64,000 nucleotides of DNA from Haloplasma contractile (lineage in GTDB: Bacteria > Bacillota_I > Bacilli_A > Haloplasmatales > Haloplasmataceae): positions 1-64,000 of the forward strand of contig JAENYC010000015.1 in NCBI GenBank assembly GCA_016841945.1, written 5' to 3'. Each line of letters starts with the position of its first letter. Position 1 is the stretch's first letter. The position numbers were made by a program, and so were the translations under genes. Shown here piece after piece: positions 1 to 64,000 of the stretch. The notes beneath the pieces are model-generated. The model was given only the letters and a program-made list of their open reading frames with translations, was not told the DNA's origin and made no database searches.

Positions 1-150
1 GCATACTCTTTTTGTATAAATAAATAGTTGATTAGGGGGGGTAAATATGTTATGTGAGTTTTGGGGGGATATATTAAATTATAAAGGGTAGGTTTTGCAC
101 TTTCGTGCAGTTATATTTTGAGTCAATTTAAAAAATATTATGCAAATTTT
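1..150. other. left-edge non-coding stretch
   Basis: AT-rich sequence downstream of tpiA on the minus strand. It holds one small inverted repeat around 98-115 (TGCAC/GTGCA, 5 bp stem, 4 nt loop) that might end the tpiA message, but no convincing U tract follows it. I see no gene here; the neighbouring gene beyond the edge is not visible. Confidence 0.4.
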
Positions 151-906
151 TTATAATTTTTTAAAATTTGTCAATTGTATAAATGATTCTGCATCTAGTG
201 ATGCACCACCCACTAAGGCACCATCAATGTGTTCTTGTTCCATTAATTCTTTTATGTTACCAGGTTTTACAGAACCACCATATTGTATACGTATACTTTT
301 CTCTACTTCTTCATTATATAATTCTTTTATCACTGATCGAATATATCCACAGGTTTCATTAGCAATATCAGCGGTTGCTGTTTTACCTGTCCCTATTGCC
401 CAAATAGGTTCATAGGCAATCACGATATCTTTTACTTGTTCAGCGCTTATTCCCTCTAATGCCTTTTTAGTTTGTGCTTCTACTACTTGATTTGTTGTAT
501 TGTTTTCACGTTGTTCTAAATGTTCACCGACACATACAATTGGTATTAAATCATATTTATACGCAGCATGAACTTTTTTATTTACAAGTTCATCAGTTTC
601 ATTAAAATATTGACGTCTTTCACTATGTCCTAAAATCACATATTTTACCCCAGTATCATTTAAGACAAGTGGAGATGTTTCACCAGTAAATGCGCCTTTT
701 TCTTCATAATGCATATTTTGTGCCCCAATCTTTAAATAATCTCCCTGTCTTTTAACTAAACAACGTAATAATACGTCAGGTGCACAGATAACTGTATCCA
801 TCTCCTCATCAGATGGTACAGATTGATTCACTGTATAAATAAAATTTAAAGCTTCATCACGCACTTTATTCATCTTCCAGTTTCCTGCGATAATTGGTTT
901 TCTCAT
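151..906 (-). CDS. tpiA: triosephosphate isomerase
   Basis: Interconverts dihydroxyacetone phosphate and glyceraldehyde 3-phosphate in glycolysis, cytosolic. The 251-residue length is standard. Catalytic residues are in place: Lys11 in GNWKMN, His94 in ILGHSERR, Glu166 in [11 protein letters not shown], and the phosphate-gripping loop YGGSVKPGN followed by GALVGGASL near the C terminus. The start is preceded by AAGGAGAG at good spacing. It stands apart from the usual gap-pgk-tpi-pgm cluster: its upstream neighbour is a Spo0A-like gene and a separate promoter-like -10 lies in between, so it is probably monocistronic or terminal in a two-gene unit. Confidence 0.97.
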
Positions 907-941
907 TGATATCTCTCCTTTAAATATTTATTACCATTGAT

Positions 942-970
942 ATTATACAATAATCTATATTAATAAAAAA
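942..970 (-). promoter_or_regulatory. possible tpiA promoter
   Basis: A perfect -10 (TATAAT at 942-947) preceded by TG, with 17 bases to a poor -35 (TTTTTT). It lies 36 bp upstream of the tpiA start. Confidence 0.4.
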
Positions 971-978
971 GTTATTTA

Positions 979-1755
979 CTAAATTTTTCTAAGTGATTGT
1001 TTGATATTATGCCTAATAATATAATCTTTTTGTTCTTTTAATGTCTTTATACATACTTGTAAAAAAGTTGAAACAGATGGATAACTGTTATGATAATGTC
1101 CAAATAATATTTTTGCATAAAAATTATCACTCTTAGAAAAAGAGGATTTTATACACAGTCTCATTGCTTTTTCGACACTACAAGGACTAACATTAAAATG
1201 TTTACCTACCATCTTATAAATATTTATCATATACTTATTTATATTTTCGCTATTTTCAAGCATGCTATTCAACACATATTCAAAGTATTTATATCCAATA
1301 TATGTTTTTAACAATCCGATCTGTTTGAGTAAATTAATTATCTCTATTTGCGGTTCAAAGTATTTTTTACCTATTACTTTTCTTTCTATTTCTAACTGAC
1401 ATAATAAATGATAAATATCTCTTATACTCATATTTAAATTGTGGACATAATAGATTTGTAATTGTTGACACTTATCTCTTATAAAATCATTAACAAATGG
1501 TGTAATGAGAATTATTATCTCAGGTTTATGTCTTGTTTTTAATAATAGTGATTCTAATGCATATAAACCCGTAATATAAGTTAATGCATTTTTTACAATC
1601 ACGACATCAAATCTATCTAAGTTTACTAAATTCAATAGTGCCTCACCATCTAATACATAATGATTTAAAGAATATAAATCTTCATCTTGAAAATACTGAT
1701 TGACTTTATTGATAAATCCTTCATTATTATGTGCAAATAAAACACTTTTTTTCAT
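979..1755 (-). CDS. Spo0A-like regulator with degenerate receiver
   Basis: Two-domain protein (about 258 residues). Numbering here is from the upstream ATG at 1758. Residues 1-120 align without gaps over the first 56 positions to the Spo0A receiver, and residues 140-245 align to the Spo0A C-terminal DNA-binding domain (INLLKQIGL...IGYKYFEYVLNSM...VSPCSVEKAMRLCI, with the recognition-helix Ser, Val, Glu, Ala and Arg positions retained). The receiver is degenerate: the acidic pair Asp10-Asp11 of Spo0A is His10-Asn11, the phosphoacceptor Asp56 is Lys56, and the conserved Lys near 108 is lost; Thr86 is kept. It should therefore bind DNA but not be switched by phosphorylation. The second ATG (1755) is better spaced from GGTGA than the first. 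It has its own good promoter. No sporulation genes adjoin it. The family call is strong; the target genes are unknown. Confidence 0.8.
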   Translation of the reverse strand: MKKSVLFAHNNEGFINKVNQYFQDEDLYSLNHYVLDGEALLNLVNLDRFDVVIVKNALTYITGLYALESLLLKTRHKPEIIILITPFVNDFIRDKCQQLQIYYVHNLNMSIRDIYHLLCQLEIERKVIGKKYFEPQIEIINLLKQIGLLKTYIGYKYFEYVLNSMLENSENINKYMINIYKMVGKHFNVSPCSVEKAMRLCIKSSFSKSDNFYAKILFGHYHNSYPSVSTFLQVCIKTLKEQKDYIIRHNIKQSLRKI

Positions 1756-1787
1756 CATTTATCACCATTTATCTAAGATATATATTT

Positions 1788-1816
1788 ATTATATATCACT
1801 TAATTATTTAATTCAA
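1788..1816 (-). promoter_or_regulatory. promoter of the Spo0A-like gene
   Basis: TTGAAT, 17-base spacer, TATAAT on the minus strand, about 30 bp upstream of the start codon. Close to the vegetative sigma-A consensus. Confidence 0.7.
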
Positions 1817-1828
1817 AGTCTTTTTAAT

Positions 1829-1850
1829 AAAAAAAGGGACAAATTGTCCC
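1829..1850 (-). terminator. intrinsic terminator of the lemA operon
   Basis: GGGAC/GTCCC hairpin (1836-1850) followed on the minus strand by a run of seven U, directly after the lemA stop. Confidence 0.85.
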
Positions 1851-1859
1851 TATACAATA

Positions 1860-2426
1860 TTAGAAATTCATTTCTACATCTTTACGTTTATATTCTTCTG
1901 CTTCGAAGAACTCTCTTGAAGTAAAATGAAACATTCCTGCAATGATATTTGATGGAAATAATTGTACTTTTTGATTATACGCTGAAACATTCGCATTGTA
2001 TACTCTACGAGCTGCTTGTAAATGTTCTTCAACATCAGATATAGACATTTGTAGTTGTTTAAAATTCTCACTTGCTTTTAAATCGGGATATTGCTCAACT
2101 ACGACATTAATCGCTCTCATTGCTTCATCCATTTGTGTAACAATTTTTTGTTTATCTTGAATGGATGCTTGGTCTAAATGAACTGAATTACGTAAAGCAA
2201 TTACCTTCTCCAAAGTTTCACGTTCATGCTTCGCATAACCTTTTACAACATCTACCATTTTCGTTAACACATCAAAACGCTTAGTTAAAGCAACATCAAT
2301 ACCTGATTCAGCTTCATTCACCTTGATTTTACCTGTCTGTAAACTGTTATAACCTCCAATTATCCATAAGAGAATGAAAAATACAATTATACCTAATACT
2401 ACTAAAATAATTCCAATAGGACCCAT
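1860..2426 (-). CDS. lemA: LemA family protein
   Basis: 188-residue LemA protein: one N-terminal membrane helix (about residues 4-25) followed by a long helical domain with the family pattern YNSLQTGKIKVNEAESGIDVALTKRFDVLTKMVDVVKGYAKHE (shown only in part by its landmarks: N-E-A-x-S-x-I-D-V-x-L-x-R-R/K-x-D-x-L) and a C-terminal AYN...FPSNIIAGMF...FFEAEE segment typical of the family. The N terminus is probably outside, with the helical bundle facing the cytoplasm or the outside depending on topology. The molecular function of LemA is not established. It is co-transcribed with the upstream DUF3137-like gene (15 bp gap), a pairing that recurs in bacteria. RBS GGAGG. Confidence 0.9.
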   Translation of the reverse strand: MGPIGIILVVLGIIVFFILLWIIGGYNSLQTGKIKVNEAESGIDVALTKRFDVLTKMVDVVKGYAKHERETLEKVIALRNSVHLDQASIQDKQKIVTQMDEAMRAINVVVEQYPDLKASENFKQLQMSISDVEEHLQAARRVYNANVSAYNQKVQLFPSNIIAGMFHFTSREFFEAEEYKRKDVEMNF

Positions 2427-2441
2427 TATTTTTCCTCCTTT

Positions 2442-3326
2442 TTATTTAAATATATTTCTATTTAATCTCAATTCTTTAACAATATCCTGTAATATAAGAA
2501 TATCTTCCACTTGAGCACTCATAAATTGATCATCAATTGATGAAAAAACTGGTGGCTCAAATGAATTTTTTGAATGATAAATCGCAATGTGAAGTTCACT
2601 ACCAATAAAAGAAAAATATATTCTTCCTGGAAAGCGTCTTTCTAATTTTTTAATGTTTTCCATCAAAGATGGCGTCAATACATAGAACGCATCGTGTTGA
2701 TTAGTCGCATAAGTTTTAAACTTCTTATTAAATTCAACATCTTCTAAAGAAATTTTTTTCACATTTAATCCCCATTTTGCACCTTGTAAAAAACCATCTT
2801 CTCTTACCTGTATAATACCATTGAACTCTTTATTAAAATCATATACAAACCAACGTCCACGAAAGAAAGTAATATATTCTACTCTTTGATGACCTTTACT
2901 ATCCCTTGTTACACGTCTTTCTTGCATATGTACATCACTTGACATAAATCTAACATCATCAAATGTACCATACATTAAATCCTCACAATGATATCTATCA
3001 GGTTTTTTAAATAATCCACTATGCATGACAGTATTTTGACCAACACCATCTTTATAATCATATTTTAATTCCAGTCCGGTCTTCTCTATGATTAACGGCA
3101 TCATTTTGTCTTTAAAAGATTTTTTATATTTGGAATAACTCGTTCCCACATATGCAAAGGAAAAAAATAAACCAATAAATCCTCCTATTAGAATACCTTG
3201 GCTATTTTGTCCGATGATTAAACCTAATAATAATGTAACGACAACAATTCCTATACTATATAGTAATCGCTTTGTGATTAACTTTCTTTGTGTTTCTAAT
3301 TCTTTTAATAGTTGATTATATTCCAT
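2442..3326 (-). CDS. DUF3137-like membrane protein
   Basis: 294 residues with two closely spaced N-terminal membrane helices (about 22-40 and 45-64) and a soluble C-terminal domain of about 220 residues. The central part (SGLFKKPDRYHCEDLMYGTFDDVRF then FRGRWFVYDFNKEF) matches what I recall of DUF3137 proteins, which commonly sit next to LemA as here. Its role is unknown; a membrane-stress or envelope role together with LemA is only a guess. The start has a good GGGGAGG ribosome-binding site, and a -10-like TATAAT lies 25 bp upstream. Confidence 0.7.
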   Translation of the reverse strand: MEYNQLLKELETQRKLITKRLLYSIGIVVVTLLLGLIIGQNSQGILIGGFIGLFFSFAYVGTSYSKYKKSFKDKMMPLIIEKTGLELKYDYKDGVGQNTVMHSGLFKKPDRYHCEDLMYGTFDDVRFMSSDVHMQERRVTRDSKGHQRVEYITFFRGRWFVYDFNKEFNGIIQVREDGFLQGAKWGLNVKKISLEDVEFNKKFKTYATNQHDAFYVLTPSLMENIKKLERRFPGRIYFSFIGSELHIAIYHSKNSFEPPVFSSIDDQFMSAQVEDILILQDIVKELRLNRNIFK

Positions 3327-3360
3327 CTATATTCCTCCCCATAGTATATATTATAGCATT

Positions 3361-3404
3361 AAAAAAAAATATCTTAAATATTTTTTTTAAATATTTAAGA
3401 TATT
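3361..3404 (-). terminator. intrinsic terminator of the small membrane-protein gene
   Basis: Long AT-rich inverted repeat (about 13 bp stem, 3369-3382 with 3391-3404) followed on the minus strand by a run of at least eight U. It separates the DUF3137-lemA unit from the gene upstream. Confidence 0.75.
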
Positions 3405-3422
3405 TTTACTACTGTTTAAAAT

Positions 3423-3827
3423 TTATTCTCCAACATTTGTCGATATTTGATGATTTCTTCTTTTCGTTAAGAGTAACACTCCTGCTACCACCATTAGTAT
3501 AATAGGAACAAACCACAATAACCAATAGGATAATATCCCTAATATTATCAAGATAATCCCCATTATTTTATAATTATCTAAACTTAGCTTACTTGCGATA
3601 ATAAATAATGCTACGACATCAAGAATCGATAATATTGTCAAAATATAATAAGTTGTTGTGAGATAATTTGCTTCTAAATTATGTCCCGCTTCCTCTAATG
3701 CATCTTGCATTTCAGGCATTGTTTTTAATATATCGACTGAAAAATATAAAATCGCTACTAATACTATACCTATTGCACCTAATACAGCCGCAATTCTTAT
3801 CAACAATTTTTCTGTTTTAAATTCCAT
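3423..3827 (-). CDS. small membrane protein, DUF4064-like
   Basis: 134 residues with three or four membrane helices (about 9-30, 58-80, 85-105 and 106-122), a short extracytoplasmic-looking loop containing an acidic stretch (MQDALEEAG), and a charged C-terminal tail. The general shape resembles DUF4064 small membrane proteins, but I cannot confirm the family. I chose the second ATG because the first ATG overlaps the AGGAG that serves the second. It sits alone between two terminators, so it is transcribed singly. Confidence 0.65.
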   Translation of the reverse strand: MEFKTEKLLIRIAAVLGAIGIVLVAILYFSVDILKTMPEMQDALEEAGHNLEANYLTTTYYILTILSILDVVALFIIASKLSLDNYKIMGIILIILGILSYWLLWFVPIILMVVAGVLLLTKRRNHQISTNVGE

Positions 3828-3886
3828 TGAATCACTCCTCATCTTTAGTATTTCATTAATACATGATTTTATGTTTTAATTTATAA

Positions 3887-3916
3887 GCAAAAAGACAGAA
3901 TTTAATTCCTGTCTTT
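3887..3916 (-). terminator. terminator overlapping the yabB stop codon
   Basis: AAAGACAG/CTGTCTTT hairpin whose loop contains the TAA stop of the yabB-like gene, followed by U residues on the minus strand. The last codons of the gene therefore form half of its own terminator. Confidence 0.75.
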
Positions 3917-4666
3917 TTTTAACATAAACATCTTCATTATTTCATCTGTATATTTATTATCTTTATTATAGACATAAAGTGGCGGTAAAATTCTTAGTCC
4001 ACCTTGCCGACTCTTTCTTCCTTCAATTAAAATGGCATTACATTGTCTATCAGGTTTAGGATAAACCAACCTTAATCTTTTAGGTTCTATTTTATATTTT
4101 CTCATGATTTCAAAAATATCTAATAGACGGTCCGGTCTATGAACCATCGAAAAATATCCACCATGTTTTAATAATAAACTCGCTTCCTTTAACACATCTT
4201 CTAATGTCGCATGTATTTCATGACGAGCAATGGTTAGATAATCATTTTTATTAACATTTGCATCGTTTGTCACCTTAAAATAAGGAGGATTACATGTCAC
4301 AATATCATAGGTGTGATGTCCAATTTTTTTATGAATCCCTTTCAAATCATCATAGATGATTTCTATTTGATGCATTAAGTCATTTATTTCGATGTTTCTT
4401 ATTGCTAGATCATAAGCTATTTCTTGAATTTCAACCCCTATTATTTTTGCTTTTGTACGTAAACTTAAAAATAACGGAATTGGAGCATTCCCAGTACCTA
4501 AATCAACTATCTTTTTCACTGTTTTATTAATTGTCACAAAATTACCTAATAAGGTTGAATCCAATGAAAAATTAAACATATCTGGTCTTTGAATAATTTT
4601 TAATTTTTCGTAACCTAGTAAATCATTTAGTACTTCATTCTCTTTTAACATGACATAATTATTCAT
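3902..4666 (-). CDS. tRNA1(Val) adenine-N6 methyltransferase-like (YabB/TrmN6)
   Basis: 254-residue class I SAM-dependent methyltransferase. Residues 48-60 form the SAM motif (KIVDLGTGNAPIPLFLS), acidic Glu in GVEIQ binds the ribose, and the catalytic NPPY motif (CNPPYFK, near residue 127) marks an adenine or guanine N-methyltransferase. Together with the N-terminal INQP-like stretch (IIQRPDMFNFSLDSTLLGNF) it matches the YabB/TrmN6 family, which methylates A37 of tRNA1(Val). The gene overlaps ricT by 8 bp, as in the Bacilli tmk-holB-ricT-yabA-yabB cluster, but yabA and the GIY-YIG gene are missing here. The usual product RNA target is inferred from the family. Confidence 0.85.
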   Translation of the reverse strand: MNNYVMLKENEVLNDLLGYEKLKIIQRPDMFNFSLDSTLLGNFVTINKTVKKIVDLGTGNAPIPLFLSLRTKAKIIGVEIQEIAYDLAIRNIEINDLMHQIEIIYDDLKGIHKKIGHHTYDIVTCNPPYFKVTNDANVNKNDYLTIARHEIHATLEDVLKEASLLLKHGGYFSMVHRPDRLLDIFEIMRKYKIEPKRLRLVYPKPDRQCNAILIEGRKSRQGGLRILPPLYVYNKDNKYTDEIMKMFMLKKDRN

Positions 4667-5660
4667 CTTTTTCTAATTCTAGTAACTCTTCATCTACCTC
4701 AAAATCATCATCATCTATGGTTATCCTATTTACATTTTTTAGTTGATAGGTTTTGACTGCACTAGTTTCTGTAATCACGACTTTAACTGTATCAATCAGG
4801 GCATTGACACCATATACCTTTCCTTCTCCATCTGGCGTTAAGACAATTTCACCAACACGTGGCATGATTTGAGACATTTCATCGTAAAAATCCGCTTCAT
4901 AGCGTAAACAGCACAATAGTTTTCCACAAGCGCCTGATATTTTTTGCGGATTAAGAGATAGATTTTGATTTTTAGCCATTTTAATAGACACTGTATCAAA
5001 ATTTCCTAAAAAAGTATTACAACATAATATCCGACCACATGGCCCTAATCCCCCAATATATTTTGCGGCATCACGTACGCCCACTTGTCTTAACTCAATC
5101 CTTGTTCTAAACACTGCAGCTAAATCTTTAACGAGTTGTCTAAAATCTATTCTATTTTCCGCACTAAAATAGATGATCAGTTTTGTTCTATCAAAGGTAT
5201 ATTCACACCCTAATAAGCGCATGGTAAGTTCATTCTTCTTTACTAAATCTTCACATACCTCAAGAACATGTCCTTCTTCATGTTTATTTTGTAAATATTT
5301 TTCTTTATCTTCTTCAGTTGCTTTTCTAATAATTGGTTTAATCGGTAGAAATACTTCATCTTTTGTGACATGTTTTATATTTGAAACTACCTCACCAAAT
5401 TCAATTCCTCTTATCGTCTCAACAAGTACCTTATCGTTTATTTTCAAATCGAGATTTCTAGGGTCGAAAAAATATTTTTTTCCTATATTTTTAAATCTAA
5501 CCGCGATGACCTTATATTCATCCTTCTCTTCATATATAAATAATTCTTCATTAATTGGCTTATTGTCTTCATTCTCTGTAACCAAAACATCATTTTCTTT
5601 GACTTTCTTATGGTTATGATGTTGTTGTTTTTTCTGATGATTTTTTTTATATTTACTCAA
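4659..5660 (-). CDS. ricT: RicT/YaaT, PSP1-domain regulator
   Basis: About 333 residues. The PSP1 domain and the Cys-rich core are clear: GGLGPCGRILCC followed after about 25 residues by GACGKLLCCLRYE, the cysteines that take part in Fe-S binding of the RicAFT (Y) complex. In Bacillus this complex stimulates RNase Y-dependent mRNA maturation and affects the Spo0A phosphorelay. The N-terminal 45 residues are a Lys/His-rich tail (KKNHQKKQQHHNHKK). I prefer a TTG start at 5660, which sits 7 bases from AGGAGG; the upstream ATG at 5666 abuts the same AGGAGG. RicA and RicF are not in the window. Overlaps the yabB-like gene. Confidence 0.92.
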   Translation of the reverse strand: MSKYKKNHQKKQQHHNHKKVKENDVLVTENEDNKPINEELFIYEEKDEYKVIAVRFKNIGKKYFFDPRNLDLKINDKVLVETIRGIEFGEVVSNIKHVTKDEVFLPIKPIIRKATEEDKEKYLQNKHEEGHVLEVCEDLVKKNELTMRLLGCEYTFDRTKLIIYFSAENRIDFRQLVKDLAAVFRTRIELRQVGVRDAAKYIGGLGPCGRILCCNTFLGNFDTVSIKMAKNQNLSLNPQKISGACGKLLCCLRYEADFYDEMSQIMPRVGEIVLTPDGEGKVYGVNALIDTVKVVITETSAVKTYQLKNVNRITIDDDDFEVDEELLELEKDE

Positions 5661-5672
5661 GACCATCCCTCC

Positions 5673-6644
5673 TTACATAAGGTTTATCAATAAACTATCT
5701 ATAAGTAACACTGTATTTCCATTATACTCTAAACTAATTTTTGCTTTTAAAAGCCTATCTATATTATATATTATCTTCTCTTTAGATAAAAGGTGCAAAT
5801 GCTTATTTATAAAAGGTAATTCATGGTTAAAAATAATATTATCATTATTATGGACTAATTTTTTAATATCACGCATATACATCAACATTATATCTATAAA
5901 ATAGGCAAGTTGTTTTTTATCCTTATAAATATCTACTTGACTATTTTCTAATAACACGATTAAATCTTCATTTTTATTCAATATGTTTTGACCTACAGTT
6001 TTGACTAAATCAATCACATCAATAATATGTTCTTCATTTGCGATTTCTAATGCTTCATTTAAATCATTTGTTAAATGCGCACAAATAGATGCAATATATG
6101 GGTCTATTTCATTTTTTTTTAGATGTTCAACAATTTCTTTCTTTGGGATTGGTTGAAAATTTAATACTTGACTTCTTGATATAATCGTTGGTAATATTCT
6201 ATGTATATTTTCCGTTATTAATATGGTATATGTATTTTCAAGTGGTTCTTCAATAAATTTCAATATACTATTTGATGCATTGATTGACATCTTATCAATC
6301 TCATCTATGATATAAATTTTAGGTCCTTCTTCTAAATTTGTTTTTGCATATTCTTGTTGAAGATAAAGCACTTGTTCTTTTTTAATGGTTCCATTATCTG
6401 GTTCTATTAATAATACATTTGGATGATTATGGTGCGAAATTCTCATACAGTTTAGACAACTGTCACAGACAGTCCCTTCATTTTCACAGTATAACAATTT
6501 CGCAAATTCTAACGCAATTTCTTTTTTCTTGGTTCCTTTTTCTCCTTCAAATAAATAAGTGTGTGCCAACCGATTTTTTTGATAACTATTCATTAACATC
6601 TTAATTACTTTAGGTTGAATCCTTTTATATTGATTTAATGACAT
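5673..6644 (-). CDS. holB: DNA polymerase III delta' subunit
   Basis: 323-residue clamp-loader ATPase-like subunit. Features: RLAHTYLFEGEKGTKKKE, a degenerate P-loop near residue 30; a zinc ribbon with four cysteines (YCENEGTVCDSCLNC); YIIDEIDKMSINASNSILKFIEEP, the Walker B-like helix; and SRSQ, the SRC-like arginine-finger motif. The degenerate P-loop is normal for delta', which does not need to hydrolyse ATP. The ATG at 6644 is better placed relative to AAAGG than the ATG at 6653 that overlaps the tmk stop. It belongs to the tmk-holB-ricT-yabB operon. Confidence 0.92.
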   Translation of the reverse strand: MSLNQYKRIQPKVIKMLMNSYQKNRLAHTYLFEGEKGTKKKEIALEFAKLLYCENEGTVCDSCLNCMRISHHNHPNVLLIEPDNGTIKKEQVLYLQQEYAKTNLEEGPKIYIIDEIDKMSINASNSILKFIEEPLENTYTILITENIHRILPTIISRSQVLNFQPIPKKEIVEHLKKNEIDPYIASICAHLTNDLNEALEIANEEHIIDVIDLVKTVGQNILNKNEDLIVLLENSQVDIYKDKKQLAYFIDIMLMYMRDIKKLVHNNDNIIFNHELPFINKHLHLLSKEKIIYNIDRLLKAKISLEYNGNTVLLIDSLLINLM

Positions 6645-6649
6645 ATTTA

Positions 6650-7276
6650 TCATCCTTTTATTTTATCATAGATTATTTTATAAACATCCTGAACAACTTC
6701 TTCTATGTCACGATTAGCATCTACTACTATCATTCTATCTTGAAACATATCCTTGACAATGGAATAGCCTTCATAAACTCTATCATGAAATTCAATGCCT
6801 TCTAAATCTAAACGATCTAAATTTTTACGATGACGATTGATTCGAGTCAATCCCACATCAGGTCTAATATCTAAAAAAATTGTGACATCTGGCATCACAC
6901 CATCAACCGCAAATTGATTAATCGAGAATACTTCTTCAATTCCAATTTGTCTACCATATCCTTGATAAGCCAGTGAACTTTCTACAAAGCGTTCACATAT
7001 GACATTTTTCCCAGATTCTAATGCTGGTATTATTTTTTCGACTAAATGTTGTCTTCGACTTGCCGCATATAATAAAGCTTCTGTTTTAGCATCCATCGTA
7101 TTATTTTTAGGATCTAAGATGATATTTCTAATTTGTTCCGCTATATCTATACCACCAGGTTCTCTTGTTGTCAGGTGATTAATTTTTTCTTTCTTTAATC
7201 TTTTTGATAATTCTTTTACCATTGTTGTTTTTCCAGAACCATCCGGTCCTTCTATTGTGATAAATAAACCTCTCAT
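6650..7276 (-). CDS. tmk: thymidylate kinase
   Basis: 208 residues; phosphorylates dTMP to dTDP. P-loop GPDGSGKTT at residues 10-18, the DR-x motif as ERFVESSLAYQGYGR, TREPGG for dTMP binding, and the LID region. Ends in TGA, one of the codons showing that TGA is a stop in this genome. In Bacillus the c-di-AMP receptor gene darA (yaaQ) lies between tmk and holB; here the two genes practically touch. Confidence 0.97.
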   Translation of the reverse strand: MRGLFITIEGPDGSGKTTMVKELSKRLKKEKINHLTTREPGGIDIAEQIRNIILDPKNNTMDAKTEALLYAASRRQHLVEKIIPALESGKNVICERFVESSLAYQGYGRQIGIEEVFSINQFAVDGVMPDVTIFLDIRPDVGLTRINRHRKNLDRLDLEGIEFHDRVYEGYSIVKDMFQDRMIVVDANRDIEEVVQDVYKIIYDKIKG

Positions 7277-7310
7277 TATTTCTACCTCACTTCTTTAACA
7301 CTTAACTTAT

Positions 7311-7339
7311 ATTATCGCATAAAATGCCCTTTTTTTAAA
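7311..7339 (-). promoter_or_regulatory. possible promoter of the tmk operon
   Basis: TTTAAA, 17 bases, GATAAT on the minus strand about 35 bp upstream of tmk and just after the terminator of the helicase gene. Imperfect but well spaced. Confidence 0.4.
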
Positions 7340-7343
7340 GTAT

Positions 7344-7381
7344 TAAAAAAAGAAAAAATATTATAGTCAATTGACTATAAT
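7344..7381 (-). terminator. terminator of the helicase-nuclease gene
   Basis: A perfect 22 bp palindrome (7360-7381) containing the TAG stop of the upstream gene, followed by a U-rich tract on the minus strand. Confidence 0.8.
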
Positions 7382-10300
7382 ACTTTTTTTGAATGCTTAA
7401 GTAATGCGAGAACTTTATCGATCTCTTCCTTCTGATTACGCCACCAATCACTTCCCCAAATTCTATGAATGACCCAACCATTTGTTTCTAAATACTTCTG
7501 ACGATGATAATCCCTTTCTTTAATAGATGGGATATGACTTGTATCTAATTCAATTCCTAATATATATTGATTCGTTTTTCTATCCTTAATTGCTAAATTA
7601 ATCTTATGTATACCTGTTCCTACATTTCTTTTAACATCAAAACCAATATTCGTTAGTTCATCATAGACACTTTGTTCAAATTCATTTATTTTTTCATTCC
7701 TATCGTCTTCAATATGGTCACTTAACCGATATAGAATCTTTTGCGCAGTTTCATTATCCTTCTCACTAATTGCTTTAACATATTCTAAATAATCTCTTAA
7801 TAGTTTTGGACCTTTATTTTTTAGATCATCCACATGAAGTTCAAATGGTTCTATAGAGGTTATCACATAGATTTTTTTCTTCGCTCGACTGATTGCAACA
7901 TTTAATCTATTTTCTCCACCTTCATTATTTAACCAACCAAATTGTCTAACAATTCGATTTTGTTCATTTGGTGCATATCCAATGGAAAAGATTATGATAT
8001 CTCGTTCATCCCCCTGAACATTCTCTATATTTTTAACAAATAATTGATCTTTACCCTCTTTCAACTTCTCACTTGATATTTCTTGATAAAACTTTTGATT
8101 ATATAAACACTCTTGTTCTATTTTATCTAAAATCAAATCTTTTTGAGTAGAGTTAAAGGTAATAATCCCAATTGTCTCATCCGTTCTTTCTTTAAATATC
8201 TTTTTAAGTAGTGTAATGATTTCATCTGCTTCCACTTCATTTTTTCTATCAAGCCAGCGACCATTCACCTTAATTCTTTCAATAGGACGCTTATGAGATA
8301 ACTCTGGGTTAGGGCAGACATGTAACCCACCATTATAAAAAGCGTAGTTAGAAAAAGCAATGAGTTCTTCATAATGAGAACGATAATGATAATTTAGCAT
8401 GACCTCAGGATAGCGATGTTTCGCTAAATCTAATAAACTATCTTCTTCTAATACACCGCTGTATTCATCATAATCAACCTCTTCACTATCTATCCGTCCA
8501 ACGCCAAACTTAGAAGGACGTAATTGTTTACTATCTCCTGCGATAATGGCTTTTTTTCCACGATATAGAATAGGCACCGCATTTTCAATAAACATCTGTG
8601 AAGCCTCGTCAAAAATAACTAAATCAAACAATGTCTCCTTAAGCGGCATGAGCTCAGAAATACCAACAGGTGTCAATAACCACACATAAATACTATTAAA
8701 TAGTTCTAAATTAAATTCTTTTACCAGTTTTGGAATCGACCATTTCCGCTTACTATCACATTTTCTTTTTAATTCATTGAGACGTTTGGATTGTTTTTGA
8801 AACACTTCCTTTATATTTCGTTGTAGAAGATTATATAAACATTCAAAGGTTAATTTTTCTTTCTCATTAGCCAAATGAGTAATCTTATCCCTAATATCTC
8901 GATACCGTTCAGTTGTAATTAAAATTTGATCATATTTATGTTCAAAGGATAAAATTTCGACAGTGGTAAATACATCTATTAAGTATTCGTTCACTTTTTG
9001 AAAATTAATATTTAACTTCTGACTTAAATAAAAACAATATTCGAAGTATTTTTTCTCCACATTACTCAAACTATCATAAACATTTTTATTAAACACGTAT
9101 TTTGAATAAGAATTAATCGCATTTATAAAAAAGTGAATGTCATCATACATGACTTTTTTGACTTTCTTTCTTTGTTTTCCACCAATTTTCATGCTTAAAG
9201 ATTTAATCGTATTTAATAATTGTTTGTTTTTTCGATTCAATCTAAATTTTGTCAACCATCCAAACTGATTATACAATTCAACATAAAATGGAATTTCATA
9301 AAAATCTTTCGTCGTAATATGTAAATCTGTCTCGGTAATATTATCTCTGAAATAAGCATAGATACTTTCATATTTAACGTATTCTTTATAGATTAGTAAA
9401 TTATGATAAACAGAAGACTGTTTAAACATCTGTTTTAATCTCAATAATTCTTTAAGCGAAAAAGGATTTTTAAGTCTTTTATGACTCACTTCTTTAAACA
9501 ATTTTTTTATTTCTAAGTCATCAAAATTTAGTTTGCGAGAATTTTGATATAAATCTCGTAAACTCGCTTTTAATGCTGTTTTAGAATCTAATAGGGTTTC
9601 TAATTCAATTATTTTTTCTAATTCTTGATTAATTTCTACTGATTTATTCTTTATTCTATTTTTATTAATATAAAACTCATCATCTAACTCAAGTAATGAC
9701 TTTAATTGTTTATAAAATAAATCCTTATTATTAGGATCATCAATATATAAGACAAAATCACTTATCTTACCCAATCTATTGTATATAACATCAAGTGCTG
9801 TCTTCTTTTCTGATACAACAAGTACTTTTTTATTTTGCATCACTGCTTGAGATATTAAAGAGGTAATGGTTTGTGATTTTCCAGTACCAGGTGGCCCTTG
9901 TATTACCATTGCTGTTTCTTTATTCATATCAGATAGGACTTTTTCTTGTGAATAATTCATTTGATTGATATAGTATAGGTTTTGTTCACGAATTTCTTTA
10001 TTTGATTGATTAGTTCTTTTCTTGACCGGATTGTCTATCCCTACAAATAAATCACTGACTAATTGACTGATGAATTTATGGTTAATGATTTCATTATAAT
10101 CTCTTTGTATCGCATTACTATAAGTAGGAAATGCACCTAATACACAATACGATTTTAGTAATAAATTGTCATTTTCATATTGAGGAAAGGTTAAATTTGT
10201 GGTTTCAAAAAACTCTTCTACTAATTTTAGTGACTTATTTTTGATATTTACATGATATTTTTTAAAATATGCTATCGCATCTTCTATAAATGTTTCCTTA

Positions 10301-11085
10301 GACATATTTTCAACAACATCATTCTCAATCACTTCATTTTTATTATTAAACTTATTATTCGCAATTGCGATTGTTGAGTTGTATAAAATATCACGACTAT
10401 TATCAAACATCAAACGATATTCATTATTGACGACCTCTATTTCAGCAGGAAACAACATTAAGGGGGCTTTAATTTTAAAATCAAATAATTTCCCCTCTAC
10501 ATAAGGATAAGCTAAATACAATATTTCTTGTCCCTTTTCAACCCTTATTTTTTCGACTTCACGATACAAAGTCTTTATCGCTTGATAATCTTCAACTGCT
10601 TTTTCATTCTTATCCCTATCAAAACGAACTTTCGCAATCACATATTGTCTTTTACTCTCACTTAAAAAAGCATCAATAATTCTATTCACATTATTTAATC
10701 TCATCATATCAAAAGCTGTTTTCTTCGTTAATCGATTTGTATAAAGCAATCTATTTTTTTGATTAATATTGACTAATTTATTATTTAATTTCTGAAGAAT
10801 CTCTAATTCTTTTTTATTCGTTCGTCCATAAGAATACGTCTCTTTAATATGTTCATTAACAACGGATAAAAATCTTTTGCCGTATTTTTGTACAAAAACA
10901 TCACCAACACCACGTATTTTTTTAAAATCGGAAATATTCTCAGGCATCAAATGAACAATAGAAGTTAAAACATCGTCATTACACACAACGACGCGTTTCA
11001 TCTTCTTTTTAAATTTATTTTTAAAACTTTCGTTTTTAATTTTATCTCTTAAATCAACTAATTTTGAATAAAGTATTTGATCCAT
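7375..11085 (-). CDS. HRDC-DUF4011-SF1 helicase-Vsr-like nuclease protein
   Basis: 1236 residues. (1) 1-85: HRDC-like helical domain (FKKIRGVGDVFVQKYG). (2) about 95-240: DUF4011-like region (KNRLLYTNR and APLMLFPAEIEV). (3) 385-1080: superfamily 1 helicase with Walker A GPPGTGKS at 397-404, Walker B DEAS at 826-829, motif III GDSKQLRPS at 850-858, QGDERD at 1024-1029 and motif VI RLNVAISRAKKK from 1060. The 420-800 insert is long, helical and Lys-rich. (4) 1130-1225: Vsr/MTES_1575-like PD-(D/E)xK domain (FEQSVYDELTNIGF, LGIELD, RIWGSDWWR). In that fold I expect Asp in IDLA; here it is Asn1163 (INLA), while Glu1137 and Glu1179/Asp1181 are kept, so nuclease activity may be altered. Proteins of this layout occur in anti-phage defence islands. 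It is a lone gene with its own terminator between housekeeping genes. Defence is inferred from architecture only. Confidence 0.75.
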   Translation of the reverse strand: MDQILYSKLVDLRDKIKNESFKNKFKKKMKRVVVCNDDVLTSIVHLMPENISDFKKIRGVGDVFVQKYGKRFLSVVNEHIKETYSYGRTNKKELEILQKLNNKLVNINQKNRLLYTNRLTKKTAFDMMRLNNVNRIIDAFLSESKRQYVIAKVRFDRDKNEKAVEDYQAIKTLYREVEKIRVEKGQEILYLAYPYVEGKLFDFKIKAPLMLFPAEIEVVNNEYRLMFDNSRDILYNSTIAIANNKFNNKNEVIENDVVENMSKETFIEDAIAYFKKYHVNIKNKSLKLVEEFFETTNLTFPQYENDNLLLKSYCVLGAFPTYSNAIQRDYNEIINHKFISQLVSDLFVGIDNPVKKRTNQSNKEIREQNLYYINQMNYSQEKVLSDMNKETAMVIQGPPGTGKSQTITSLISQAVMQNKKVLVVSEKKTALDVIYNRLGKISDFVLYIDDPNNKDLFYKQLKSLLELDDEFYINKNRIKNKSVEINQELEKIIELETLLDSKTALKASLRDLYQNSRKLNFDDLEIKKLFKEVSHKRLKNPFSLKELLRLKQMFKQSSVYHNLLIYKEYVKYESIYAYFRDNITETDLHITTKDFYEIPFYVELYNQFGWLTKFRLNRKNKQLLNTIKSLSMKIGGKQRKKVKKVMYDDIHFFINAINSYSKYVFNKNVYDSLSNVEKKYFEYCFYLSQKLNINFQKVNEYLIDVFTTVEILSFEHKYDQILITTERYRDIRDKITHLANEKEKLTFECLYNLLQRNIKEVFQKQSKRLNELKRKCDSKRKWSIPKLVKEFNLELFNSIYVWLLTPVGISELMPLKETLFDLVIFDEASQMFIENAVPILYRGKKAIIAGDSKQLRPSKFGVGRIDSEEVDYDEYSGVLEEDSLLDLAKHRYPEVMLNYHYRSHYEELIAFSNYAFYNGGLHVCPNPELSHKRPIERIKVNGRWLDRKNEVEADEIITLLKKIFKERTDETIGIITFNSTQKDLILDKIEQECLYNQKFYQEISSEKLKEGKDQLFVKNIENVQGDERDIIIFSIGYAPNEQNRIVRQFGWLNNEGGENRLNVAISRAKKKIYVITSIEPFELHVDDLKNKGPKLLRDYLEYVKAISEKDNETAQKILYRLSDHIEDDRNEKINEFEQSVYDELTNIGFDVKRNVGTGIHKINLAIKDRKTNQYILGIELDTSHIPSIKERDYHRQKYLETNGWVIHRIWGSDWWRNQKEEIDKVLALLKHSKKVL

Positions 11086-11136
11086 GTCTTTTTCACCTCG
11101 ACTTTCAATATGTCTATTTTAACACAATCACTTTGT

Positions 11137-11164
11137 AAAAAAAAGAAGCAAAATCATGCTTCTT
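11137..11164 (-). terminator. terminator of ldh
   Basis: AGAAGCA/TGCTTCT hairpin followed by eight U on the minus strand, 10 bp after the ldh stop. Confidence 0.9.
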
Positions 11165-11174
11165 GTCAAATTCA

Positions 11175-12125
11175 TTAAATCTTCATATCATTGATTAAAT
11201 TTTGTAGTATAGTTGCACTTTTTTTAAATTTTTCTTGTGCTTCTGTATTCATGTTTATTTTGACAACTTCTCTTATTCCTTGTCGATTAATGATGGCTGG
11301 CATCCCAATGTATAATTTGTCGACATCATAATATTTTTCGACATAACTACTCACTGGAATAATCATATTAGAGTCATTAAAGATTGCTTTTGTGATATGA
11401 CATAAAGCCATTCCAATACCATAATATGTCGAATTTTTACGTTCAATAATTTTATAGGCTGCATCGCGTACATCGACATAAATCTTTTCTAAATCCTCGT
11501 ATTTGAACTTTTCATGCTCATTAATAACGTCTAGTAACGGTTTAATACTCACATAGGCATTACTCCATAGTGGAAATTCGCTATCCCCATGCTCCCCAAT
11601 AATATAGGCATGAATATTTTTACTGTGTATGTTGAGATAATTCGACAAGAGATAACGTAGTCTTGCTGAATCAAGTGAGGTACCAGAGCCAAACACTTGT
11701 CGAATTTCTAAGTTTGATGTCTTATATGCAACATAAGTCATAATGTCGACTGGATTTGTGGTAATAAGTAAAATGCCGTCAAAATTTTGTTTCATTACAC
11801 TTTCGACAATACTTTTAATAATCTTAGAATTTTTATTCAACAAATCAAGACGTGTTTCATCTTCTTTTTGCGCTGCACCAGCCGTTACAACAACAATATC
11901 AGCATCTTGACATGAATCATAATCTCCAGCGTATATCTTCATGTCTCTTGGCGCAAAAGCTAAGCCATGATTTAAGTCCATCGCTTCTCCTTCTGCTTTT
12001 TCTTTATTTATGTCAATGAGTACCAGTTCATCACAACCTCCTTGATTCAGAAGTGCATATGCATAACTCATACCAACAAATCCAGTGCCAACTAAAACGA
12101 CTTTTCGCGTATCATCACATTTCAT
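11175..12125 (-). CDS. ldh: L-lactate dehydrogenase
   Basis: 316 residues; reduces pyruvate to L-lactate with NADH. Rossmann motif GTGFVG at 13-18, catalytic His179 in IIGEHGDSEFPLWS, substrate-binding Arg in SARLRYLL and Gln86-Lys87 in the specificity loop, where malate dehydrogenases carry Arg. The start at 12125 is chosen because AGGAG lies 8 bases upstream; the frame is open for ten more codons. It lies only 37 bp downstream of the yolD-like gene with no terminator or obvious promoter in between, so it may be read from the DNA-repair operon promoter. No Rex-type site was seen in front of it. Confidence 0.96.
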   Translation of the reverse strand: MKCDDTRKVVLVGTGFVGMSYAYALLNQGGCDELVLIDINKEKAEGEAMDLNHGLAFAPRDMKIYAGDYDSCQDADIVVVTAGAAQKEDETRLDLLNKNSKIIKSIVESVMKQNFDGILLITTNPVDIMTYVAYKTSNLEIRQVFGSGTSLDSARLRYLLSNYLNIHSKNIHAYIIGEHGDSEFPLWSNAYVSIKPLLDVINEHEKFKYEDLEKIYVDVRDAAYKIIERKNSTYYGIGMALCHITKAIFNDSNMIIPVSSYVEKYYDVDKLYIGMPAIINRQGIREVVKINMNTEAQEKFKKSATILQNLINDMKI

Positions 12126-12162
12126 GAAATCACTCCTCGACAGGTATTTTTCCACATAATAA

Positions 12163-12489
12163 TCAGATTAATTCAATATTTACTATATTTGAAATACTAA
12201 ATTTATCTCTCTTCTGATTATTTTCAATCACAATCATCTTTCTAATCCCATCGATTTTAATAATTTTACCTTCAACAAGATAGATATAACCGTCATGATA
12301 ATAATTTAAGCTCACCACTTCTTTATTCTCAAAACATCTAAACAAAATTTCATTTAACTCATTTAGTTGATCTTCACTTAATATCGGACGGTCTACCTTA
12401 TTCATTTCATGAATTAACTTATTAATATATTCTGCTTGTTCAGGAAGAGAGGCAAAAGGTTGCCACTTCACCATTCCCCGTTGTTTCAA
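12163..12489 (-). CDS. YolD-like protein
   Basis: 108 residues with the YolD-like core: RGMVKWQPFASLPEQAEYINKL at the N terminus (the motif K/R-W-x-P-F-x-A/S-L-P) and a beta-rich C-terminal half. YolD-like proteins are the regular partners of UvrX/YqjW-type Y-family polymerases, encoded directly downstream as here (3 bp gap). The start is TTG with GGAG 9 bases upstream; the RBS is formed by the last codons of the polymerase gene. Proposed role: accessory factor for translesion synthesis, by analogy. Confidence 0.82.
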   Translation of the reverse strand: MKQRGMVKWQPFASLPEQAEYINKLIHEMNKVDRPILSEDQLNELNEILFRCFENKEVVSLNYYHDGYIYLVEGKIIKIDGIRKMIVIENNQKRDKFSISNIVNIELI

Positions 12490-12492
12490 TCC

Positions 12493-13773
12493 CTACATCT
12501 CCTTTCTTTTATGATCATCTAATTCAGCATAGTGTCCACCAATTAACTTACTTCTTCTAATTGAGGTGGCCTTATCTAAATAAGATACCCCTCTTAATAT
12601 ACTGCGTTTTCCAAATTTTTTTCTGATTTCATCCATGGTATAAGCTAAACGTTGTTGTTTCGCTCTATCATCAAATAAACCTAGTTGAATCGGCCTATCA
12701 TTTGATAACTTACCAATACTAATGGCAATAGACCGAATGGGTCTGCCATCATAGAATTTATTAAATAGATGTTGACAGGCCTCATATATTTCATGTGTAA
12801 GATTTGTTGGTTCATCAAGGGTAATTTGACGAGAAAAACCTCCACCACCAACTTCCTTTGAATAACCAATACTTAAGTGTATGGTTTTACCCATTTTCCT
12901 TCTCATTCTAATGCGCATACCTAATTCCTCACATTGTTCTAACATGACAATTCGGACGTTTTCATAATAGTCTTCAAATAGCGTTTGCCCAATACAATAA
13001 TTGTGATCATGAATGACATGAGGATGTCTGATGACACTTCTATCAATTCCATGGCTATGATAATATAATTCTTCACCAATAATTCCAAATTTTTTGCTTA
13101 ATCTATTTACATCATATTTCGCAATATCTCCAACACTATACATTCCCATTGAATTTAATGATTTTTCTAAATGCCTACCGATCCCCCACATGTCAGAAAG
13201 TGGCGTAACTGGCCATAGTTTTTCTTCTACATCATGATAATTCCAATACGCGATGCCATCTGGATTCTTTTTCGCTTCTAAATCAAGGGATAACTTCGCA
13301 AGTAACATATTCGGACCACTACCACAAGCAGAACGTAATCCTGTTTGATTAAAAATATCATCCATAATAATTTTAGCCATCTCATTTATATCTTGTGCGA
13401 ATAAATGCATTGATTCTGTCACATCTAAAAAACTTTCATCAACAGAATAAATATGTAAATCTTCTTTTGGAACATAATTTAAAAAAATCTCTATAACCTT
13501 TTGGGAATATTCCAAATATGCTCGCATACGAGCAGGTGCAAAGACAATTCCTTTATCTTTAGGTAATTCATAAAAACGACATCTATTTTTATATCCTAAC
13601 TTCTTAAGTCCTGGGGAAATCGCAAGCACAATACTTCCATCCCGTTCAACATTACCAACAACCGCAAGTTTATCCACCATTGGGTCAAGTCCACGTATCA
13701 CACATTCACAACTGGCATAAAATCCACGTAAATCAATACATAAGATATGGCGATTATCAGGATACTCTAGCAT
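12493..13773 (-). CDS. Y-family DNA polymerase (UvrX/YqjW-like)
   Basis: About 426 residues from the ATG at 13773. Palm motif 1 is ILCIDLRGFYASCE with Asp14, motif 2 is YSVDESFLDV with Asp112 and Glu113, the metal-binding triad of translesion polymerases. The helix-hairpin-helix stretch (PLSDMWGIGRHLEKSLNSMGMYSVGDIA) and a little-finger domain follow. The CxE in ASCECV and the YolD-like partner place it in the UvrX/YqjW/UmuC-like group rather than DinB proper. No beta-clamp motif was searched. The frame is open for 37 codons upstream but the promoter and operators lie there, so the downstream start is right. Likely SOS-induced (see operators). Confidence 0.9.
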   Translation of the reverse strand: MLEYPDNRHILCIDLRGFYASCECVIRGLDPMVDKLAVVGNVERDGSIVLAISPGLKKLGYKNRCRFYELPKDKGIVFAPARMRAYLEYSQKVIEIFLNYVPKEDLHIYSVDESFLDVTESMHLFAQDINEMAKIIMDDIFNQTGLRSACGSGPNMLLAKLSLDLEAKKNPDGIAYWNYHDVEEKLWPVTPLSDMWGIGRHLEKSLNSMGMYSVGDIAKYDVNRLSKKFGIIGEELYYHSHGIDRSVIRHPHVIHDHNYCIGQTLFEDYYENVRIVMLEQCEELGMRIRMRRKMGKTIHLSIGYSKEVGGGGFSRQITLDEPTNLTHEIYEACQHLFNKFYDGRPIRSIAISIGKLSNDRPIQLGLFDDRAKQQRLAYTMDEIRKKFGKRSILRGVSYLDKATSIRRSKLIGGHYAELDDHKRKEM

Positions 13774-13790
13774 AAAAATCACACTCATTT

Positions 13791-13804
13791 CAAACAAATG
13801 TTTG
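13791..13804 (-). promoter_or_regulatory. LexA-like operator 1
   Basis: CAAAC-N4-GTTTG palindrome just downstream of the polymerase -10, covering roughly +4 to +17. It resembles the Firmicutes LexA box CGAAC-N4-GTTCG with A/T replacing G/C at two symmetrical positions. Confidence 0.5.
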
Positions 13805-13813
13805 TTTACTATT

Positions 13814-13842
13814 ATTATATGCATTTTTCTATAAGAATTCAA
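13814..13842 (-). promoter_or_regulatory. promoter of the Y-polymerase operon
   Basis: TTGAAT, 17 bases, TATAAT on the minus strand, about 40 bp upstream of the start codon, flanked on both sides by the same palindrome. Confidence 0.75.
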
Positions 13843-13850
13843 CATAATTC

Positions 13851-13864
13851 CAAACATTTGTTTT
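13851..13864 (-). promoter_or_regulatory. LexA-like operator 2
   Basis: A second copy of the palindrome (core AAAC-N4-GTTT) upstream of the -35, 60 bp from operator 1 (centre to centre). Confidence 0.45.
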
Positions 13865-13884
13865 AGCAAATTATTCCATAGCAC

Positions 13885-13913
13885 TTTTAAAAAGAAAAAG
13901 AGTATGTTATAAT
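13885..13913 (+). promoter_or_regulatory. promoter of the GrpB-family gene
   Basis: TATAAT at 13908-13913 with a weak -35 (TTTTAA) 17 bases upstream, 36 bp before the start codon. Divergent to the polymerase promoter. Confidence 0.5.
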
Positions 13914-13948
13914 TTGGTAATCATCAAAAATTAAAAGGATGGGATAAA

Positions 13949-14494
13949 ATGACTGACCCAATTATCATTAAACCTTATGATACAAATTGGAAAGATAAAT
14001 TCCTAAAACTAGCGAAACCAATTAAAGACGAATTAGGAGATATTGCCCTACGTATTGATCACATTGGTTCAACTTCTATACCTCATCTACAAGCAAAACC
14101 TGTAATAGATATCCAAATATCTATTACAGACTTTGATTTATTACCCATTATAGAACCAAAACTAAATCAACTCGGTTATATCTTCCACAAAGATAATCCA
14201 GATAAAACACATCTATTTTTTAGAGAAAAAAATAATGAAAGAAATGTGCACATTCACATCAGAAAAGCACATTCTTTCGCAGAAGTCTTTCACTTATTAT
14301 TTAGAGATTACCTTCGGTCCCATAAAGATGAATGTAGACTTTATGAACAAACAAAACTCAAACTCGCAAAAAAATTCAAACATGAAAGAGCAAAATATAC
14401 TGAAGGAAAATCAGATGTCATCTGGGATATCATGCAAAGAGCTTATAAATGGAACCAAATAATAGGTTGGTTTCCAGGAGATAGTGATTTATAA
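13949..14494 (+). CDS. GrpB/UPF0157 family nucleotidyltransferase-like protein
   Basis: 181 residues. IKPYDTNWKDKFLKLAKPIKDEL...RIDHIGSTSIPHLQAKPVIDIQI is the hallmark of the GrpB family: a GS-x-S (HIGSTS) followed by a D-x-Q/D (IDIQI), a nucleotidyltransferase-fold active site. The middle has the HIHIRKAHSFAEVFHLLFRDYLRSH segment and the C terminus the Lys-rich K-x-x-Y-T-x-x-K motif. The biochemical role is not established; some relatives are fused to dephospho-CoA kinase. One of very few plus-strand genes here; it has its own promoter and terminator, which suggests it was inserted separately. RBS AAGGATG. Confidence 0.88.
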   Translation: MTDPIIIKPYDTNWKDKFLKLAKPIKDELGDIALRIDHIGSTSIPHLQAKPVIDIQISITDFDLLPIIEPKLNQLGYIFHKDNPDKTHLFFREKNNERNVHIHIRKAHSFAEVFHLLFRDYLRSHKDECRLYEQTKLKLAKKFKHERAKYTEGKSDVIWDIMQRAYKWNQIIGWFPGDSDL

Positions 14495-14525
14495 GGTTTA
14501 TGTGCAAATTTTGTATAATATAGAT

Positions 14526-14563
14526 AAAAATGAAGTTAGGATTAATCCTAACTTCATTTTTTT
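14526..14563. terminator. bidirectional terminator between grpB-like gene and hydA
   Basis: A perfect 26 bp palindrome (14531-14556) with an A run on one side and a T run on the other, placed between convergent genes, so it can end both messages. Confidence 0.9.
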
Positions 14564-14565
14564 GA

Positions 14566-16359
14566 TTACTTATCTTTTAAATGCTCATTAAAAATACCAC
14601 GTTTTGTATAATGTGTATGAAGGTATTTATGAGATTTATGACCTAATGGCTTTTCTAAATAATCTTCATATATTTTCTTAATAAATGGATTTTCATGAGA
14701 TTTTCTAATTGTTTTATTTTCATCTTCTTTATAGATTGCCTGTAATCTTTTTTCTCTTACATAATTATTGGTTGGACGTGGTTGACCTCCACCACTAATA
14801 CAACCACCAGGACAACCCATTACTTCAATGAAATGATATGGTGATGTACCATTAGCGATTTCTTCCATAAGCTTTTTCGCACCACTTAATCCACTTGTAA
14901 CCGCTACTTTTACATTTACACCATCTAAGAAACCATATTCAGGAAGTGGGTTTTCTATAAGCACTTCTGCTTCTTTTATTTTTTCAAAACCAACAATTGG
15001 TGTGACATGTAAATTATCAAATGGAATTTCTCTACCAGTTACGATTTCATAAACTGTTCTAAGCGCTGCTTCCATAACACCACCTGTTGTTGCAAATATA
15101 TCCGCTGCACCTGTTGATAAACCTAATGGATTATCAAACTCACTATCTCCTAATGTTTTAAAGTCAATACCAGCATCTTTAATCATTCTTGCTAGTTCTC
15201 TTGTCGTTAATACAGCATCTACATCTGGATAACCTGTTGAATTCATCTCAGGACGTGTGATTTCATATTTCTTTGCTGTACATGGCATCACTGAAACGAC
15301 ATATACATCTTCTGGTTTTACTCCAACCTTATCTGCATAGAATGATTTCGCCAGTGCTCCTAACATCATATGTGGTGATTTACAAGTTGATAGATGTCCT
15401 AGTTTTTCTGGAAATGCATGTTCTACATATTTAATCCATCCAGGACTACAACTTGTAATCATCGGAAGTTTTGTTTCTTTCTTTAATTTAAGTGCATCTG
15501 TCACACGTGTTAAGAACTCTGTTCCTTCTTCCATAATGGTTAAATCAGCCGCAAAGTTTGTATCAAACACATCATCAAATCCAATGTCTCTTAATGCTTG
15601 AACCATTTTTCCTGTTACAAGGTTACCTGGTTCGTAATCAAACTCTTCTCCAAGTGCCGCTCTTATGGCTGGTGCTGTTTGAATGACAACACGTTTTTTA
15701 CCATCATATAGTGCATCCCAAACTTTATCAACTGCACTCTTTTCTTGTAATGCACCAACTGGACAAACCATCACACATTGTCCACAATTACTACAATTTA
15801 CTGAATTGAGTGGTAAATCCTCTGGTGGACCGATGACAGTCTTAAATCCTCTATTCTGTGCGTTCATAACACCAATACCTTGAATTTCATTACATACGGT
15901 TACACAACGTCTACATAAAATACATTTTGATGTATCTCTTACAATTGAAGGTGATGAGTCATCAATATATGTTTTAGATCTTTCACCTTCAAAACGGAAA
16001 TCTTCTATTTGTAGTAGCTCTCCTAATTTTTGAAATTCACAATCATGACTTCTTGCACAGTTCAGACAATTTCTTGGATGATCTGATAACATTAATTCAT
16101 AAATCACTTTTCTTGCTTCTCTGACTTTTTTGGTATTGGTTCTTACAACCATCCCTTCTCTTACTTTGACCATACATGAAGATTGAAGTGTTCTAGCACC
16201 TTCTACTTCAACAACACAAATCCTGCATGAACCAATCTGATGTACACCCTCAAGATAACATAGCTGAGGAATAATAATATTATTTTCTTTTGCAGCTTCT
16301 AGTATGGTCATCCCTTCTTTTGCTTGAACCTTTTTATTATTAATCGTTAGGTTAATCAA
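14566..16359 (-). CDS. hydA: [FeFe] hydrogenase catalytic subunit HydA
   Basis: 597 residues; catalyses 2H+ + 2e- to H2. N-terminal [2Fe-2S] domain (Cys34, 45, 48, 62), His-ligated [4Fe-4S] domain (His94, Cys98, 101, 107), two [4Fe-4S] clusters (Cys146/149/152/156 and 189/192/195/199), then the H-cluster domain with TSCSPGW at 302-308, MPCTAKKYE from 359 and the GCPGGCISGGGQP loop from 515. Ends with the small-subunit-like tail SHKYLHTHY. It lacks the C-terminal [2Fe-2S] domain found in Thermotoga HydA. TTG start with AGGAGG seven bases upstream; the last codons of hydB form this RBS. Last gene of hydC-hydB-hydA. H-cluster maturases HydE, F, G are not in the window. Subunit partners imply an NAD(H)-linked, probably ferredoxin-bifurcating enzyme (inference). 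Confidence 0.95.
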   Translation of the reverse strand: MINLTINNKKVQAKEGMTILEAAKENNIIIPQLCYLEGVHQIGSCRICVVEVEGARTLQSSCMVKVREGMVVRTNTKKVREARKVIYELMLSDHPRNCLNCARSHDCEFQKLGELLQIEDFRFEGERSKTYIDDSSPSIVRDTSKCILCRRCVTVCNEIQGIGVMNAQNRGFKTVIGPPEDLPLNSVNCSNCGQCVMVCPVGALQEKSAVDKVWDALYDGKKRVVIQTAPAIRAALGEEFDYEPGNLVTGKMVQALRDIGFDDVFDTNFAADLTIMEEGTEFLTRVTDALKLKKETKLPMITSCSPGWIKYVEHAFPEKLGHLSTCKSPHMMLGALAKSFYADKVGVKPEDVYVVSVMPCTAKKYEITRPEMNSTGYPDVDAVLTTRELARMIKDAGIDFKTLGDSEFDNPLGLSTGAADIFATTGGVMEAALRTVYEIVTGREIPFDNLHVTPIVGFEKIKEAEVLIENPLPEYGFLDGVNVKVAVTSGLSGAKKLMEEIANGTSPYHFIEVMGCPGGCISGGGQPRPTNNYVREKRLQAIYKEDENKTIRKSHENPFIKKIYEDYLEKPLGHKSHKYLHTHYTKRGIFNEHLKDK

Positions 16360-16361
16360 AC

Positions 16362-19300
16362 TTATCTCCTCCTATCACATCTTAAGCATCTCAATGATTC
16401 AGCAAGTGCGTTTAGTTTATGGAAACCAATAGCAACTTCTTTATTATTAGATGTTCTTTCCTTAGGATCAAGATATTTCATTGGGAATCTTTCATGTTCA
16501 ACAATTTCCTTTTCATCTTGTCCACATGGAATATCAATTTCTTCACCTGTGTTTAATATTCCTTTACCACCTAAGAAAATATCAATTGATTTGGCAACTT
16601 TCTTACCATCAGCAATCGCAGTAATAACTGTATCAGAACCTCTTGCAACATCTCCACCTGCAAACACACCATCTAAACGTGTCATTAAAGTATCTTTATC
16701 TGTCACAAAAGTGCCCCATTTTGTTACTTCAACTTCATCTTTCTTAATAAATGGTAAATCTGAATATTGACTGACAGCAGGTATAATCATATCAGCTTCA
16801 ATTTTAAATTCAGTGCCTTCAACAGGGACTGGTCTACGTCTTCCACCAGAATCAAATTCAGTTAGTTCCATCTTCAAGCATTCAATTTCCTTCACTTGAC
16901 CTTTTCCATGTATCTTAACTGGTGAAACTAATTCAATAATCTTAATATTTTCTTCCTGAGCATCTTTAATTTCTCTACTATCAGCTGGCATATCATTTAT
17001 TGTACGACGATATAATACAACAACTTCTTCTGCACCTTTTCTGATTGCTACTCTTGCAGCGTCAATTGCAGTATTTCCTCCACCAATGACTACCACTTTA
17101 CCTTCAACTTTTTCGCATTTATCTAAATGAACATCTCTTAAGAAATCCAATCCATGATAAACACCTTTTAATTCTTCGCCAGGTATTCCTATCTTACGTG
17201 AGAATTGTGTTCCAGTTGCAATATATACGGCATCATGTTTTTCATGTAATGCTTCAAAACTAATATCTTTACCAACTTCAGTATTTAAGTTAATTTTAAC
17301 ACCAACTTGTTCAATTAACTTGATTTCTTTTTGAAGTACAGCTTTTGGTAATCGATATTCTGGAATACCAAAGGCAAGTACTCCACCAGCCACTGGTTGT
17401 TGCTCATATACTTCAACATCATAACCTAATCTTGCAAGATAATAACCACAAGTAAGACCTGAAGGACCTGCCCCGATTACACCAATCGTTTTCCCTTTTT
17501 TAGGGAAGACTAAATCCATATATGGTTCATCATCTTTTAATACTTCATCAGCAATATAACGTTTTAAATCAGCAATTGCGATTGACTCATCAAGTTGTGC
17601 TCTTCTACATTTACTTTCACATGGATGTGTACATACTCTACCACAAACGGCTGGGAATGGATTGTCTTTTCTAATTAAATTATATGCATCTCTTAATCTT
17701 CCTTCAGAAATTAAAGCAATATATCCAGGAACATTAACGCCAGCAGGACAAGCATTTTGACAAGGTGAGATAAATAACTCACTACAAACACCTGCACGAC
17801 AATACTTATACTTAATATGTTCTTCATATTCTTCTCTGAAGTACTTTATCATACTTAAAACAGGATTTGGTGCTGTTTGACCTAAACCACAAACGGCTGT
17901 TTCTTGTATCGTTTTACCCAGTTCTTCTAGTAGTTCAATGTCTCCTTCTCTACCTTCGCCTTTAGTAATTCTTTCTAAGATTTCTAACATTCTCTTTGTA
18001 CCTAATCGACAAGGAACACATTTCCCACAAGATTCTTCTTGTACAAATTCCATAAAATAGCGCGCCATATCAACCATACAAGTATCTTCATCCATACTGA
18101 TGAGGCCACCTGAACCCATAATTGCGCCTAATTTCTTTAATGTATCATAATCAATTTTAGTATTTAAAAATTCTTTCGTGATACATCCACCTGATGGGCC
18201 ACCTGTTTGAGCTGCTTTAAAGATTTTATTCTTAGGTAATCCACCACCTATATCAAATAAAATATCTCCTAATGTAATTCCCATTGGTACTTCAACAATA
18301 CCACTATTATTAATATCACCAGCGAGTGCGAATACTTTTGTTCCCTTACTACCTTCAGTTCCAAATTGATTAAACCAATCACTACCTTTATGCAAAATCA
18401 CTGGTACATTCGCAAAAGTCTCAACATTATTAATGATCGAAGGTTTTTCATATAAACCTTTTTCAAATGGGAACGGAGGTTTTTGCGTTGGCTCTCCACG
18501 CATTCCTTCAATAGATGCCATCAATGCAGTTTCTTCACCACAAACAAACGCACCAGCACCAATTCTAATTTCAAGGTCGAAATTAAATCCACTACCTAGG
18601 ATATTTTCTCCTAATATACCACTTTCTCGTGCTTGTGTAATCGCATTTTGTAATCTTTCAACAGCAAGGGGATATTCGGCTCTAACATACACAAATCCTT
18701 TTGTTGCACCTATCGCGTATCCTCCAATTGCCATCCCTTCAATCACGCAATGAGGGTCACCCTCTAGAATACTTCGGTCCATGAATGCACCTGGGTCTCC
18801 TTCATCAGCATTACATATGATATATTTCACATCACCAGGCGCGTTTAAACCAGCTTCCCATTTAATACCAGTAGGGAAACCTCCACCACCACGACCACGT
18901 AAACCAGAATTCTTCATCTCTTCAACGACATCTTTTGGTGATAAATCATTAAGTACTTTTGAAAGGGCAAAATACCCATCATTTGCGATATATTCTTCAA
19001 TGGAACCATAATTAATAGAACCACAGTTCTTCAAAGCAATTTTAACTTGTTGCTTAAAGTAATTGATATCTTTTAAATGTGGGATGTACTTTTCTTCTTT
19101 AATATCATAATACGTTTTTTCTAATTTAATTTTTCCATTAATTAAATGAGATTCAACTATTTCAGGTATATCACTAGGACTTAATTTTGTATAAAATACA
19201 TCACCGGGTTGTACAATCATCACGGGTCCAATATCACAAGTTCCCATACAACCAGTATCTGTTACATAAACATCATTTGTTAATTTTTTAACTTCCAACT

Positions 19301-19457
19301 CTTTTTTTAGTGCATCCATGACATCATAACAGTTAGATGATATACAGCCTGCACCACCACAAACTAATACCTTATATTTGTAATTCTTTATGTTTCCATC
19401 ATACTCTGTTTTGATCCGTTGTAAATCTTCAATCGTTTTTATTACACACTTACTCAT
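16362..19457 (-). CDS. hydB: HydB (NuoF-like) fused to a GltD/NfnB-like oxidoreductase
   Basis: 1031 residues in two joined proteins. Residues 25-115: thioredoxin-like [2Fe-2S] domain (CGGAGCISSNC...GCMGTC). 130-475: NuoF FMN/NADH domain (GLRGRGGGGFPTGIKW, CNADEGDPGAF, GAGAFVCGEETALMASIEG). 476-535: [4Fe-4S] ligands in ESCGKCVPC and VCGLG. Then CRAGVC, which in ordinary HydB leads into a 2x[4Fe-4S] ferredoxin domain, is instead followed from about 563 by the GltD N-terminal cluster motif (SPCQNACPAGVNVPGY, CGRVCTHPCESKC), an FAD motif (GVIGAGPSGL near 659) and an NAD(P) motif (VVVIGGGNTAIDAA near 788) to about 965, and a short Cys-containing tail (CLRCD). The ATG at 19457 is spaced correctly from AAGGA; an in-frame GTG lies three codons earlier. 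The fused module should bind FAD and NADP(H), giving the complex a second pyridine-nucleotide port; that function is inference. Confidence 0.92.
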   Translation of the reverse strand: MSKCVIKTIEDLQRIKTEYDGNIKNYKYKVLVCGGAGCISSNCYDVMDALKKELEVKKLTNDVYVTDTGCMGTCDIGPVMIVQPGDVFYTKLSPSDIPEIVESHLINGKIKLEKTYYDIKEEKYIPHLKDINYFKQQVKIALKNCGSINYGSIEEYIANDGYFALSKVLNDLSPKDVVEEMKNSGLRGRGGGGFPTGIKWEAGLNAPGDVKYIICNADEGDPGAFMDRSILEGDPHCVIEGMAIGGYAIGATKGFVYVRAEYPLAVERLQNAITQARESGILGENILGSGFNFDLEIRIGAGAFVCGEETALMASIEGMRGEPTQKPPFPFEKGLYEKPSIINNVETFANVPVILHKGSDWFNQFGTEGSKGTKVFALAGDINNSGIVEVPMGITLGDILFDIGGGLPKNKIFKAAQTGGPSGGCITKEFLNTKIDYDTLKKLGAIMGSGGLISMDEDTCMVDMARYFMEFVQEESCGKCVPCRLGTKRMLEILERITKGEGREGDIELLEELGKTIQETAVCGLGQTAPNPVLSMIKYFREEYEEHIKYKYCRAGVCSELFISPCQNACPAGVNVPGYIALISEGRLRDAYNLIRKDNPFPAVCGRVCTHPCESKCRRAQLDESIAIADLKRYIADEVLKDDEPYMDLVFPKKGKTIGVIGAGPSGLTCGYYLARLGYDVEVYEQQPVAGGVLAFGIPEYRLPKAVLQKEIKLIEQVGVKINLNTEVGKDISFEALHEKHDAVYIATGTQFSRKIGIPGEELKGVYHGLDFLRDVHLDKCEKVEGKVVVIGGGNTAIDAARVAIRKGAEEVVVLYRRTINDMPADSREIKDAQEENIKIIELVSPVKIHGKGQVKEIECLKMELTEFDSGGRRRPVPVEGTEFKIEADMIIPAVSQYSDLPFIKKDEVEVTKWGTFVTDKDTLMTRLDGVFAGGDVARGSDTVITAIADGKKVAKSIDIFLGGKGILNTGEEIDIPCGQDEKEIVEHERFPMKYLDPKERTSNNKEVAIGFHKLNALAESLRCLRCDRRR

Positions 19458-19483
19458 TATTTTCACATCCTTCTCCGTTTTTC

Positions 19484-19987
19484 CTAATAATACTCTTCAA
19501 GGATTGAATTTAATTTATCAGGATTAACTTGTTTATAAACCTTATCATTAATAGAAATCGCAGGTGCTAATCCACAAGCCCCTATACAACGCATCACTTC
19601 AAGGGTAAACTTACGATCTTTTGTCGTATCGCCTACATCGATATCTAAGATTTCTTTTAATTTGTCAACAATTTTCTTTCCACCTCTAACATAGCAAGCT
19701 GTCCCAAGACAGACACGTATGGTATTTTCTCCTCGTGGTTGGGTAGAAAAGAATGAGTAGAATGAAACAACTCCAGAAACTTCCGATAGTGGTATGTCTA
19801 ATTTCTTAGCAATAAATTCCTGAAGTTCAAGTGGTAGATAACCAAAAATACCTTGAGCATAATGTAAAATTTGTATAAGACAACCCTCTTTGCCTTTATA
19901 CTCTTCAATGACCTTCTCAATCTTAGCGTATTTTTGCTCATCAGATTCTTCACAACAACAGCATTTTTTAGATTGATTATTGTCCAA
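19484..19987 (-). CDS. hydC: HydC, NuoE-like [2Fe-2S] subunit
   Basis: 167 residues. Helical N-terminal part followed by a thioredoxin-like [2Fe-2S] domain with ligands in CLGTACYVRGG and MRCIGACGLAP. It transfers electrons between the flavin subunit HydB and HydA. The N terminus carries four consecutive cysteines (KKCCCCEES at 7-15), which the NuoE fold does not require. The start is TTG with GGGAGG 8 bases upstream. First gene of the hydrogenase operon, behind a strong promoter and two Rex-like operators. Confidence 0.93.
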   Translation of the reverse strand: MDNNQSKKCCCCEESDEQKYAKIEKVIEEYKGKEGCLIQILHYAQGIFGYLPLELQEFIAKKLDIPLSEVSGVVSFYSFFSTQPRGENTIRVCLGTACYVRGGKKIVDKLKEILDIDVGDTTKDRKFTLEVMRCIGACGLAPAISINDKVYKQVNPDKLNSILEEYY

Positions 19988-20022
19988 CTTATTTACCTCC
20001 CTTTTGATTCATTAAATATATT

Positions 20023-20040
20023 TTGTTATTTAATTCACAA
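20023..20040 (-). promoter_or_regulatory. Rex-like operator 1
   Basis: TTGTGAATTAAATAACAA on the minus strand, matching 13 of 14 positions of the Rex half sites TTGTGAA/TTGTTAA-N4-TTAACAA. It lies in the 5' untranslated part of the hydC message. Confidence 0.6.
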
Positions 20041-20044
20041 AACT

Positions 20045-20062
20045 TTGTAAAAAAAATAACAA
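20045..20062 (-). promoter_or_regulatory. Rex-like operator 2
   Basis: TTGTTATTTTTTTTACAA on the minus strand, matching 12 of 14 fixed positions of TTGTTAA-N4-TTAACAA. Its centre is 22 bp from operator 1, two helical turns, and it sits just downstream of the -10. Confidence 0.6.
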
Positions 20063-20074
20063 AGTACATTATAA

Positions 20075-20103
20075 ATTATAACACTACTCCAACAAGATTT
20101 CAA
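20075..20103 (-). promoter_or_regulatory. promoter of the hydCBA operon
   Basis: TTGAAA, 17 bases, TATAAT on the minus strand, 88 bp upstream of hydC. Near-consensus strength, with both Rex-like sites immediately downstream, a repressing arrangement. Confidence 0.8.
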
Positions 20104-20138
20104 AAAAATTCATGTGACATATTTCGACATTATTCGAC

Positions 20139-20167
20139 TTGACTTTTTTTACATAACATTTCATAAT
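20139..20167 (+). promoter_or_regulatory. promoter of the broken membrane-protein gene
   Basis: TTGACT, 17 bases, CATAAT on the plus strand, about 60 bp upstream of the start. Divergent from the hydrogenase promoter. Confidence 0.6.
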
Positions 20168-20226
20168 TTTTATTAATACACATGTTATTATGAGTATATA
20201 ACAACTATTATATGAGGAGAGTTACA

Positions 20227-20946
20227 ATGGATTATATTTATAGATTTATTTTACTAATTACATTATTTATTATTTTCTCTATAACCTTAATATGGACATA
20301 CAAGAGTATATCAATTTTAATTAAAAAGTATGCAAAATTTACCGAGCATAAATTTATATTTAAATTTTTTCTTCCTTCAATCATATTATTATTATTAAGC
20401 TCTTATCGGTTAATTAATGCATCACGCATTTATAAAAGTATGGTATCCTACACTCATTTAGAATGTGTTAGTTCGGGTAATTTAGTAAGAGATTTAGAAA
20501 ATATTTTCACTCATTCTCAAGTAACTTTGGTTTCAATTGATAATCTTGAATATGTTGTAAAATTTAATGTCTTTAATTTAAATCAAAATTATTACGAAAT
20601 AATCAATTATACTATTCTTACTCAGAAATACAATCATTTTATGGTTCATCAGTAGTAACAGAATATCTAAAAATCAGTCAATTAGCAGATTCATATAAGA
20701 AAAACAGAAATATCGAATGTTGTATTCTAAAAGAAAATGTTGTACTTAAAAAAAAATGGAGTATATTTAATCTATGCCGATTCAAGGCATCAACCATCAT
20801 TTAATAAAGATATGAGCAGCGTTACTGTCTTTAGTATCTATAAAATAGAGAACTATGACCTATCTGTTTCTTATGAAGACCAATCTCAATCCGCTATAGA
20901 CGAAATTACAAGTATTATCGATGTACTAAATCATAATGTTGAATAA
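20227..20946 (+). pseudogene. frameshifted membrane-anchored protein gene
   Basis: Two open frames, 20227-20655 and 20737-20946, look like pieces of one gene of about 240 codons. The first encodes two membrane helices (about residues 5-25 and 45-62) and a soluble part that stops after YNHFMVHQ. If one T is added to the T4 run at 20637-20640 the frame continues as YGSSVVTEYLKISQLADSYKK and on to LKENVVLKK; if one A is removed from the A9 run at 20748-20756 it rejoins the second open frame (NGVYLIYADSRHQP...). The two homopolymer indels compensate each other. This is either a decaying gene, a phase-variable one, or sequencing error. I do not recognise the family. The ATG at 20227 follows GAGGAGAG; promoter and terminator are intact. 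Confidence 0.6.
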
Positions 20947-20951
20947 ATGAG

Positions 20952-20976
20952 AATAGGTGCTCTTAGAGCACCTATT
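20952..20976. terminator. bidirectional hairpin between convergent genes
   Basis: AATAGGTGCTC/GAGCACCTATT hairpin between the broken gene and the amidohydrolase, overlapping the stop codon of the latter. The U tract is weak on both strands. Confidence 0.6.
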
Positions 20977-22567
20977 CTTCTTGATAAACGCGTTTTCCTC
21001 CTACATAAGTCATTAAAATCTGAATATCCTTTATCTTATAGGAGTCGATAGTAAATGGGTTATCGCTAAGAACCACAAAATCAGCTAACTTGTTCTCTGT
21101 AATACTGCCTTTTATATTTTCTTCAAAAGATTGATAAGCACTTCCTTGTGTATAATAATATAAGGCTTCATATACATTCATCTTTTCTTGTGGATTCCAC
21201 CCTTCTTGAGGATATCCATTTAAATCAGACCTATTAACGGCACAATAAATGTTTGGCATTGTATCAAGGGGTTCGACTGGGCAATCCGTCCCAATAGATA
21301 AATGTATCCCTTTATTAATCATCGACTTAAAGGCATATGATGTTTTCGCAAGTCTTTCTCCCACTCTATCCTCTACAATATGTAAATCGTAATGTAGAAA
21401 AATTGGTTGAACATAAGCACATACATTTAGTGCTTTATATATATCTAATAATGTTTCATCCATAATTTGACAATGAATGATGCCATGGCGATGATCTATC
21501 CTAACATCTTTTTTTATTGCTTTTTCATAACTATTCAAAACCATATACATCGCTCTATCTCCGATACAATGTACCGCTATTTGCATGTTGTTTTCATGCG
21601 CAGTAACAATTAAATCATCCAATTCATCTTGGGTATAACACATGATTCCTCTTGTTGCAGAATCATCTGCATAAGGTTTAGTTAAAGCAGCCGTTCTTGC
21701 ACCAAGTGAACCATCACTTAAGATTTTTAAAGGACCTATTTTGAAATATTTGTCTCCAACTCCCGTTTTATAACCTAAACTAATAAATTCCTGTAATTCT
21801 TCCTTATTTAATAGACTTTGTTCATATATTCGACAAGTCAATCTTCCTTCATCCCTTAATTCTTCATATGCTTTTAACATCTGTTTATAATCACCAGCAT
21901 GTGATAAATCATCCGTTTGAATAGAAGTGAGTCCTTTAGAATTCGCATATTCCATCCCTAAAACAAGTGCTTCTTTTATATCATCGACACTAGGTTTGGG
22001 TATATTTCTAGTAATTAAACCTAATGCTTTCTCTCTAAATATACCCAAATTGATATCAAAAGATCCTCCATCAACCGGTTGTGTCGAATCATCAATACCA
22101 CAGACTTCTAATGCCTTAGAATTTACAACAGCCATATGACCACAAGCACGGGATAATATAATAGGATGAATTGTGGATATGAGGTCTAAATCATGTTTTG
22201 TAGGATATCGTTTTTCCTTTATAAAATAATCTTGATTCCATCCTCTTCCTCTAACCCAGGTATTTTCTTCTATTTTTCTATCTTTAATGTATATCTTTAC
22301 TTTAGTTATAATTTCTTCAACTGATTTTATATTCATTAAATTAGCCATTTGTAGTCCCATACCAAATCCATATAAATGCATATGACTATCATTTAATCCA
22401 GGTATAACCGTCTTACCTTCTAAATCAATGATTGTTTCATTTTCATCTCTTAATAAAAGTATTTCTTTATTAGTACCAACTTTTACAAATTTATCATCGA
22501 CTATTTTTACTGCTTCTGCCTGTTTAATATCATCCATCGTGATAATACATCCATTATAAATAATCAT
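20972..22567 (-). CDS. YtcJ-like amidohydrolase
   Basis: 531-residue metal-dependent hydrolase of the amidohydrolase 3 family. Metal ligands are visible: HMH in IPGLNDSHMHLYGFG (about residue 60), the YtcJ-type motif GRGWNQD, LSDGSLGARTA, HCIGDRAM, DHRHGIIHCQ and the late Asp in SIGTDCPVEPLDTMPN. Family members hydrolyse C-N bonds in diverse small substrates; the substrate here cannot be told. Transcribed alone from its own promoter. RBS GAGGAGA. Confidence 0.9.
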   Translation of the reverse strand: MIIYNGCIITMDDIKQAEAVKIVDDKFVKVGTNKEILLLRDENETIIDLEGKTVIPGLNDSHMHLYGFGMGLQMANLMNIKSVEEIITKVKIYIKDRKIEENTWVRGRGWNQDYFIKEKRYPTKHDLDLISTIHPIILSRACGHMAVVNSKALEVCGIDDSTQPVDGGSFDINLGIFREKALGLITRNIPKPSVDDIKEALVLGMEYANSKGLTSIQTDDLSHAGDYKQMLKAYEELRDEGRLTCRIYEQSLLNKEELQEFISLGYKTGVGDKYFKIGPLKILSDGSLGARTAALTKPYADDSATRGIMCYTQDELDDLIVTAHENNMQIAVHCIGDRAMYMVLNSYEKAIKKDVRIDHRHGIIHCQIMDETLLDIYKALNVCAYVQPIFLHYDLHIVEDRVGERLAKTSYAFKSMINKGIHLSIGTDCPVEPLDTMPNIYCAVNRSDLNGYPQEGWNPQEKMNVYEALYYYTQGSAYQSFEENIKGSITENKLADFVVLSDNPFTIDSYKIKDIQILMTYVGGKRVYQEE

Positions 22568-22605
22568 ACTTTCTCCTCTAATCTTATTTTTTAATATGAT
22601 ATAAC

Positions 22606-22635
22606 CATTATAATATTCTTACTATAAAAACACAA
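22606..22635 (-). promoter_or_regulatory. promoter of the amidohydrolase gene
   Basis: TATAAT with TTGTGT 18 bases upstream on the minus strand (or TGTGTT at 17), about 40 bp from the start codon. Confidence 0.55.
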
Positions 22636-22645
22636 TTATTATCAT

Positions 22646-22673
22646 AAAAAAGACTTAAAACTAAGTCTTTTTT
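22646..22673 (-). terminator. terminator of the ecf-truA operon
   Basis: AAAGACTTAG/CTAAGTCTTT-type hairpin with U run on the minus strand, overlapping the truA stop. The flanking A and T runs make it look bidirectional. Confidence 0.85.
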
Positions 22674-23406
22674 AATACTCTACTCTATACAGATATAATC
22701 CTTGTGCCTCGGCTGTAAACCTGGCTTTTGATCGATCATGATGTTCATATAGATAAGGAATTACCTCTATTTCTTTTTTTTCAAGTCCTATTTCTATTAA
22801 TAACCCCATCATAATCCTAATTTGATAACGCAAAAAACCATTACCGATAAATATAAATTCAAGTTCTTTATTATTTTCATTTAATTGCGCTTTATAAATG
22901 GTCCTTATCTTGTTTTTATCTTTATGCTGTAGACTTGATGAATAACTCGTAAAGTCATGTGTACCTTCGAATAACTTTAATGCTCCTTTTATCTTGTTTA
23001 TATTTAACGTTCTGTCTAAAAAACAGACATAATCACTTCTAATAGGATCGTATTCATTTAAAGATAAGTAGTAACGATATTCTTTAATTTTTACACTAAA
23101 TCGTGCATGAAAGTTAAAATCAACGATTTTAACTTCTTTAATATAAACATCTTTTGGTAAAATAGAATTAATCGCTCTTTTCCAATTCGCTTGCTTTATA
23201 TCTAAATCAGTATCAAAATGAAAGACTTGTCCATATGCATGGACTTTTGCATCAGTTCTTCCAGAAGATTGAATGGTAATAGGGGTTTTATGAATAATCT
23301 TTAATGCTTTTTCAATTTCACCTTGAACGGTTCTTTCTTTTAATTGTCTTTGATATCCAAAAAACTTAGATCCATCATAAGACACTATACATTTAATTCG
23401 AAACAT
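22672..23406 (-). CDS. truA: tRNA pseudouridine(38-40) synthase TruA
   Basis: 244 residues. The catalytic Asp lies in SSGRTDAKVHAYGQ (near residue 52), the invariant motif of TruA; GNGFLRYQIRIMMG near the C terminus is the second family signature. Modifies U38-U40 of the tRNA anticodon stem. It follows ecfT by 4 bp, as in most Bacilli, but the usual downstream rplM-rpsI pair is absent: a terminator follows. Confidence 0.96.
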   Translation of the reverse strand: MFRIKCIVSYDGSKFFGYQRQLKERTVQGEIEKALKIIHKTPITIQSSGRTDAKVHAYGQVFHFDTDLDIKQANWKRAINSILPKDVYIKEVKIVDFNFHARFSVKIKEYRYYLSLNEYDPIRSDYVCFLDRTLNINKIKGALKLFEGTHDFTSYSSSLQHKDKNKIRTIYKAQLNENNKELEFIFIGNGFLRYQIRIMMGLLIEIGLEKKEIEVIPYLYEHHDRSKARFTAEAQGLYLYRVEY

Positions 23407-23410
23407 AACT

Positions 23411-24406
23411 TCACGTCCAAAAGTATCTAAAATAGATAAAATATCCTGTTAATAAGATAAAACTAAAAATATAAAAAGTATCTCTTAAATGCCATTTCAA
23501 CTCTCTTAAACTTGTCCTTTTTTTACCAGGTACATAACCCCTTGCTTCCATCGCATTGGCTAAATCCTCCGCTCGTTTAAAGGATATAATAAACATAGGA
23601 ATAAGCAGTGAGATAATTTGAATAACTTTATCCTTTAAATTACCTTCAGTAAAATCAGCGCCTCTAGATGTCTGGGCTTTTAAAATTTTTTGTGTTTCTT
23701 CAAGTAAAGTTGGTATAAATCGTAATGAGATTGTAATCATCAAAGCAAGTTCAGAAACAGGTAGCTTAATGAGTTTAAATGGTGATAAAACATGTTCTAT
23801 CGCAAGTGTTAAATCAGTTGGTTTAGTAGTAAAAGTCAATAATGATGAGAAGGATATAATAAGTATTAATCTTAATATGATGAATCCTCCATTCATGACC
23901 GCATTTTTATATATCAACCACTCAAAAGACCAAGTAATCTGTTCATTTTTGTAGAAATACACTATCACAATATTTAAGATAATGATTACAAGCGTCGAAA
24001 TCTTAAATATTTTCGCGGAAATATATCGTTCTATTAATTTAAATAAACGTAGTAAAATTATTGATATGATAATGATTAAATAAATACCGACAATTATTTT
24101 ATTAATAGAAATGGAGATTGGAGGAAAGGTTTCACCTGCCCGATAAAAAAATAAATTCAAAAGAAAGGTTAATAATATTAAGAAAAAAATGGGTCTAATA
24201 CTTCTATAAAAAAACTTTAGTGAGACACCACTGGTTAAAACAATAAATAATGTAAATACTGCAGCACCTATATAGGTGATGATATTATTCGCTAAAAAGA
24301 TAATTACAATAAAAAACGACGTCATGACTAATTTTGCACGAGGGTCTAAACGATAATACCATGAATCACCATATAAGTATTGTCCTAATTTTATATTATC
24401 TAGCAT
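23411..24406 (-). CDS. ecfT: ECF transporter transmembrane subunit EcfT
   Basis: 331 residues, longer than the usual 265. N-terminal YLYGDSWYYRLDPRAKLVMT is the family start motif, and the coupling-helix signatures are ARG-type: AQTSRGADF and AMEARGY near the C terminus. About seven membrane helices; the extra length lies in a central stretch (about residues 100-180) with an additional helix pair and a charged connector. It forms the energizing module with EcfA1 and EcfA2 that couples to separately encoded vitamin or metal S-components (none in this window). Overlaps ecfA2 by 11 bp. Confidence 0.93.
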   Translation of the reverse strand: MLDNIKLGQYLYGDSWYYRLDPRAKLVMTSFFIVIIFLANNIITYIGAAVFTLFIVLTSGVSLKFFYRSIRPIFFLILLTFLLNLFFYRAGETFPPISISINKIIVGIYLIIIISIILLRLFKLIERYISAKIFKISTLVIIILNIVIVYFYKNEQITWSFEWLIYKNAVMNGGFIILRLILIISFSSLLTFTTKPTDLTLAIEHVLSPFKLIKLPVSELALMITISLRFIPTLLEETQKILKAQTSRGADFTEGNLKDKVIQIISLLIPMFIISFKRAEDLANAMEARGYVPGKKRTSLRELKWHLRDTFYIFSFILLTGYFIYFRYFWT

Positions 24407-25268
24407 GGGATTCGCCCCCTAATACCTTAACAATCGCTTGCGTTAATTCATCTACATTTTTAATTGTTTTATCCAATGTCAGATTTAATTTATTTTCAAT
24501 TTCATCTCTAATTTTTATTAAATCGGGTAACTCTAGCTGATATTTTTTTACCAAATCACGCTTTGAAAACAATTCTAAAGGGCCGCCATCAAAGACTAAC
24601 TTCCCTTTATTCATTACTACAACTCGTTTCGGATATTTTAAGACGTCATTCATATCATGTGTAATAAGAATGATGGTCTTCTGATGATTTTCATATAAGT
24701 TATGAAACATTTCCATCATTTCAAGTTGACCTTTTGGGTCTAAACCAGCTGTGGGTTCATCTAATACTAATATTTCTGGATCCATTGCTAATATCCCCGC
24801 TATGGCAACACGTCTCATCTGCCCTCCACTTAAATTAAGTGGTGAGCGTTCTAAAAAATCTTCATCTAAACCGACTAACTGAATCGCTTCATGTGCTTTT
24901 AAAGCAGCTTCTTCTTTAGAAACACCAAAATTCATTGGTCCAAACATAATATCTTTTTCAACAGTCTCTTCAAATAATTGATATTCAGGAAATTGAAAAA
25001 CGAGTCCAACTCTTCTTCTTACAGAATTGATATTCCTATTTTTCTTGCCTCCAATGACCTTTTTATCTAATATATGAACAGTACCACTGGTCGGTTGTAA
25101 TAAAGCGTTCATGTGCTGAATGAGCGTTGATTTTCCAGAACCCGTATGTCCAATCACAGCAATATAACTTCCTAACTCAATATTTAAATCAATATTAACT
25201 AAGGCTGTATTTTCCCTCACAGACCCTTCAGCATATTTAAAATTTACTTTTTCAAATTGTATTCCCAT
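24396..25268 (-). CDS. ecfA2: ECF transporter ATPase EcfA2
   Basis: 290-residue ABC ATPase. Walker A GHTGSGKST, Q-loop in VFQFPEYQLFEETVEKD (typical of EcfA), signature LSGGQMRRVAIAG, Walker B ILVLDEPTAGLDP and switch His in LITHDMND. The C-terminal 60 residues form the EcfA dimerisation tail. Overlaps ecfA1 by 25 bp and ecfT by 11 bp, so the three are translationally coupled. Confidence 0.95.
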   Translation of the reverse strand: MGIQFEKVNFKYAEGSVRENTALVNIDLNIELGSYIAVIGHTGSGKSTLIQHMNALLQPTSGTVHILDKKVIGGKKNRNINSVRRRVGLVFQFPEYQLFEETVEKDIMFGPMNFGVSKEEAALKAHEAIQLVGLDEDFLERSPLNLSGGQMRRVAIAGILAMDPEILVLDEPTAGLDPKGQLEMMEMFHNLYENHQKTIILITHDMNDVLKYPKRVVVMNKGKLVFDGGPLELFSKRDLVKKYQLELPDLIKIRDEIENKLNLTLDKTIKNVDELTQAIVKVLGGESHAR

Positions 25269-26074
25269 AATGAATTCACCAAATCTTCCTGTCTAACATA
25301 TAACTTATCGATTATCTCATAAGTTTTAAGCTTCTTAGATAACTTAACCGTCATCGGGACATCTAAACCGCACTCCCTCATCAAAGCCTCATCTTGTAAT
25401 ATTTCTGTCGGGAGACCTGATGTTATGGTTTTTCCATTTTTCATCACGATTATTCTGTCAGCTAGCATTGCTTCATTAATATCGTGAGTAATAGAAACAA
25501 TCGTTTTATCCCCTTCTGTTTTTAAGTCTTTAATGAGTGATACAATATCATCTCTACCTTGTGGGTCTAACATAGAAGTTGACTCATCAAAGATTAATAC
25601 TTTTGAGTCGAGTGCTAAGGCACCAGCAATCGCTACTCTTTGTTTTTGTCCACCAGATAGCATATGGGGTTCTGAAGATAAATAATCCTCCATCTTCACT
25701 TTTTTTATGTATTTATCAATTCTTTTCTTCATTTCTTCACGATTAATTTGTTGATTCTCCATTCCAAAGGCAAGGTCATCTAATACGGTTGAACCAACAA
25801 ATTGATTGTCTGGATTTTGAAATACTATTCCTACTTCTTTTCTAATATCATAAACCGTTTCTTCACTCAATATTTTTCCATTTACCACAACTTCACCTTT
25901 TAAAGGTACTAATAAGCCAATCAATAACTTAGATAAAGTGGATTTTCCTGACCCATTATGTCCTAAAATACAAACCCATTCTTGTTCATAAATTTCTAAT
26001 GACAATTTATTAATCGCAAGATTTTTATTATCATAACTAAAATATAGATCTTTAACCTTTATAATTGGTTCCAT
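25244..26074 (-). CDS. ecfA1: ECF transporter ATPase EcfA1
   Basis: 276-residue ABC ATPase. Walker A GHNGSGKST, Q-loop VFQNPDNQFVGSTVLDDLAFGMEN, signature LSGGQKQRVAIAG, Walker B VLIFDESTSMLDP with Ser after the catalytic Glu as is usual in EcfA1, and switch His in SITHDINEA. Pairs with EcfA2. Upstream is a small NusG domain II gene (11 bp gap). Confidence 0.95.
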   Translation of the reverse strand: MEPIIKVKDLYFSYDNKNLAINKLSLEIYEQEWVCILGHNGSGKSTLSKLLIGLLVPLKGEVVVNGKILSEETVYDIRKEVGIVFQNPDNQFVGSTVLDDLAFGMENQQINREEMKKRIDKYIKKVKMEDYLSSEPHMLSGGQKQRVAIAGALALDSKVLIFDESTSMLDPQGRDDIVSLIKDLKTEGDKTIVSITHDINEAMLADRIIVMKNGKTITSGLPTEILQDEALMRECGLDVPMTVKLSKKLKTYEIIDKLYVRQEDLVNSLWEYNLKK

Positions 26075-26085
26075 TATTATTCCTC

Positions 26086-26457
26086 CTATGTCACATCATC
26101 GTAAATTGGTTCTCCACCTTCAATGATAATTCTTAGATGATGTGGGACACAAATAATAGGAATACCCGGCATACTGACAAATCCTTGTCTAACATCATCT
26201 TTACTCGGACAATCAGCTTCTAATACTTCCACACCATTATCATGAATATGAATTAAATTATAACCATATTCATTATCAATTACTATTTTTTTATCAATTG
26301 TTTCAGTCAAACGAACTGACTCCACTAATTGTTGATCGATATATATATTCACATATAGTTCATCACCTATACTACTAATATACAATTTATATCCTAATCC
26401 TAATATTACCATTATCACGATAATGATAATACCAATGATGATATCTCCTTTTTTCAT
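26086..26457 (-). CDS. membrane-anchored NusG domain II (NusG_II) protein
   Basis: 123 residues: one N-terminal helix (about 5-27), then a beta-rich domain with the features of NusG_II proteins (ETIDKKIVIDNEYGYNLIHIHDNGVEVLEADCPSKD... represented here by the HIHDNGV and EADCPSKDD landmarks, then GFVSMPGIPIICVPHHLRIIIEGG). Cys at the DCPSK position and in IICVPH are conserved in this small family, which is found mostly in clostridia and relatives. It is not a transcription factor by itself; its role is unknown. It leads the ecf operon, behind its own promoter and after the rplQ terminator. Confidence 0.8.
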   Translation of the reverse strand: MKKGDIIIGIIIIVIMVILGLGYKLYISSIGDELYVNIYIDQQLVESVRLTETIDKKIVIDNEYGYNLIHIHDNGVEVLEADCPSKDDVRQGFVSMPGIPIICVPHHLRIIIEGGEPIYDDVT

Positions 26458-26487
26458 ACCTTCACCTACTTTTCTTTAGCACCTACA

Positions 26488-26516
26488 TTATAACAAATTT
26501 TTTATTCGATTACACT
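26488..26516 (-). promoter_or_regulatory. possible promoter of the NusG_II-ecf operon
   Basis: A clear -10 (TATAAT at 26488-26493) about 30 bp upstream of the start; the region 17 bases further (GTGTAA) is a poor -35. Confidence 0.4.
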
Positions 26517-26561
26517 AACAATTGTTTCATTATACAAATTATTTATATAATCAAACAATTG

Positions 26562-26595
26562 AAAAATAGAGGACAAGTGATCATCACCCGTCCCC
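26562..26595 (-). terminator. terminator of the S10-spc-alpha cluster
   Basis: GGGGACgGGTGAT / ATCACttGTCCtC hairpin followed by UAUUUUU on the minus strand, 8 bp after the rplQ stop. It ends the ribosomal protein cluster. Confidence 0.85.
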
Positions 26596-26602
26596 ATTTT
26601 TA

Positions 26603-26968
26603 TTATTCAACAAATTCAATAATTGACATTGGAGCACGATCACCTTGACGTGTTCCTATTTTTAATATTCTAGTATAACCACCTTGACGTTCTTGATAAC
26701 GAGGGGCGATATCAGAGAATAATTTTTGAATTGCATCTTGTTGTTCATCAGCTTCTTTACGACGTACATATGCGGCAACTTGACGACGAGCGTGTAAATC
26801 ACCACGTTTTCCTAAAGTCACCATTTTTTCTACAATCGAACGGATTTCTTTAGCGCGTGTTTCAGTTGTAGTAATTCTCTCATGAATGATTAAATCCGTC
26901 ACTAAATTACGTAACATATGTTTACGATGATCGCTTCTTCGACCTAATTTACGATATCCTCTAGCCAT
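26603..26968 (-). CDS. rplQ: 50S ribosomal protein L17
   Basis: 121 residues with the L17 signature [22 protein letters not shown] and the [12 protein letters not shown] and [13 protein letters not shown] segments. Binds 23S rRNA near the tunnel exit. Last gene of the alpha operon (rpsM-rpsK-rpoA-rplQ). Confidence 0.98.
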
Positions 26969-27016
26969 CGTATTCTGGTCCTCCTTCCATAATTAATGTG
27001 AAATTCGGATAATGAA

Positions 27017-27967
27017 TTAATTTCTACGTAATGAAAGTCCTAATTCATTCAATTTATCTTTTACTTCTTTTAATGACTTACGACCTAAGTTACGTACCTT
27101 CATCATATCTTCTTCAGTTTGATTTGATAATTCTTGAACTGTATTAATACCAGCACGTTTTAAACAATTATATGAACGAACTGATAAATCTAAGTCTTCA
27201 ATACTCATTTCTAAAATTTTATTTTTGCTGTCTTCTTCACTTTCAATCATGAATTCAGCCATTTTTGCACGATCATTTAATTCAACAAATACTTCTAAAT
27301 GTTCGATTAATATTTTTGACGATAAGGCGATTGCTTCTTGTGGCTCTATGCTACCATTCGTATAGACTTCGATGATTAATTTATCGTAATCTGCATCTTG
27401 ACCAACACGTGTTTTTTCAACTTCGTACTGAACTCTTTCAATCGGTGTATAGATAGAATCAATAGCAATTTGACCAATTTCATTATTAAATTTTTTATTT
27501 TCATCAGCACTAACATATCCACTACCACGACGAGCAGTTAATGTCATATCCAATTTACCACCTTTAGATAGGGTTGCAATATGTAATTTTGGATTGATAA
27601 TCGTCACTTGTTCGTCATGTTCAATATCTGCAGCAGTTACAACACCTTCTCCATTTGCATGGATTTCTAAAACTTTCTCTATATGATCGTCATCAGAATC
27701 GATATGAATAATTAAATTTTTTAAATTTAAGATAATGGTTGTGACATCTTCAACTACACCAGAAATGGCGCTAAATTCATGTTGTACGCCTTCGATTTTT
27801 ATGTTAGTTACAGCTGAACCTGGCAATGAAGATAATAAAATTCTCCTTAATGAATTTCCTAAAGTAATGCCATATCCTCTTTCCAAGGGTTCAATCACAA
27901 ATTTACCATAATATTTATCTCTAGCATATTCTTCGATTCCAATATTAGGTTTCTCAAATCGTAACAT
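27017..27967 (-). CDS. rpoA: RNA polymerase alpha subunit
   Basis: 316 residues. N-terminal dimerisation domain ([25 protein letters not shown]), linker around 230-245, and C-terminal domain from about 248 with helix-hairpin-helix elements ([33 protein letters not shown]) that contact UP elements and activators. Normal length. Confidence 0.99.
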
Positions 27968-28032
27968 AATAGCATTAGCCCTCCTTTTTTAATTTTTCCC
28001 CAAGATTTTCTATCAAATATTCCTGTTATAGA

Positions 28033-28416
28033 TTATCCACGAGGACGCTTTGGAGGACGACATCCGTTATGTGGTACAGGAGTTACGTCCTTAATAGATG
28101 TAATATCTAATCCTGCAGCTTGCAATGCTCTGATTGCTGCTTCGCGCCCTGGTCCAGGACCCTTTACAGATACTTCAACTCTTTGCATACCTTGCTCCAT
28201 AGCAGCTTTTGCAGCAGCCTCAGAAGTCATTTGAGCAGCGAATGGAGTAGATTTACGTGACCCTTTGAATCCTAATGCACCAGCACTGCTCCATGCAATA
28301 GCATTCCCTTTTTCGTCTGTAAGAGTAACAATTGTATTATTATAAGTCGAATGAATATGAGCCACTCCAGTCGGAACATTCTTCTTCACACGACGTCTAC
28401 GTACTTGTTTAGCCAT
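28033..28416 (-). CDS. rpsK: 30S ribosomal protein S11
   Basis: 127 residues, with [18 protein letters not shown], the S11 signature [15 protein letters not shown] and [18 protein letters not shown] at the C terminus. Forms part of the 30S platform. Strong RBS. Confidence 0.98.
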
Positions 28417-28435
28417 TTTTTAACCTCCTTCGCTA

Positions 28436-28810
28436 TTACTTAGTAGCTTTTTTCTTATTCGCTACAGTACGTGCAGGACCTTTTCTAGTACGCGCATTTG
28501 TTTTTGTGCGTTGCCCACGTACTGGTAATGATCGACGATGACGTAAACCTCTATAACTTCCGATTTCCATCAAACGTTTAATGTTCATAGAGATTTCACG
28601 ACGTAGATCACCTTCAATTCTATATTTTTCAATTTCACGACGTATACGATTTAATTCATCTTCAGTTAAATCACGTACACGCGTATCAACTGATACATTT
28701 GCATCTTCTAAAATTTTTTCGGCTCTTGATCTTCCAATTCCGAATACATACGTTAATGAAACAACGATGCGTTTTTCACGTGGAATATCTACACCTGCGA
28801 TACGTGCCAT
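28436..28810 (-). CDS. rpsM: 30S ribosomal protein S13
   Basis: 124 residues: [14 protein letters not shown], the helix-two-turn-helix region ([13 protein letters not shown]), [26 protein letters not shown] split as usual, and a basic tail ([12 protein letters not shown]). Head of the small subunit, contacts tRNA in the P site. Preceded by a GGAGGTG RBS. Confidence 0.98.
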
Positions 28811-28829
28811 TTAAGTGCACCTCCTAAAT

Positions 28830-28946
<117 letters not shown>

Positions 28947-28977
28947 TTAAAACCTCCTTTTTTTTTGGAGCTCATTA

Positions 28978-29196
28978 CTATTTATGTCTGTATGTTATGC
29001 GACCACGTGTTAAATCATATGGTGACAACTCTACTGTCACTTTATCTCCAGGTAAAATACGAATGTAATTCATTCGAATTTTCCCAGAAACATGAGCTAA
29101 AATCTTGTGACCATTTTCTAATTCAACTCTAAACATCGCATTTGGCAATGTTTCGACCACAACAGCTTCTACTTCTATAACATCTTGTTTTGACAT
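28978..29196 (-). CDS. infA: translation initiation factor IF-1
   Basis: 72 residues, OB fold, [20 protein letters not shown] then [29 protein letters not shown] (landmarks HVSGKIR and ILPGD). Binds the A site of the 30S subunit during initiation. Confidence 0.98.
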
Positions 29197-29220
29197 AGTT
29201 AAATCCTCCTTTTAAACACA

Positions 29221-29966
29221 TTATACCTGTGTTAAAATTTCGTAACCATTATCTGTTATAACTATTGTATGCTCAAAATGAGCGCATAGTTTCTTATCAG
29301 CTGTAACGACAGTCCAATTATCTGGTAAGACTCGAACGAATCTTTCTCCTTGATTTACCATAGGTTCTATGGCAAGCGTCATACCTTTTTTCAACAATGG
29401 TCCACGATTCGGACGGCCATAATTTGGAATAGGGGGATCTTCATGTAATTTTTGCCCTACACCATGACCTACATACTCCTCAACTATTGAAAATCCATTC
29501 TGTTCGACATAAGTTTGAATAGCATGAGATATATCTAATAATCTGTTACCTAATTTAGCTTTTTTTAAGCCTTCATATAATGATTCTTCTGTAACAGAAA
29601 GTAATTTCAAAGCATCTTCTGATACTTTTCCAACTGAATAACTCCATGCGGAGTCTCCATGATACCCCTTATAAAAAGCACCGATATCGATTGAAATAAT
29701 GTCTCCATTCTTTAATACGCGATGGCCTGGTATTCCGTGTACTAACTCATCATTAACAGATGCACATATACTTCCTGGAAAACCATTATATCCTTTGAAA
29801 CTAGGAATGGCATCATATGAATGAATAACTTCTTCAGCAATTTGGTCTAACTTTTTAGTCGTTATGCCTGGTTTAATATGATTTTTCAACTCTTGGTGCG
29901 TTAAAGCCACTATACGACCTGCTTGCCGCATAATTTCTATTTCGCGTGGAGTTTTACATATAATCA

Positions 29967-29967
<1 letters not shown>
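29221..29967 (-). CDS. map: methionine aminopeptidase, type I
   Basis: 248 residues. Metal ligands of the pita-bread fold: Asp in [17 protein letters not shown] (two Asp), His in [13 protein letters not shown], Glu in LAIEPMV and Glu in [11 protein letters not shown]. His in DELVHGIP is the substrate-side residue. Removes initiator Met. Its ATG overlaps the adk stop (TAATG). Confidence 0.98.
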
Positions 29968-30632
<665 letters not shown>

Positions 30633-30635
30633 TTA

Positions 30636-31964
30636 TCATGATTTAATAAAACCACTATATTTTTGTGATTTAGTTTTTGTTTCTATTTGTTTAAATAATT
30701 CTTGCGCAACACCCACAACGATTAGTAAACTTGTTCCACCAATTCTTACTGAAGGCGGTAAATCAGTGAATATCGAAAATACGATTGGTAGAATCGCTAC
30801 TATCATCAGATAAGTTGACCCAACAACGGTTGTTCTAAGTAATACACCCGATACATAGTTTTCAGTTTCCTTCCCTGGTCTAACTCCAGGAATATATGAA
30901 CCTTGCTTTCTTAAATTTTCTGCTACTTTTTCAGGACTCACTTGAACAAAAGCATAGAAAAATGAGAATAAGAAAATTAATACAACATATATTGTGAAGC
31001 CTATCGGTTGATTATAATCAAAAAACATACTTAACATATTCTTTGTTGACTCATTTTGAATAAATGAAGCTACCGTAAGTGGTAAACTTAATAATGAAGA
31101 TGCAAATATAACCGGAATAACACCAGAAGGATTCAATTTAATTGGTAAATGTGAATCTTTCTTTCCTCTTAGTGTAGCGGCATTGGCACGATTTGCATAT
31201 TGGATTGGAATTTTTCTTACAGCATTTTGCATAAAGATAATCGCAATAATAATGATAATCATAACAAGCATAAATAACAAGAATATTAACCCTTGTTCAG
31301 GTTCAGTTATCATTAACCACTCTTTAAACTTCTTGCCTGCACCACCGACTAGGTATTTATTAGCTAAATCATTCACCATATATGGGAATGTTGCAACAAT
31401 ACCTGCCATGATGATCATAGAGGTTCCATTTCCAATACCTTTAGCTGTAATTTGATCTGCAATCCATAAGACAGCTGCAGTACCTGCTGTTATAACAAGT
31501 GCTATATATACATACATTAGTGGCGTAACATTAGTCGGCGTTAAAAGTGCTCCAAGATATAATCTATCAAATCCAATAGACATCGCTAAGGCTTGAATAA
31601 ACGCTAATGCTAGCGCGGCATAACGTGTCGTTTGTTGAATTTTTTGTTTACCTGTTTCACCTTCTTTAGCCCACTCAGATAATACTGGAACAATATCCAT
31701 TTGAAGCAATTGAATAACAATTGATGCTGTAATGTATGGACTAACTCCTAAGGCAACGATTGAAAATCGCTGTAAAGCTCCACCAGTTAATGCATTAGCA
31801 AATCCTAAAAGAGTTGTTTCTCCTAAGTTTTCTAATACTTTAGCATCTGTTAATGGTACTGGTATATGTGTCATTAATTTAAATACAAAGAATGCAAACA
31901 ATGTGAAATATATACGTTTTCTAAGCTCCTTGTTTTTAAAAGCCTGTACTAATGCATTCCACAT
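30636..31964 (-). CDS. secY: SecY protein translocase subunit
   Basis: 442 residues with about ten membrane helices; start of the protein NALVQAFKNKELRKRIYFTL, plug region GGALQRFSIVALGVSPYITASI, and the cytoplasmic loop with RKIPIQYANRA and EKVAENLRKQGSYIPGVRPG, both SecY signatures. Forms the translocation channel with the unusual SecE encoded at 57426-58097. Its start is 1 bp from the rplO stop. Confidence 0.98.
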   Translation of the reverse strand: MWNALVQAFKNKELRKRIYFTLFAFFVFKLMTHIPVPLTDAKVLENLGETTLLGFANALTGGALQRFSIVALGVSPYITASIVIQLLQMDIVPVLSEWAKEGETGKQKIQQTTRYAALALAFIQALAMSIGFDRLYLGALLTPTNVTPLMYVYIALVITAGTAAVLWIADQITAKGIGNGTSMIIMAGIVATFPYMVNDLANKYLVGGAGKKFKEWLMITEPEQGLIFLLFMLVMIIIIIAIIFMQNAVRKIPIQYANRANAATLRGKKDSHLPIKLNPSGVIPVIFASSLLSLPLTVASFIQNESTKNMLSMFFDYNQPIGFTIYVVLIFLFSFFYAFVQVSPEKVAENLRKQGSYIPGVRPGKETENYVSGVLLRTTVVGSTYLMIVAILPIVFSIFTDLPPSVRIGGTSLLIVVGVAQELFKQIETKTKSQKYSGFIKS

Positions 31965-31965
31965 A

Positions 31966-32445
31966 TTAAATCACCTCAACATTTCCACCAATGGCATTAA
32001 TTTTTTCAGCAGCAGAAGCAGTGAATTTTGTTGCTTTTACAGTTAATTTTTTAGAAAGTTCACCACTTCCTAAAACTTTTATCCCTATTTTACCTTTATT
32101 AACTTTCATTAATTCAGCATTGGTTATGATTTTATTTTGATTTAGAAATTCTGGTGTTACAACAGAACCTTCATCAAACTTATTTAATATGTCTAGATTA
32201 ACTAAAATATACTTCTTTTTCGTAAAATTAGTAAAGCCACGTTTTGGCAAACGTCTATATAATGTGGTTTGTCCACCTTCAAATCCAGGACGAACGCCAC
32301 CACCGGAACGTGAATTTTGACCCTTATGCCCTTTTCCAGCAGTTTTACCTAAACCGGAACCAATACCACGTCCAACACGTTTTCTGGTTTTACGGACAAT
32401 GACTTTTTCACCATCTTCATTATATCCTAAACGATGTAATTTCAC
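31966..32445 (-). CDS. rplO: 50S ribosomal protein L15
   Basis: 159 residues. Instead of the usual MKLHEL-x-P start it reads [22 protein letters not shown] (a slightly longer, charged N terminus), then [18 protein letters not shown] and [14 protein letters not shown], the L15 signatures. Assembled late into the large subunit. The N-terminal variation is about ten residues longer than in Bacillus. Confidence 0.97.
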
Positions 32446-32462
32446 GGCGAAACACCTCCTTG

Positions 32463-32645
32463 TTATTTTTCTGTTACTTTAACAAAAGTTGAAATTTTAT
32501 TAATCATTCCACGAATTGTAGGTGTATCTTCTTTCACCACAGAGCTATTCACTTTAGTAAGTCCTAAAGACTTAGCATTTTTACGAACTTCAGGTCTTTC
32601 TCCAATCAAACTTTTTAATAAAGTAATCTCTAAATTTTTAGCCAT
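32463..32645 (-). CDS. rpmD: 50S ribosomal protein L30
   Basis: 60 residues: [25 protein letters not shown], the L30 signature, then [14 protein letters not shown]. Standard bacterial short form. Confidence 0.97.
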
Positions 32646-32660
32646 TTGGAGTTTCCCTCC

Positions 32661-33164
32661 TTATCCTAAAATTTCCTGTACTGATTTTCCTCTCAATGCA
32701 GCTACATCTTCAATCGTACGTAATTCTTTTAAACCTTGTACTGTTGCACGCACCATATTAATAGCTGAACGTGAGCCTATACATTTTGATAATATATCTT
32801 TAATACCTGCCAATTCTAATACAGCACGAACTGGTCCACCAGCGATAACACCTGTACCGGCTCCAGCAGGTTTTAATAATACTTTTCCTGCACCATAAAT
32901 ACCAGTAATCTCATGAGGGATTGTAGTATTAATAATTGGTACATTAATTAAGTTCTTTTTAGCATCTTCTATTGCCTTTTTAATAGCATCAGGAACTTCA
33001 TTTGCTTTACCAGTTCCCATGCCAACATGACCATTTTTATCCCCAACAACAGCTAATGCAGCAAAACGCATACGGCGTCCACCTTTTACGACTTTAGTAA
33101 CACGGTTGATAGAAACAACGCGTTCGTCTAATTGTAGTTTGTTAGGGTCTATAAATTGACGCAT
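32661..33164 (-). CDS. rpsE: 30S ribosomal protein S5
   Basis: 167 residues. [27 protein letters not shown] is the dsRNA-binding-like N-terminal domain (spectinomycin loop KVVKGGRRM intact), followed by [17 protein letters not shown] in the C-terminal domain. Decoding fidelity protein. Confidence 0.98.
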
Positions 33165-33182
33165 TCAGATTCCCTCCTTTTT

Positions 33183-33545
33183 TTAAAATTCAAGTCCTGC
33201 TTCTCGAGCAGCTTCTGCCATTGCTTTAACGCGTCCATGGTATAAATATCCTGCACGATCAAAAATAACTTGTTTAATTCCTTCTTTTTGTGCTCTTTCT
33301 GCAATCATTTTCCCTACTACTTTTGCAGCTTCAATATTTCCACCATATTTAACATTCAAATCTTTTTCTTTCGTAGATGCACTAACCAATGTTTTTTGAT
33401 TAGTATCATCAATTACTTGTGCTTCAATGTGTTTAGCTGAACGGAACACATTTAAACGTGGCATATCAGGAGTTCCTGAAATTCTTTGACGAATACGTAA
33501 ATGTCTTTTTTTACGAGTTTCGTTACGAGATGGTTTATTAATCAT
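33183..33545 (-). CDS. rplR: 50S ribosomal protein L18
   Basis: 120 residues; [35 protein letters not shown] and the C-terminal [26 protein letters not shown] are diagnostic. Binds 5S rRNA. Confidence 0.98.
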
Positions 33546-33567
33546 GAACTAAGCCACTCCTTTCTTA

Positions 33568-34107
33568 CTATTTTGCAGTTTTACCTTCCTTAATCTTAAC
33601 ATATTCGTTTTTATAACGAATTCCTTTCCCTAAATAAGGTTCAGGAGCACGTAATTTACGAATATTTGCTGCGAACTCACCAACTAATTGTTTGTCACAG
33701 CCTTTTATAATTATTACAGTGTTTTTTGGAACTTCTACGGTAATACCTTCAGGTATTTCTACATCCTCTGGATGAGATTTTCCTAAAGTAAGATTTAATA
33801 TATTTCCTTTTAAAGTCGCACGGTACCCGACACCTTTAATCTCTAATTCTTTAGTGAAACCTTTTGTTACACCATTAATCATATTATTAATAACAGCTCT
33901 AGTTGTACCATGATGCGCTCTTTGTTCTCTTGAATCAGAGTTACGTGTAATAATTAATTGATTATCTTGTCTATCTATATTAACGATATTTTTAAACTGA
34001 AATGACAATTGTCCTTTTGGTCCTTTGACTGAAACAAGATTGTTAGCATCAACATTTACTTCAACCTCATTTGGAATTTCAATGGGTTTTTTACCAATAC
34101 GAGACAT
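33568..34107 (-). CDS. rplF: 50S ribosomal protein L6
   Basis: 179 residues from the ATG at 34107, which is 9 bases from GGAGGTG and gives the canonical MSRIGKKPIEIP start; an in-frame GTG four codons earlier is within the RBS zone. C-terminal KLRAPEPYLGKGIRYKNEYVKIKEGK is the L6 signature. Confidence 0.98.
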   Translation of the reverse strand: MSRIGKKPIEIPNEVEVNVDANNLVSVKGPKGQLSFQFKNIVNIDRQDNQLIITRNSDSREQRAHHGTTRAVINNMINGVTKGFTKELEIKGVGYRATLKGNILNLTLGKSHPEDVEIPEGITVEVPKNTVIIIKGCDKQLVGEFAANIRKLRAPEPYLGKGIRYKNEYVKIKEGKTAK

Positions 34108-34140
34108 TGTACACTGCACCTCCTGTCCAATTATTATTTA

Positions 34141-34536
34141 TTACCATACGTACGCTAATACTTCTCCACCTATTTGTTTTTGTCGTGCATCTCTATCTGT
34201 CATAATCCCTTCCGAAGTAGAAATAACGGCTATACCTAAACCATTCAAAACTTTAGGAAGTTCACTATTTTTAGCAAACACACGTAATCCAGGTTTTGAA
34301 ATACGCTTTAATCCTTTTATAACACGTTCATTTTTAACATATTTTAAATAAACACGTAAAATACCTTGTTTGTTATCCTCAATGTATTCAACATCATTGA
34401 TAAAACCTTCATTTTTTAACACTTCTAACATTTGAAGTTTAATTCTTGAGGCAGGCATTTCAACAACCTCATGTCGCATTTGACTTGCATTTCTGATACG
34501 AGTTAACATATCCGCAATTGGATCTGTCATAACCAT
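34141..34536 (-). CDS. rpsH: 30S ribosomal protein S8
   Basis: 131 residues: [21 protein letters not shown] and the C-terminal [26 protein letters not shown]. The start may be the first or third codon (MVMTD). Central-domain assembly protein and, in some bacteria, an spc operon autoregulator. Confidence 0.98.
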
Positions 34537-34582
34537 TTTTTATTTCCTCCTTCCCATTAAATGAGAATTTATATTTAAAATA

Positions 34583-34768
34583 TTACCAACTTGATTTTTT
34601 AACACCAGGAATTTGTCCTTTGTAAGCTAAATCACGGAAACAAATACGGCATAATTTAAATTTACGCATAACAGAATGTGGACGGCCACATCTTTCACAG
34701 CGTGTGTATTCTCGCACTTTAAATTTTGATTTTTTATGTGCTTTAACAATTAAAGATTTTTTAGCCAT
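34583..34768 (-). CDS. rpsN: 30S ribosomal protein S14, zinc type
   Basis: 61 residues with a CxxC-x12-CxxC zinc ribbon ([20 protein letters not shown]) and C terminus [11 protein letters not shown]. This is the short zinc-binding form normally found in the spc operon of Bacilli. Confidence 0.98.
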
Positions 34769-34786
34769 TACCTTACGCCTCCTTTT

Positions 34787-35326
34787 TTACTTTTTAAATG
34801 GCATACCGAGTTGGCCTAATAATTCGCGGCATTCTTCATCTGTGTTAGCGGTTGTTACAATAACAATATCCATTCCACGAACTTTATTTACATCATCATA
34901 ATTAATTTCAGGGAATATTAATTGTTCTTTAACTCCTAATGTATAATTTCCACGACCATCAAAAGCTGTTTTCGATATTCCATTAAAATCTCGAACACGT
35001 GGCAATGAAATTGAAATCAATTTATCTAAAAAATCAAACATGCGTGCTCCACGTAAAGTCACTTTACAACCTATAGACATACCTTCACGTACTTTAAAGC
35101 TTGCAATTGATTTTTTGGCTTTCGTTATCACTGGTTTTTGTCCGGTGATGAGCGTCAATTCCCTTACAGCATCATCTAACACTTTAGAATTTTGAATTGC
35201 GTCACCAACACCCATATTAACCACAATTTTTTCTATTTTTGGTACTTGCATTACTGAAGTATAACTAAACTTTTTTGATAATGCAGGTATTACTTCATTT
35301 TTGTATTTTTCATACAAACGATTCAT
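34787..35326 (-). CDS. rplE: 50S ribosomal protein L5
   Basis: 179 residues: [36 protein letters not shown] (family signature), FRVREG-type [16 protein letters not shown] and the C-terminal [21 protein letters not shown]. Binds 5S rRNA and P-site tRNA. Confidence 0.98.
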
Positions 35327-35356
35327 TTAGGTTGAACCTCCCTTCAAAGTTTGTTA

Positions 35357-35734
35357 TTACTTTCTAAAATTATCTTTATTTGGATTATCTAAGATTTCAC
35401 CTGATGCATTTCTACCAACAGTATAGCGAACCTTGACCAATTTCCCTTCTTTATTTTCCACAAATTTATATCCTACCCTTACAGGTTTTTTGGTTACGGG
35501 GTCTACAATTTGTACATTAGAAGCATGAATTGGTGCCTCGAATTCAACAATACCACCTTGTTGGTCAGCCTGATTAGGTTTTGTATGTTTTTTAACAATA
35601 TTTATTCCTTCAACGATGACTTTTTCTTCTTTAGGTAATACATGCAGTACAGTACCTTGTCTTTTTGTTACATCTAAAGCAGAACTACCTTTTCCTGCGA
35701 TAACTTGAACTTTATCACCTTTTTTAATATGCAT
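35357..35734 (-). CDS. rplX: 50S ribosomal protein L24 with C-terminal extension
   Basis: 125 residues, about 20 more than usual. The KOW domain is standard ([15 protein letters not shown]...[27 protein letters not shown]) and the body ends at the RVGYKF position where most L24 proteins stop; a 30-residue tail ([19 protein letters not shown]...) follows. L24 initiates 50S assembly and sits near the tunnel exit. Confidence 0.97.
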
Positions 35735-35775
35735 TCTGATTGCACCTCCTAGTTTAAGGTATTCATTCTCGAAAA

Positions 35776-36144
35776 TTATAAAACTTCTGGAGCTAAAGAA
35801 ACAATGCGCATGAAATCATGGTCACGCAATTCTCTCGCTACAGGTCCAAAAATACGAGTACCTCTTGGCGATTTATCATCACGTATAATTACTGCAGCAT
35901 TATCGTCAAATTTAATTAAGGTGCCATTCGGTCTTCTAACTCCATATTTTGTTCTGACTATAACAGCTTTTACAATTTCACCTTTTTTTACCACACCACC
36001 TGGTATAGCTTCTTTAACAGTTGCGATGACAACATCACCAATATTTCCATATTTGCGTGTAGAACCACCCACAACTCTGATTACTAAAATTTCACGTGCA
36101 CCCGTGTTATCCGCCACACCTAAGCGTGTTTCTTGTTGAATCAT
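35776..36144 (-). CDS. rplN: 50S ribosomal protein L14
   Basis: 122 residues: [34 protein letters not shown] and the C-terminal [26 protein letters not shown] are diagnostic of L14. Sits at the subunit interface. Confidence 0.98.
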
Positions 36145-36183
36145 GATTTGGACCTCCTTTCAGTCTTCCAAAATCTATACTAA

Positions 36184-36453
36184 TTAAATCTTTATAGCTT
36201 TTTCAATGATTTCAACTAAACGAAAATGTTTAGTTCTTGATAATGGGCGTGTCTCCTCTATTCTAACCTTATCACCCATTTCAGCCATATTCTTTTCATC
36301 ATGAGCAGCATATTTTTTTGAATATTTCACACGTTTTTGATAAAGAGGATGTTTTTTATATGTTTCAACAAGAACAGAAATAGTCTTATCTCCTTTGTCT
36401 GAAACAACCTTTCCTATAAATTGCTTACGTCTACTTCGATCATTTTTTTCCAC
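36184..36453 (-). CDS. rpsQ: 30S ribosomal protein S17
   Basis: 89 residues, OB fold: [64 protein letters not shown]. Primary 16S rRNA binder. Confidence 0.98.
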
Positions 36454-36472
36454 TAATAGAACCTCCTCTCAG

Positions 36473-36667
36473 CTAGTTATTAAGCTCTCGTTCACGAATG
36501 ATGGTCTTCATTCGTGCGATGTCTTTTTTAACTTGTTTTATACGAGCGGTATTTTCTAATTGCCCTGTTGCTAATTGAAATCTTAAGTTAAATAATTCAT
36601 TCTTTAACTCATCAATTTTAGTTAGTATATCGGGTGTGGAAAAATTTCTGATTTCATTAGCTTTCAT
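36473..36667 (-). CDS. rpmC: 50S ribosomal protein L29
   Basis: 64 residues starting [46 protein letters not shown] is the L29 signature. I set the start at 36667, where GGTGGTGAT precedes the ATG; the open frame extends seven codons further inside rplP. The start overlaps the end of rplP by 11 bp, so translation is coupled. Confidence 0.97.
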
Positions 36668-37088
36668 GACTATCACCACCATCTTCACGAATCACAAATT
36701 TCGTTTTCACAGGTAATTTATGTGATGCTAAACGAAACGCTTCACGCGCAACTTTTTCACTAACACCTGCGATTTCAAACATAATTCTTCCTTGTTGTAC
36801 AACAGCTACCCAGTCTTCAGGAGCTCCTTTACCAGAACCCATACGGACTTCTAAAGGTTTCTTTGTTTTTGCCATATGAGGGAAAATTCGTATCCAAACT
36901 TTACCATCACGTTTCATATAACGTGTCATGGCAACACGAGCTGCTTCGATTTGACGACTCGTTATCCATGCACCTGTTATTGCTTGCATTCCAAACTTAC
37001 CAAAGGCAACAGATGTACCTGAAGTTGCTCTTCCTTCGTACTTAATTCTATGAGGACGACGGAATTTTGTACGTTTTGGCATTAACAT
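36657..37088 (-). CDS. rplP: 50S ribosomal protein L16
   Basis: 143 residues: [14 protein letters not shown], the usual Bacilli start. Signatures [31 protein letters not shown] and [16 protein letters not shown]. Helps shape the A site. Confidence 0.98.
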
Positions 37089-37091
37089 GGT

Positions 37092-37868
37092 TTATTTCCC
37101 CTCCTTCTTATTATTATAAGATTTTCTTGAACGTGTTTTACTTCCACGTCCACCTTTTTCTTTTTGACTTTTATTTTGATTATCTCTCTTATTATATCTA
37201 GGTTTTCTACCTCTTGTTTTAGATTCTACTTCATTACCCTTATCAGGTAAAATTTCACCCTTATAAATCCAAACTTTAACACCTAATTTTCCATAAGTTG
37301 TTAAAGCTTCAGCCCAAGCATAATCAATATCTGCACGCAATGTGTGTAATGGCACATTACCTTCACTATATCCTTCAGAACGAGCCATTTCAGCACCACC
37401 TAAGCGACCTGAAACCATTGTTTTACATCCTTTTGCTCCTGCTCTTATCACACGTGAAATTGCACTTTTTTGAGCTCTACGGAATGATGCACGATTTTCT
37501 AGTTGTTCAGCTATGTTTTGAGCGACTAGTTGAGCATCTAATTCTGGTCTTTTGATTTCAACTATACTGATGAAAATTGTTTTATTTGTTACTTTTTGAA
37601 GTGCTTTTACAGCTACATCTTTAACTGAACCTTCACGTCCAATAACCATTCCTGGTTTAGCTGTATGAACAGTAATTTTTATTCTATTTTTTGAACGTTC
37701 AATTTCAATTTTAGAAATTGATGAATTTTTATAATATTCTCGTAAATAATTTCTTATCTTAATATCTTCATGTAGTAAGTCTGCATAATCTTTTTCAGCA
37801 TACCAACGTGATTCCCAATCTCTGTTGATACCTATACGTAAACCAACTGGACTAACTTTTTGACCCAA
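37092..37868 (-). CDS. rpsC: 30S ribosomal protein S3 with long basic tail
   Basis: 258 residues versus about 217 in Bacillus. Core: [26 protein letters not shown] domain ([25 protein letters not shown] and GREGS) and the C-terminal [13 protein letters not shown]. After residue 210 comes a low-complexity tail rich in Lys, Arg, Asn and Ser ([20 protein letters not shown] and onward). S3 lines the mRNA entry tunnel and has helicase function. Confidence 0.98.
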
Positions 37869-37889
37869 TGTTCGTCCCTCCTTTTCCGA

Positions 37890-38222
37890 TTATTTTTCTG
37901 CCACAACCACTGTAATGTGGCATGTTCTTTTATTGATTAATCCTGCACGTCCTTTTGCGCGAGGACGGAAACGTTTTAATGTAGGCCCTGCATTGACATA
38001 AGCTTCTTTTACATATAAACCATCGATGTCCATATTGTAATTGTGTTCAGCATTAGCAACCGCAGATTTTAATACTTTTTCAATAACAGTAGTAGATCTT
38101 TTATCTGTATGTTTTAAGATTGCAAAAGCATCGCCTACTTGTTTTCCTCGAATCAAATCTATTACTAAACGAACTTTACGAGGAGCTATTCGGATTGTTT
38201 TTGCTATCGCTTTAGCTTCCAT
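37890..38222 (-). CDS. rplV: 50S ribosomal protein L22
   Basis: 110 residues: [36 protein letters not shown]-type [16 protein letters not shown], and the hairpin tip [12 protein letters not shown] with [10 protein letters not shown] at the end. The extended loop lines the nascent peptide tunnel. Confidence 0.98.
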
Positions 38223-38240
38223 TTTTTATCCTCCTCTCAA

Positions 38241-38519
38241 TTATTTTCTAGCTTTTTTATCATCTTTTGCATGTCCATAATAAGTACGAGTCGGTGCAAA
38301 TTCACCTAATTTATGACCTACCATATCCTCAGTAATATAGACAGGTACATGTTTTCTACCATCATGAACTGCAATTGTATGTCCGATAAATTGTGGGAAA
38401 ATTGTTGAACGTCTTGACCAAGTCTGAATGACTTTCTTTTTACCTGCATCATTTAATTGTTTTATCTTTTTCATTAAATGATCATCACAAAAAGGTCCTT
38501 TTTTAAGAGAACGTCCCAT
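38241..38519 (-). CDS. rpsS: 30S ribosomal protein S19
   Basis: 92 residues: [60 protein letters not shown]. Head protein forming the bridge to the large subunit. Confidence 0.98.
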
Positions 38520-38550
38520 TAAAAGTTCCTCCTTTCGCCTCTTAAACTAT

Positions 38551-39390
38551 CTATTTTTTATCATTTTTACGTCGTACGATTAACTTGTTTGAAGCCTTCT
38601 TACGGTTACGTGTTTTTAATCCCATAGTAGGTTTACCCCATGGCGTCACTGGAGATGGAATACCAATCGGTTGCTTTCCTTCCCCACCACCGTGCGGATG
38701 GTCATTTGGATTCATTACTGAACCTCTAACCGTTGGTTTAATACCACGCCAACGTGTTCGTCCAGCTTTTCCTATTCTAACTAAGCTGTGATATTCATTT
38801 CCTACTTCACCGATAGTAGCACGACATTTACTTAATATTTTTCTATCTTCACCAGATGGTAGACGAACTAAAACATAACGATCTTCGCGTCCTAAAATTT
38901 GTGCTGATGTACCAGCTGAGCGAATTAATTGTCCACCTTTTCCTGGTTTCAACTCAAGATTATGAATAGTTGTACCAACAGGAATGTTTCCAAGAGGCAT
39001 GGTATTTCCTACTTTTATATCAACATTTTCACCTGAGATAATTTCCATTCCAACCTTTAACCCTTTAGGCGCTAATATATATCGCTTCTCACCATCTTTA
39101 TAATGAATTAATGCGATATTTGCTGAGCGATTTGGATCATATTCAATCGTAGCAACACGTCCGGGTATGTTATCTTTATTACGTTTAAAGTCAATGATAC
39201 GATATTTACGCTTATGACCGCCACCTTGATGACGAACTGTAATTTTCCCTTGATTATTACGACCAGAATTTTTTTTCAACGTCGTTAATAACGTTTTTTC
39301 GGGCTTATCAGTCGTGATTGTATCTTTATACTCCAATGTAGACATATTACGGCGACCATTAGTCGTACGTTTATATACTTTAATTGGCAT
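38551..39390 (-). CDS. rplB: 50S ribosomal protein L2
   Basis: 279 residues: [21 protein letters not shown], the [13 protein letters not shown] segment, and the C-terminal [19 protein letters not shown] with the conserved catalytic-centre His. Essential for subunit joining. Confidence 0.99.
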
Positions 39391-39436
39391 CTAACTTTCC
39401 TCCTGTTCTTATAAGGTTAGATATACGTCTTATTCA

Positions 39437-39724
39437 CTATACTTCAAATAATTCAATTGAATTTCCAGAAGCTAGTTTAACGACTGCTTTTTTATATCCA
39501 GGTTTTAATCCTTCGTATCTTCCGACACGACGTCTTTTCGGTCTCACATTTAAAATGTTCACTTTTTCAACCTCAACATTAAAAAGCGTTTTAATCGCAT
39601 ATTTAACTTCTGTTTTATTTGCTTTTTTATCAACTGCAAAAGTATATTTATTATCTTTTGCCATTAAATCCGATGTTTTTTCAGTAATGATAGGGCGCTT
39701 GATGATTTCTTTTGGATCTCTCAC
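39437..39724 (-). CDS. rplW: 50S ribosomal protein L23
   Basis: 95 residues: [54 protein letters not shown] in outline. Docking site of trigger factor and SRP at the tunnel exit. The start touches the rplD stop. Confidence 0.98.
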
Positions 39725-40347
39725 TATGAAAGCACCTCCTCAATTTTTCTTACAGCATCTTGTGTTAATAATACTTTTTCTGCGTTTAATAAATCATACA
39801 CATTTACACTAGCAGCTGTAATTGTCAATAGACCAGGTATATTTCGACCTGATAATAATACATTTACATCTTCATCTGACGTTACAACTAATGTTTTATC
39901 TTCAATATTTAAACTTTTAAGTAGATTAACCATATTTTTTGTTTTAGGCTCATTAAAAGCTAATGATTCTAAAACAACTATATTTTTTTCATTCACTTTT
40001 TGAGATAAAGCTGATTTCAAAGCTAATCGACGTACTTTTTTATTTAATTTATACGAATAAGTTCTTGGGGTTGGACCAAATACAACTCCACCTCCGCGCC
40101 ATTGAGGTGCACGGATTGAACCTTGTCTTGCTCGCCCTGTACCTTTTTGTGCATATGGTTTTCTACCACCACCGCGCACTTCGGTACGAGTTTTTGCTTT
40201 ATGCGTTCCTTGACGCATCGCTGCTTTTTGTTTTAACACCGCTTCAAATAGTACTTGTTCATTTGGTTCAATTCCAAAAACTGAATCAGCTAATTGCATT
40301 TCTCCAACTTGTGTACCACTTTGATTATATAATGCAACATTTGGCAT
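39724..40347 (-). CDS. rplD: 50S ribosomal protein L4
   Basis: 207 residues: [46 protein letters not shown] (landmarks [17 protein letters not shown] and [11 protein letters not shown]). In Escherichia coli L4 represses the S10 operon through its leader; the leader at 41340-41463 here is of a different type. Confidence 0.99.
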
Positions 40348-40376
40348 TGCGTGGTCCTCCTTTCTTAATTCAACTA

Positions 40377-41012
40377 TTATTTAGCTGTTTTCTTTACAGC
40401 GTTTTTAATCTCAATTAAAGATTTCTTTGCCCCTGGAACATTACCTTTAATTAAGATGACATTTTTCTCTGTATCAACTTTAACAACTTGTAGATTTTGA
40501 ATGGTAACTTTGTCGCCACCTTGTTGACCAGCAATGATTTTACCTTTAAATACACGTGCTGCATCAATAGCGGCCATTGATCCTGGACCCCTATGATAAT
40601 GAGAACCATGTGACATAGGACCTCTACTTTGATTATTACGTTTAATTGGACCGGTAAATCCTTTACCTTTTGAAGTCCCTGTAACATCAACATATTCTCC
40701 AGTTTCAAACAAGTCTACTTTAACCTCTTGACCTACTTCATAGCTCATCATTTCAGAACCACGAATTTCTTTAACGAAGCGCTTAGGTGCTGTATTAGCC
40801 TTTGTAGCGTGACCTGTTTTAGGCTTATTTGCCAATTTTGGTCTTAAATCATCAAAACCTAATTGAACAGCATCATATCCGTCAGTCTTTAACGTTTTTT
40901 TCTGTAGTACGATATTTGGAACCGCTTGTACTACTGTCACAGGAATTAAAAATCCATCATCATCAAAAATAGATGTCATACCAATTTTTCTACCTAAGAT
41001 TCCTTTGGCCAT
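40377..41012 (-). CDS. rplC: 50S ribosomal protein L3
   Basis: 211 residues: [60 protein letters not shown] region, and [14 protein letters not shown] at the end. Extends to the peptidyl transferase centre. Confidence 0.99.
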
Positions 41013-41030
41013 GAGTTACACCTCCTAAAA

Positions 41031-41339
41031 TTATAATTTAATCTCAACATCAACACCAGATGGTAACTCTAAATGCATTAACGAATCAATCGTTTGTGGT
41101 GTTGGGTCGACAATGTCAATCAAGCGTTTATGCGTACGCATTTCAAACTGTTCACGTGAATCCTTATACTTGTGAACCGCTCTTAAAATCGTATAAACCT
41201 GTCTCTCCGTTGGTAGTGGGATTGGTCCAGATACATTAGCACCTGATCGTTTCGCACTATCAACAATTTTCTTTGCTGATTGATCAATTAATCTGTGATC
41301 ATACGCCTTTAAACGTATTCTAATTTTTTGATTTGCCAT
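41031..41339 (-). CDS. rpsJ: 30S ribosomal protein S10 (NusE)
   Basis: 102 residues from the ATG at 41339 ([20 protein letters not shown]), 9 bases from AAAGGAGG. The open frame runs 21 codons upstream but that stretch is the structured leader RNA. Signature [40 protein letters not shown] in outline. Head protein and antitermination factor partner of NusB. First gene of the S10 cluster. Confidence 0.98.
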
Positions 41340-41463
41340 TACTTTGTTCCTCCTTTCGCCTATATCGCAATAGACTGCTCTGTGGAAAAAACCTAATAGC
41401 ACCTCGCCATGGCAAAGCGGCCGGGTGTATCAGCAACCTCCCACTTCTACGCTAGTCATAGAC
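41340..41463 (-). ncRNA. S10 operon leader RNA (candidate)
   Basis: A GC-rich island (about 41395-41450) in an AT-rich intergenic region, lying exactly in the 5' untranslated region of rpsJ. On the minus strand it contains AGAAGTGGGAGGTTGCTGAT followed by ACACCCGGCCGCTTTGCCAT and GGCGAGGTGC. The closing element CACC/GGTG can pair around an inner GGC/GCC hairpin. I recall nearly the same sequence in front of rpsJ in many Bacilli, so it is probably a conserved ribosomal protein leader; the ligand is unknown to me. Confidence 0.6.
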
Positions 41464-41469
41464 TTTAAT

Positions 41470-41498
41470 ATTATACACTATTCCGAAAGTGAATGCAA
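41470..41498 (-). promoter_or_regulatory. promoter of the S10-spc-alpha cluster
   Basis: TTGCAT, 17 bases, TATAAT on the minus strand, predicting a start near 41463 and a 124-base leader before rpsJ. Confidence 0.8.
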
Positions 41499-41667
41499 CA
41501 ATTTTTTGTAGATAGTTTCCTATTCATTATCGTAAATTCTTACCAATTTTATGCAAATAACTAAAAATTCAATTTTTAGAAAAAATTATTCACTCATTTA
41601 TTAATTATACCTAGAATTGTTAAATTAATGTATAAAATATTAAATAAAAAAAAGATGCTTTTATTTG
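41499..41667. other. AT-rich spacer between tuf and rpsJ
   Basis: Part of the only gap over 300 bp in the window (41340-41782). This portion is AT-rich with A and T runs; I see no gene, and no structure beyond possible UP-element-like A/T tracts upstream of the S10 promoter. Confidence 0.5.
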
Positions 41668-41703
41668 TCACGCCATTCTCCCGAGCAACGTCATAATTTT
41701 CAA
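41668..41703 (-). other. micro-ORF in a GC-rich patch downstream of tuf
   Basis: On the minus strand AGAAGGAG is followed 7 bases later by TTG and an 11-codon frame encoding MKIMTLLGRMA and TGA, then 15 bases later by a run of eight U. The coding patch is distinctly GC-richer than its surroundings and can also fold as a GGGA-capped hairpin. It lies after the tuf terminator and before the S10 promoter. Whether it is translated is unknown. Confidence 0.3.
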
Positions 41704-41742
41704 TGATTTCTCCTTCTAAAATCCCTTACTTATGTTTTATAT

Positions 41743-41770
41743 AAAAAAGTTGCTAATTTCTTAGCAACTT
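41743..41770 (-). terminator. terminator of tuf
   Basis: AAGTTGCTAA/TTAGCAACTT hairpin with a U run on the minus strand, 12 bp after the tuf stop. Confidence 0.92.
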
Positions 41771-41782
41771 TTATTTTTTAAG

Positions 41783-42967
41783 TTATTCAATAATTTCGAT
41801 TACGTTTCCAGCACCTACTGTACGTCCACCTTCACGAATTGAGAAAGTTGTTCCATTTTCAACCGCGATAATTTTTCCTAATTCAACTGTCATTTCAATA
41901 TTATCTCCAGGCATAACCATTTCTACGCCTTCAGGTAACATGATTTTTCCAGTTACATCTGTTGTACGGAAAAAGAATTGTGGTTGATAATTTGAGAAGA
42001 ACGGTTTATGACGTCCACCTTCCTCTTTTGTAAGAACATAAACTTGTGCTTTGAAAACATGATGTGGTGTAACAGATCCTGGTTTACATAAAACTTGACC
42101 ACGTTCTACTTCATCACGTGAGATTCCACGTAATAATGCACCAATATTGTCTCCTGCCTCAGCATAATCTAATAATTTACGGAACATTTCAACACCTGTA
42201 CATACAGTTTCTTTTGTTTCTCTTAATCCAACGATTTGAACTTTATCATTAACTGATAATTTACCACGCTCAACACGGCCAGTTGCAACTGTACCACGAC
42301 CAGTAATAGTAAACACATCTTCTACTGGCATTAGGAATGGTTTGTCAGAATCACGTGCTGGTGTTGGAATATACTCATCTACAGCTTTCATTAATTCAAC
42401 GATATTTTCTACTTCGTTCTCATCGCCTTCTAATGCTTTTAGAGCTGAACCGCGAATTACAGGAACATCGTCTCCTGGGAAGTCATACTCATTTAATAAA
42501 TCACGAACTTCCATTTCAACAAGTTCTAATAACTCATCATCATCAACCATGTCACATTTATTTAAAAATACTACCATACGAGGTACACCTACTTGATGTG
42601 ATAAAAGAATATGTTCACGTGTTTGAGGCATAGGTCCATCCGCAGCTGAAACAACTAGAATAGCGCCATCCATTTGAGCAGCACCCGTTATCATATTTTT
42701 AACATAGTCAGCATGTCCAGGACAGTCAACATGTGCATAGTGACGATTTTCAGTTTGATATTCTACGTGAGCAGTATTGATAGTGATTCCACGTGCTTTT
42801 TCTTCTGGAGCACCATCGATTTGATCATAACTCATGAAATCTGCTCCACCAGTTTTTGCTAATACAGCTGTAATCGCTGCAGTTAAAGTTGTTTTTCCGT
42901 GGTCAACGTGTCCGATTGTACCAATATTTACATGGGGTTTAGTACGTTCGAATTTAGCTTTTGCCAT
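41783..42967 (-). CDS. tuf: elongation factor Tu
   Basis: 394 residues. P-loop GHVDHGKTT (19-27 region), switch [33 protein letters not shown] and GSALKAL, then the beta-barrel domains II and III. Delivers aminoacyl-tRNA to the ribosome. Only tuf copy in the window. It follows fusA as in the str operon but has its own promoter in the 89 bp gap, allowing extra expression. Confidence 0.99.
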
Positions 42968-43006
42968 TTGTAATTTCCTCCTTAATTTTACAATATATCA
43001 TTTTTT

Positions 43007-43035
43007 ATTTTACATTACTACTTACAATAATGCAA
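43007..43035 (-). promoter_or_regulatory. promoter of tuf
   Basis: TTGCAT, 17 bases, TAAAAT on the minus strand in the fusA-tuf gap. Confidence 0.65.
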
Positions 43036-43056
43036 GTATAGATGTTTTAATTTTAA

Positions 43057-45126
43057 TTAACCATTTTTCTTAATAATTTCTTCTGAAATTGATTTGGGAA
43101 CTTCAGCGTAATGATCAAATTGCATCGTGAAAGTTCCACGGCCTTGTGTGTTAGAGCGAAGTGCAGTTGCATATCCAAACATCTCACTTAATGGGATGCC
43201 TGCTTTTATGACTTGTGCATTTCCTCTGGCCTCTTGTCCTCCAGGATGTCCTCGACGACTCACAATATCGCCGATGACAGTTCCAAGATATTCTTCAGGA
43301 ACAACGACTTCTACTGCCATAATTGGTTCTAATATAACAGGTTTACATTTTTTTGCAGCTTCTCTCAAGGCGAGTGAAGCAGCAATTTTGAATGCCATTT
43401 CTGAAGAATCCACATCATGATAAGATCCATCATATAATGAAGCCTTGATATCTACTAATGGATATCCAGCAATTAATCCATTTTGCAATGCTTCATCGAG
43501 ACCTTTTTGTACAGCTGGAATATACTCTCTAGGTACAGTACCTCCAACTATTTCATCTTTAAATTCATAACCTTCGCCACGTTCTGCTGGTTCAAATCGA
43601 ATCCATACATGCCCATATTGTCCTCGTCCACCTGATTGACGGACAAATTTACCTTCACACTGTGCACTTGTCCGAATTGTTTCTCGGTAAGAAACCTGTG
43701 GTGCACCAACATTAGCGACAACTTTGAATTCTCTTTTCATACGATCAACGATGATTTCAAGATGCAATTCACCCATACCTTCAATAATCGTTTCTCCTGT
43801 TTCTTTGTTTGTAGAAGTACGGAAGGTTGGGTCTTCTTCAGATAATTTTTGTAATGCAAGTGCCATTTTATCTTGGTCAGCTTGAGACTTAGGTTCTATT
43901 GCGACTGAAATAACTGGTTCAGGAAATTCCATTGATTCTAATATGACAGGTGCATTTTGTGCACACAATGTATCACCTGTTGTAGTATTTTTCAATCCTA
44001 CAGCTGCTGCAATGTCACCTGAATATACTTTTTTAATTTCTTCACGGTGATTAGCATGCATCTGTAAAATACGGCCAAGTCTTTCTCGCTTATTTTTTGT
44101 TGAATTTAATATATATGAACCAGAAGAAACAGTACCTGAATATACGCGAAAGAACGTTAATCTTCCTACAAAAGGGTCTGTCATTATCTTAAATGCAAGG
44201 GCTGAGAATGGTTCTTCATCATCTGCATGTCGTTTTACTTCTGTACCATCATCTAACATTCCTTTAATTGCAGGAACATCAATTGGTGAAGGTAAGTAAT
44301 CCACCACCGCATTTAACATTAATTGAACCCCTTTATTCTTAAATGATGAACCGCATATAACAGGATAAAACTCTACATTACAAGTTGCTTTCCTCAATGC
44401 AGCTTTTAATTCAGATATTGTGATTTCTTCCCCTTCTAAATATCTCATCATTAATTCTTCATCAGTTTCAGCAACTGCTTCAACTAATGCTTCTCTTTGA
44501 TTTTGTGCTTCTTCTAAATACTCTTCTGGAATTTCCGTTATTTCTATTTCCATACCATCATCGGTATGATAGAAATATGCTTTCATTTCGATAAGGTCAA
44601 TGATTCCACGGAACATATCCTCTGCTCCAATAGGCATTTGAATAGCATGAGCATTAGCTCCTAGACGTTTATGTAATGTTTGAATAGAATAGTTAAAATC
44701 TGCTCCAATTTTATCCATCTTATTACAATAAACAATTCTAGGCACCCCATAAGTTGTTGCTTGACGCCACACTGTTTCTGTTTGTGGCTCAACACCTGAC
44801 TGTGCATCCAATACAGCAACTGCACCGTCTAAAACCCTTAATGAACGTTCAACTTCAACAGTAAAGTCTACATGTCCAGGGGTATCAATGATATTAATTC
44901 TATGGTTATTCCACTGAGCAGTCGTTGCAGCTGATGTAATTGTTATCCCTCGTTCTTGTTCTTGTTCCATCCAGTCCATTGTTGCAGCACCTTCATGAAC
45001 TTCACCAAGTTTATGAATTCTCCCAGTGTAATATAGAATACGCTCAGTTGTAGTGGTCTTACCAGCATCAATATGAGCCATGATTCCAATATTACGTGTT
45101 TTCTCTAAAGGGAATGCTCTACTCAT
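43057..45126 (-). CDS. fusA: elongation factor G
   Basis: 689 residues. P-loop [48 protein letters not shown], and the domain IV tip segment [11 protein letters not shown], plus [12 protein letters not shown] near the C terminus. Catalyses translocation. Third gene of the str operon. Confidence 0.99.
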
Positions 45127-45185
45127 GTTTAACCTCCTGTCGAGAATGTCATCTCGAATAGTTTATACAGATTCATAACTTTTTA

Positions 45186-45656
45186 TTACCAACGGTAATG
45201 TGCAAATGCCTTATTGGCTTCAGCCATTTTATGTGTATCTTCACGTTTTTTTACAGAAGCACCTATGTTATTTGAAGCATCAATAATCTCATTTGCTAAT
45301 CTCTCTTCCATCGTTCGCTCATTACGTAACCTTGCATATTGCGTTAGCCAACGTAACCCTAACGTAACACGACGCTCCTGACGAACTTCTATGGGCACTT
45401 GATAGTTAGTACCACCTATACGACGAGATCTAACTTCTAAAATTGGCATAATATTTTCAAGAGCGGACTCAAAAACATCCAATGGATTTTTCTCAGTTTT
45501 GGCTTCGATTCTTTTGAAAGCACCATACAAAATGCCTTGAGCAACACCTTTTTTACCATCAAGCATAATATTGTTAATCAATCTTGTTACTAATTTTGAA
45601 TTATAAATTGGGTCTGGTAATACATCTCTTTTTGGTACATTACCTTTACGAGGCAT
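45186..45656 (-). CDS. rpsG: 30S ribosomal protein S7
   Basis: 156 residues: [23 protein letters not shown], the [26 protein letters not shown] signature in outline, and C-terminal [20 protein letters not shown]. Nucleates the 30S head. Confidence 0.99.
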
Positions 45657-45701
45657 CTAAATTCCTCCTTTCATTAATTTTTTTATCAATTAATAAAATT
45701 A

Positions 45702-46118
45702 TTATTTCTTCTTTGGTCGTTTCGCACCATATAATGATCGACTCTGCATACGGTCTTCAACACCAGTAGCATCTAGCGTACCACGTATAATATGATAACG
45801 TACCCCTGGTAAGTCTTTAACACGTCCACCACGAATTAAAACCACACTATGTTCTTGTAGTTTATGTCCGATTCCAGGTATATAAGCTGTAACTTCTAAA
45901 CCATTAGTTAAACGAACACGTGCAAACTTACGTAAAGCAGAATTCGGTTTTTTAGGCGTCATTGTTCCTACACGTGTACATACGCCACGTTTTTGTGGAG
46001 ATTTTGTATCCGTGAATTTTTTCTCTAAACTATTATAACCTATGTTTAAATGCGGTGATTTTGTCTTAGTTGTTTTACTCGAGCGACCTTTACGAACTAG
46101 TTGACTAATTGTTGGCAT
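45702..46118 (-). CDS. rpsL: 30S ribosomal protein S12
   Basis: 138 residues: [33 protein letters not shown] and [24 protein letters not shown]. Both Lys positions associated with streptomycin response (in TPKKPNSA and GGRVKDLPG) are wild type. First gene of the str operon. Confidence 0.99.
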
Positions 46119-46147
46119 TTATTTTCCTCCTTTCGCTTAAATCTAGT

Positions 46148-46209
46148 ACCACATATCCAGGTGGTTCATTTTTGTCAAAAAAACTAAGCTTTGCAAGTTC
46201 TCCTGCAAA
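46148..46209 (-). other. possible structured leader of the str operon
   Basis: Two hairpins in the rpsL 5' untranslated region on the minus strand: TTTGCA/TGCAAA (46190-46209) followed after 6 bases by seven U, which could act as a weak attenuator, then ACCAC/GTGGT (46148-46165) about 30 bases before the start codon. No family recognised. Confidence 0.35.
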
Positions 46210-46234
46210 ACATAATTTTTCACAAGCCTTTAAT

Positions 46235-46263
46235 ATTTTATCAATTAACAATATTAATGTCAA
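46235..46263 (-). promoter_or_regulatory. promoter of the str operon
   Basis: TTGACA, 17 bases, TAAAAT on the minus strand, beginning 20 bp after the rpoC stop. Consensus -35. Confidence 0.8.
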
Positions 46264-46282
46264 TAAATTTTTATTAATTTGA

Positions 46283-49200
46283 TTAATAACTTGCTGGTTT
46301 TTGAAAAAACTCATTGGTTTCATCATTTTCAAAAACTTCATCATCCACTGTTTCTTTTATTTCAACTTGAATAGAATTAAATGGGATAACACCTGTACCT
46401 GCCGGAATTAATTTTCCAATAATGACGTTTTCTTTTAATCCCATTAATTTATCAATTTTTCCTTTTATCGCTGCATCAGTTAGAACTCTTGTTGTTTCTT
46501 GGAATGAAGCGGCTGATAAGAAGGAATCGGTTTCAAGTGCGGCCTTCGTTATTCGTAACATCACTGGTACTCCCACAGCTGGCGTTTGACCTGCCATTAT
46601 ATCTATCTTCTCATTTTGCTCATCAAATTCATGTTTTGAAATCATTTGACCTGGTAATAAATCCGTGTCTCCAGGTTGTGCAATTTTAACTTTTTGCATC
46701 ATTTGGCGAATAATCACTTCAATATGTTTATCCTGTATCTCAACACCCTGTGCTCTATAAACACGTTGTACTTCTTTTAATATATATTGTTGGGCACTTT
46801 CAACGTCTTTTACACGAAGTAATTCTTTAGGATCAATTGGTCCCTCAGTTATAAGGTCCCCAGCTTTCATCTCTTGATGCAAATTAACAATTGGTTCTAC
46901 TCCAAACGGTAATAGATATGATTTCTCATCATCTGTACTATCATTTCGAACACGGACTTCATATCTTCCATCTTTTTTCAAATCAACTTTGGAAATCACA
47001 CCATCTATTTCAGAGATATATGCACGTCCTTTTGGATTTCTCGCTTCAAATAACTCTTGAACACGAGGTAAACCCTGGGTGATATCAGACCCAGCAACAC
47101 CACCTGTATGGAAAGTACGCATGGTTAACTGCGTCCCTGGTTCTCCTATTGATTGTGCAGCCATTACACCTACAGCCTCACCAATTTCAACAATATCACC
47201 GGTTGCTAGATTGCGTCCATAACATTTCTTACAAACACCATGTTTCGCATTACAAGTTAAAATGCTTCTTATAAATAGTTCTTCAACACCGGAATCGACA
47301 ATTTCTCGAGCCATCTCTTCATCAATATAATCATTTCGCGCCGCCATTAAATCTTTAGTCTCAGGATGATAAACATCCTTAGATAAATATCGACCGGCAA
47401 TTCGTTCTTCTAATGACTCAATTCTCTCTTTACCAACCACAAGTTCTCCAACGCGAATGCCTTTATCAGTCCCACAATCCTCTTCTCTCACAATGACATC
47501 TTGCGCAACGTCCACTAATCTTCTAGTTAAATACCCAGAATCAGCAGTTTTTAAGGCAGTATCTGCCAATCCTTTACGAGCGCCATGTGTAGAGTTAAAG
47601 AATTCGGACACAGTTAACCCTTCACGGAAGGATGATGTAATTGGTAACTCAATGGTTTCACCTTTTGGATTAGCCATTAATCCACGCATACCGGCTAACT
47701 GTAAGAAATTCGAAGCATTCCCACGAGCACCTGAATCTTGCATCATATAAATATGATTGTCTTTTGGTAATGCCCTCATGACAATTTCTTTCATTTCTTC
47801 TTTTGTTCTTTCCCATTCTTTAATCACTAAACGATATCGTTCTTTATCTGTTACGATACCTCTTTGATAAAGTTGATTAATTTTGTCAACTTTTTCTTGC
47901 GTTTCATCGATTTTTTTATACTTATCTTCAGAAATTACAACATCTGTATAAGAAATTGTCATTCCTGCCAGTGTAGAGTATTTAAACCCTAAGTCTTTCA
48001 TATTATCTAACATTCTAGAAGTCTCAGTTGTTTTAAATTGTCTGAAAATTTCTAAAATGATTTGGCCTAAAAACTTCTTCTTAAATGGTTGTACTACCTT
48101 TTTATTATGGATAAAATCTCTAATATTAACCCCTTGTGGTACAAAGTGTGCTCCATCCACACCAATTTCTAAATTTTCTTTAGTAGGTTCATTTAGATAA
48201 GGAAAAGAAGGTGGTAATATTTCATTAAAGATTAATTTACCTAATGTTGTAATCAAGTAATGATTACTATATTTTTCATCGATTTTTTTCTCTTTAAATG
48301 CATTCGTTGGAATCGCAATTCTTGAATGAAGGGTAATAAATTTATTTTCATAAGCCATTGTCGCTTCATTCATATTTTTAAAGATAGACCCTTCACCTAT
48401 CTCATTCGGTTCTTCAATGGTTAAATAATAATTCCCCAAAACCATGTCCTGAGAAGGAGTTACAACTGGTTTTCCATCCTTAGGATTCAATATATTATTA
48501 GAAGCAAGCATCAGTAATCTAGCTTCTGCTTGTGCTTCTTGCGATAATGGTACGTGAACAGCCATTTGATCCCCATCAAAGTCTGCATTAAACGCAGGAG
48601 TTACTAATGGATGTAATCGAATGGCACGTCCTTCAACTAATTTAGGTTCAAAGGCTTGAATACCTAATCGGTGTAGAGTTGGTGCACGATTTAATAAGAC
48701 TGGATGTTCTTTTATAACATCTTCAACAACATCCCAGACTCTATCATCAAGTCTTTCTATTAATTTTTTCGCACCTTTAATATTCTGTGCAATTTGTCGT
48801 TCCACTAATTGTCTAATCACAAATGGTTTGAATAATTCTAATGCCATTTCTTTTGGCAAACCACATTGATACATATTTAAATTTGGACCAACAACGATAA
48901 CAGAACGTCCTGAATAATCTACACGTTTTCCTAATAAGTTTTGTCGAAAACGTCCTTGTTTACCTTTTAATGTATGGGATAGAGATTTTAATGGGCGATT
49001 ACCTGCACCCATTATCGCTTTTCCTCTACGACCATTATCTATTAATGCATCAACTGCTTCTTGAAGCATCCGTTTTTCATTTCTAACGATTATACTTGGT
49101 GCTCCAATTTCAATAAGTTTTTTTAATCGATTATTACGATTGATTACTCTTCTATATAAATCATTTAGATCACTTGTTGCAAAACGTCCACCGTCTAATT

Positions 49201-49927
49201 GTATCATAGGTCTAATTTCAGGTGGAATAACTGGTAATGCTTCTAATATCATCCATGAAGGATGATTACCAGAATTTTTAAATGCCTCAACAACTTCAAG
49301 ACGCTTGATCACCTTTGTATGCTTTTGTCCTTGCGTAACCTTTAATTCTTCACGTAAAGCATTTGCTTCTTTTTCTAAGTCAATTTCTAGAAGTAGCTTC
49401 TTAATTGCCTCAGCACCCATTCCAGCTTTAAATTTATTGCCATACTCTCTTTCATATTTTTCATATTCTTTTTCACTTATGATTTGTTTTTTCAACAGAG
49501 GCGTTGAACCTGGGTCTATCACGACATATGATATAAAATACATCACTTCTTCTAAAGATTTTGGTGACATATCTAAAAGTAGTGCCATGCGACAAGGGAT
49601 ACCTTTAAAATACCATATATGAGCAACAGGCGCAGCAAGCTCAATATGACCCATTCGCTCTCGACGTACTTTTGATTGTGTTACTTCAACACCACATCGA
49701 TCACAAACAACACCTTTATATCGTATTTTTTTATATTTTCCACAATTACATTCCCAGTCCTTCGTCGGACCAAAGATTCTTTCACAAAATAAACCATCTT
49801 TTTCAGGTTTCAACGTACGATAATTGATTGTTTCATGCTTAAGTACTTCACCATGAGACCATTCATGAATTTTTTCAGGTGAAGATAAACCAATTTTCAT
49901 AAAATTAAAATTATTAACATCAACCAA
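46283..49927 (-). CDS. rpoC: RNA polymerase beta' subunit
   Basis: 1214 residues. N-terminal zinc site ([20 protein letters not shown]), catalytic [12 protein letters not shown] with three Mg-binding Asp, second zinc site (CGTDKG...[17 protein letters not shown]), trigger loop region ([22 protein letters not shown]). TTG start with GGGAGG 8 bases upstream; an ATG nine codons downstream is a poorer choice. Follows rpoB by 33 bp. Confidence 0.99.
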
Positions 49928-49960
49928 GGTTCTTACCTCCCTGTAAGGATATTAGGTTAA

Positions 49961-52900
49961 TTATTCATCATCATCTTCGAAGTCATCATCATCTTCTAAG
50001 TCTTCTTCATCAATTATTACTGAATCATCATCTATGTCTTCATCTTCATTATCTTCTTCATCTTCTTCATCAGGAATATCATTTGGTTTATTACGATACT
50101 CAAGACGATATTCATCTTCAATGCCACTGATTTCTCTTACTGGAGACTCTTCTAGTAAGCTATCTTTTAATTCAATTTCTGTGTATTCTGCATTGGTTAT
50201 CTTTACATCCATACCCAATGCTTGTAACTCTTTGATTAAAACTCGGAATGATTCAGGCACTCCAGGGTCTGGTATTGGCTCTCCTTTTATAATCGCTTCA
50301 TACACTTTAACACGACCTACAATATCATCTGATTTTACCGTCAAGATTTCTTGTAATGTATAAGCAGCACCATAAGCTTCAAGTGCCCATACTTCCATCT
50401 CACCAAATCTTTGACCACCAAATTGTGCTTTACCACCTAATGGTTGCTGTGTCACCAATGAGTATGGTCCAGTTGAACGTGCATGTAATTTATCATCAAC
50501 CATATGAGCCAATTTAATCATATACATATAACCAACAGAAATACGATTATCAAATTTTTCTCCAGTTCTTCCATCATATAATATACTTTTAGCGTCTTTT
50601 TCCATACTGGCTTCTTGAATAATTGCATCTAAGTCCTCTATTTCTACACCATCAAAAACAGGAGTTGCGATATGAACACCTAACTTTTTAGCAGCCATTC
50701 CTAAATGCAATTCTAATATTTGCCCAATATTCATCCGTGATGGAACACCTAATGGATTCAACATAATATCACACACGGTACCATCTGGTAAGAACGGCAT
50801 ATCTTCTTCAGGTAATATTCGGGAGATAACACCTTTATTTCCATGACGACCTGCCATTTTATCTCCTTCAGAGATTTTTCTTTTTTGAACAATGTATACA
50901 CGAATTACTTCATTAACACCTGGTGCCATTTCATCACCGTTTTTACGAGTAAAATGTTTCACATCATGGACAATTCCATCTCCTCCATGAGGAACTCTTA
51001 ATGATGTATCTCTTACTTCACGTGCTTTTTCACCAAATATAGCATGTAATAATCGTTCCTCTGCAGATAAATCAGTTTGTCCTTTCGCAGTTACCTTACC
51101 AACTAGATAACCACCTTCCTTCACTTCTGCACCAACACGAATAATTCCGTAATCATCTAAATCTTTTAAGGCCTCATCACTTACGCCAGGTATATCACGT
51201 GTAATTTCTTCAGGGCCTAGTTTTGTATCGCGTGCTTCAATTTCATATTCTTCTATGTGAATAGATGTGTACACATCGTCTTTTACTAATCGCTCACTCA
51301 TAATGATTGCATCTTCATAGTTATAACCATTCCATGTCATAAATGCAACTAATACATTTCTTCCTAATGCTAATTCACCTTGGTCCATTGAGAAACCATC
51401 TGCGATAACTTCTCCTTCTTCAACCGTATCACCACAAGTGACAATTGGTATCTGGTTCACACAAGTACTTTGATTTGAGCGAACAAATTTAATTAATTTA
51501 TAATGATCCATACCACCATTTAAATTTCTTACTCGAATAACTCTTGAATCAACATATTCAACAGTACCAGATCTTTTCGCTATAACAGCAGAACCTGAAT
51601 CTTTTGCTGCCTTAAGTTCTATCCCTGTTCCAACAAACGGTGCTTCCGGTACTAGCAAAGGAATCGCTTGTCGTTGCATATTTGCTCCCATCAATGCTCT
51701 ATTGGCATCATCATGTTCCAAAAATGGGATACAAGCAGTTGCAACAGAAACGATTTGTTTAGGTGATACATCTACATAATTGACTTCAGTTGGACTCACT
51801 AAAAATGTTTGCCCACGATGTCTAACAATCACTTTTTCTTCAATAATATTCCTATTTTCATCAAGTTTAACATTCGCTTGTGACAATATATAATTATCTT
51901 CTTCATCTGCCGTTAAATAATCAATTTCATCGGTAACATGTGCTTTACCATCAATAATTCTAACTTTTCTATAAGCTGTTTCAATGAAACCATAATCATT
52001 TACTTTTGCGTAAGTTGCCAATTGATTAATTAATCCAATATTCGGTCCCTCAGGTGTTTCAATTGGGCACATACGTCCATAATGAGAATAATGTACATCA
52101 CGTACTTCCATTGAAGCACGTTCTCTTGTTAATCCGCCTGGACCGAGTGCTGATAAACGACGTTTATTTGATATTTCAGCTAATGGATTAACTTTATCCA
52201 TAAACTGTGATAACTGTGAACTACCAAAGAACTCTTTAATAGCTGCTGTCACAGGTCTAATATTGATTAAGTTCTGCGGTGTTAGATGCTCTGCTTCTTG
52301 AGTTGACATTCTTTCACGTACAACTCTTTCCATCCTTGTTAAACCAATTCTAAACTGATTTTGTAGTAATTCACCAACTAATCTTAATCTTCTATTTCCT
52401 AAATGATCAATATCGTCAAAATTTCCTACGCGATAATTTAAATCAAGATAATAACTAACAGCCGCAATAATATCACTGGTTGTTACGACTAACCTATCTT
52501 CAGTTGGATTATTACCAACGACAGTTAAAATCACCTGTTCACCATCTTCATTCATCGCTTTGACTTTAGCACTTTGTATATAACAATCAAAATCCTCTAA
52601 AGGATCAAATAAATCAATTTTTCTTCTATTAATTGCTGAAACATCAATACCTTTTTCAATCATCTTGTCATAATCATCTTGTTTAAAAACATGCCCAGGT
52701 TCAAATAAAACTTCACCTGTATCGGCATTAATCAATGGTTCAGCAAGCACATTATCAACCAATCGATTAAATATGTTTAATTTCTTATTAAATTTATAAC
52801 GACCAACTGCAGCTAAATCATATCTCTTATCGTCAAAAAAACGAGCAAAAAATAAACTTCTAGCTCCTTCTATAGTTGGCGGTTCTCCAGGGCGTAACTT

Positions 52901-53635
52901 TTCATATATTTCAAGTAATGCTTCATGACAATTTTCTGTACTATCTTTATCAAAAGCATTCATTAATAAAGGATTTTCCCCAAACGTTTCAAGTATTTCA
53001 TCTTTTGATTTTAAACCTAAAGCTTTTAGTAAAATTGTAACCGGTAATTTACGTGTTCTATCTACTCGAACATAAGCGATTTGTTTGGCATCTTCCTCAA
53101 ATTCTAACCAAGCACCACGAGTTGGAATAATTTGGCCACTTATTTTTTCCTTACCACTTTTCTTATCAATATCTTTATTACTAAAATAAACACCGGATGA
53201 ACGTACAAGTTGTGTTACAATTACACGCTCAGCGCCATTAATAATAAATGTTCCAGTATTAGACATTAATGGTAAATCACCCATAAATACTTCCTGTTCC
53301 ACAGCCTCTTGTTTTTCTAAATTAGTTAATCTAACTTTAACTTTTAATGGTGCAGAATATGTTACATCACGTTCTTTTGCTTCTAAAACGTCATATTTTG
53401 GTTGTCCGATTTCATGCCCAACAAATTCTAATATTAAATTCTCACTATGATCTTTTATTGGCGAGATGTCATTAAACATATAGGTAATCCCATCGTTTAA
53501 AAATCTACTAAAAGAGTTAGTTTGAATTTCAATTAAATTAGGTAATTCTAGGGCTCCACTAATACGAGAATAATTGCGTCGAACTCTCTTTCTTCCATAT
53601 CGAATTTCTTTATAATTTTTATTTTGTGTGTTCAA
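49961..53635 (-). CDS. rpoB: RNA polymerase beta subunit
   Basis: About 1224 residues. Rifampicin-pocket cluster I reads [20 protein letters not shown] then [13 protein letters not shown]: the residue equivalent to Escherichia coli His526 is Asn (codon at 52166-52168), with Lys517 and Val518. Further landmarks: [23 protein letters not shown] and [18 protein letters not shown]. The C-terminal 38 residues are a strongly acidic tail of Asp and Glu. I prefer a TTG start at 53635 because AAGGGGTGG lies at correct spacing; the upstream GTG (53644) overlaps that RBS. Promoter lies in the 3' end of the preceding gene. Confidence 0.98.
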
Positions 53636-53724
53636 GAGAACCACCCCTTAATGATAAAATTGAAAGATTTTTTAGGAGTTTTTTTATATTTCACCTGTTT
53701 TAAACAATATATAGGCATTATATA

Positions 53725-53753
53725 ATAATATCATAGTACTTATGCATGGTCAA
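53725..53753 (-). promoter_or_regulatory. promoter of rpoBC
   Basis: TTGACC, 17 bases, TATTAT on the minus strand; the -35 overlaps the stop codon of the upstream methyltransferase gene. Leaves an untranslated leader of about 80 bases. Confidence 0.75.
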
Positions 53754-54361
53754 TACTTATTTTTACTTTTTTTTATACTTTTTAAAAGGTAATAACCTTT
53801 ATCACGACAGACTATTTCACAATTTTGATAAATTTGTTTTAATTTGTCTTTTGTTGAAGGTGCCCCTTGTTTTTTTTGAATCACAACATAAAGTGCCCCT
53901 TGTTCGTTTAAATAATCAATGGCACCTTCTAATATTTCATGTACGACCTTTTTTCCAGCCCTAATAGGGGGGTTGGTTAAAATGCAATCATATTTATTAT
54001 TTATCTTTTTGAAAATATTACTTTCAAAAATGGAAATATTTTTCAATTTGTTTATATTTTTATTCTTTTCAGCTAAGTTCAACGCTCTTAAATTAACATC
54101 AATTAAGTCAAAATGAATAGAAGAAAACTCCTTAGCTAAACTTATTCCAATGGGACCGTATCCACATCCCACATCTAAAACACGTTTATACCACGATTCC
54201 ATTACACAATTTTCTATTAGAACTTTGCTTCCATAATCAATTGTATTTTTAGAAAAAACACCGTGATCCGTTATAAAAGTTAACTCGTGGGATAAAATTT
54301 TATATATAAATTTCTGTTCATTACTTTTGGTCTCTAAATTATTATTATAGTAATGATTCAT
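53750..54361 (-). CDS. RsmC-like 16S rRNA guanine-N2 methyltransferase (YbxB)
   Basis: 203-residue SAM-dependent methyltransferase. Motif I VLDVGCGYGPIGI (about residues 79-91), IDVN for ribose, and catalytic NPPIRAGK (near 130) as in RsmC/RlmG proteins, which use NPPF/NPPIR-x-GK. In Bacillus the homologue ybxB sits at exactly this place between rplL and rpoB. Likely methylates a guanine of 16S rRNA; the exact base is inferred from the family. Short Asn-rich N terminus (NHYYNNNLETKSNEQ). Confidence 0.88.
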   Translation of the reverse strand: MNHYYNNNLETKSNEQKFIYKILSHELTFITDHGVFSKNTIDYGSKVLIENCVMESWYKRVLDVGCGYGPIGISLAKEFSSIHFDLIDVNLRALNLAEKNKNINKLKNISIFESNIFKKINNKYDCILTNPPIRAGKKVVHEILEGAIDYLNEQGALYVVIQKKQGAPSTKDKLKQIYQNCEIVCRDKGYYLLKSIKKSKNKY

Positions 54362-54403
54362 AATAAGTATTCACCTCACAATAAATTTAACTAAAAAGAT
54401 TTC

Positions 54404-54456
54404 AAAAAGAAGTACAAAAACCTGAGAAGACCCACTTCCCAGGTTACTGTACTTCT
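54404..54456 (-). terminator. long terminator after rplL
   Basis: Large hairpin with outer stem AGAAGTAC/GTACTTCT and an inner ACCTG/CAGGT stem, followed by UUUUU on the minus strand, immediately after rplL. Probably lowers read-through from the r-protein genes into the methyltransferase and rpoBC. Confidence 0.85.
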
Positions 54457-54460
54457 TTCA

Positions 54461-54826
54461 TTATTTAATTTCAACAACAGCTCCAGCTTCTTCTAGTTTA
54501 TCTTTTAATGAATTCGCTTCATCTTCAGAAACTTTTTCTTTAACAGCTGCAGGTGCTGAATCTACTAATGCCTTCGCTTCTTTTAAACCTAATCCCGTTA
54601 ATTCACGGACTACTTTAATTACCTTGATTTTTGAAGCGCCAGCACTTGTAAGCATAACATCAAATTCAGTTTGTTCTGCTTCTTCTTGTACACCACCAGC
54701 AACTGCAACAGGTGCAGCAGCAGTTACACCAAACTCTTCTTCAATCGCTTTAACTAAATCGTTTAACTCTAAAATTGTCATTTCCTTTAATGACTCAATA
54801 ATGTCAGTTGTTGATATTTTTGCCAT
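54461..54826 (-). CDS. rplL: 50S ribosomal protein L7/L12
   Basis: 121 residues: N-terminal dimer domain ([29 protein letters not shown]), Ala/Val hinge, and C-terminal domain [24 protein letters not shown]. Recruits GTPase factors. Co-transcribed with rplJ. Confidence 0.99.
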
Positions 54827-54853
54827 TTTTAATTTCCTCCTTAAATTAAATAA

Positions 54854-55363
54854 TTATTCTTTTTCCTCAGTTTGATCATCTTTCTCGGCAATTTGTTTAA
54901 CTGCATAAGCTAAATTGCGCACAGGTGCTTGTAATACAGATAAGAACATTGATATCATACCATCTTTATTTGGTAACTTCGCAACTTCAGCCAGTTGCTC
55001 TAAAGATACAACTCTTTTTTCTATAAATCCACCTTTAAGTTCTAAGCTATCATGTTTAGTACTAAATTCATAAACAATCTTAGCTGGTGCTACAGCATCA
55101 CTTTCACTAAATGCAATAGCACTTGGTCCAACAAATAACTCACTTAACTCATCATATCCTGCTTCACGAACAGCCCGTGCAGATATATTGTTTTTGATCA
55201 CTTTTAATTCTGCACCTTCATCCCGAAGCTGTTTACGTAGTTCTGTTACTTCTTGAACTGTTAAACCACGGGGATTTACGATTACAGCCGATATTGAACT
55301 ATTAAATCTTTCTGCTACTTGTTTAACCTGTTGTTTCTTTGCTTCTAGAATAGCTGAATTCAT
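54854..55363 (-). CDS. rplJ: 50S ribosomal protein L10
   Basis: 169 residues from the second of two tandem ATGs, which is 7 bases from AGGAGG (the first is only 4). ILEAKKQQVKQVAERFNSS, VNPRGLTVQEVTELRKQLR and the C-terminal helix for L7/L12 dimers. The L10-L12 complex is known to act on the leader RNA upstream, which is present here. Confidence 0.98.
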   Translation of the reverse strand: MNSAILEAKKQQVKQVAERFNSSISAVIVNPRGLTVQEVTELRKQLRDEGAELKVIKNNISARAVREAGYDELSELFVGPSAIAFSESDAVAPAKIVYEFSTKHDSLELKGGFIEKRVVSLEQLAEVAKLPNKDGMISMFLSVLQAPVRNLAYAVKQIAEKDDQTEEKE

Positions 55364-55386
55364 CATTACACCTCCTGAGTTTGTTT

Positions 55387-55509
55387 ATACCGTAGGAGAA
55401 AAAAATATCCTCTTGTCCATAGACAAAGAGGATACAATATCATAAAATTATGATTTATTACATCACCTCGGTAGGATATTAAGCCTGAGGCCCCTACTGT
55501 CTACGGTAT
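55387..55509 (-). ncRNA. L10 leader (ribosomal protein leader of rplJL)
   Basis: Minus-strand leader containing the L10-leader core CAGTAGGGGCCTCAGGCTTA and ATATCCTACCGAGGTG. Its two ends, ATACCGTAG and CTACGGTAT, are perfectly complementary (55501-55509 with 55387-55395) and close the whole element. The 3' half holds an intrinsic terminator (55399-55433). Matches the L10_leader family that binds L10-(L12)4 and attenuates rplJL. Confidence 0.9.
55399..55433 (-). terminator. attenuator within the L10 leader
   Basis: ATCCTCTTTGTC/GACAAGAGGAT hairpin followed by seven U on the minus strand, inside the L10 leader, about 30 bases before rplJ. Confidence 0.85.
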
Positions 55510-55519
55510 TTAAATTCAA

Positions 55520-56218
55520 TTAATTTTTTACCATGCTACTAGGGTCAACTTTTATACCAGGACCCATTGTAGAAGTTAAAGCCATGTTTTTCATGTAAAC
55601 ACCCTTAACGGTTGTCGGACGTATACGTACTAACGTATCATAAATAGTTTTAACATTTTCTTTAATTTTAACACCATCAAATGATACTTTTCCTACAGGA
55701 ACATGAATATTACCGGCTTTGTCAACACGATATTCAACTTTACCAGCTTTGATTTCACTGACTGCTTTTGCGATATCAGTTGTAACAGTACCTGTTTTAG
55801 GATTAGGCATTAATCCTTTAGGACCTAAAATGCGTCCTAATCTACCTAATTGAGGCATCATGTCCGGAGTCGCTACGATTACATCGAATTCAAACCATCC
55901 TTGTTGAATTTTATTAATATAATCAGCATCTCCTACATAATCAGCACCAGCATCAGTCGCTTCTTTAGCTTTATCGCCTTGCGCAATAACTAGTACTGTA
56001 CGCGTTTTTCCTGTCCCATGAGGTAATACAACTGCTCCACGTAAATTTTGTTCTGCTTTACGAGGATCTAAATTTAAACGAAACGCAACTTCTACAGTAG
56101 CATCAAACTTAACATAGCTCGTTTTCTTTACTAATTCAACCGCTTCCTCAATTGGATATAGCATCGTTTTGTCAATTAGTTTTAAAACTTCAGCTTGTTT
56201 CTTTGTTTTTTTAGCCAT
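55520..56218 (-). CDS. rplA: 50S ribosomal protein L1
   Basis: 232 residues from the ATG at 56218 ([16 protein letters not shown]), preceded by AGGAGGTG; the frame is open 20 codons further but that covers the L1-site-like leader. Signatures [37 protein letters not shown] and [17 protein letters not shown]. Binds the L1 stalk of 23S rRNA and, in known cases, its own mRNA. Confidence 0.98.
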
Positions 56219-56235
56219 CTTGGCACCTCCTAAAA

Positions 56236-56262
56236 TGTGGTTAAACGGAATCTCCTCCCACA
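56236..56262 (-). promoter_or_regulatory. L1-binding-like element upstream of rplA
   Basis: Minus strand: TGTGG-GA-GGA-gat-TCC-gtttaa-CCACA, a stem of 5 bp, an asymmetric internal loop (GA opposite about six bases), and a 3 bp inner stem. The same architecture occurs upstream of rplK. Confidence 0.55.
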
Positions 56263-56292
56263 ATTTAGGTTGCTTCACAACCTAAAAGTAGA

Positions 56293-56718
56293 TTAGTCTT
56301 CAACAATGATTCCCATGTTTCTAGCTGTTCCTTCAATAATTTTAGTTGCAGCTTCAATGTCATTTGCGTTTAAATCTGGCATTTTTATTTCGGCTATTTC
56401 GCGCACTTTATCGCGTTTAATAGTCGCTACTTTAGTTGTCTTAGGATTTGATGAGCCACTTGTAATTCCTGCAGCTTTCTTCAATAAATCCGAAGCTGGC
56501 GGCGTTTTTGTGATAAAAGTAAATGAACGATCTTCATAAACTGTTATGACAACAGGAATTATGTTTCCCATCTGATCGCGTGTACGCTCATTAAACTCTT
56601 GACAAAACTGAGCGCCATTTACACCCGCTTGACCCAACGCAGGTCCTACTGGTGGAGCTTGAGTTGCTTTTCCAGCATTTAATTGTAGTTTAATTACTTT
56701 TGATACTTTTTTAGCCAC
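56293..56718 (-). CDS. rplK: 50S ribosomal protein L11
   Basis: 141 residues from the GTG at 56718, 7 bases from [41 protein letters not shown] in outline, [19 protein letters not shown] and the C-terminal [25 protein letters not shown]. The GTPase-associated centre protein; target region of thiostrepton. Confidence 0.98.
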
Positions 56719-56745
56719 GAGACAACACCTCCTTAAGTCCGTGAT

Positions 56746-56772
56746 GTGGTAAAATGGATGAAATCCTCCCAC
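56746..56772 (-). promoter_or_regulatory. L1-binding-like element upstream of rplK
   Basis: Minus strand: GTGG-GA-GGAT-ttc-ATCC-atttta-CCAC, then ATCACGGACTTAAGGAGGTG before the GTG start. Same folding plan as the element before rplA. Confidence 0.6.
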
Positions 56773-56786
56773 GCAAATTGCACAAC

Positions 56787-56819
56787 AAAAAAGCATAGCT
56801 AAGGACCGCTAGCCATGCT
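56787..56819 (-). terminator. terminator after nusG
   Basis: AGCATgGCTA/TAGCtATGCT hairpin followed by six U on the minus strand between nusG and rplK. Confidence 0.88.
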
Positions 56820-56848
56820 ATGATATCACTTTTCTAAAACAAAATCAA
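56820..56848 (-). promoter_or_regulatory. promoter of rplKA
   Basis: TTGATT, 17 bases, TATCAT on the minus strand. It would start transcription within the nusG terminator hairpin, so messages from this promoter escape it while read-through from nusG does not. Confidence 0.5.
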
Positions 56849-56854
56849 GTCTTT

Positions 56855-57394
56855 TTAATCAATTTTTTCAACTTGTGAAAACTCTAATTCAAACTTGGTT
56901 TGTCTACCGAAGAAATCAACTAAAACTTTGAGAATCATTTTATCGTAATCAATTTCTTCAATCACACCTACTTGGCCAGTGAAAGGACCCGATTTAACCC
57001 TAACTTTTTCGCCCTCTTTTACTTCTAAATCATACTCTTCTCTATGTAAGCCTAGTTTCTTTAATATCGGATCAATTTCTTCCGGACGTAAAGGAACTGG
57101 TTTAGCACCTTTTCCACTAGAACCAATAAATCCTGTGACATTCGGCGTATTCCGAACCACATACCAAGATTCATCTGTTACAATCATTTCTATAAATACA
57201 TATCCAGGAAAAACTTTTCTAACCTTTTCTTTTTTAACACCTTTTTTTATTTCAACTTCCGTCTCTTCAGGAATAATCACTCTAAATATTTGATCTTCCA
57301 TTCCCATCGATTCAATACGTCGTTCTAAATTATTTTTAACGGTATTTTCTAATCCTGAATACGTCTGTACAACATACCAATTTTTACCTTCCAT
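56855..57394 (-). CDS. nusG: transcription elongation factor NusG
   Basis: 179 residues. NGN domain starting NWYVVQTYSGLENTVKNNL and C-terminal KOW domain GEKVRVKSGPFTGQVGVIEEID. Couples transcription with translation or pausing. Follows secE by 31 bp. Confidence 0.98.
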   Translation of the reverse strand: MEGKNWYVVQTYSGLENTVKNNLERRIESMGMEDQIFRVIIPEETEVEIKKGVKKEKVRKVFPGYVFIEMIVTDESWYVVRNTPNVTGFIGSSGKGAKPVPLRPEEIDPILKKLGLHREEYDLEVKEGEKVRVKSGPFTGQVGVIEEIDYDKMILKVLVDFFGRQTKFELEFSQVEKID

Positions 57395-57425
57395 TATTTA
57401 AACCTCCTAGTAACTAGGAAAGACA

Positions 57426-58097
57426 TTATAAGTTTATACCAAATAAATTACTTATCCAACCTGGTGCATTAGCTAATAATAAATCTAAAGCGAAGAAAAA
57501 TATACTAAAAAAGATAATAAATGAAAATACTCTTTTACTATATTCTATCATGTCTTTACCAGTTGGCCAATGAACTTTATTCATCTCTTTAACTGATTGA
57601 TAAATAACACGACTAAATGCGGTAATAATCGCTAAGATACCTAAAAATACTAATGCAATAATTAAAACGGTTTTTGTTGCTCCACCTAGAAGCGGTAAAT
57701 CTGTTTTTAATACTAATGAACCTATTCCTAATAATATTGCTAATACAATTAAGATGATTGCGATGAATAAAAAGAAAATAGATTCTATTGAGATTCCTCT
57801 CGTATCTTTTGATTTATCAGTTTTTATCGTACGATTTTCTAAAAAAGTAAAAAATTTATCAATTTGTTTAGAAAATGCGATGAATAAGAAGAAAATACCT
57901 AAAATTGAAGATGTCAATGATAATATTAACTTCGTTTGTTCAGTATATGCACCGGTATATTCAATTTTAAACAAATACCACTCAACCACATCAGTGATGG
58001 TAAATATCGTTAATAGGATTCCTAAAAACCCTAATAATCCCGCTACATATTTGATAATTCCATATATCTTTTCTTTTTTTTCTTTTTTATCACTCAT
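57426..58097 (-). CDS. secE: SecE fused to an N-terminal multi-helix membrane region
   Basis: 223 residues, against about 60 for ordinary Bacilli SecE. The true SecE domain is at 164-214 (YQSVKEMNKVHWPTGKDMIEYSKRV, with the conserved amphipathic helix, W-P-T and a final membrane helix). The first 160 residues add about four membrane helices (13-35, 57-75, 107-130, 143-162) with charged cytoplasmic connectors (Lys-rich start; SKDTRGISIES). I do not recognise the N-terminal family. Position between rpmG and nusG confirms SecE identity. No frameshift or internal start with a good RBS is apparent before residue 164. Confidence 0.9.
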   Translation of the reverse strand: MSDKKEKKEKIYGIIKYVAGLLGFLGILLTIFTITDVVEWYLFKIEYTGAYTEQTKLILSLTSSILGIFFLFIAFSKQIDKFFTFLENRTIKTDKSKDTRGISIESIFFLFIAIILIVLAILLGIGSLVLKTDLPLLGGATKTVLIIALVFLGILAIITAFSRVIYQSVKEMNKVHWPTGKDMIEYSKRVFSFIIFFSIFFFALDLLLANAPGWISNLFGINL

Positions 58098-58107
58098 TTT
58101 TGTCCTC

Positions 58108-58257
58108 CTACTTAGATTCCTTATGTAAGGTGTGTTTGTTACAACGCTTACAAAACTTTTTGACTTCTAATCGTTCTTTTGAAGTCAATTTATTCTTATC
58201 AGTCGTATAATTACGAGATAGACATTCTGTACATACTAATATAATTTTTGTTCTCAT
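58108..58257 (-). CDS. rpmG: 50S ribosomal protein L33, zinc type
   Basis: 49 codons, [20 protein letters not shown] then [20 protein letters not shown] and KHTLHKESK. Zinc ligands Cys9, Cys12, Cys36 and Cys39. Standard position directly before secE, whose RBS overlaps the rpmG stop. Confidence 0.96.
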
Positions 58258-58296
58258 TTAGATTCTTCACCCATTTTATACAATCTAACTTATAAT

Positions 58297-58325
58297 ACTT
58301 TAACAAATATATAGTTAAATGTCAA
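58297..58325 (-). promoter_or_regulatory. promoter of rpmG-secE-nusG
   Basis: TTGACA, 17 bases, TAAAGT on the minus strand, just after sigH, about 40 bp upstream of rpmG. Perfect -35, imperfect -10. Confidence 0.6.
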
Positions 58326-58328
58326 TAC

Positions 58329-58877
58329 TTATAATTGATTCAGTTTTTGTTCAATCTTCTTTTTCACTTTTGCGATAATAACATATACTTGTTTTTTAGG
58401 AATTTTATACTCATCACTTAATTCTTTAACTGAATATCCTGTCAAATAATGACTATAAACGTGCTTTTCAAGATGATTAATTTGTTTAAAAACTCTTTGA
58501 TATACATTTTCATAATGCATCTTAGAAAAGATATAATTTTCTATATTATTCTGTCTATTACTTAATTTAGAAATCTCTACTTCTGTATGATAAGAATCAA
58601 TAGAATAACTATATTGATGAATCTTATTCTTTTTTCGTCCTTGATTTCTTAAAAAAGATAGTATCTGTCTATCAATACATAAAGATGCAAAAGAAGTAAA
58701 ATTAGCGCCCTTATTTTGTTTGAATGCATTTATCGCTTTTAGCAATCCTAATCTCCCTTCTTGTAATGCATCATCATAATCTTTTGATAAAATATTATAT
58801 TTAGATAAAATAATTTTTATAATGTATTCATATTGAATAATAGCTTGATTAATTGATTTCTCATCACCACAATACAT
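58329..58877 (-). CDS. sigH: SigH-like RNA polymerase sigma factor
   Basis: 182 residues from the ATG that follows AAGGAGG. Region 2 (DYDDALQEGRLGLLKAINAFKQNKGANFTSFASLCIDRQILSFLRNQ outline: DALQEG, FTSFASLCIDRQI) and region 4 helix-turn-helix (YSVKELSDEYKIPKKQVYVIIAKVKKK). The gene sits exactly where sigH (spo0H) lies in Bacillus, after rlmB and before rpmG; yacP (NYN nuclease) between them is missing. In Bacillus SigH runs transition-state, competence and early sporulation genes; here sporulation cannot be inferred. Confidence 0.87.
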   Translation of the reverse strand: MYCGDEKSINQAIIQYEYIIKIILSKYNILSKDYDDALQEGRLGLLKAINAFKQNKGANFTSFASLCIDRQILSFLRNQGRKKNKIHQYSYSIDSYHTEVEISKLSNRQNNIENYIFSKMHYENVYQRVFKQINHLEKHVYSHYLTGYSVKELSDEYKIPKKQVYVIIAKVKKKIEQKLNQL

Positions 58878-58899
58878 CAATATTGTCCTCCTTAACGAA

Positions 58900-59631
58900 T
58901 TAGAGGGGACAACGTTTATTCACCACTTCATAAAGCATAATAGATGCAGCTACCGATGCATTTAAAGATGTTACATGACCTTTCATAGGTAATTTCACTA
59001 ACACATCGCAATTTTCTTTCACTAAGCGACTGATGCCTTTACCTTCACTACCAATGACAATAGCAAGGGGAACACAAGCATCCATTTGTCTGTAATCCAT
59101 ATTAGAATTTGCATCACATCCAATAATCCAAAGCCCTAACTTTTTTAGTTTCTTAATGGTAGTGGTTAAGTTCGTCACTTTTGCAACTTTAACATATTCA
59201 ATTGCACCACTTGACATTTTAGCAACTGTCGCATTTAAACTAACCGAACGATTTTTAGGAATGATCACACCATGTACACCACAACAATCTGCACTTCTTA
59301 AGATCGCACCTAAATTATGAGGATCTTCTAATCCATCTAAAATCATCAATAATGCCTTCTCTTGTTTATCTTTCGCTTCTTCTAATAAATCATCAATATC
59401 ATAATAGTGAAACGGTGCAATACGCGCCACAATACCCTGGTGATTTCCTTTTACCATCTGGTCTAGTTGCTTTCTATGAACAAGATGATATTTTATTTGA
59501 TTTTTTAATATATATTCTTTTATATTATGTTCCTTAGTAACAATATTATCAATCATCCATAATTCTTCGATTTGATGACCAGATTTTATCATTTCGATGA
59601 CTGTATTTTTTCCATATATGATATCCGACAA
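58900..59631 (-). CDS. rlmB: 23S rRNA 2'-O-methyltransferase RlmB (TrmH family)
   Basis: 243 residues. SPOUT signatures LDGLEDPHNLGAILRSADCCG, VIGSEGKGIS and LPMKGHVTSLNASVAASIMLYE form the knotted SAM site; the N-terminal substrate-binding domain has GKNTVIEMIKSG and VRGNHQG-type VKGNHQGIVA. Likely methylates G2251-equivalent of 23S rRNA. TTG start with GGTGA. Confidence 0.93.
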   Translation of the reverse strand: MSDIIYGKNTVIEMIKSGHQIEELWMIDNIVTKEHNIKEYILKNQIKYHLVHRKQLDQMVKGNHQGIVARIAPFHYYDIDDLLEEAKDKQEKALLMILDGLEDPHNLGAILRSADCCGVHGVIIPKNRSVSLNATVAKMSSGAIEYVKVAKVTNLTTTIKKLKKLGLWIIGCDANSNMDYRQMDACVPLAIVIGSEGKGISRLVKENCDVLVKLPMKGHVTSLNASVAASIMLYEVVNKRCPL

Positions 59632-59636
59632 CTAAA

Positions 59637-60026
59637 TCACCAACTCTCTACTAAATGAATAGAAAACTTGATTATTTCTTCTAAACGGTTTTTATGATCG
59701 ATTAAATATAGATAACCAATTAAAGATTCAAAGGATGTGCCATGCTTATAGGTGATAATATCAACATTATGTTTTTTATGATTCACCTTCGCATTTCTTC
59801 CTCTTTTTACAATATCTATTTCTTCATCAGTTAAAATATCTTTTTCTATTAACTGATTGATAATTTTTGCTTGAGCGGTTGCTGCTACATATTTTGTTGC
59901 TAATTTGTGTAGAGTCCTCGCTTTTGTATACCCTTTATCAATCAAATGGTGTCTTATCATTAAATCATAATAAGAATCACCGATGTATGCTAATGTTGTT
60001 CCATTTAATAATTTATAATTCACCAT
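59637..60026 (-). CDS. mrnC: Mini-ribonuclease 3
   Basis: 129 residues, an RNase III catalytic domain without dsRNA-binding domain. LAYIGDSYYDLMIRHHLIDKG carries the catalytic Asp, and the C-terminal FESLIGYLYL the second acidic site; YVAATAQAKI and RGRNAK are also typical. Matures 23S rRNA ends in Bacilli. Stop codon TGA; adjacent to cysS and rlmB as usual. Confidence 0.94.
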   Translation of the reverse strand: MVNYKLLNGTTLAYIGDSYYDLMIRHHLIDKGYTKARTLHKLATKYVAATAQAKIINQLIEKDILTDEEIDIVKRGRNAKVNHKKHNVDIITYKHGTSFESLIGYLYLIDHKNRLEEIIKFSIHLVESW

Positions 60027-60029
60027 ATT

Positions 60030-61385
60030 TTATATATTTATTCCTTTTTCTTGTAAAATCGCTCTCATTTGATCTGCTTTTTCAAAGTCCTTCTCTTTTC
60101 TTGCTTCTTGTCTTTGTTTTATTAAGTATCTTAATTTCTCATCTAATCGTACAATATCAAACTCAATACCCATAATCGATAAAAGTAGTTTAAATGTTTG
60201 ATAAAGACTCAACATAATCTCTAATTCTTTTTCATTAAAGCTTTGTTTTCGTACGACCTTATTGACTTCTTTAATTAAGTTCATTAAAACAGTCATCGCA
60301 TTTGCAGTATTAAAGTCATCATCCATCGATTGATTAAATTCTTTTATAATCTCTTTGGAAAAATCATTTAAAGGAACTGTTTTATTTAAGTAATCATGTA
60401 AATCTAATTTTAGTTGAAGCGTTTTGAGAGATGTTTCTATTTTTATAACTTCGTTTTTAATATTTTCAATATTTTCAAATGTATAATTTAATGGTTGTCT
60501 ATAATGTGTTGAAAGCATAAATAAACGCAACACCCGATAATCATACTTCTTTAAAAAATCTTTTAAGAAAATGAAATTTCCTAATGATTTACTCATCTTT
60601 TCATCTTCAATCATCAAGCGTCCATTATGCATCCAATAATTAGCAAGAGATGTTTTATTCTTCGCTTCAGATTGTGCGATTTCATTTTCATGATGCGGAA
60701 ACTTTAAATCTGAACCCCCACCATGAATATCAATCAATTCACCCAATGTATCATTAATCATCGCCACACATTCTGTATGCCAACCAGGTCTTCCTTTACC
60801 CCAAGGAGAATCCCACTTGATTCCTTCATCTGTTTTTTTCCACAAGGTAAAATCTAAAGGATTGTTCTTTTTACTATGTTCTGTAATCCTAGCACCTACC
60901 TCAAGATGACTGATATCTTGATTAGATAATCGCCCATATGATTTAATTTTATTAACAGAAAAATAAACATCTCCCTCTACTTCGTAAGCATATCCTAATT
61001 TTTCTAACGATTGGATAAATTCAATGATATAAGACATGTAATCTGTCACACATGGATTTTCATCATACTCAACACAATTTAATTCTTTTAGATGTTTCAA
61101 AAAGGCTTGTTTATATAGATTGGTAATTTCTTCCTCACTTGTATTTTCTTCTTTAGCTGCACGTATTATTTTATCATCTACATCGGTAATATTCGATACA
61201 TAGGTCACATCATATCCCCGATGTTCTAAATAACGTTTCACAATATCAAAAAATATCACCGGTCGTGCATTTCCTATATGAATGTAGTTATAAACAGTTG
61301 GCCCACAAACATACATTTTTACTTCATTAGGTTTTAGTGGTTTAAACTTTTCTTTTTTATTCGTTAACGAATTATAAATATACAT
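60030..61385 (-). CDS. cysS: cysteinyl-tRNA synthetase
   Basis: 451 residues. HIGH motif as YIHIGNARPVIFFD, KMSKS as KMSKSLGNFI, zinc ligands Cys in MYVCGPTVYN, Cys in HTECVAMI, and His/Glu in FPHHENEIAQ. C-terminal anticodon-binding helix bundle. No T-box leader is seen: only about 95 bp separate it from gltX, holding the gltX terminator and a -10-like TATAAT. cysE, common between gltX and cysS, is absent. Confidence 0.98.
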   Translation of the reverse strand: MYIYNSLTNKKEKFKPLKPNEVKMYVCGPTVYNYIHIGNARPVIFFDIVKRYLEHRGYDVTYVSNITDVDDKIIRAAKEENTSEEEITNLYKQAFLKHLKELNCVEYDENPCVTDYMSYIIEFIQSLEKLGYAYEVEGDVYFSVNKIKSYGRLSNQDISHLEVGARITEHSKKNNPLDFTLWKKTDEGIKWDSPWGKGRPGWHTECVAMINDTLGELIDIHGGGSDLKFPHHENEIAQSEAKNKTSLANYWMHNGRLMIEDEKMSKSLGNFIFLKDFLKKYDYRVLRLFMLSTHYRQPLNYTFENIENIKNEVIKIETSLKTLQLKLDLHDYLNKTVPLNDFSKEIIKEFNQSMDDDFNTANAMTVLMNLIKEVNKVVRKQSFNEKELEIMLSLYQTFKLLLSIMGIEFDIVRLDEKLRYLIKQRQEARKEKDFEKADQMRAILQEKGINI

Positions 61386-61471
61386 GTTTTCACCTCTTTA
61401 TATTATAATTTGCATGCTAATTTTATTTTGTGTCATTTTTTGACAAAATGCAAGATTTTTCGATTGCGCAA

Positions 61472-61494
61472 ATACAAAAGCCGCATTAAGCGGC
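61472..61494 (-). terminator. terminator of gltX
   Basis: GCCGC/GCGGC hairpin overlapping the gltX stop codon, followed by UUUUG-AUUU on the minus strand. Confidence 0.8.
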
Positions 61495-62919
61495 AAGTAT
61501 CTCAATGGTTTTCTCTAATCGTTTGATGACGACTTCTTTTCCTAAGAGTTCAATGACTTTAGGTAAGTCAGGTCCATGCATTTGAGCAGTCGTTGCTATT
61601 CTACAAGGCATAAACAACATTTTTCCTTTTGCCTTTGTTTCTTTTCCTGTTTGTTTAATCGCATTTTTAATATTATCCGCATTAAAATCACTTAAAGATT
61701 GTAATTTTGTTTTCCATACTTCTAAAGTTGTTTTTACACCATCTTGTTTAATAAAATCTAGTTCTTCATTGTCAATCATGAACTCTTTTTCAAAGAAATC
61801 ATGATATAAATCTATTATTTCTGCTCCATAAGACATCCGGTCATGAAATAAGCTCACGAGCTTTTCAATCCACTCATTCGATTGATGTTTTAAAACTTCG
61901 TGTTTTTCAATATGTGTTTTACATAGTGCCACCATTTTCTCAAGTGGTAATGCCTTTATATAACGATTATTAATATAAGTTAATTTATTTTTATCAAATG
62001 TTGCAGGAGATTTAGATAATCTTTTTTCATCAAACATTTCAATGATTTCATCTTTTGATAATATTTCTTCCTCTCCAGTTGGGCTCCATCCTAACAAAGA
62101 GATGAAATTAAACAATGCCTCTGGTAAATAACCTAATTCCTTATATTGAGAAATAAAAGCTATAATATCTGGGTCTCTTTTTGATAATTTTTTTCCATTT
62201 TCTTTCACAATCAATGTCATATGCCCAAATACAGGTACTTCCCAATCTAATGCATCATATATTCCCATTTGCTTAGGTGTATTAGTAATATGTTCTTCAC
62301 CCCGTAAAACATGAGTTATTTCCATTAAATGGTCATCCACAACAACCGCAAAATTATAAGTCGGAATGCCATTTCGCTTTATAATCACCCAATCACCTAT
62401 ATCATCAGATGAAAATGACACTTTACCTTTGACCATATCATTAAATTCATAGGTCACATTTTCTGGTACTTTAAAACGAATGGTATATTCTCCTCGTTTT
62501 TCCAGTTCTTTTAATTCATCAGTCGATGCTTTTAAACAACGTCTAGAATAATGACTAAATCCCTCACGCTCTTTTTCTAATTCCTCTTCCGTACAATAAC
62601 ACTTATATGCCAATCCTTTTTCAAGGAGGATATCTGCATACTTTCTATATAAATCTAGTCTTTCTAATTGACGATAAGGGGCATATTTCGGGTTTACTTT
62701 ATCAATTGATTCATCATAATCAATTCCTAACCATTTTAAATGTTCTAATTGAGAAATTTCACCATTTTCAACATTCCGTTCTATATCTGTATTCTCAATA
62801 CGAACAATAAAGTCTCCTCCATATTTTTTCGCAAATAAATAATTGAATAAAGCTGTTCTTGCATTTCCAATATGTAAAAAGCCCGTAGGACTTGGTGCGT
62901 ATCTAACACGTACTGTCAT
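61486..62919 (-). CDS. gltX: glutamyl-tRNA synthetase
   Basis: 477 residues. HIGH motif [17 protein letters not shown] near the N terminus, zinc-binding [12 protein letters not shown]...YSRRC, KMSKS variant as [10 protein letters not shown], and the helical anticodon-binding domain. Probably the non-discriminating form if Gln-tRNA is made by GatCAB, which cannot be judged here. Confidence 0.98.
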
Positions 62920-62982
62920 GATTTCCTCCTATATACAACATATTCTTCAATATTTTAACATAAAATGGATAAAAAAACAGTG

Positions 62983-64000
62983 TTATTGAATTAAATGTTT
63001 ATATTTTGTGTATAAATAATCACTTAATTCAACCGTTACTTCAATTCCTTCATCTAAATATTGTTCCTTTGTCACATATGCATATTCTTTTAAATAGTTA
63101 TAAATATGACCACTTGCATAAGGAATTGTCATCTTAACTGTTTTATAATGTTTAAATAATTTTTTACTCACTTCGTTGATCAAGTCATCGATGTTGTTCT
63201 TCTCTTTAGCGGATATAAAAACGCCATCCCCTATATTGAGAGAATCAAACAAATCTATTTTATTGTAAACATCTAAAATTGGTATCTGTTGTACGCCAAT
63301 TTCTTTTAATACCTTTTTAGTCACCTTCATTTGTCTATCATAATGTGGATTTGAAATATCCACTACATGTAGTATCAAATCCGCTTCTGTAATCTCTTCT
63401 AAAGTAGAGCGAAATGCTTTAATTAAGTGATGGGGCAAACGACTGATAAACCCCACGGTATCAGTTAATAAAAACTTCCTTTTATTTTCTAACACAATTT
63501 GTCTCGTAGTGGTTTCTAATGTCGCAAATAATAGGTCTTTCGTAAACACCGCTTTATTTGTATCTTTTTTAATACTATAATCTAACAATGTATTCATTAA
63601 AGTAGATTTACCAGAATTGGTATAACCGACTAAGCTGACAATGGGTACTTCATTCTTCATTCGTCTTTTTCTTTGTGTCTTACGATTTAAAACCATCGTT
63701 TTGAGTTCATTTTCTAATAATGATATTCTTTTTTCTATTCGCCGTCTATCTAGTTCATATTTTGTTTCTCCAGGCCCACGCATCCCTAGTCGTTCGTTAA
63801 AATTACCGCTCATAATATTTATTCTTGGTAAGATGTATTTTAATTGTGCAATCTCGACTTGAAGCATCGCTTCCTTTGTTTTGGCACGTCTTGCAAAAAT
63901 ATCTAATATTAATAAGGTTCTATCAATGACGCGACAACCGACCGTCTCTTGTATATTTCTAGTTTGTGATGGGGTTAATTCATCATTTAATACAACCATC
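62983..64000 (-). CDS. hflX: ribosome-associated GTPase HflX (5' end beyond the window)
   Basis: At least 338 residues; the frame continues past the window edge, so about 80 N-terminal residues are missing (the first visible residues, NDELTPSQTRNIQ, belong to the middle of the N-terminal domain). HflX domain: GCRVIDRTLLILDIFARRA and GERKLEQDRR-type RGPGETKYELDRRRIEKRI. G domain: VGYTNSGKSTLMN, LLTDTVGFI with DTVGF, and NKID. Splits stalled ribosomes in known cases. Upstream of gltX with a 63 bp gap. Confidence 0.93.
   Translation of the reverse strand, partial: MVVLNDELTPSQTRNIQETVGCRVIDRTLLILDIFARRAKTKEAMLQVEIAQLKYILPRINIMSGNFNERLGMRGPGETKYELDRRRIEKRISLLENELKTMVLNRKTQRKRRMKNEVPIVSLVGYTNSGKSTLMNTLLDYSIKKDTNKAVFTKDLLFATLETTTRQIVLENKRKFLLTDTVGFISRLPHHLIKAFRSTLEEITEADLILHVVDISNPHYDRQMKVTKKVLKEIGVQQIPILDVYNKIDLFDSLNIGDGVFISAKEKNNIDDLINEVSKKLFKHYKTVKMTIPYASGHIYNYLKEYAYVTKEQYLDEGIEVTVELSDYLYTKYKHLIQ

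Follow-up and report, generated by a model that had tools for sequence, protein, structure and literature searches.

Spo0A is the textbook response regulator, and its phosphorylation commits the cell to development. The locus studied here raises the question of what a Spo0A homologue does when its receiver has no phosphorylation site. An earlier note on the window (the whole stretch of 64,000 nucleotides that was analysed) had placed such a gene at 979-1755 and proposed that its product would be a reassigned master regulator, acting without a phosphorelay in bacteria that possibly do not sporulate.

A Spo0A homologue that lacks the phosphorylation residues

The gene is indeed found there, on the minus strand, with two tandem ATGs at its start, and the ORF extends to 1758, one codon beyond the earlier limit. 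The 259-aa product of this gene (979..1758), hereafter the paralogue, was delineated from its ORF, its Spo0A_C match and syntenic orthologues in 7 further genomes. Pfam Spo0A_C matched residues 139-238 with 61.2 bits (E 1.1e-16; cut-off 25 bits), and Response_reg scored 20.1 bits, under its cut-off of 30.2. Using phmmer, residues 4-115 aligned with the B. subtilis Spo0A receiver (1dz3), ungapped through residue 56 as had been noted before, and residues 138-232 matched the Spo0A DNA-binding domain (1lq1). The protein failed the Spo0A equivalog test (NCBIfam TIGR02875), with 54.7 bits against a cut-off of 200.

Structure prediction recovered both Spo0A folds. An AlphaFold model based on the orthologue alignment (mean pLDDT 86.6) contained a complete (beta-alpha)5 receiver and the six Spo0A_C helices. 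The receiver-fold N-terminal domain (residues 1-122; 1393..1758, minus strand) was matched by Foldseek to the phosphorylated Spo0A receiver 1qmp_A (TM(target) 0.77, rmsd 2.4), and the DNA-binding domain (residues 135-259; 982..1356, minus strand) to the Spo0A-DNA complex 1lq1_D (TM(target) 0.87, rmsd 2.0). The same elements were predicted for the most divergent orthologue (29% identity) with a pLDDT of 74.

Aligned position by position with the canonical Spo0A encoded elsewhere in this genome, the paralogue carries His and Asn instead of the Mg-binding Asp10 and Asp11 (codons at 1726..1731, minus strand) and Lys instead of the phosphoacceptor Asp56 (1591..1593, minus strand), which confirms the substitutions first read from the sequence; residue numbers follow B. 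subtilis Spo0A. The active-site lysine of the KPF motif is also missing, while the Ser/Thr position is retained as Thr86. Hence, the paralogue is devoid of the residues required for Asp56/Mg2+ phosphorylation chemistry.

The recognition-helix pattern, previously described as kept, is preserved only in part. The helix (residues 192-209; 1132..1185, minus strand) was located from the model and the alignment and bears the motif SVEKAMRxC. Among the helix residues, some of which contact bases in Spo0A, the equivalents of V212, E213, A215 and R217 are retained, but that of R211, a residue that Spo0A requires to function, is Ser (Ser194) in all eight orthologues and that of R214 is Lys in seven of the eight. 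With R211 invariably replaced, the DNA preference may have shifted; R211H arose spontaneously, together with a change in DegU, in a sporulation-deficient variant of P. polymyxa (PMC9195935).

A canonical Spo0A and sporulation genes in the same genome

A search for PF08769 returned matches at three places in the source genome (G000): contig C71, contig C53 and the paralogue. The C71 gene (C71:40138-40902) encodes a canonical Spo0A of 263 aa, adjoins SpoIVB, has D10, D11, D56, Ser and Lys all present, and clusters in the tree with the other Spo0As of the family. The DNA around it has a tetranucleotide profile like that of the window (r 0.98). The paralogue, which is not beside spoIVB, is thus not the sole Spo0A of the genome.

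The rest of the genome also contains full-length SpoIIE-type matches under the model cut-off, a SpoIVA match above cut-off, and sporulation-type sigma factors that all score below the SigF cut-off, including two adjacent ones on contig C5 that we read as sigE/sigG. Together, these matches point to a sporulation programme. Of the phosphorelay genes that the earlier note had proposed to look for, Spo0B gave no match in this genome, and a classical phosphorelay is not evident. Since an intact Spo0A, which the same note had named as the finding that would speak against its reading, coexists with sporulation genes, we abandoned both the idea of a lineage that may not sporulate and that of a reassigned master regulator.

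The third PF08769 match, on C53 (C53:16270-16659), is a 129-aa gene consisting of a Spo0A DNA-binding domain only, and resembles phage-borne truncated spo0A (PMC10294663). It lies about 0.7 kb inside one end of an apparent intervening element of the skin type. This element would interrupt a dacF-like gene for a D-Ala-D-Ala carboxypeptidase, which is intact in two relatives (G001 and G003) but here split over two contigs (C53:17329-18111; C10:56170-56721 with C10:57413-58843), and a large serine recombinase gene adjoins the C-terminal half of the dacF-like gene, at the other end of the element. Both breakpoints have in common a 10-bp core, ATACCAATAA, and joining them there would preserve the reading frame. 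The element would measure at least about 32 kb, and its excision during sporulation is putative. In the window itself, a 1034-aa ORF at 16362-19466 was read by eye as a NuoF/HydB-type hydrogenase subunit-like domain joined to a glutamate-synthase-like NADPH oxidoreductase domain.

Distribution of the paralogue in the Haloplasmataceae

A syntenic orthologue was found in all eight Haloplasmataceae genomes examined, always with tpiA directly downstream (151..906, minus strand, from ORF and synteny) and lemA upstream (1860..2426, minus strand, named from its sequence rather than by family search); G001 has one extra ORF between lemA and the paralogue. Each of the seven other genomes encodes a canonical Spo0A plus one such divergent copy. 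When 395 genomes of the class were searched, these eight orthologues scored 347-433 bits, far ahead of the next match at 103 bits. The best matches after the orthologues were canonical Spo0As of other families, scoring less than one third of the weakest orthologue, and the two that we inspected have the active-site acidic residues. In the tree, the eight orthologues form one clade on a long stem (support 100/98). The paralogue is best explained as lineage-specific to the Haloplasmataceae and vertically inherited.

Further Spo0A copies of G004 and G006 branch within or beside canonical Spo0A and are duplications separate from the paralogue. One of them (L028, G004 C163) has Asn at the phosphoacceptor position and no active-site Lys, another (L026, G006 C2) keeps the acidic pair only in part, and a third (L040, G006 C15) is intact.

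A phage origin of the paralogue was considered and rejected: no viral contig of IMG/VR encodes a relative, and the two matches in INPHARED are canonical spo0A. These two records (MT836727.1 and MT839918.1, 'Bacteriophage sp.') are unverified human-fecal scaffolds, in one of which (L088) the neighbours of spo0A are ordinary bacterial genes (ABC transporter, glycogen synthase); the two records are probably bacterial contamination.

Two metagenome-assembled genomes carry other reduced proteins. In the Bacilli MAG CSBr16_55 (L055:4677-5207), a Spo0A_C protein of 176 aa, its N-terminal domain much reduced, is encoded in a gap-pgk-tpiA cluster, directly downstream of tpiA, i.e. on the other side of tpiA than the paralogue. 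Its family was not found in the search of the 395 genomes, and a distant relationship to the paralogue is possible. In the Clostridia MAG RGIG5584 (L054:4872-5348), a 158-aa Spo0A without recognisable receiver occupies the usual spoIVB-spo0A position.

Purifying selection and an invariant pocket

Orthologues of the paralogue share a mean identity of 47% versus 87% for canonical Spo0A, indicating that the paralogue evolves fast. Most of the gene comparisons gave a dS above 1, which makes the following omega values rough. Overall dN/dS was 0.12-0.22, lowest in the DNA-binding domain (0.02-0.11) and about 0.23 in the receiver. The receiver of canonical Spo0A has an omega of 0.02, so that the pseudo-receiver evolves at roughly 10 times its rate. 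Such rapid evolution suggests that part of the receiver may be a mere structural or dimerisation scaffold. The fold and the DNA-binding domain of the paralogue are under purifying selection.

Despite identities to the window protein as low as 29%, His10, Asn11 and Lys56 are invariant in all orthologues. They are among only 11 invariant columns of the 121 in the receiver; if columns were random, all three would be invariant with p ~6e-4, a value for n=8 related orthologues that is uncorrected for phylogeny. Synonymous variation across orthologues at codons 10 (CAT/CAC) and 56 (AAA/AAG) argues against copying or sequencing artefacts. Lys56 is fixed in all eight, in agreement with the view that Lys at the phosphoacceptor position is a replacement and not drift. 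Neither free variation at this position nor a decaying DNA-binding domain, which the earlier note had named as speaking against its reading, was seen.

These data bear on two alternatives. Decay of a functionless spo0A duplicate would account for the longer branches and for evolution much faster than in canonical Spo0A. We nevertheless consider it very improbable and rejected a pseudogene, given intact ORFs and synteny in eight of eight genomes, an omega well under 1, and invariant residues in both the recognition helix and the pocket. The second alternative is a regulator switched by a ligand or by acylation, in which the HN...K pocket would hold a small molecule or be modified itself, for instance by Lys acetylation. 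Joint invariance of the three pocket residues in an otherwise variable receiver fits this idea, as does acetylation of GlnR, cited as a precedent (PMC12632262). However, nothing points to a ligand and the invariance may be purely structural, and we regard such a switch as rather unlikely.

Promoter context and 0A boxes

Upstream of the paralogue, a sigma-A-like promoter (TTGAAT-17-TATAAT; 1788..1816, minus strand) was identified by consensus match only, and the same arrangement of hexamers precedes the G001 and G004 orthologues. In the source genome, an intrinsic terminator after lemA (1835..1851, minus strand; 1 found, 0.0 expected) stands between the paralogue and the transcription unit before it. 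The orthologues of G002 and G007 start about 10-20 bp past lemA. This context suggests vegetative, housekeeping-type expression.

The 0A-box-like sites (TGTCGAA) that the earlier note had suggested looking for in promoters did not materialise: the promoter region of the paralogue contains no 0A box, and no perfect TGTCGAA lies upstream of any orthologue. We therefore discarded autoregulation through 0A boxes. Over the window, TGTCGAA occurs 12 times versus 7.4 expected, which is near chance. Five perfect copies fall within about 470 bp (11337-11808), inside a lactate-dehydrogenase-like ORF, and may reflect codon usage.

Relation to Spo0A and to pseudo-receiver regulators

The paralogue resembles Spo0A (TIGR02875; PF00072 and PF08769) in domain order, length, both folds, the equivalents of V212, E213 and R217, and the Thr at the Ser/Thr position. 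It differs from Spo0A by the loss of Asp10, Asp11, Asp56 and the active-site Lys, the R211 to Ser and R214 to Lys replacements, its equivalog score of little more than a quarter of the cut-off, its location away from spoIVB, and its coexistence with a true Spo0A. A receiver fold without phosphotransfer residues is what defines a pseudo-receiver, and this is what we found. Like HP1043, ChxR, WhiI, CmrT and NblR (PMC12632262), the paralogue couples a receiver free of phosphorylation residues to a DNA-binding output domain. Unlike them, its output domain is Spo0A_C instead of the OmpR/PhoB or NarL/FixJ type, and throughout a family it invariably has Lys at the phosphoacceptor together with His-Asn at the acidic positions. 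Judging from its sequence, the protein is a Spo0A paralogue by ancestry that would work like a pseudo-receiver (atypical) response regulator.

Two other systems invite comparison. Phage-borne truncated Spo0As (PMC10294663) likewise have a Spo0A-type DNA-binding domain uncoupled from phosphorylation, but they lack a receiver, whereas the paralogue is a core chromosomal gene whose receiver is folded in the model. C. thermocellum also has a second homologue (Clo1313_0637/Cthe_3087) in addition to its sporulation Spo0A; it is 49% identical to B. subtilis Spo0A, and the passage describing it does not mention loss of the receiver (PMC4890492). A 2025 review, which calls the control of pseudo-receivers a mystery, does not mention Spo0A (PMC12632262). 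Open-access literature on Spo0A paralogues, pseudo-receiver Spo0A, and Haloplasma with Spo0A yielded no description of this protein. Pseudo-receiver regulators are a known class, of which we found no conserved Spo0A-family member reported in the open-access literature.

Possible modes of action

With the phosphorylation site replaced by a fixed Lys and kept under selection, control must be exerted by other means. We consider it fairly probable that this pseudo-receiver paralogue of the Haloplasmataceae binds DNA without phosphorylation, is controlled by its amount or by partners, and modifies the Spo0A regulon through an altered DNA preference. Lys56 and His10/Asn11 would fix the pocket in one state. 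Activity could be set by the amount of protein, made from the sigma-A-like promoter or by read-through from lemA in some genera, and also, or instead, by partner proteins. The changed recognition helix would confer a preference related, though not identical, to the 0A box, so that the paralogue may modify or partition the Spo0A regulon without replacing Spo0A. Precedents exist for several of these steps: the isolated DNA-binding domain of Spo0A, once freed of its receiver, binds without phosphorylation (PMC3485338), HP1043 and ChxR form stable dimers while unphosphorylated (PMC3960148), and WhiI acts solely when heterodimerised with BldM (PMC12632262).

The BldM-WhiI precedent (PMC12632262) also lends itself to a different explanation, in which the pseudo-receiver pairs with the receiver of canonical Spo0A and the paralogue acts mainly by heterodimerising with Spo0A or antagonising it, serving either as a coincidence detector or as a dominant-negative brake on sporulation. 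A receiver that keeps its fold but not its catalytic residues would be apt for dimerisation, the invariant Lys96 of alpha-4 is common to canonical Spo0A, and the latter always co-occurs with the paralogue. However, both genes are present in eight of eight genomes, which makes co-occurrence uninformative, and the receiver is far diverged, with the aromatic K-3 position lost. We hold this explanation to be possible but on balance doubtful. Equally tentative is the proposal that entry into sporulation in the Haloplasmataceae is set by the ratio of phosphorylated to never-phosphorylated Spo0A, via heterodimers or competition.

Whether as the phosphorylation-free DNA-binding regulator that we favour or as a partner, the paralogue may act with or against Spo0A. 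A conserved Spo0A-family protein without phosphorylation chemistry, selected alongside a normal one, is a natural experiment that could show what use is made of an unphosphorylatable Spo0A fold, and how pseudo-receivers are controlled.
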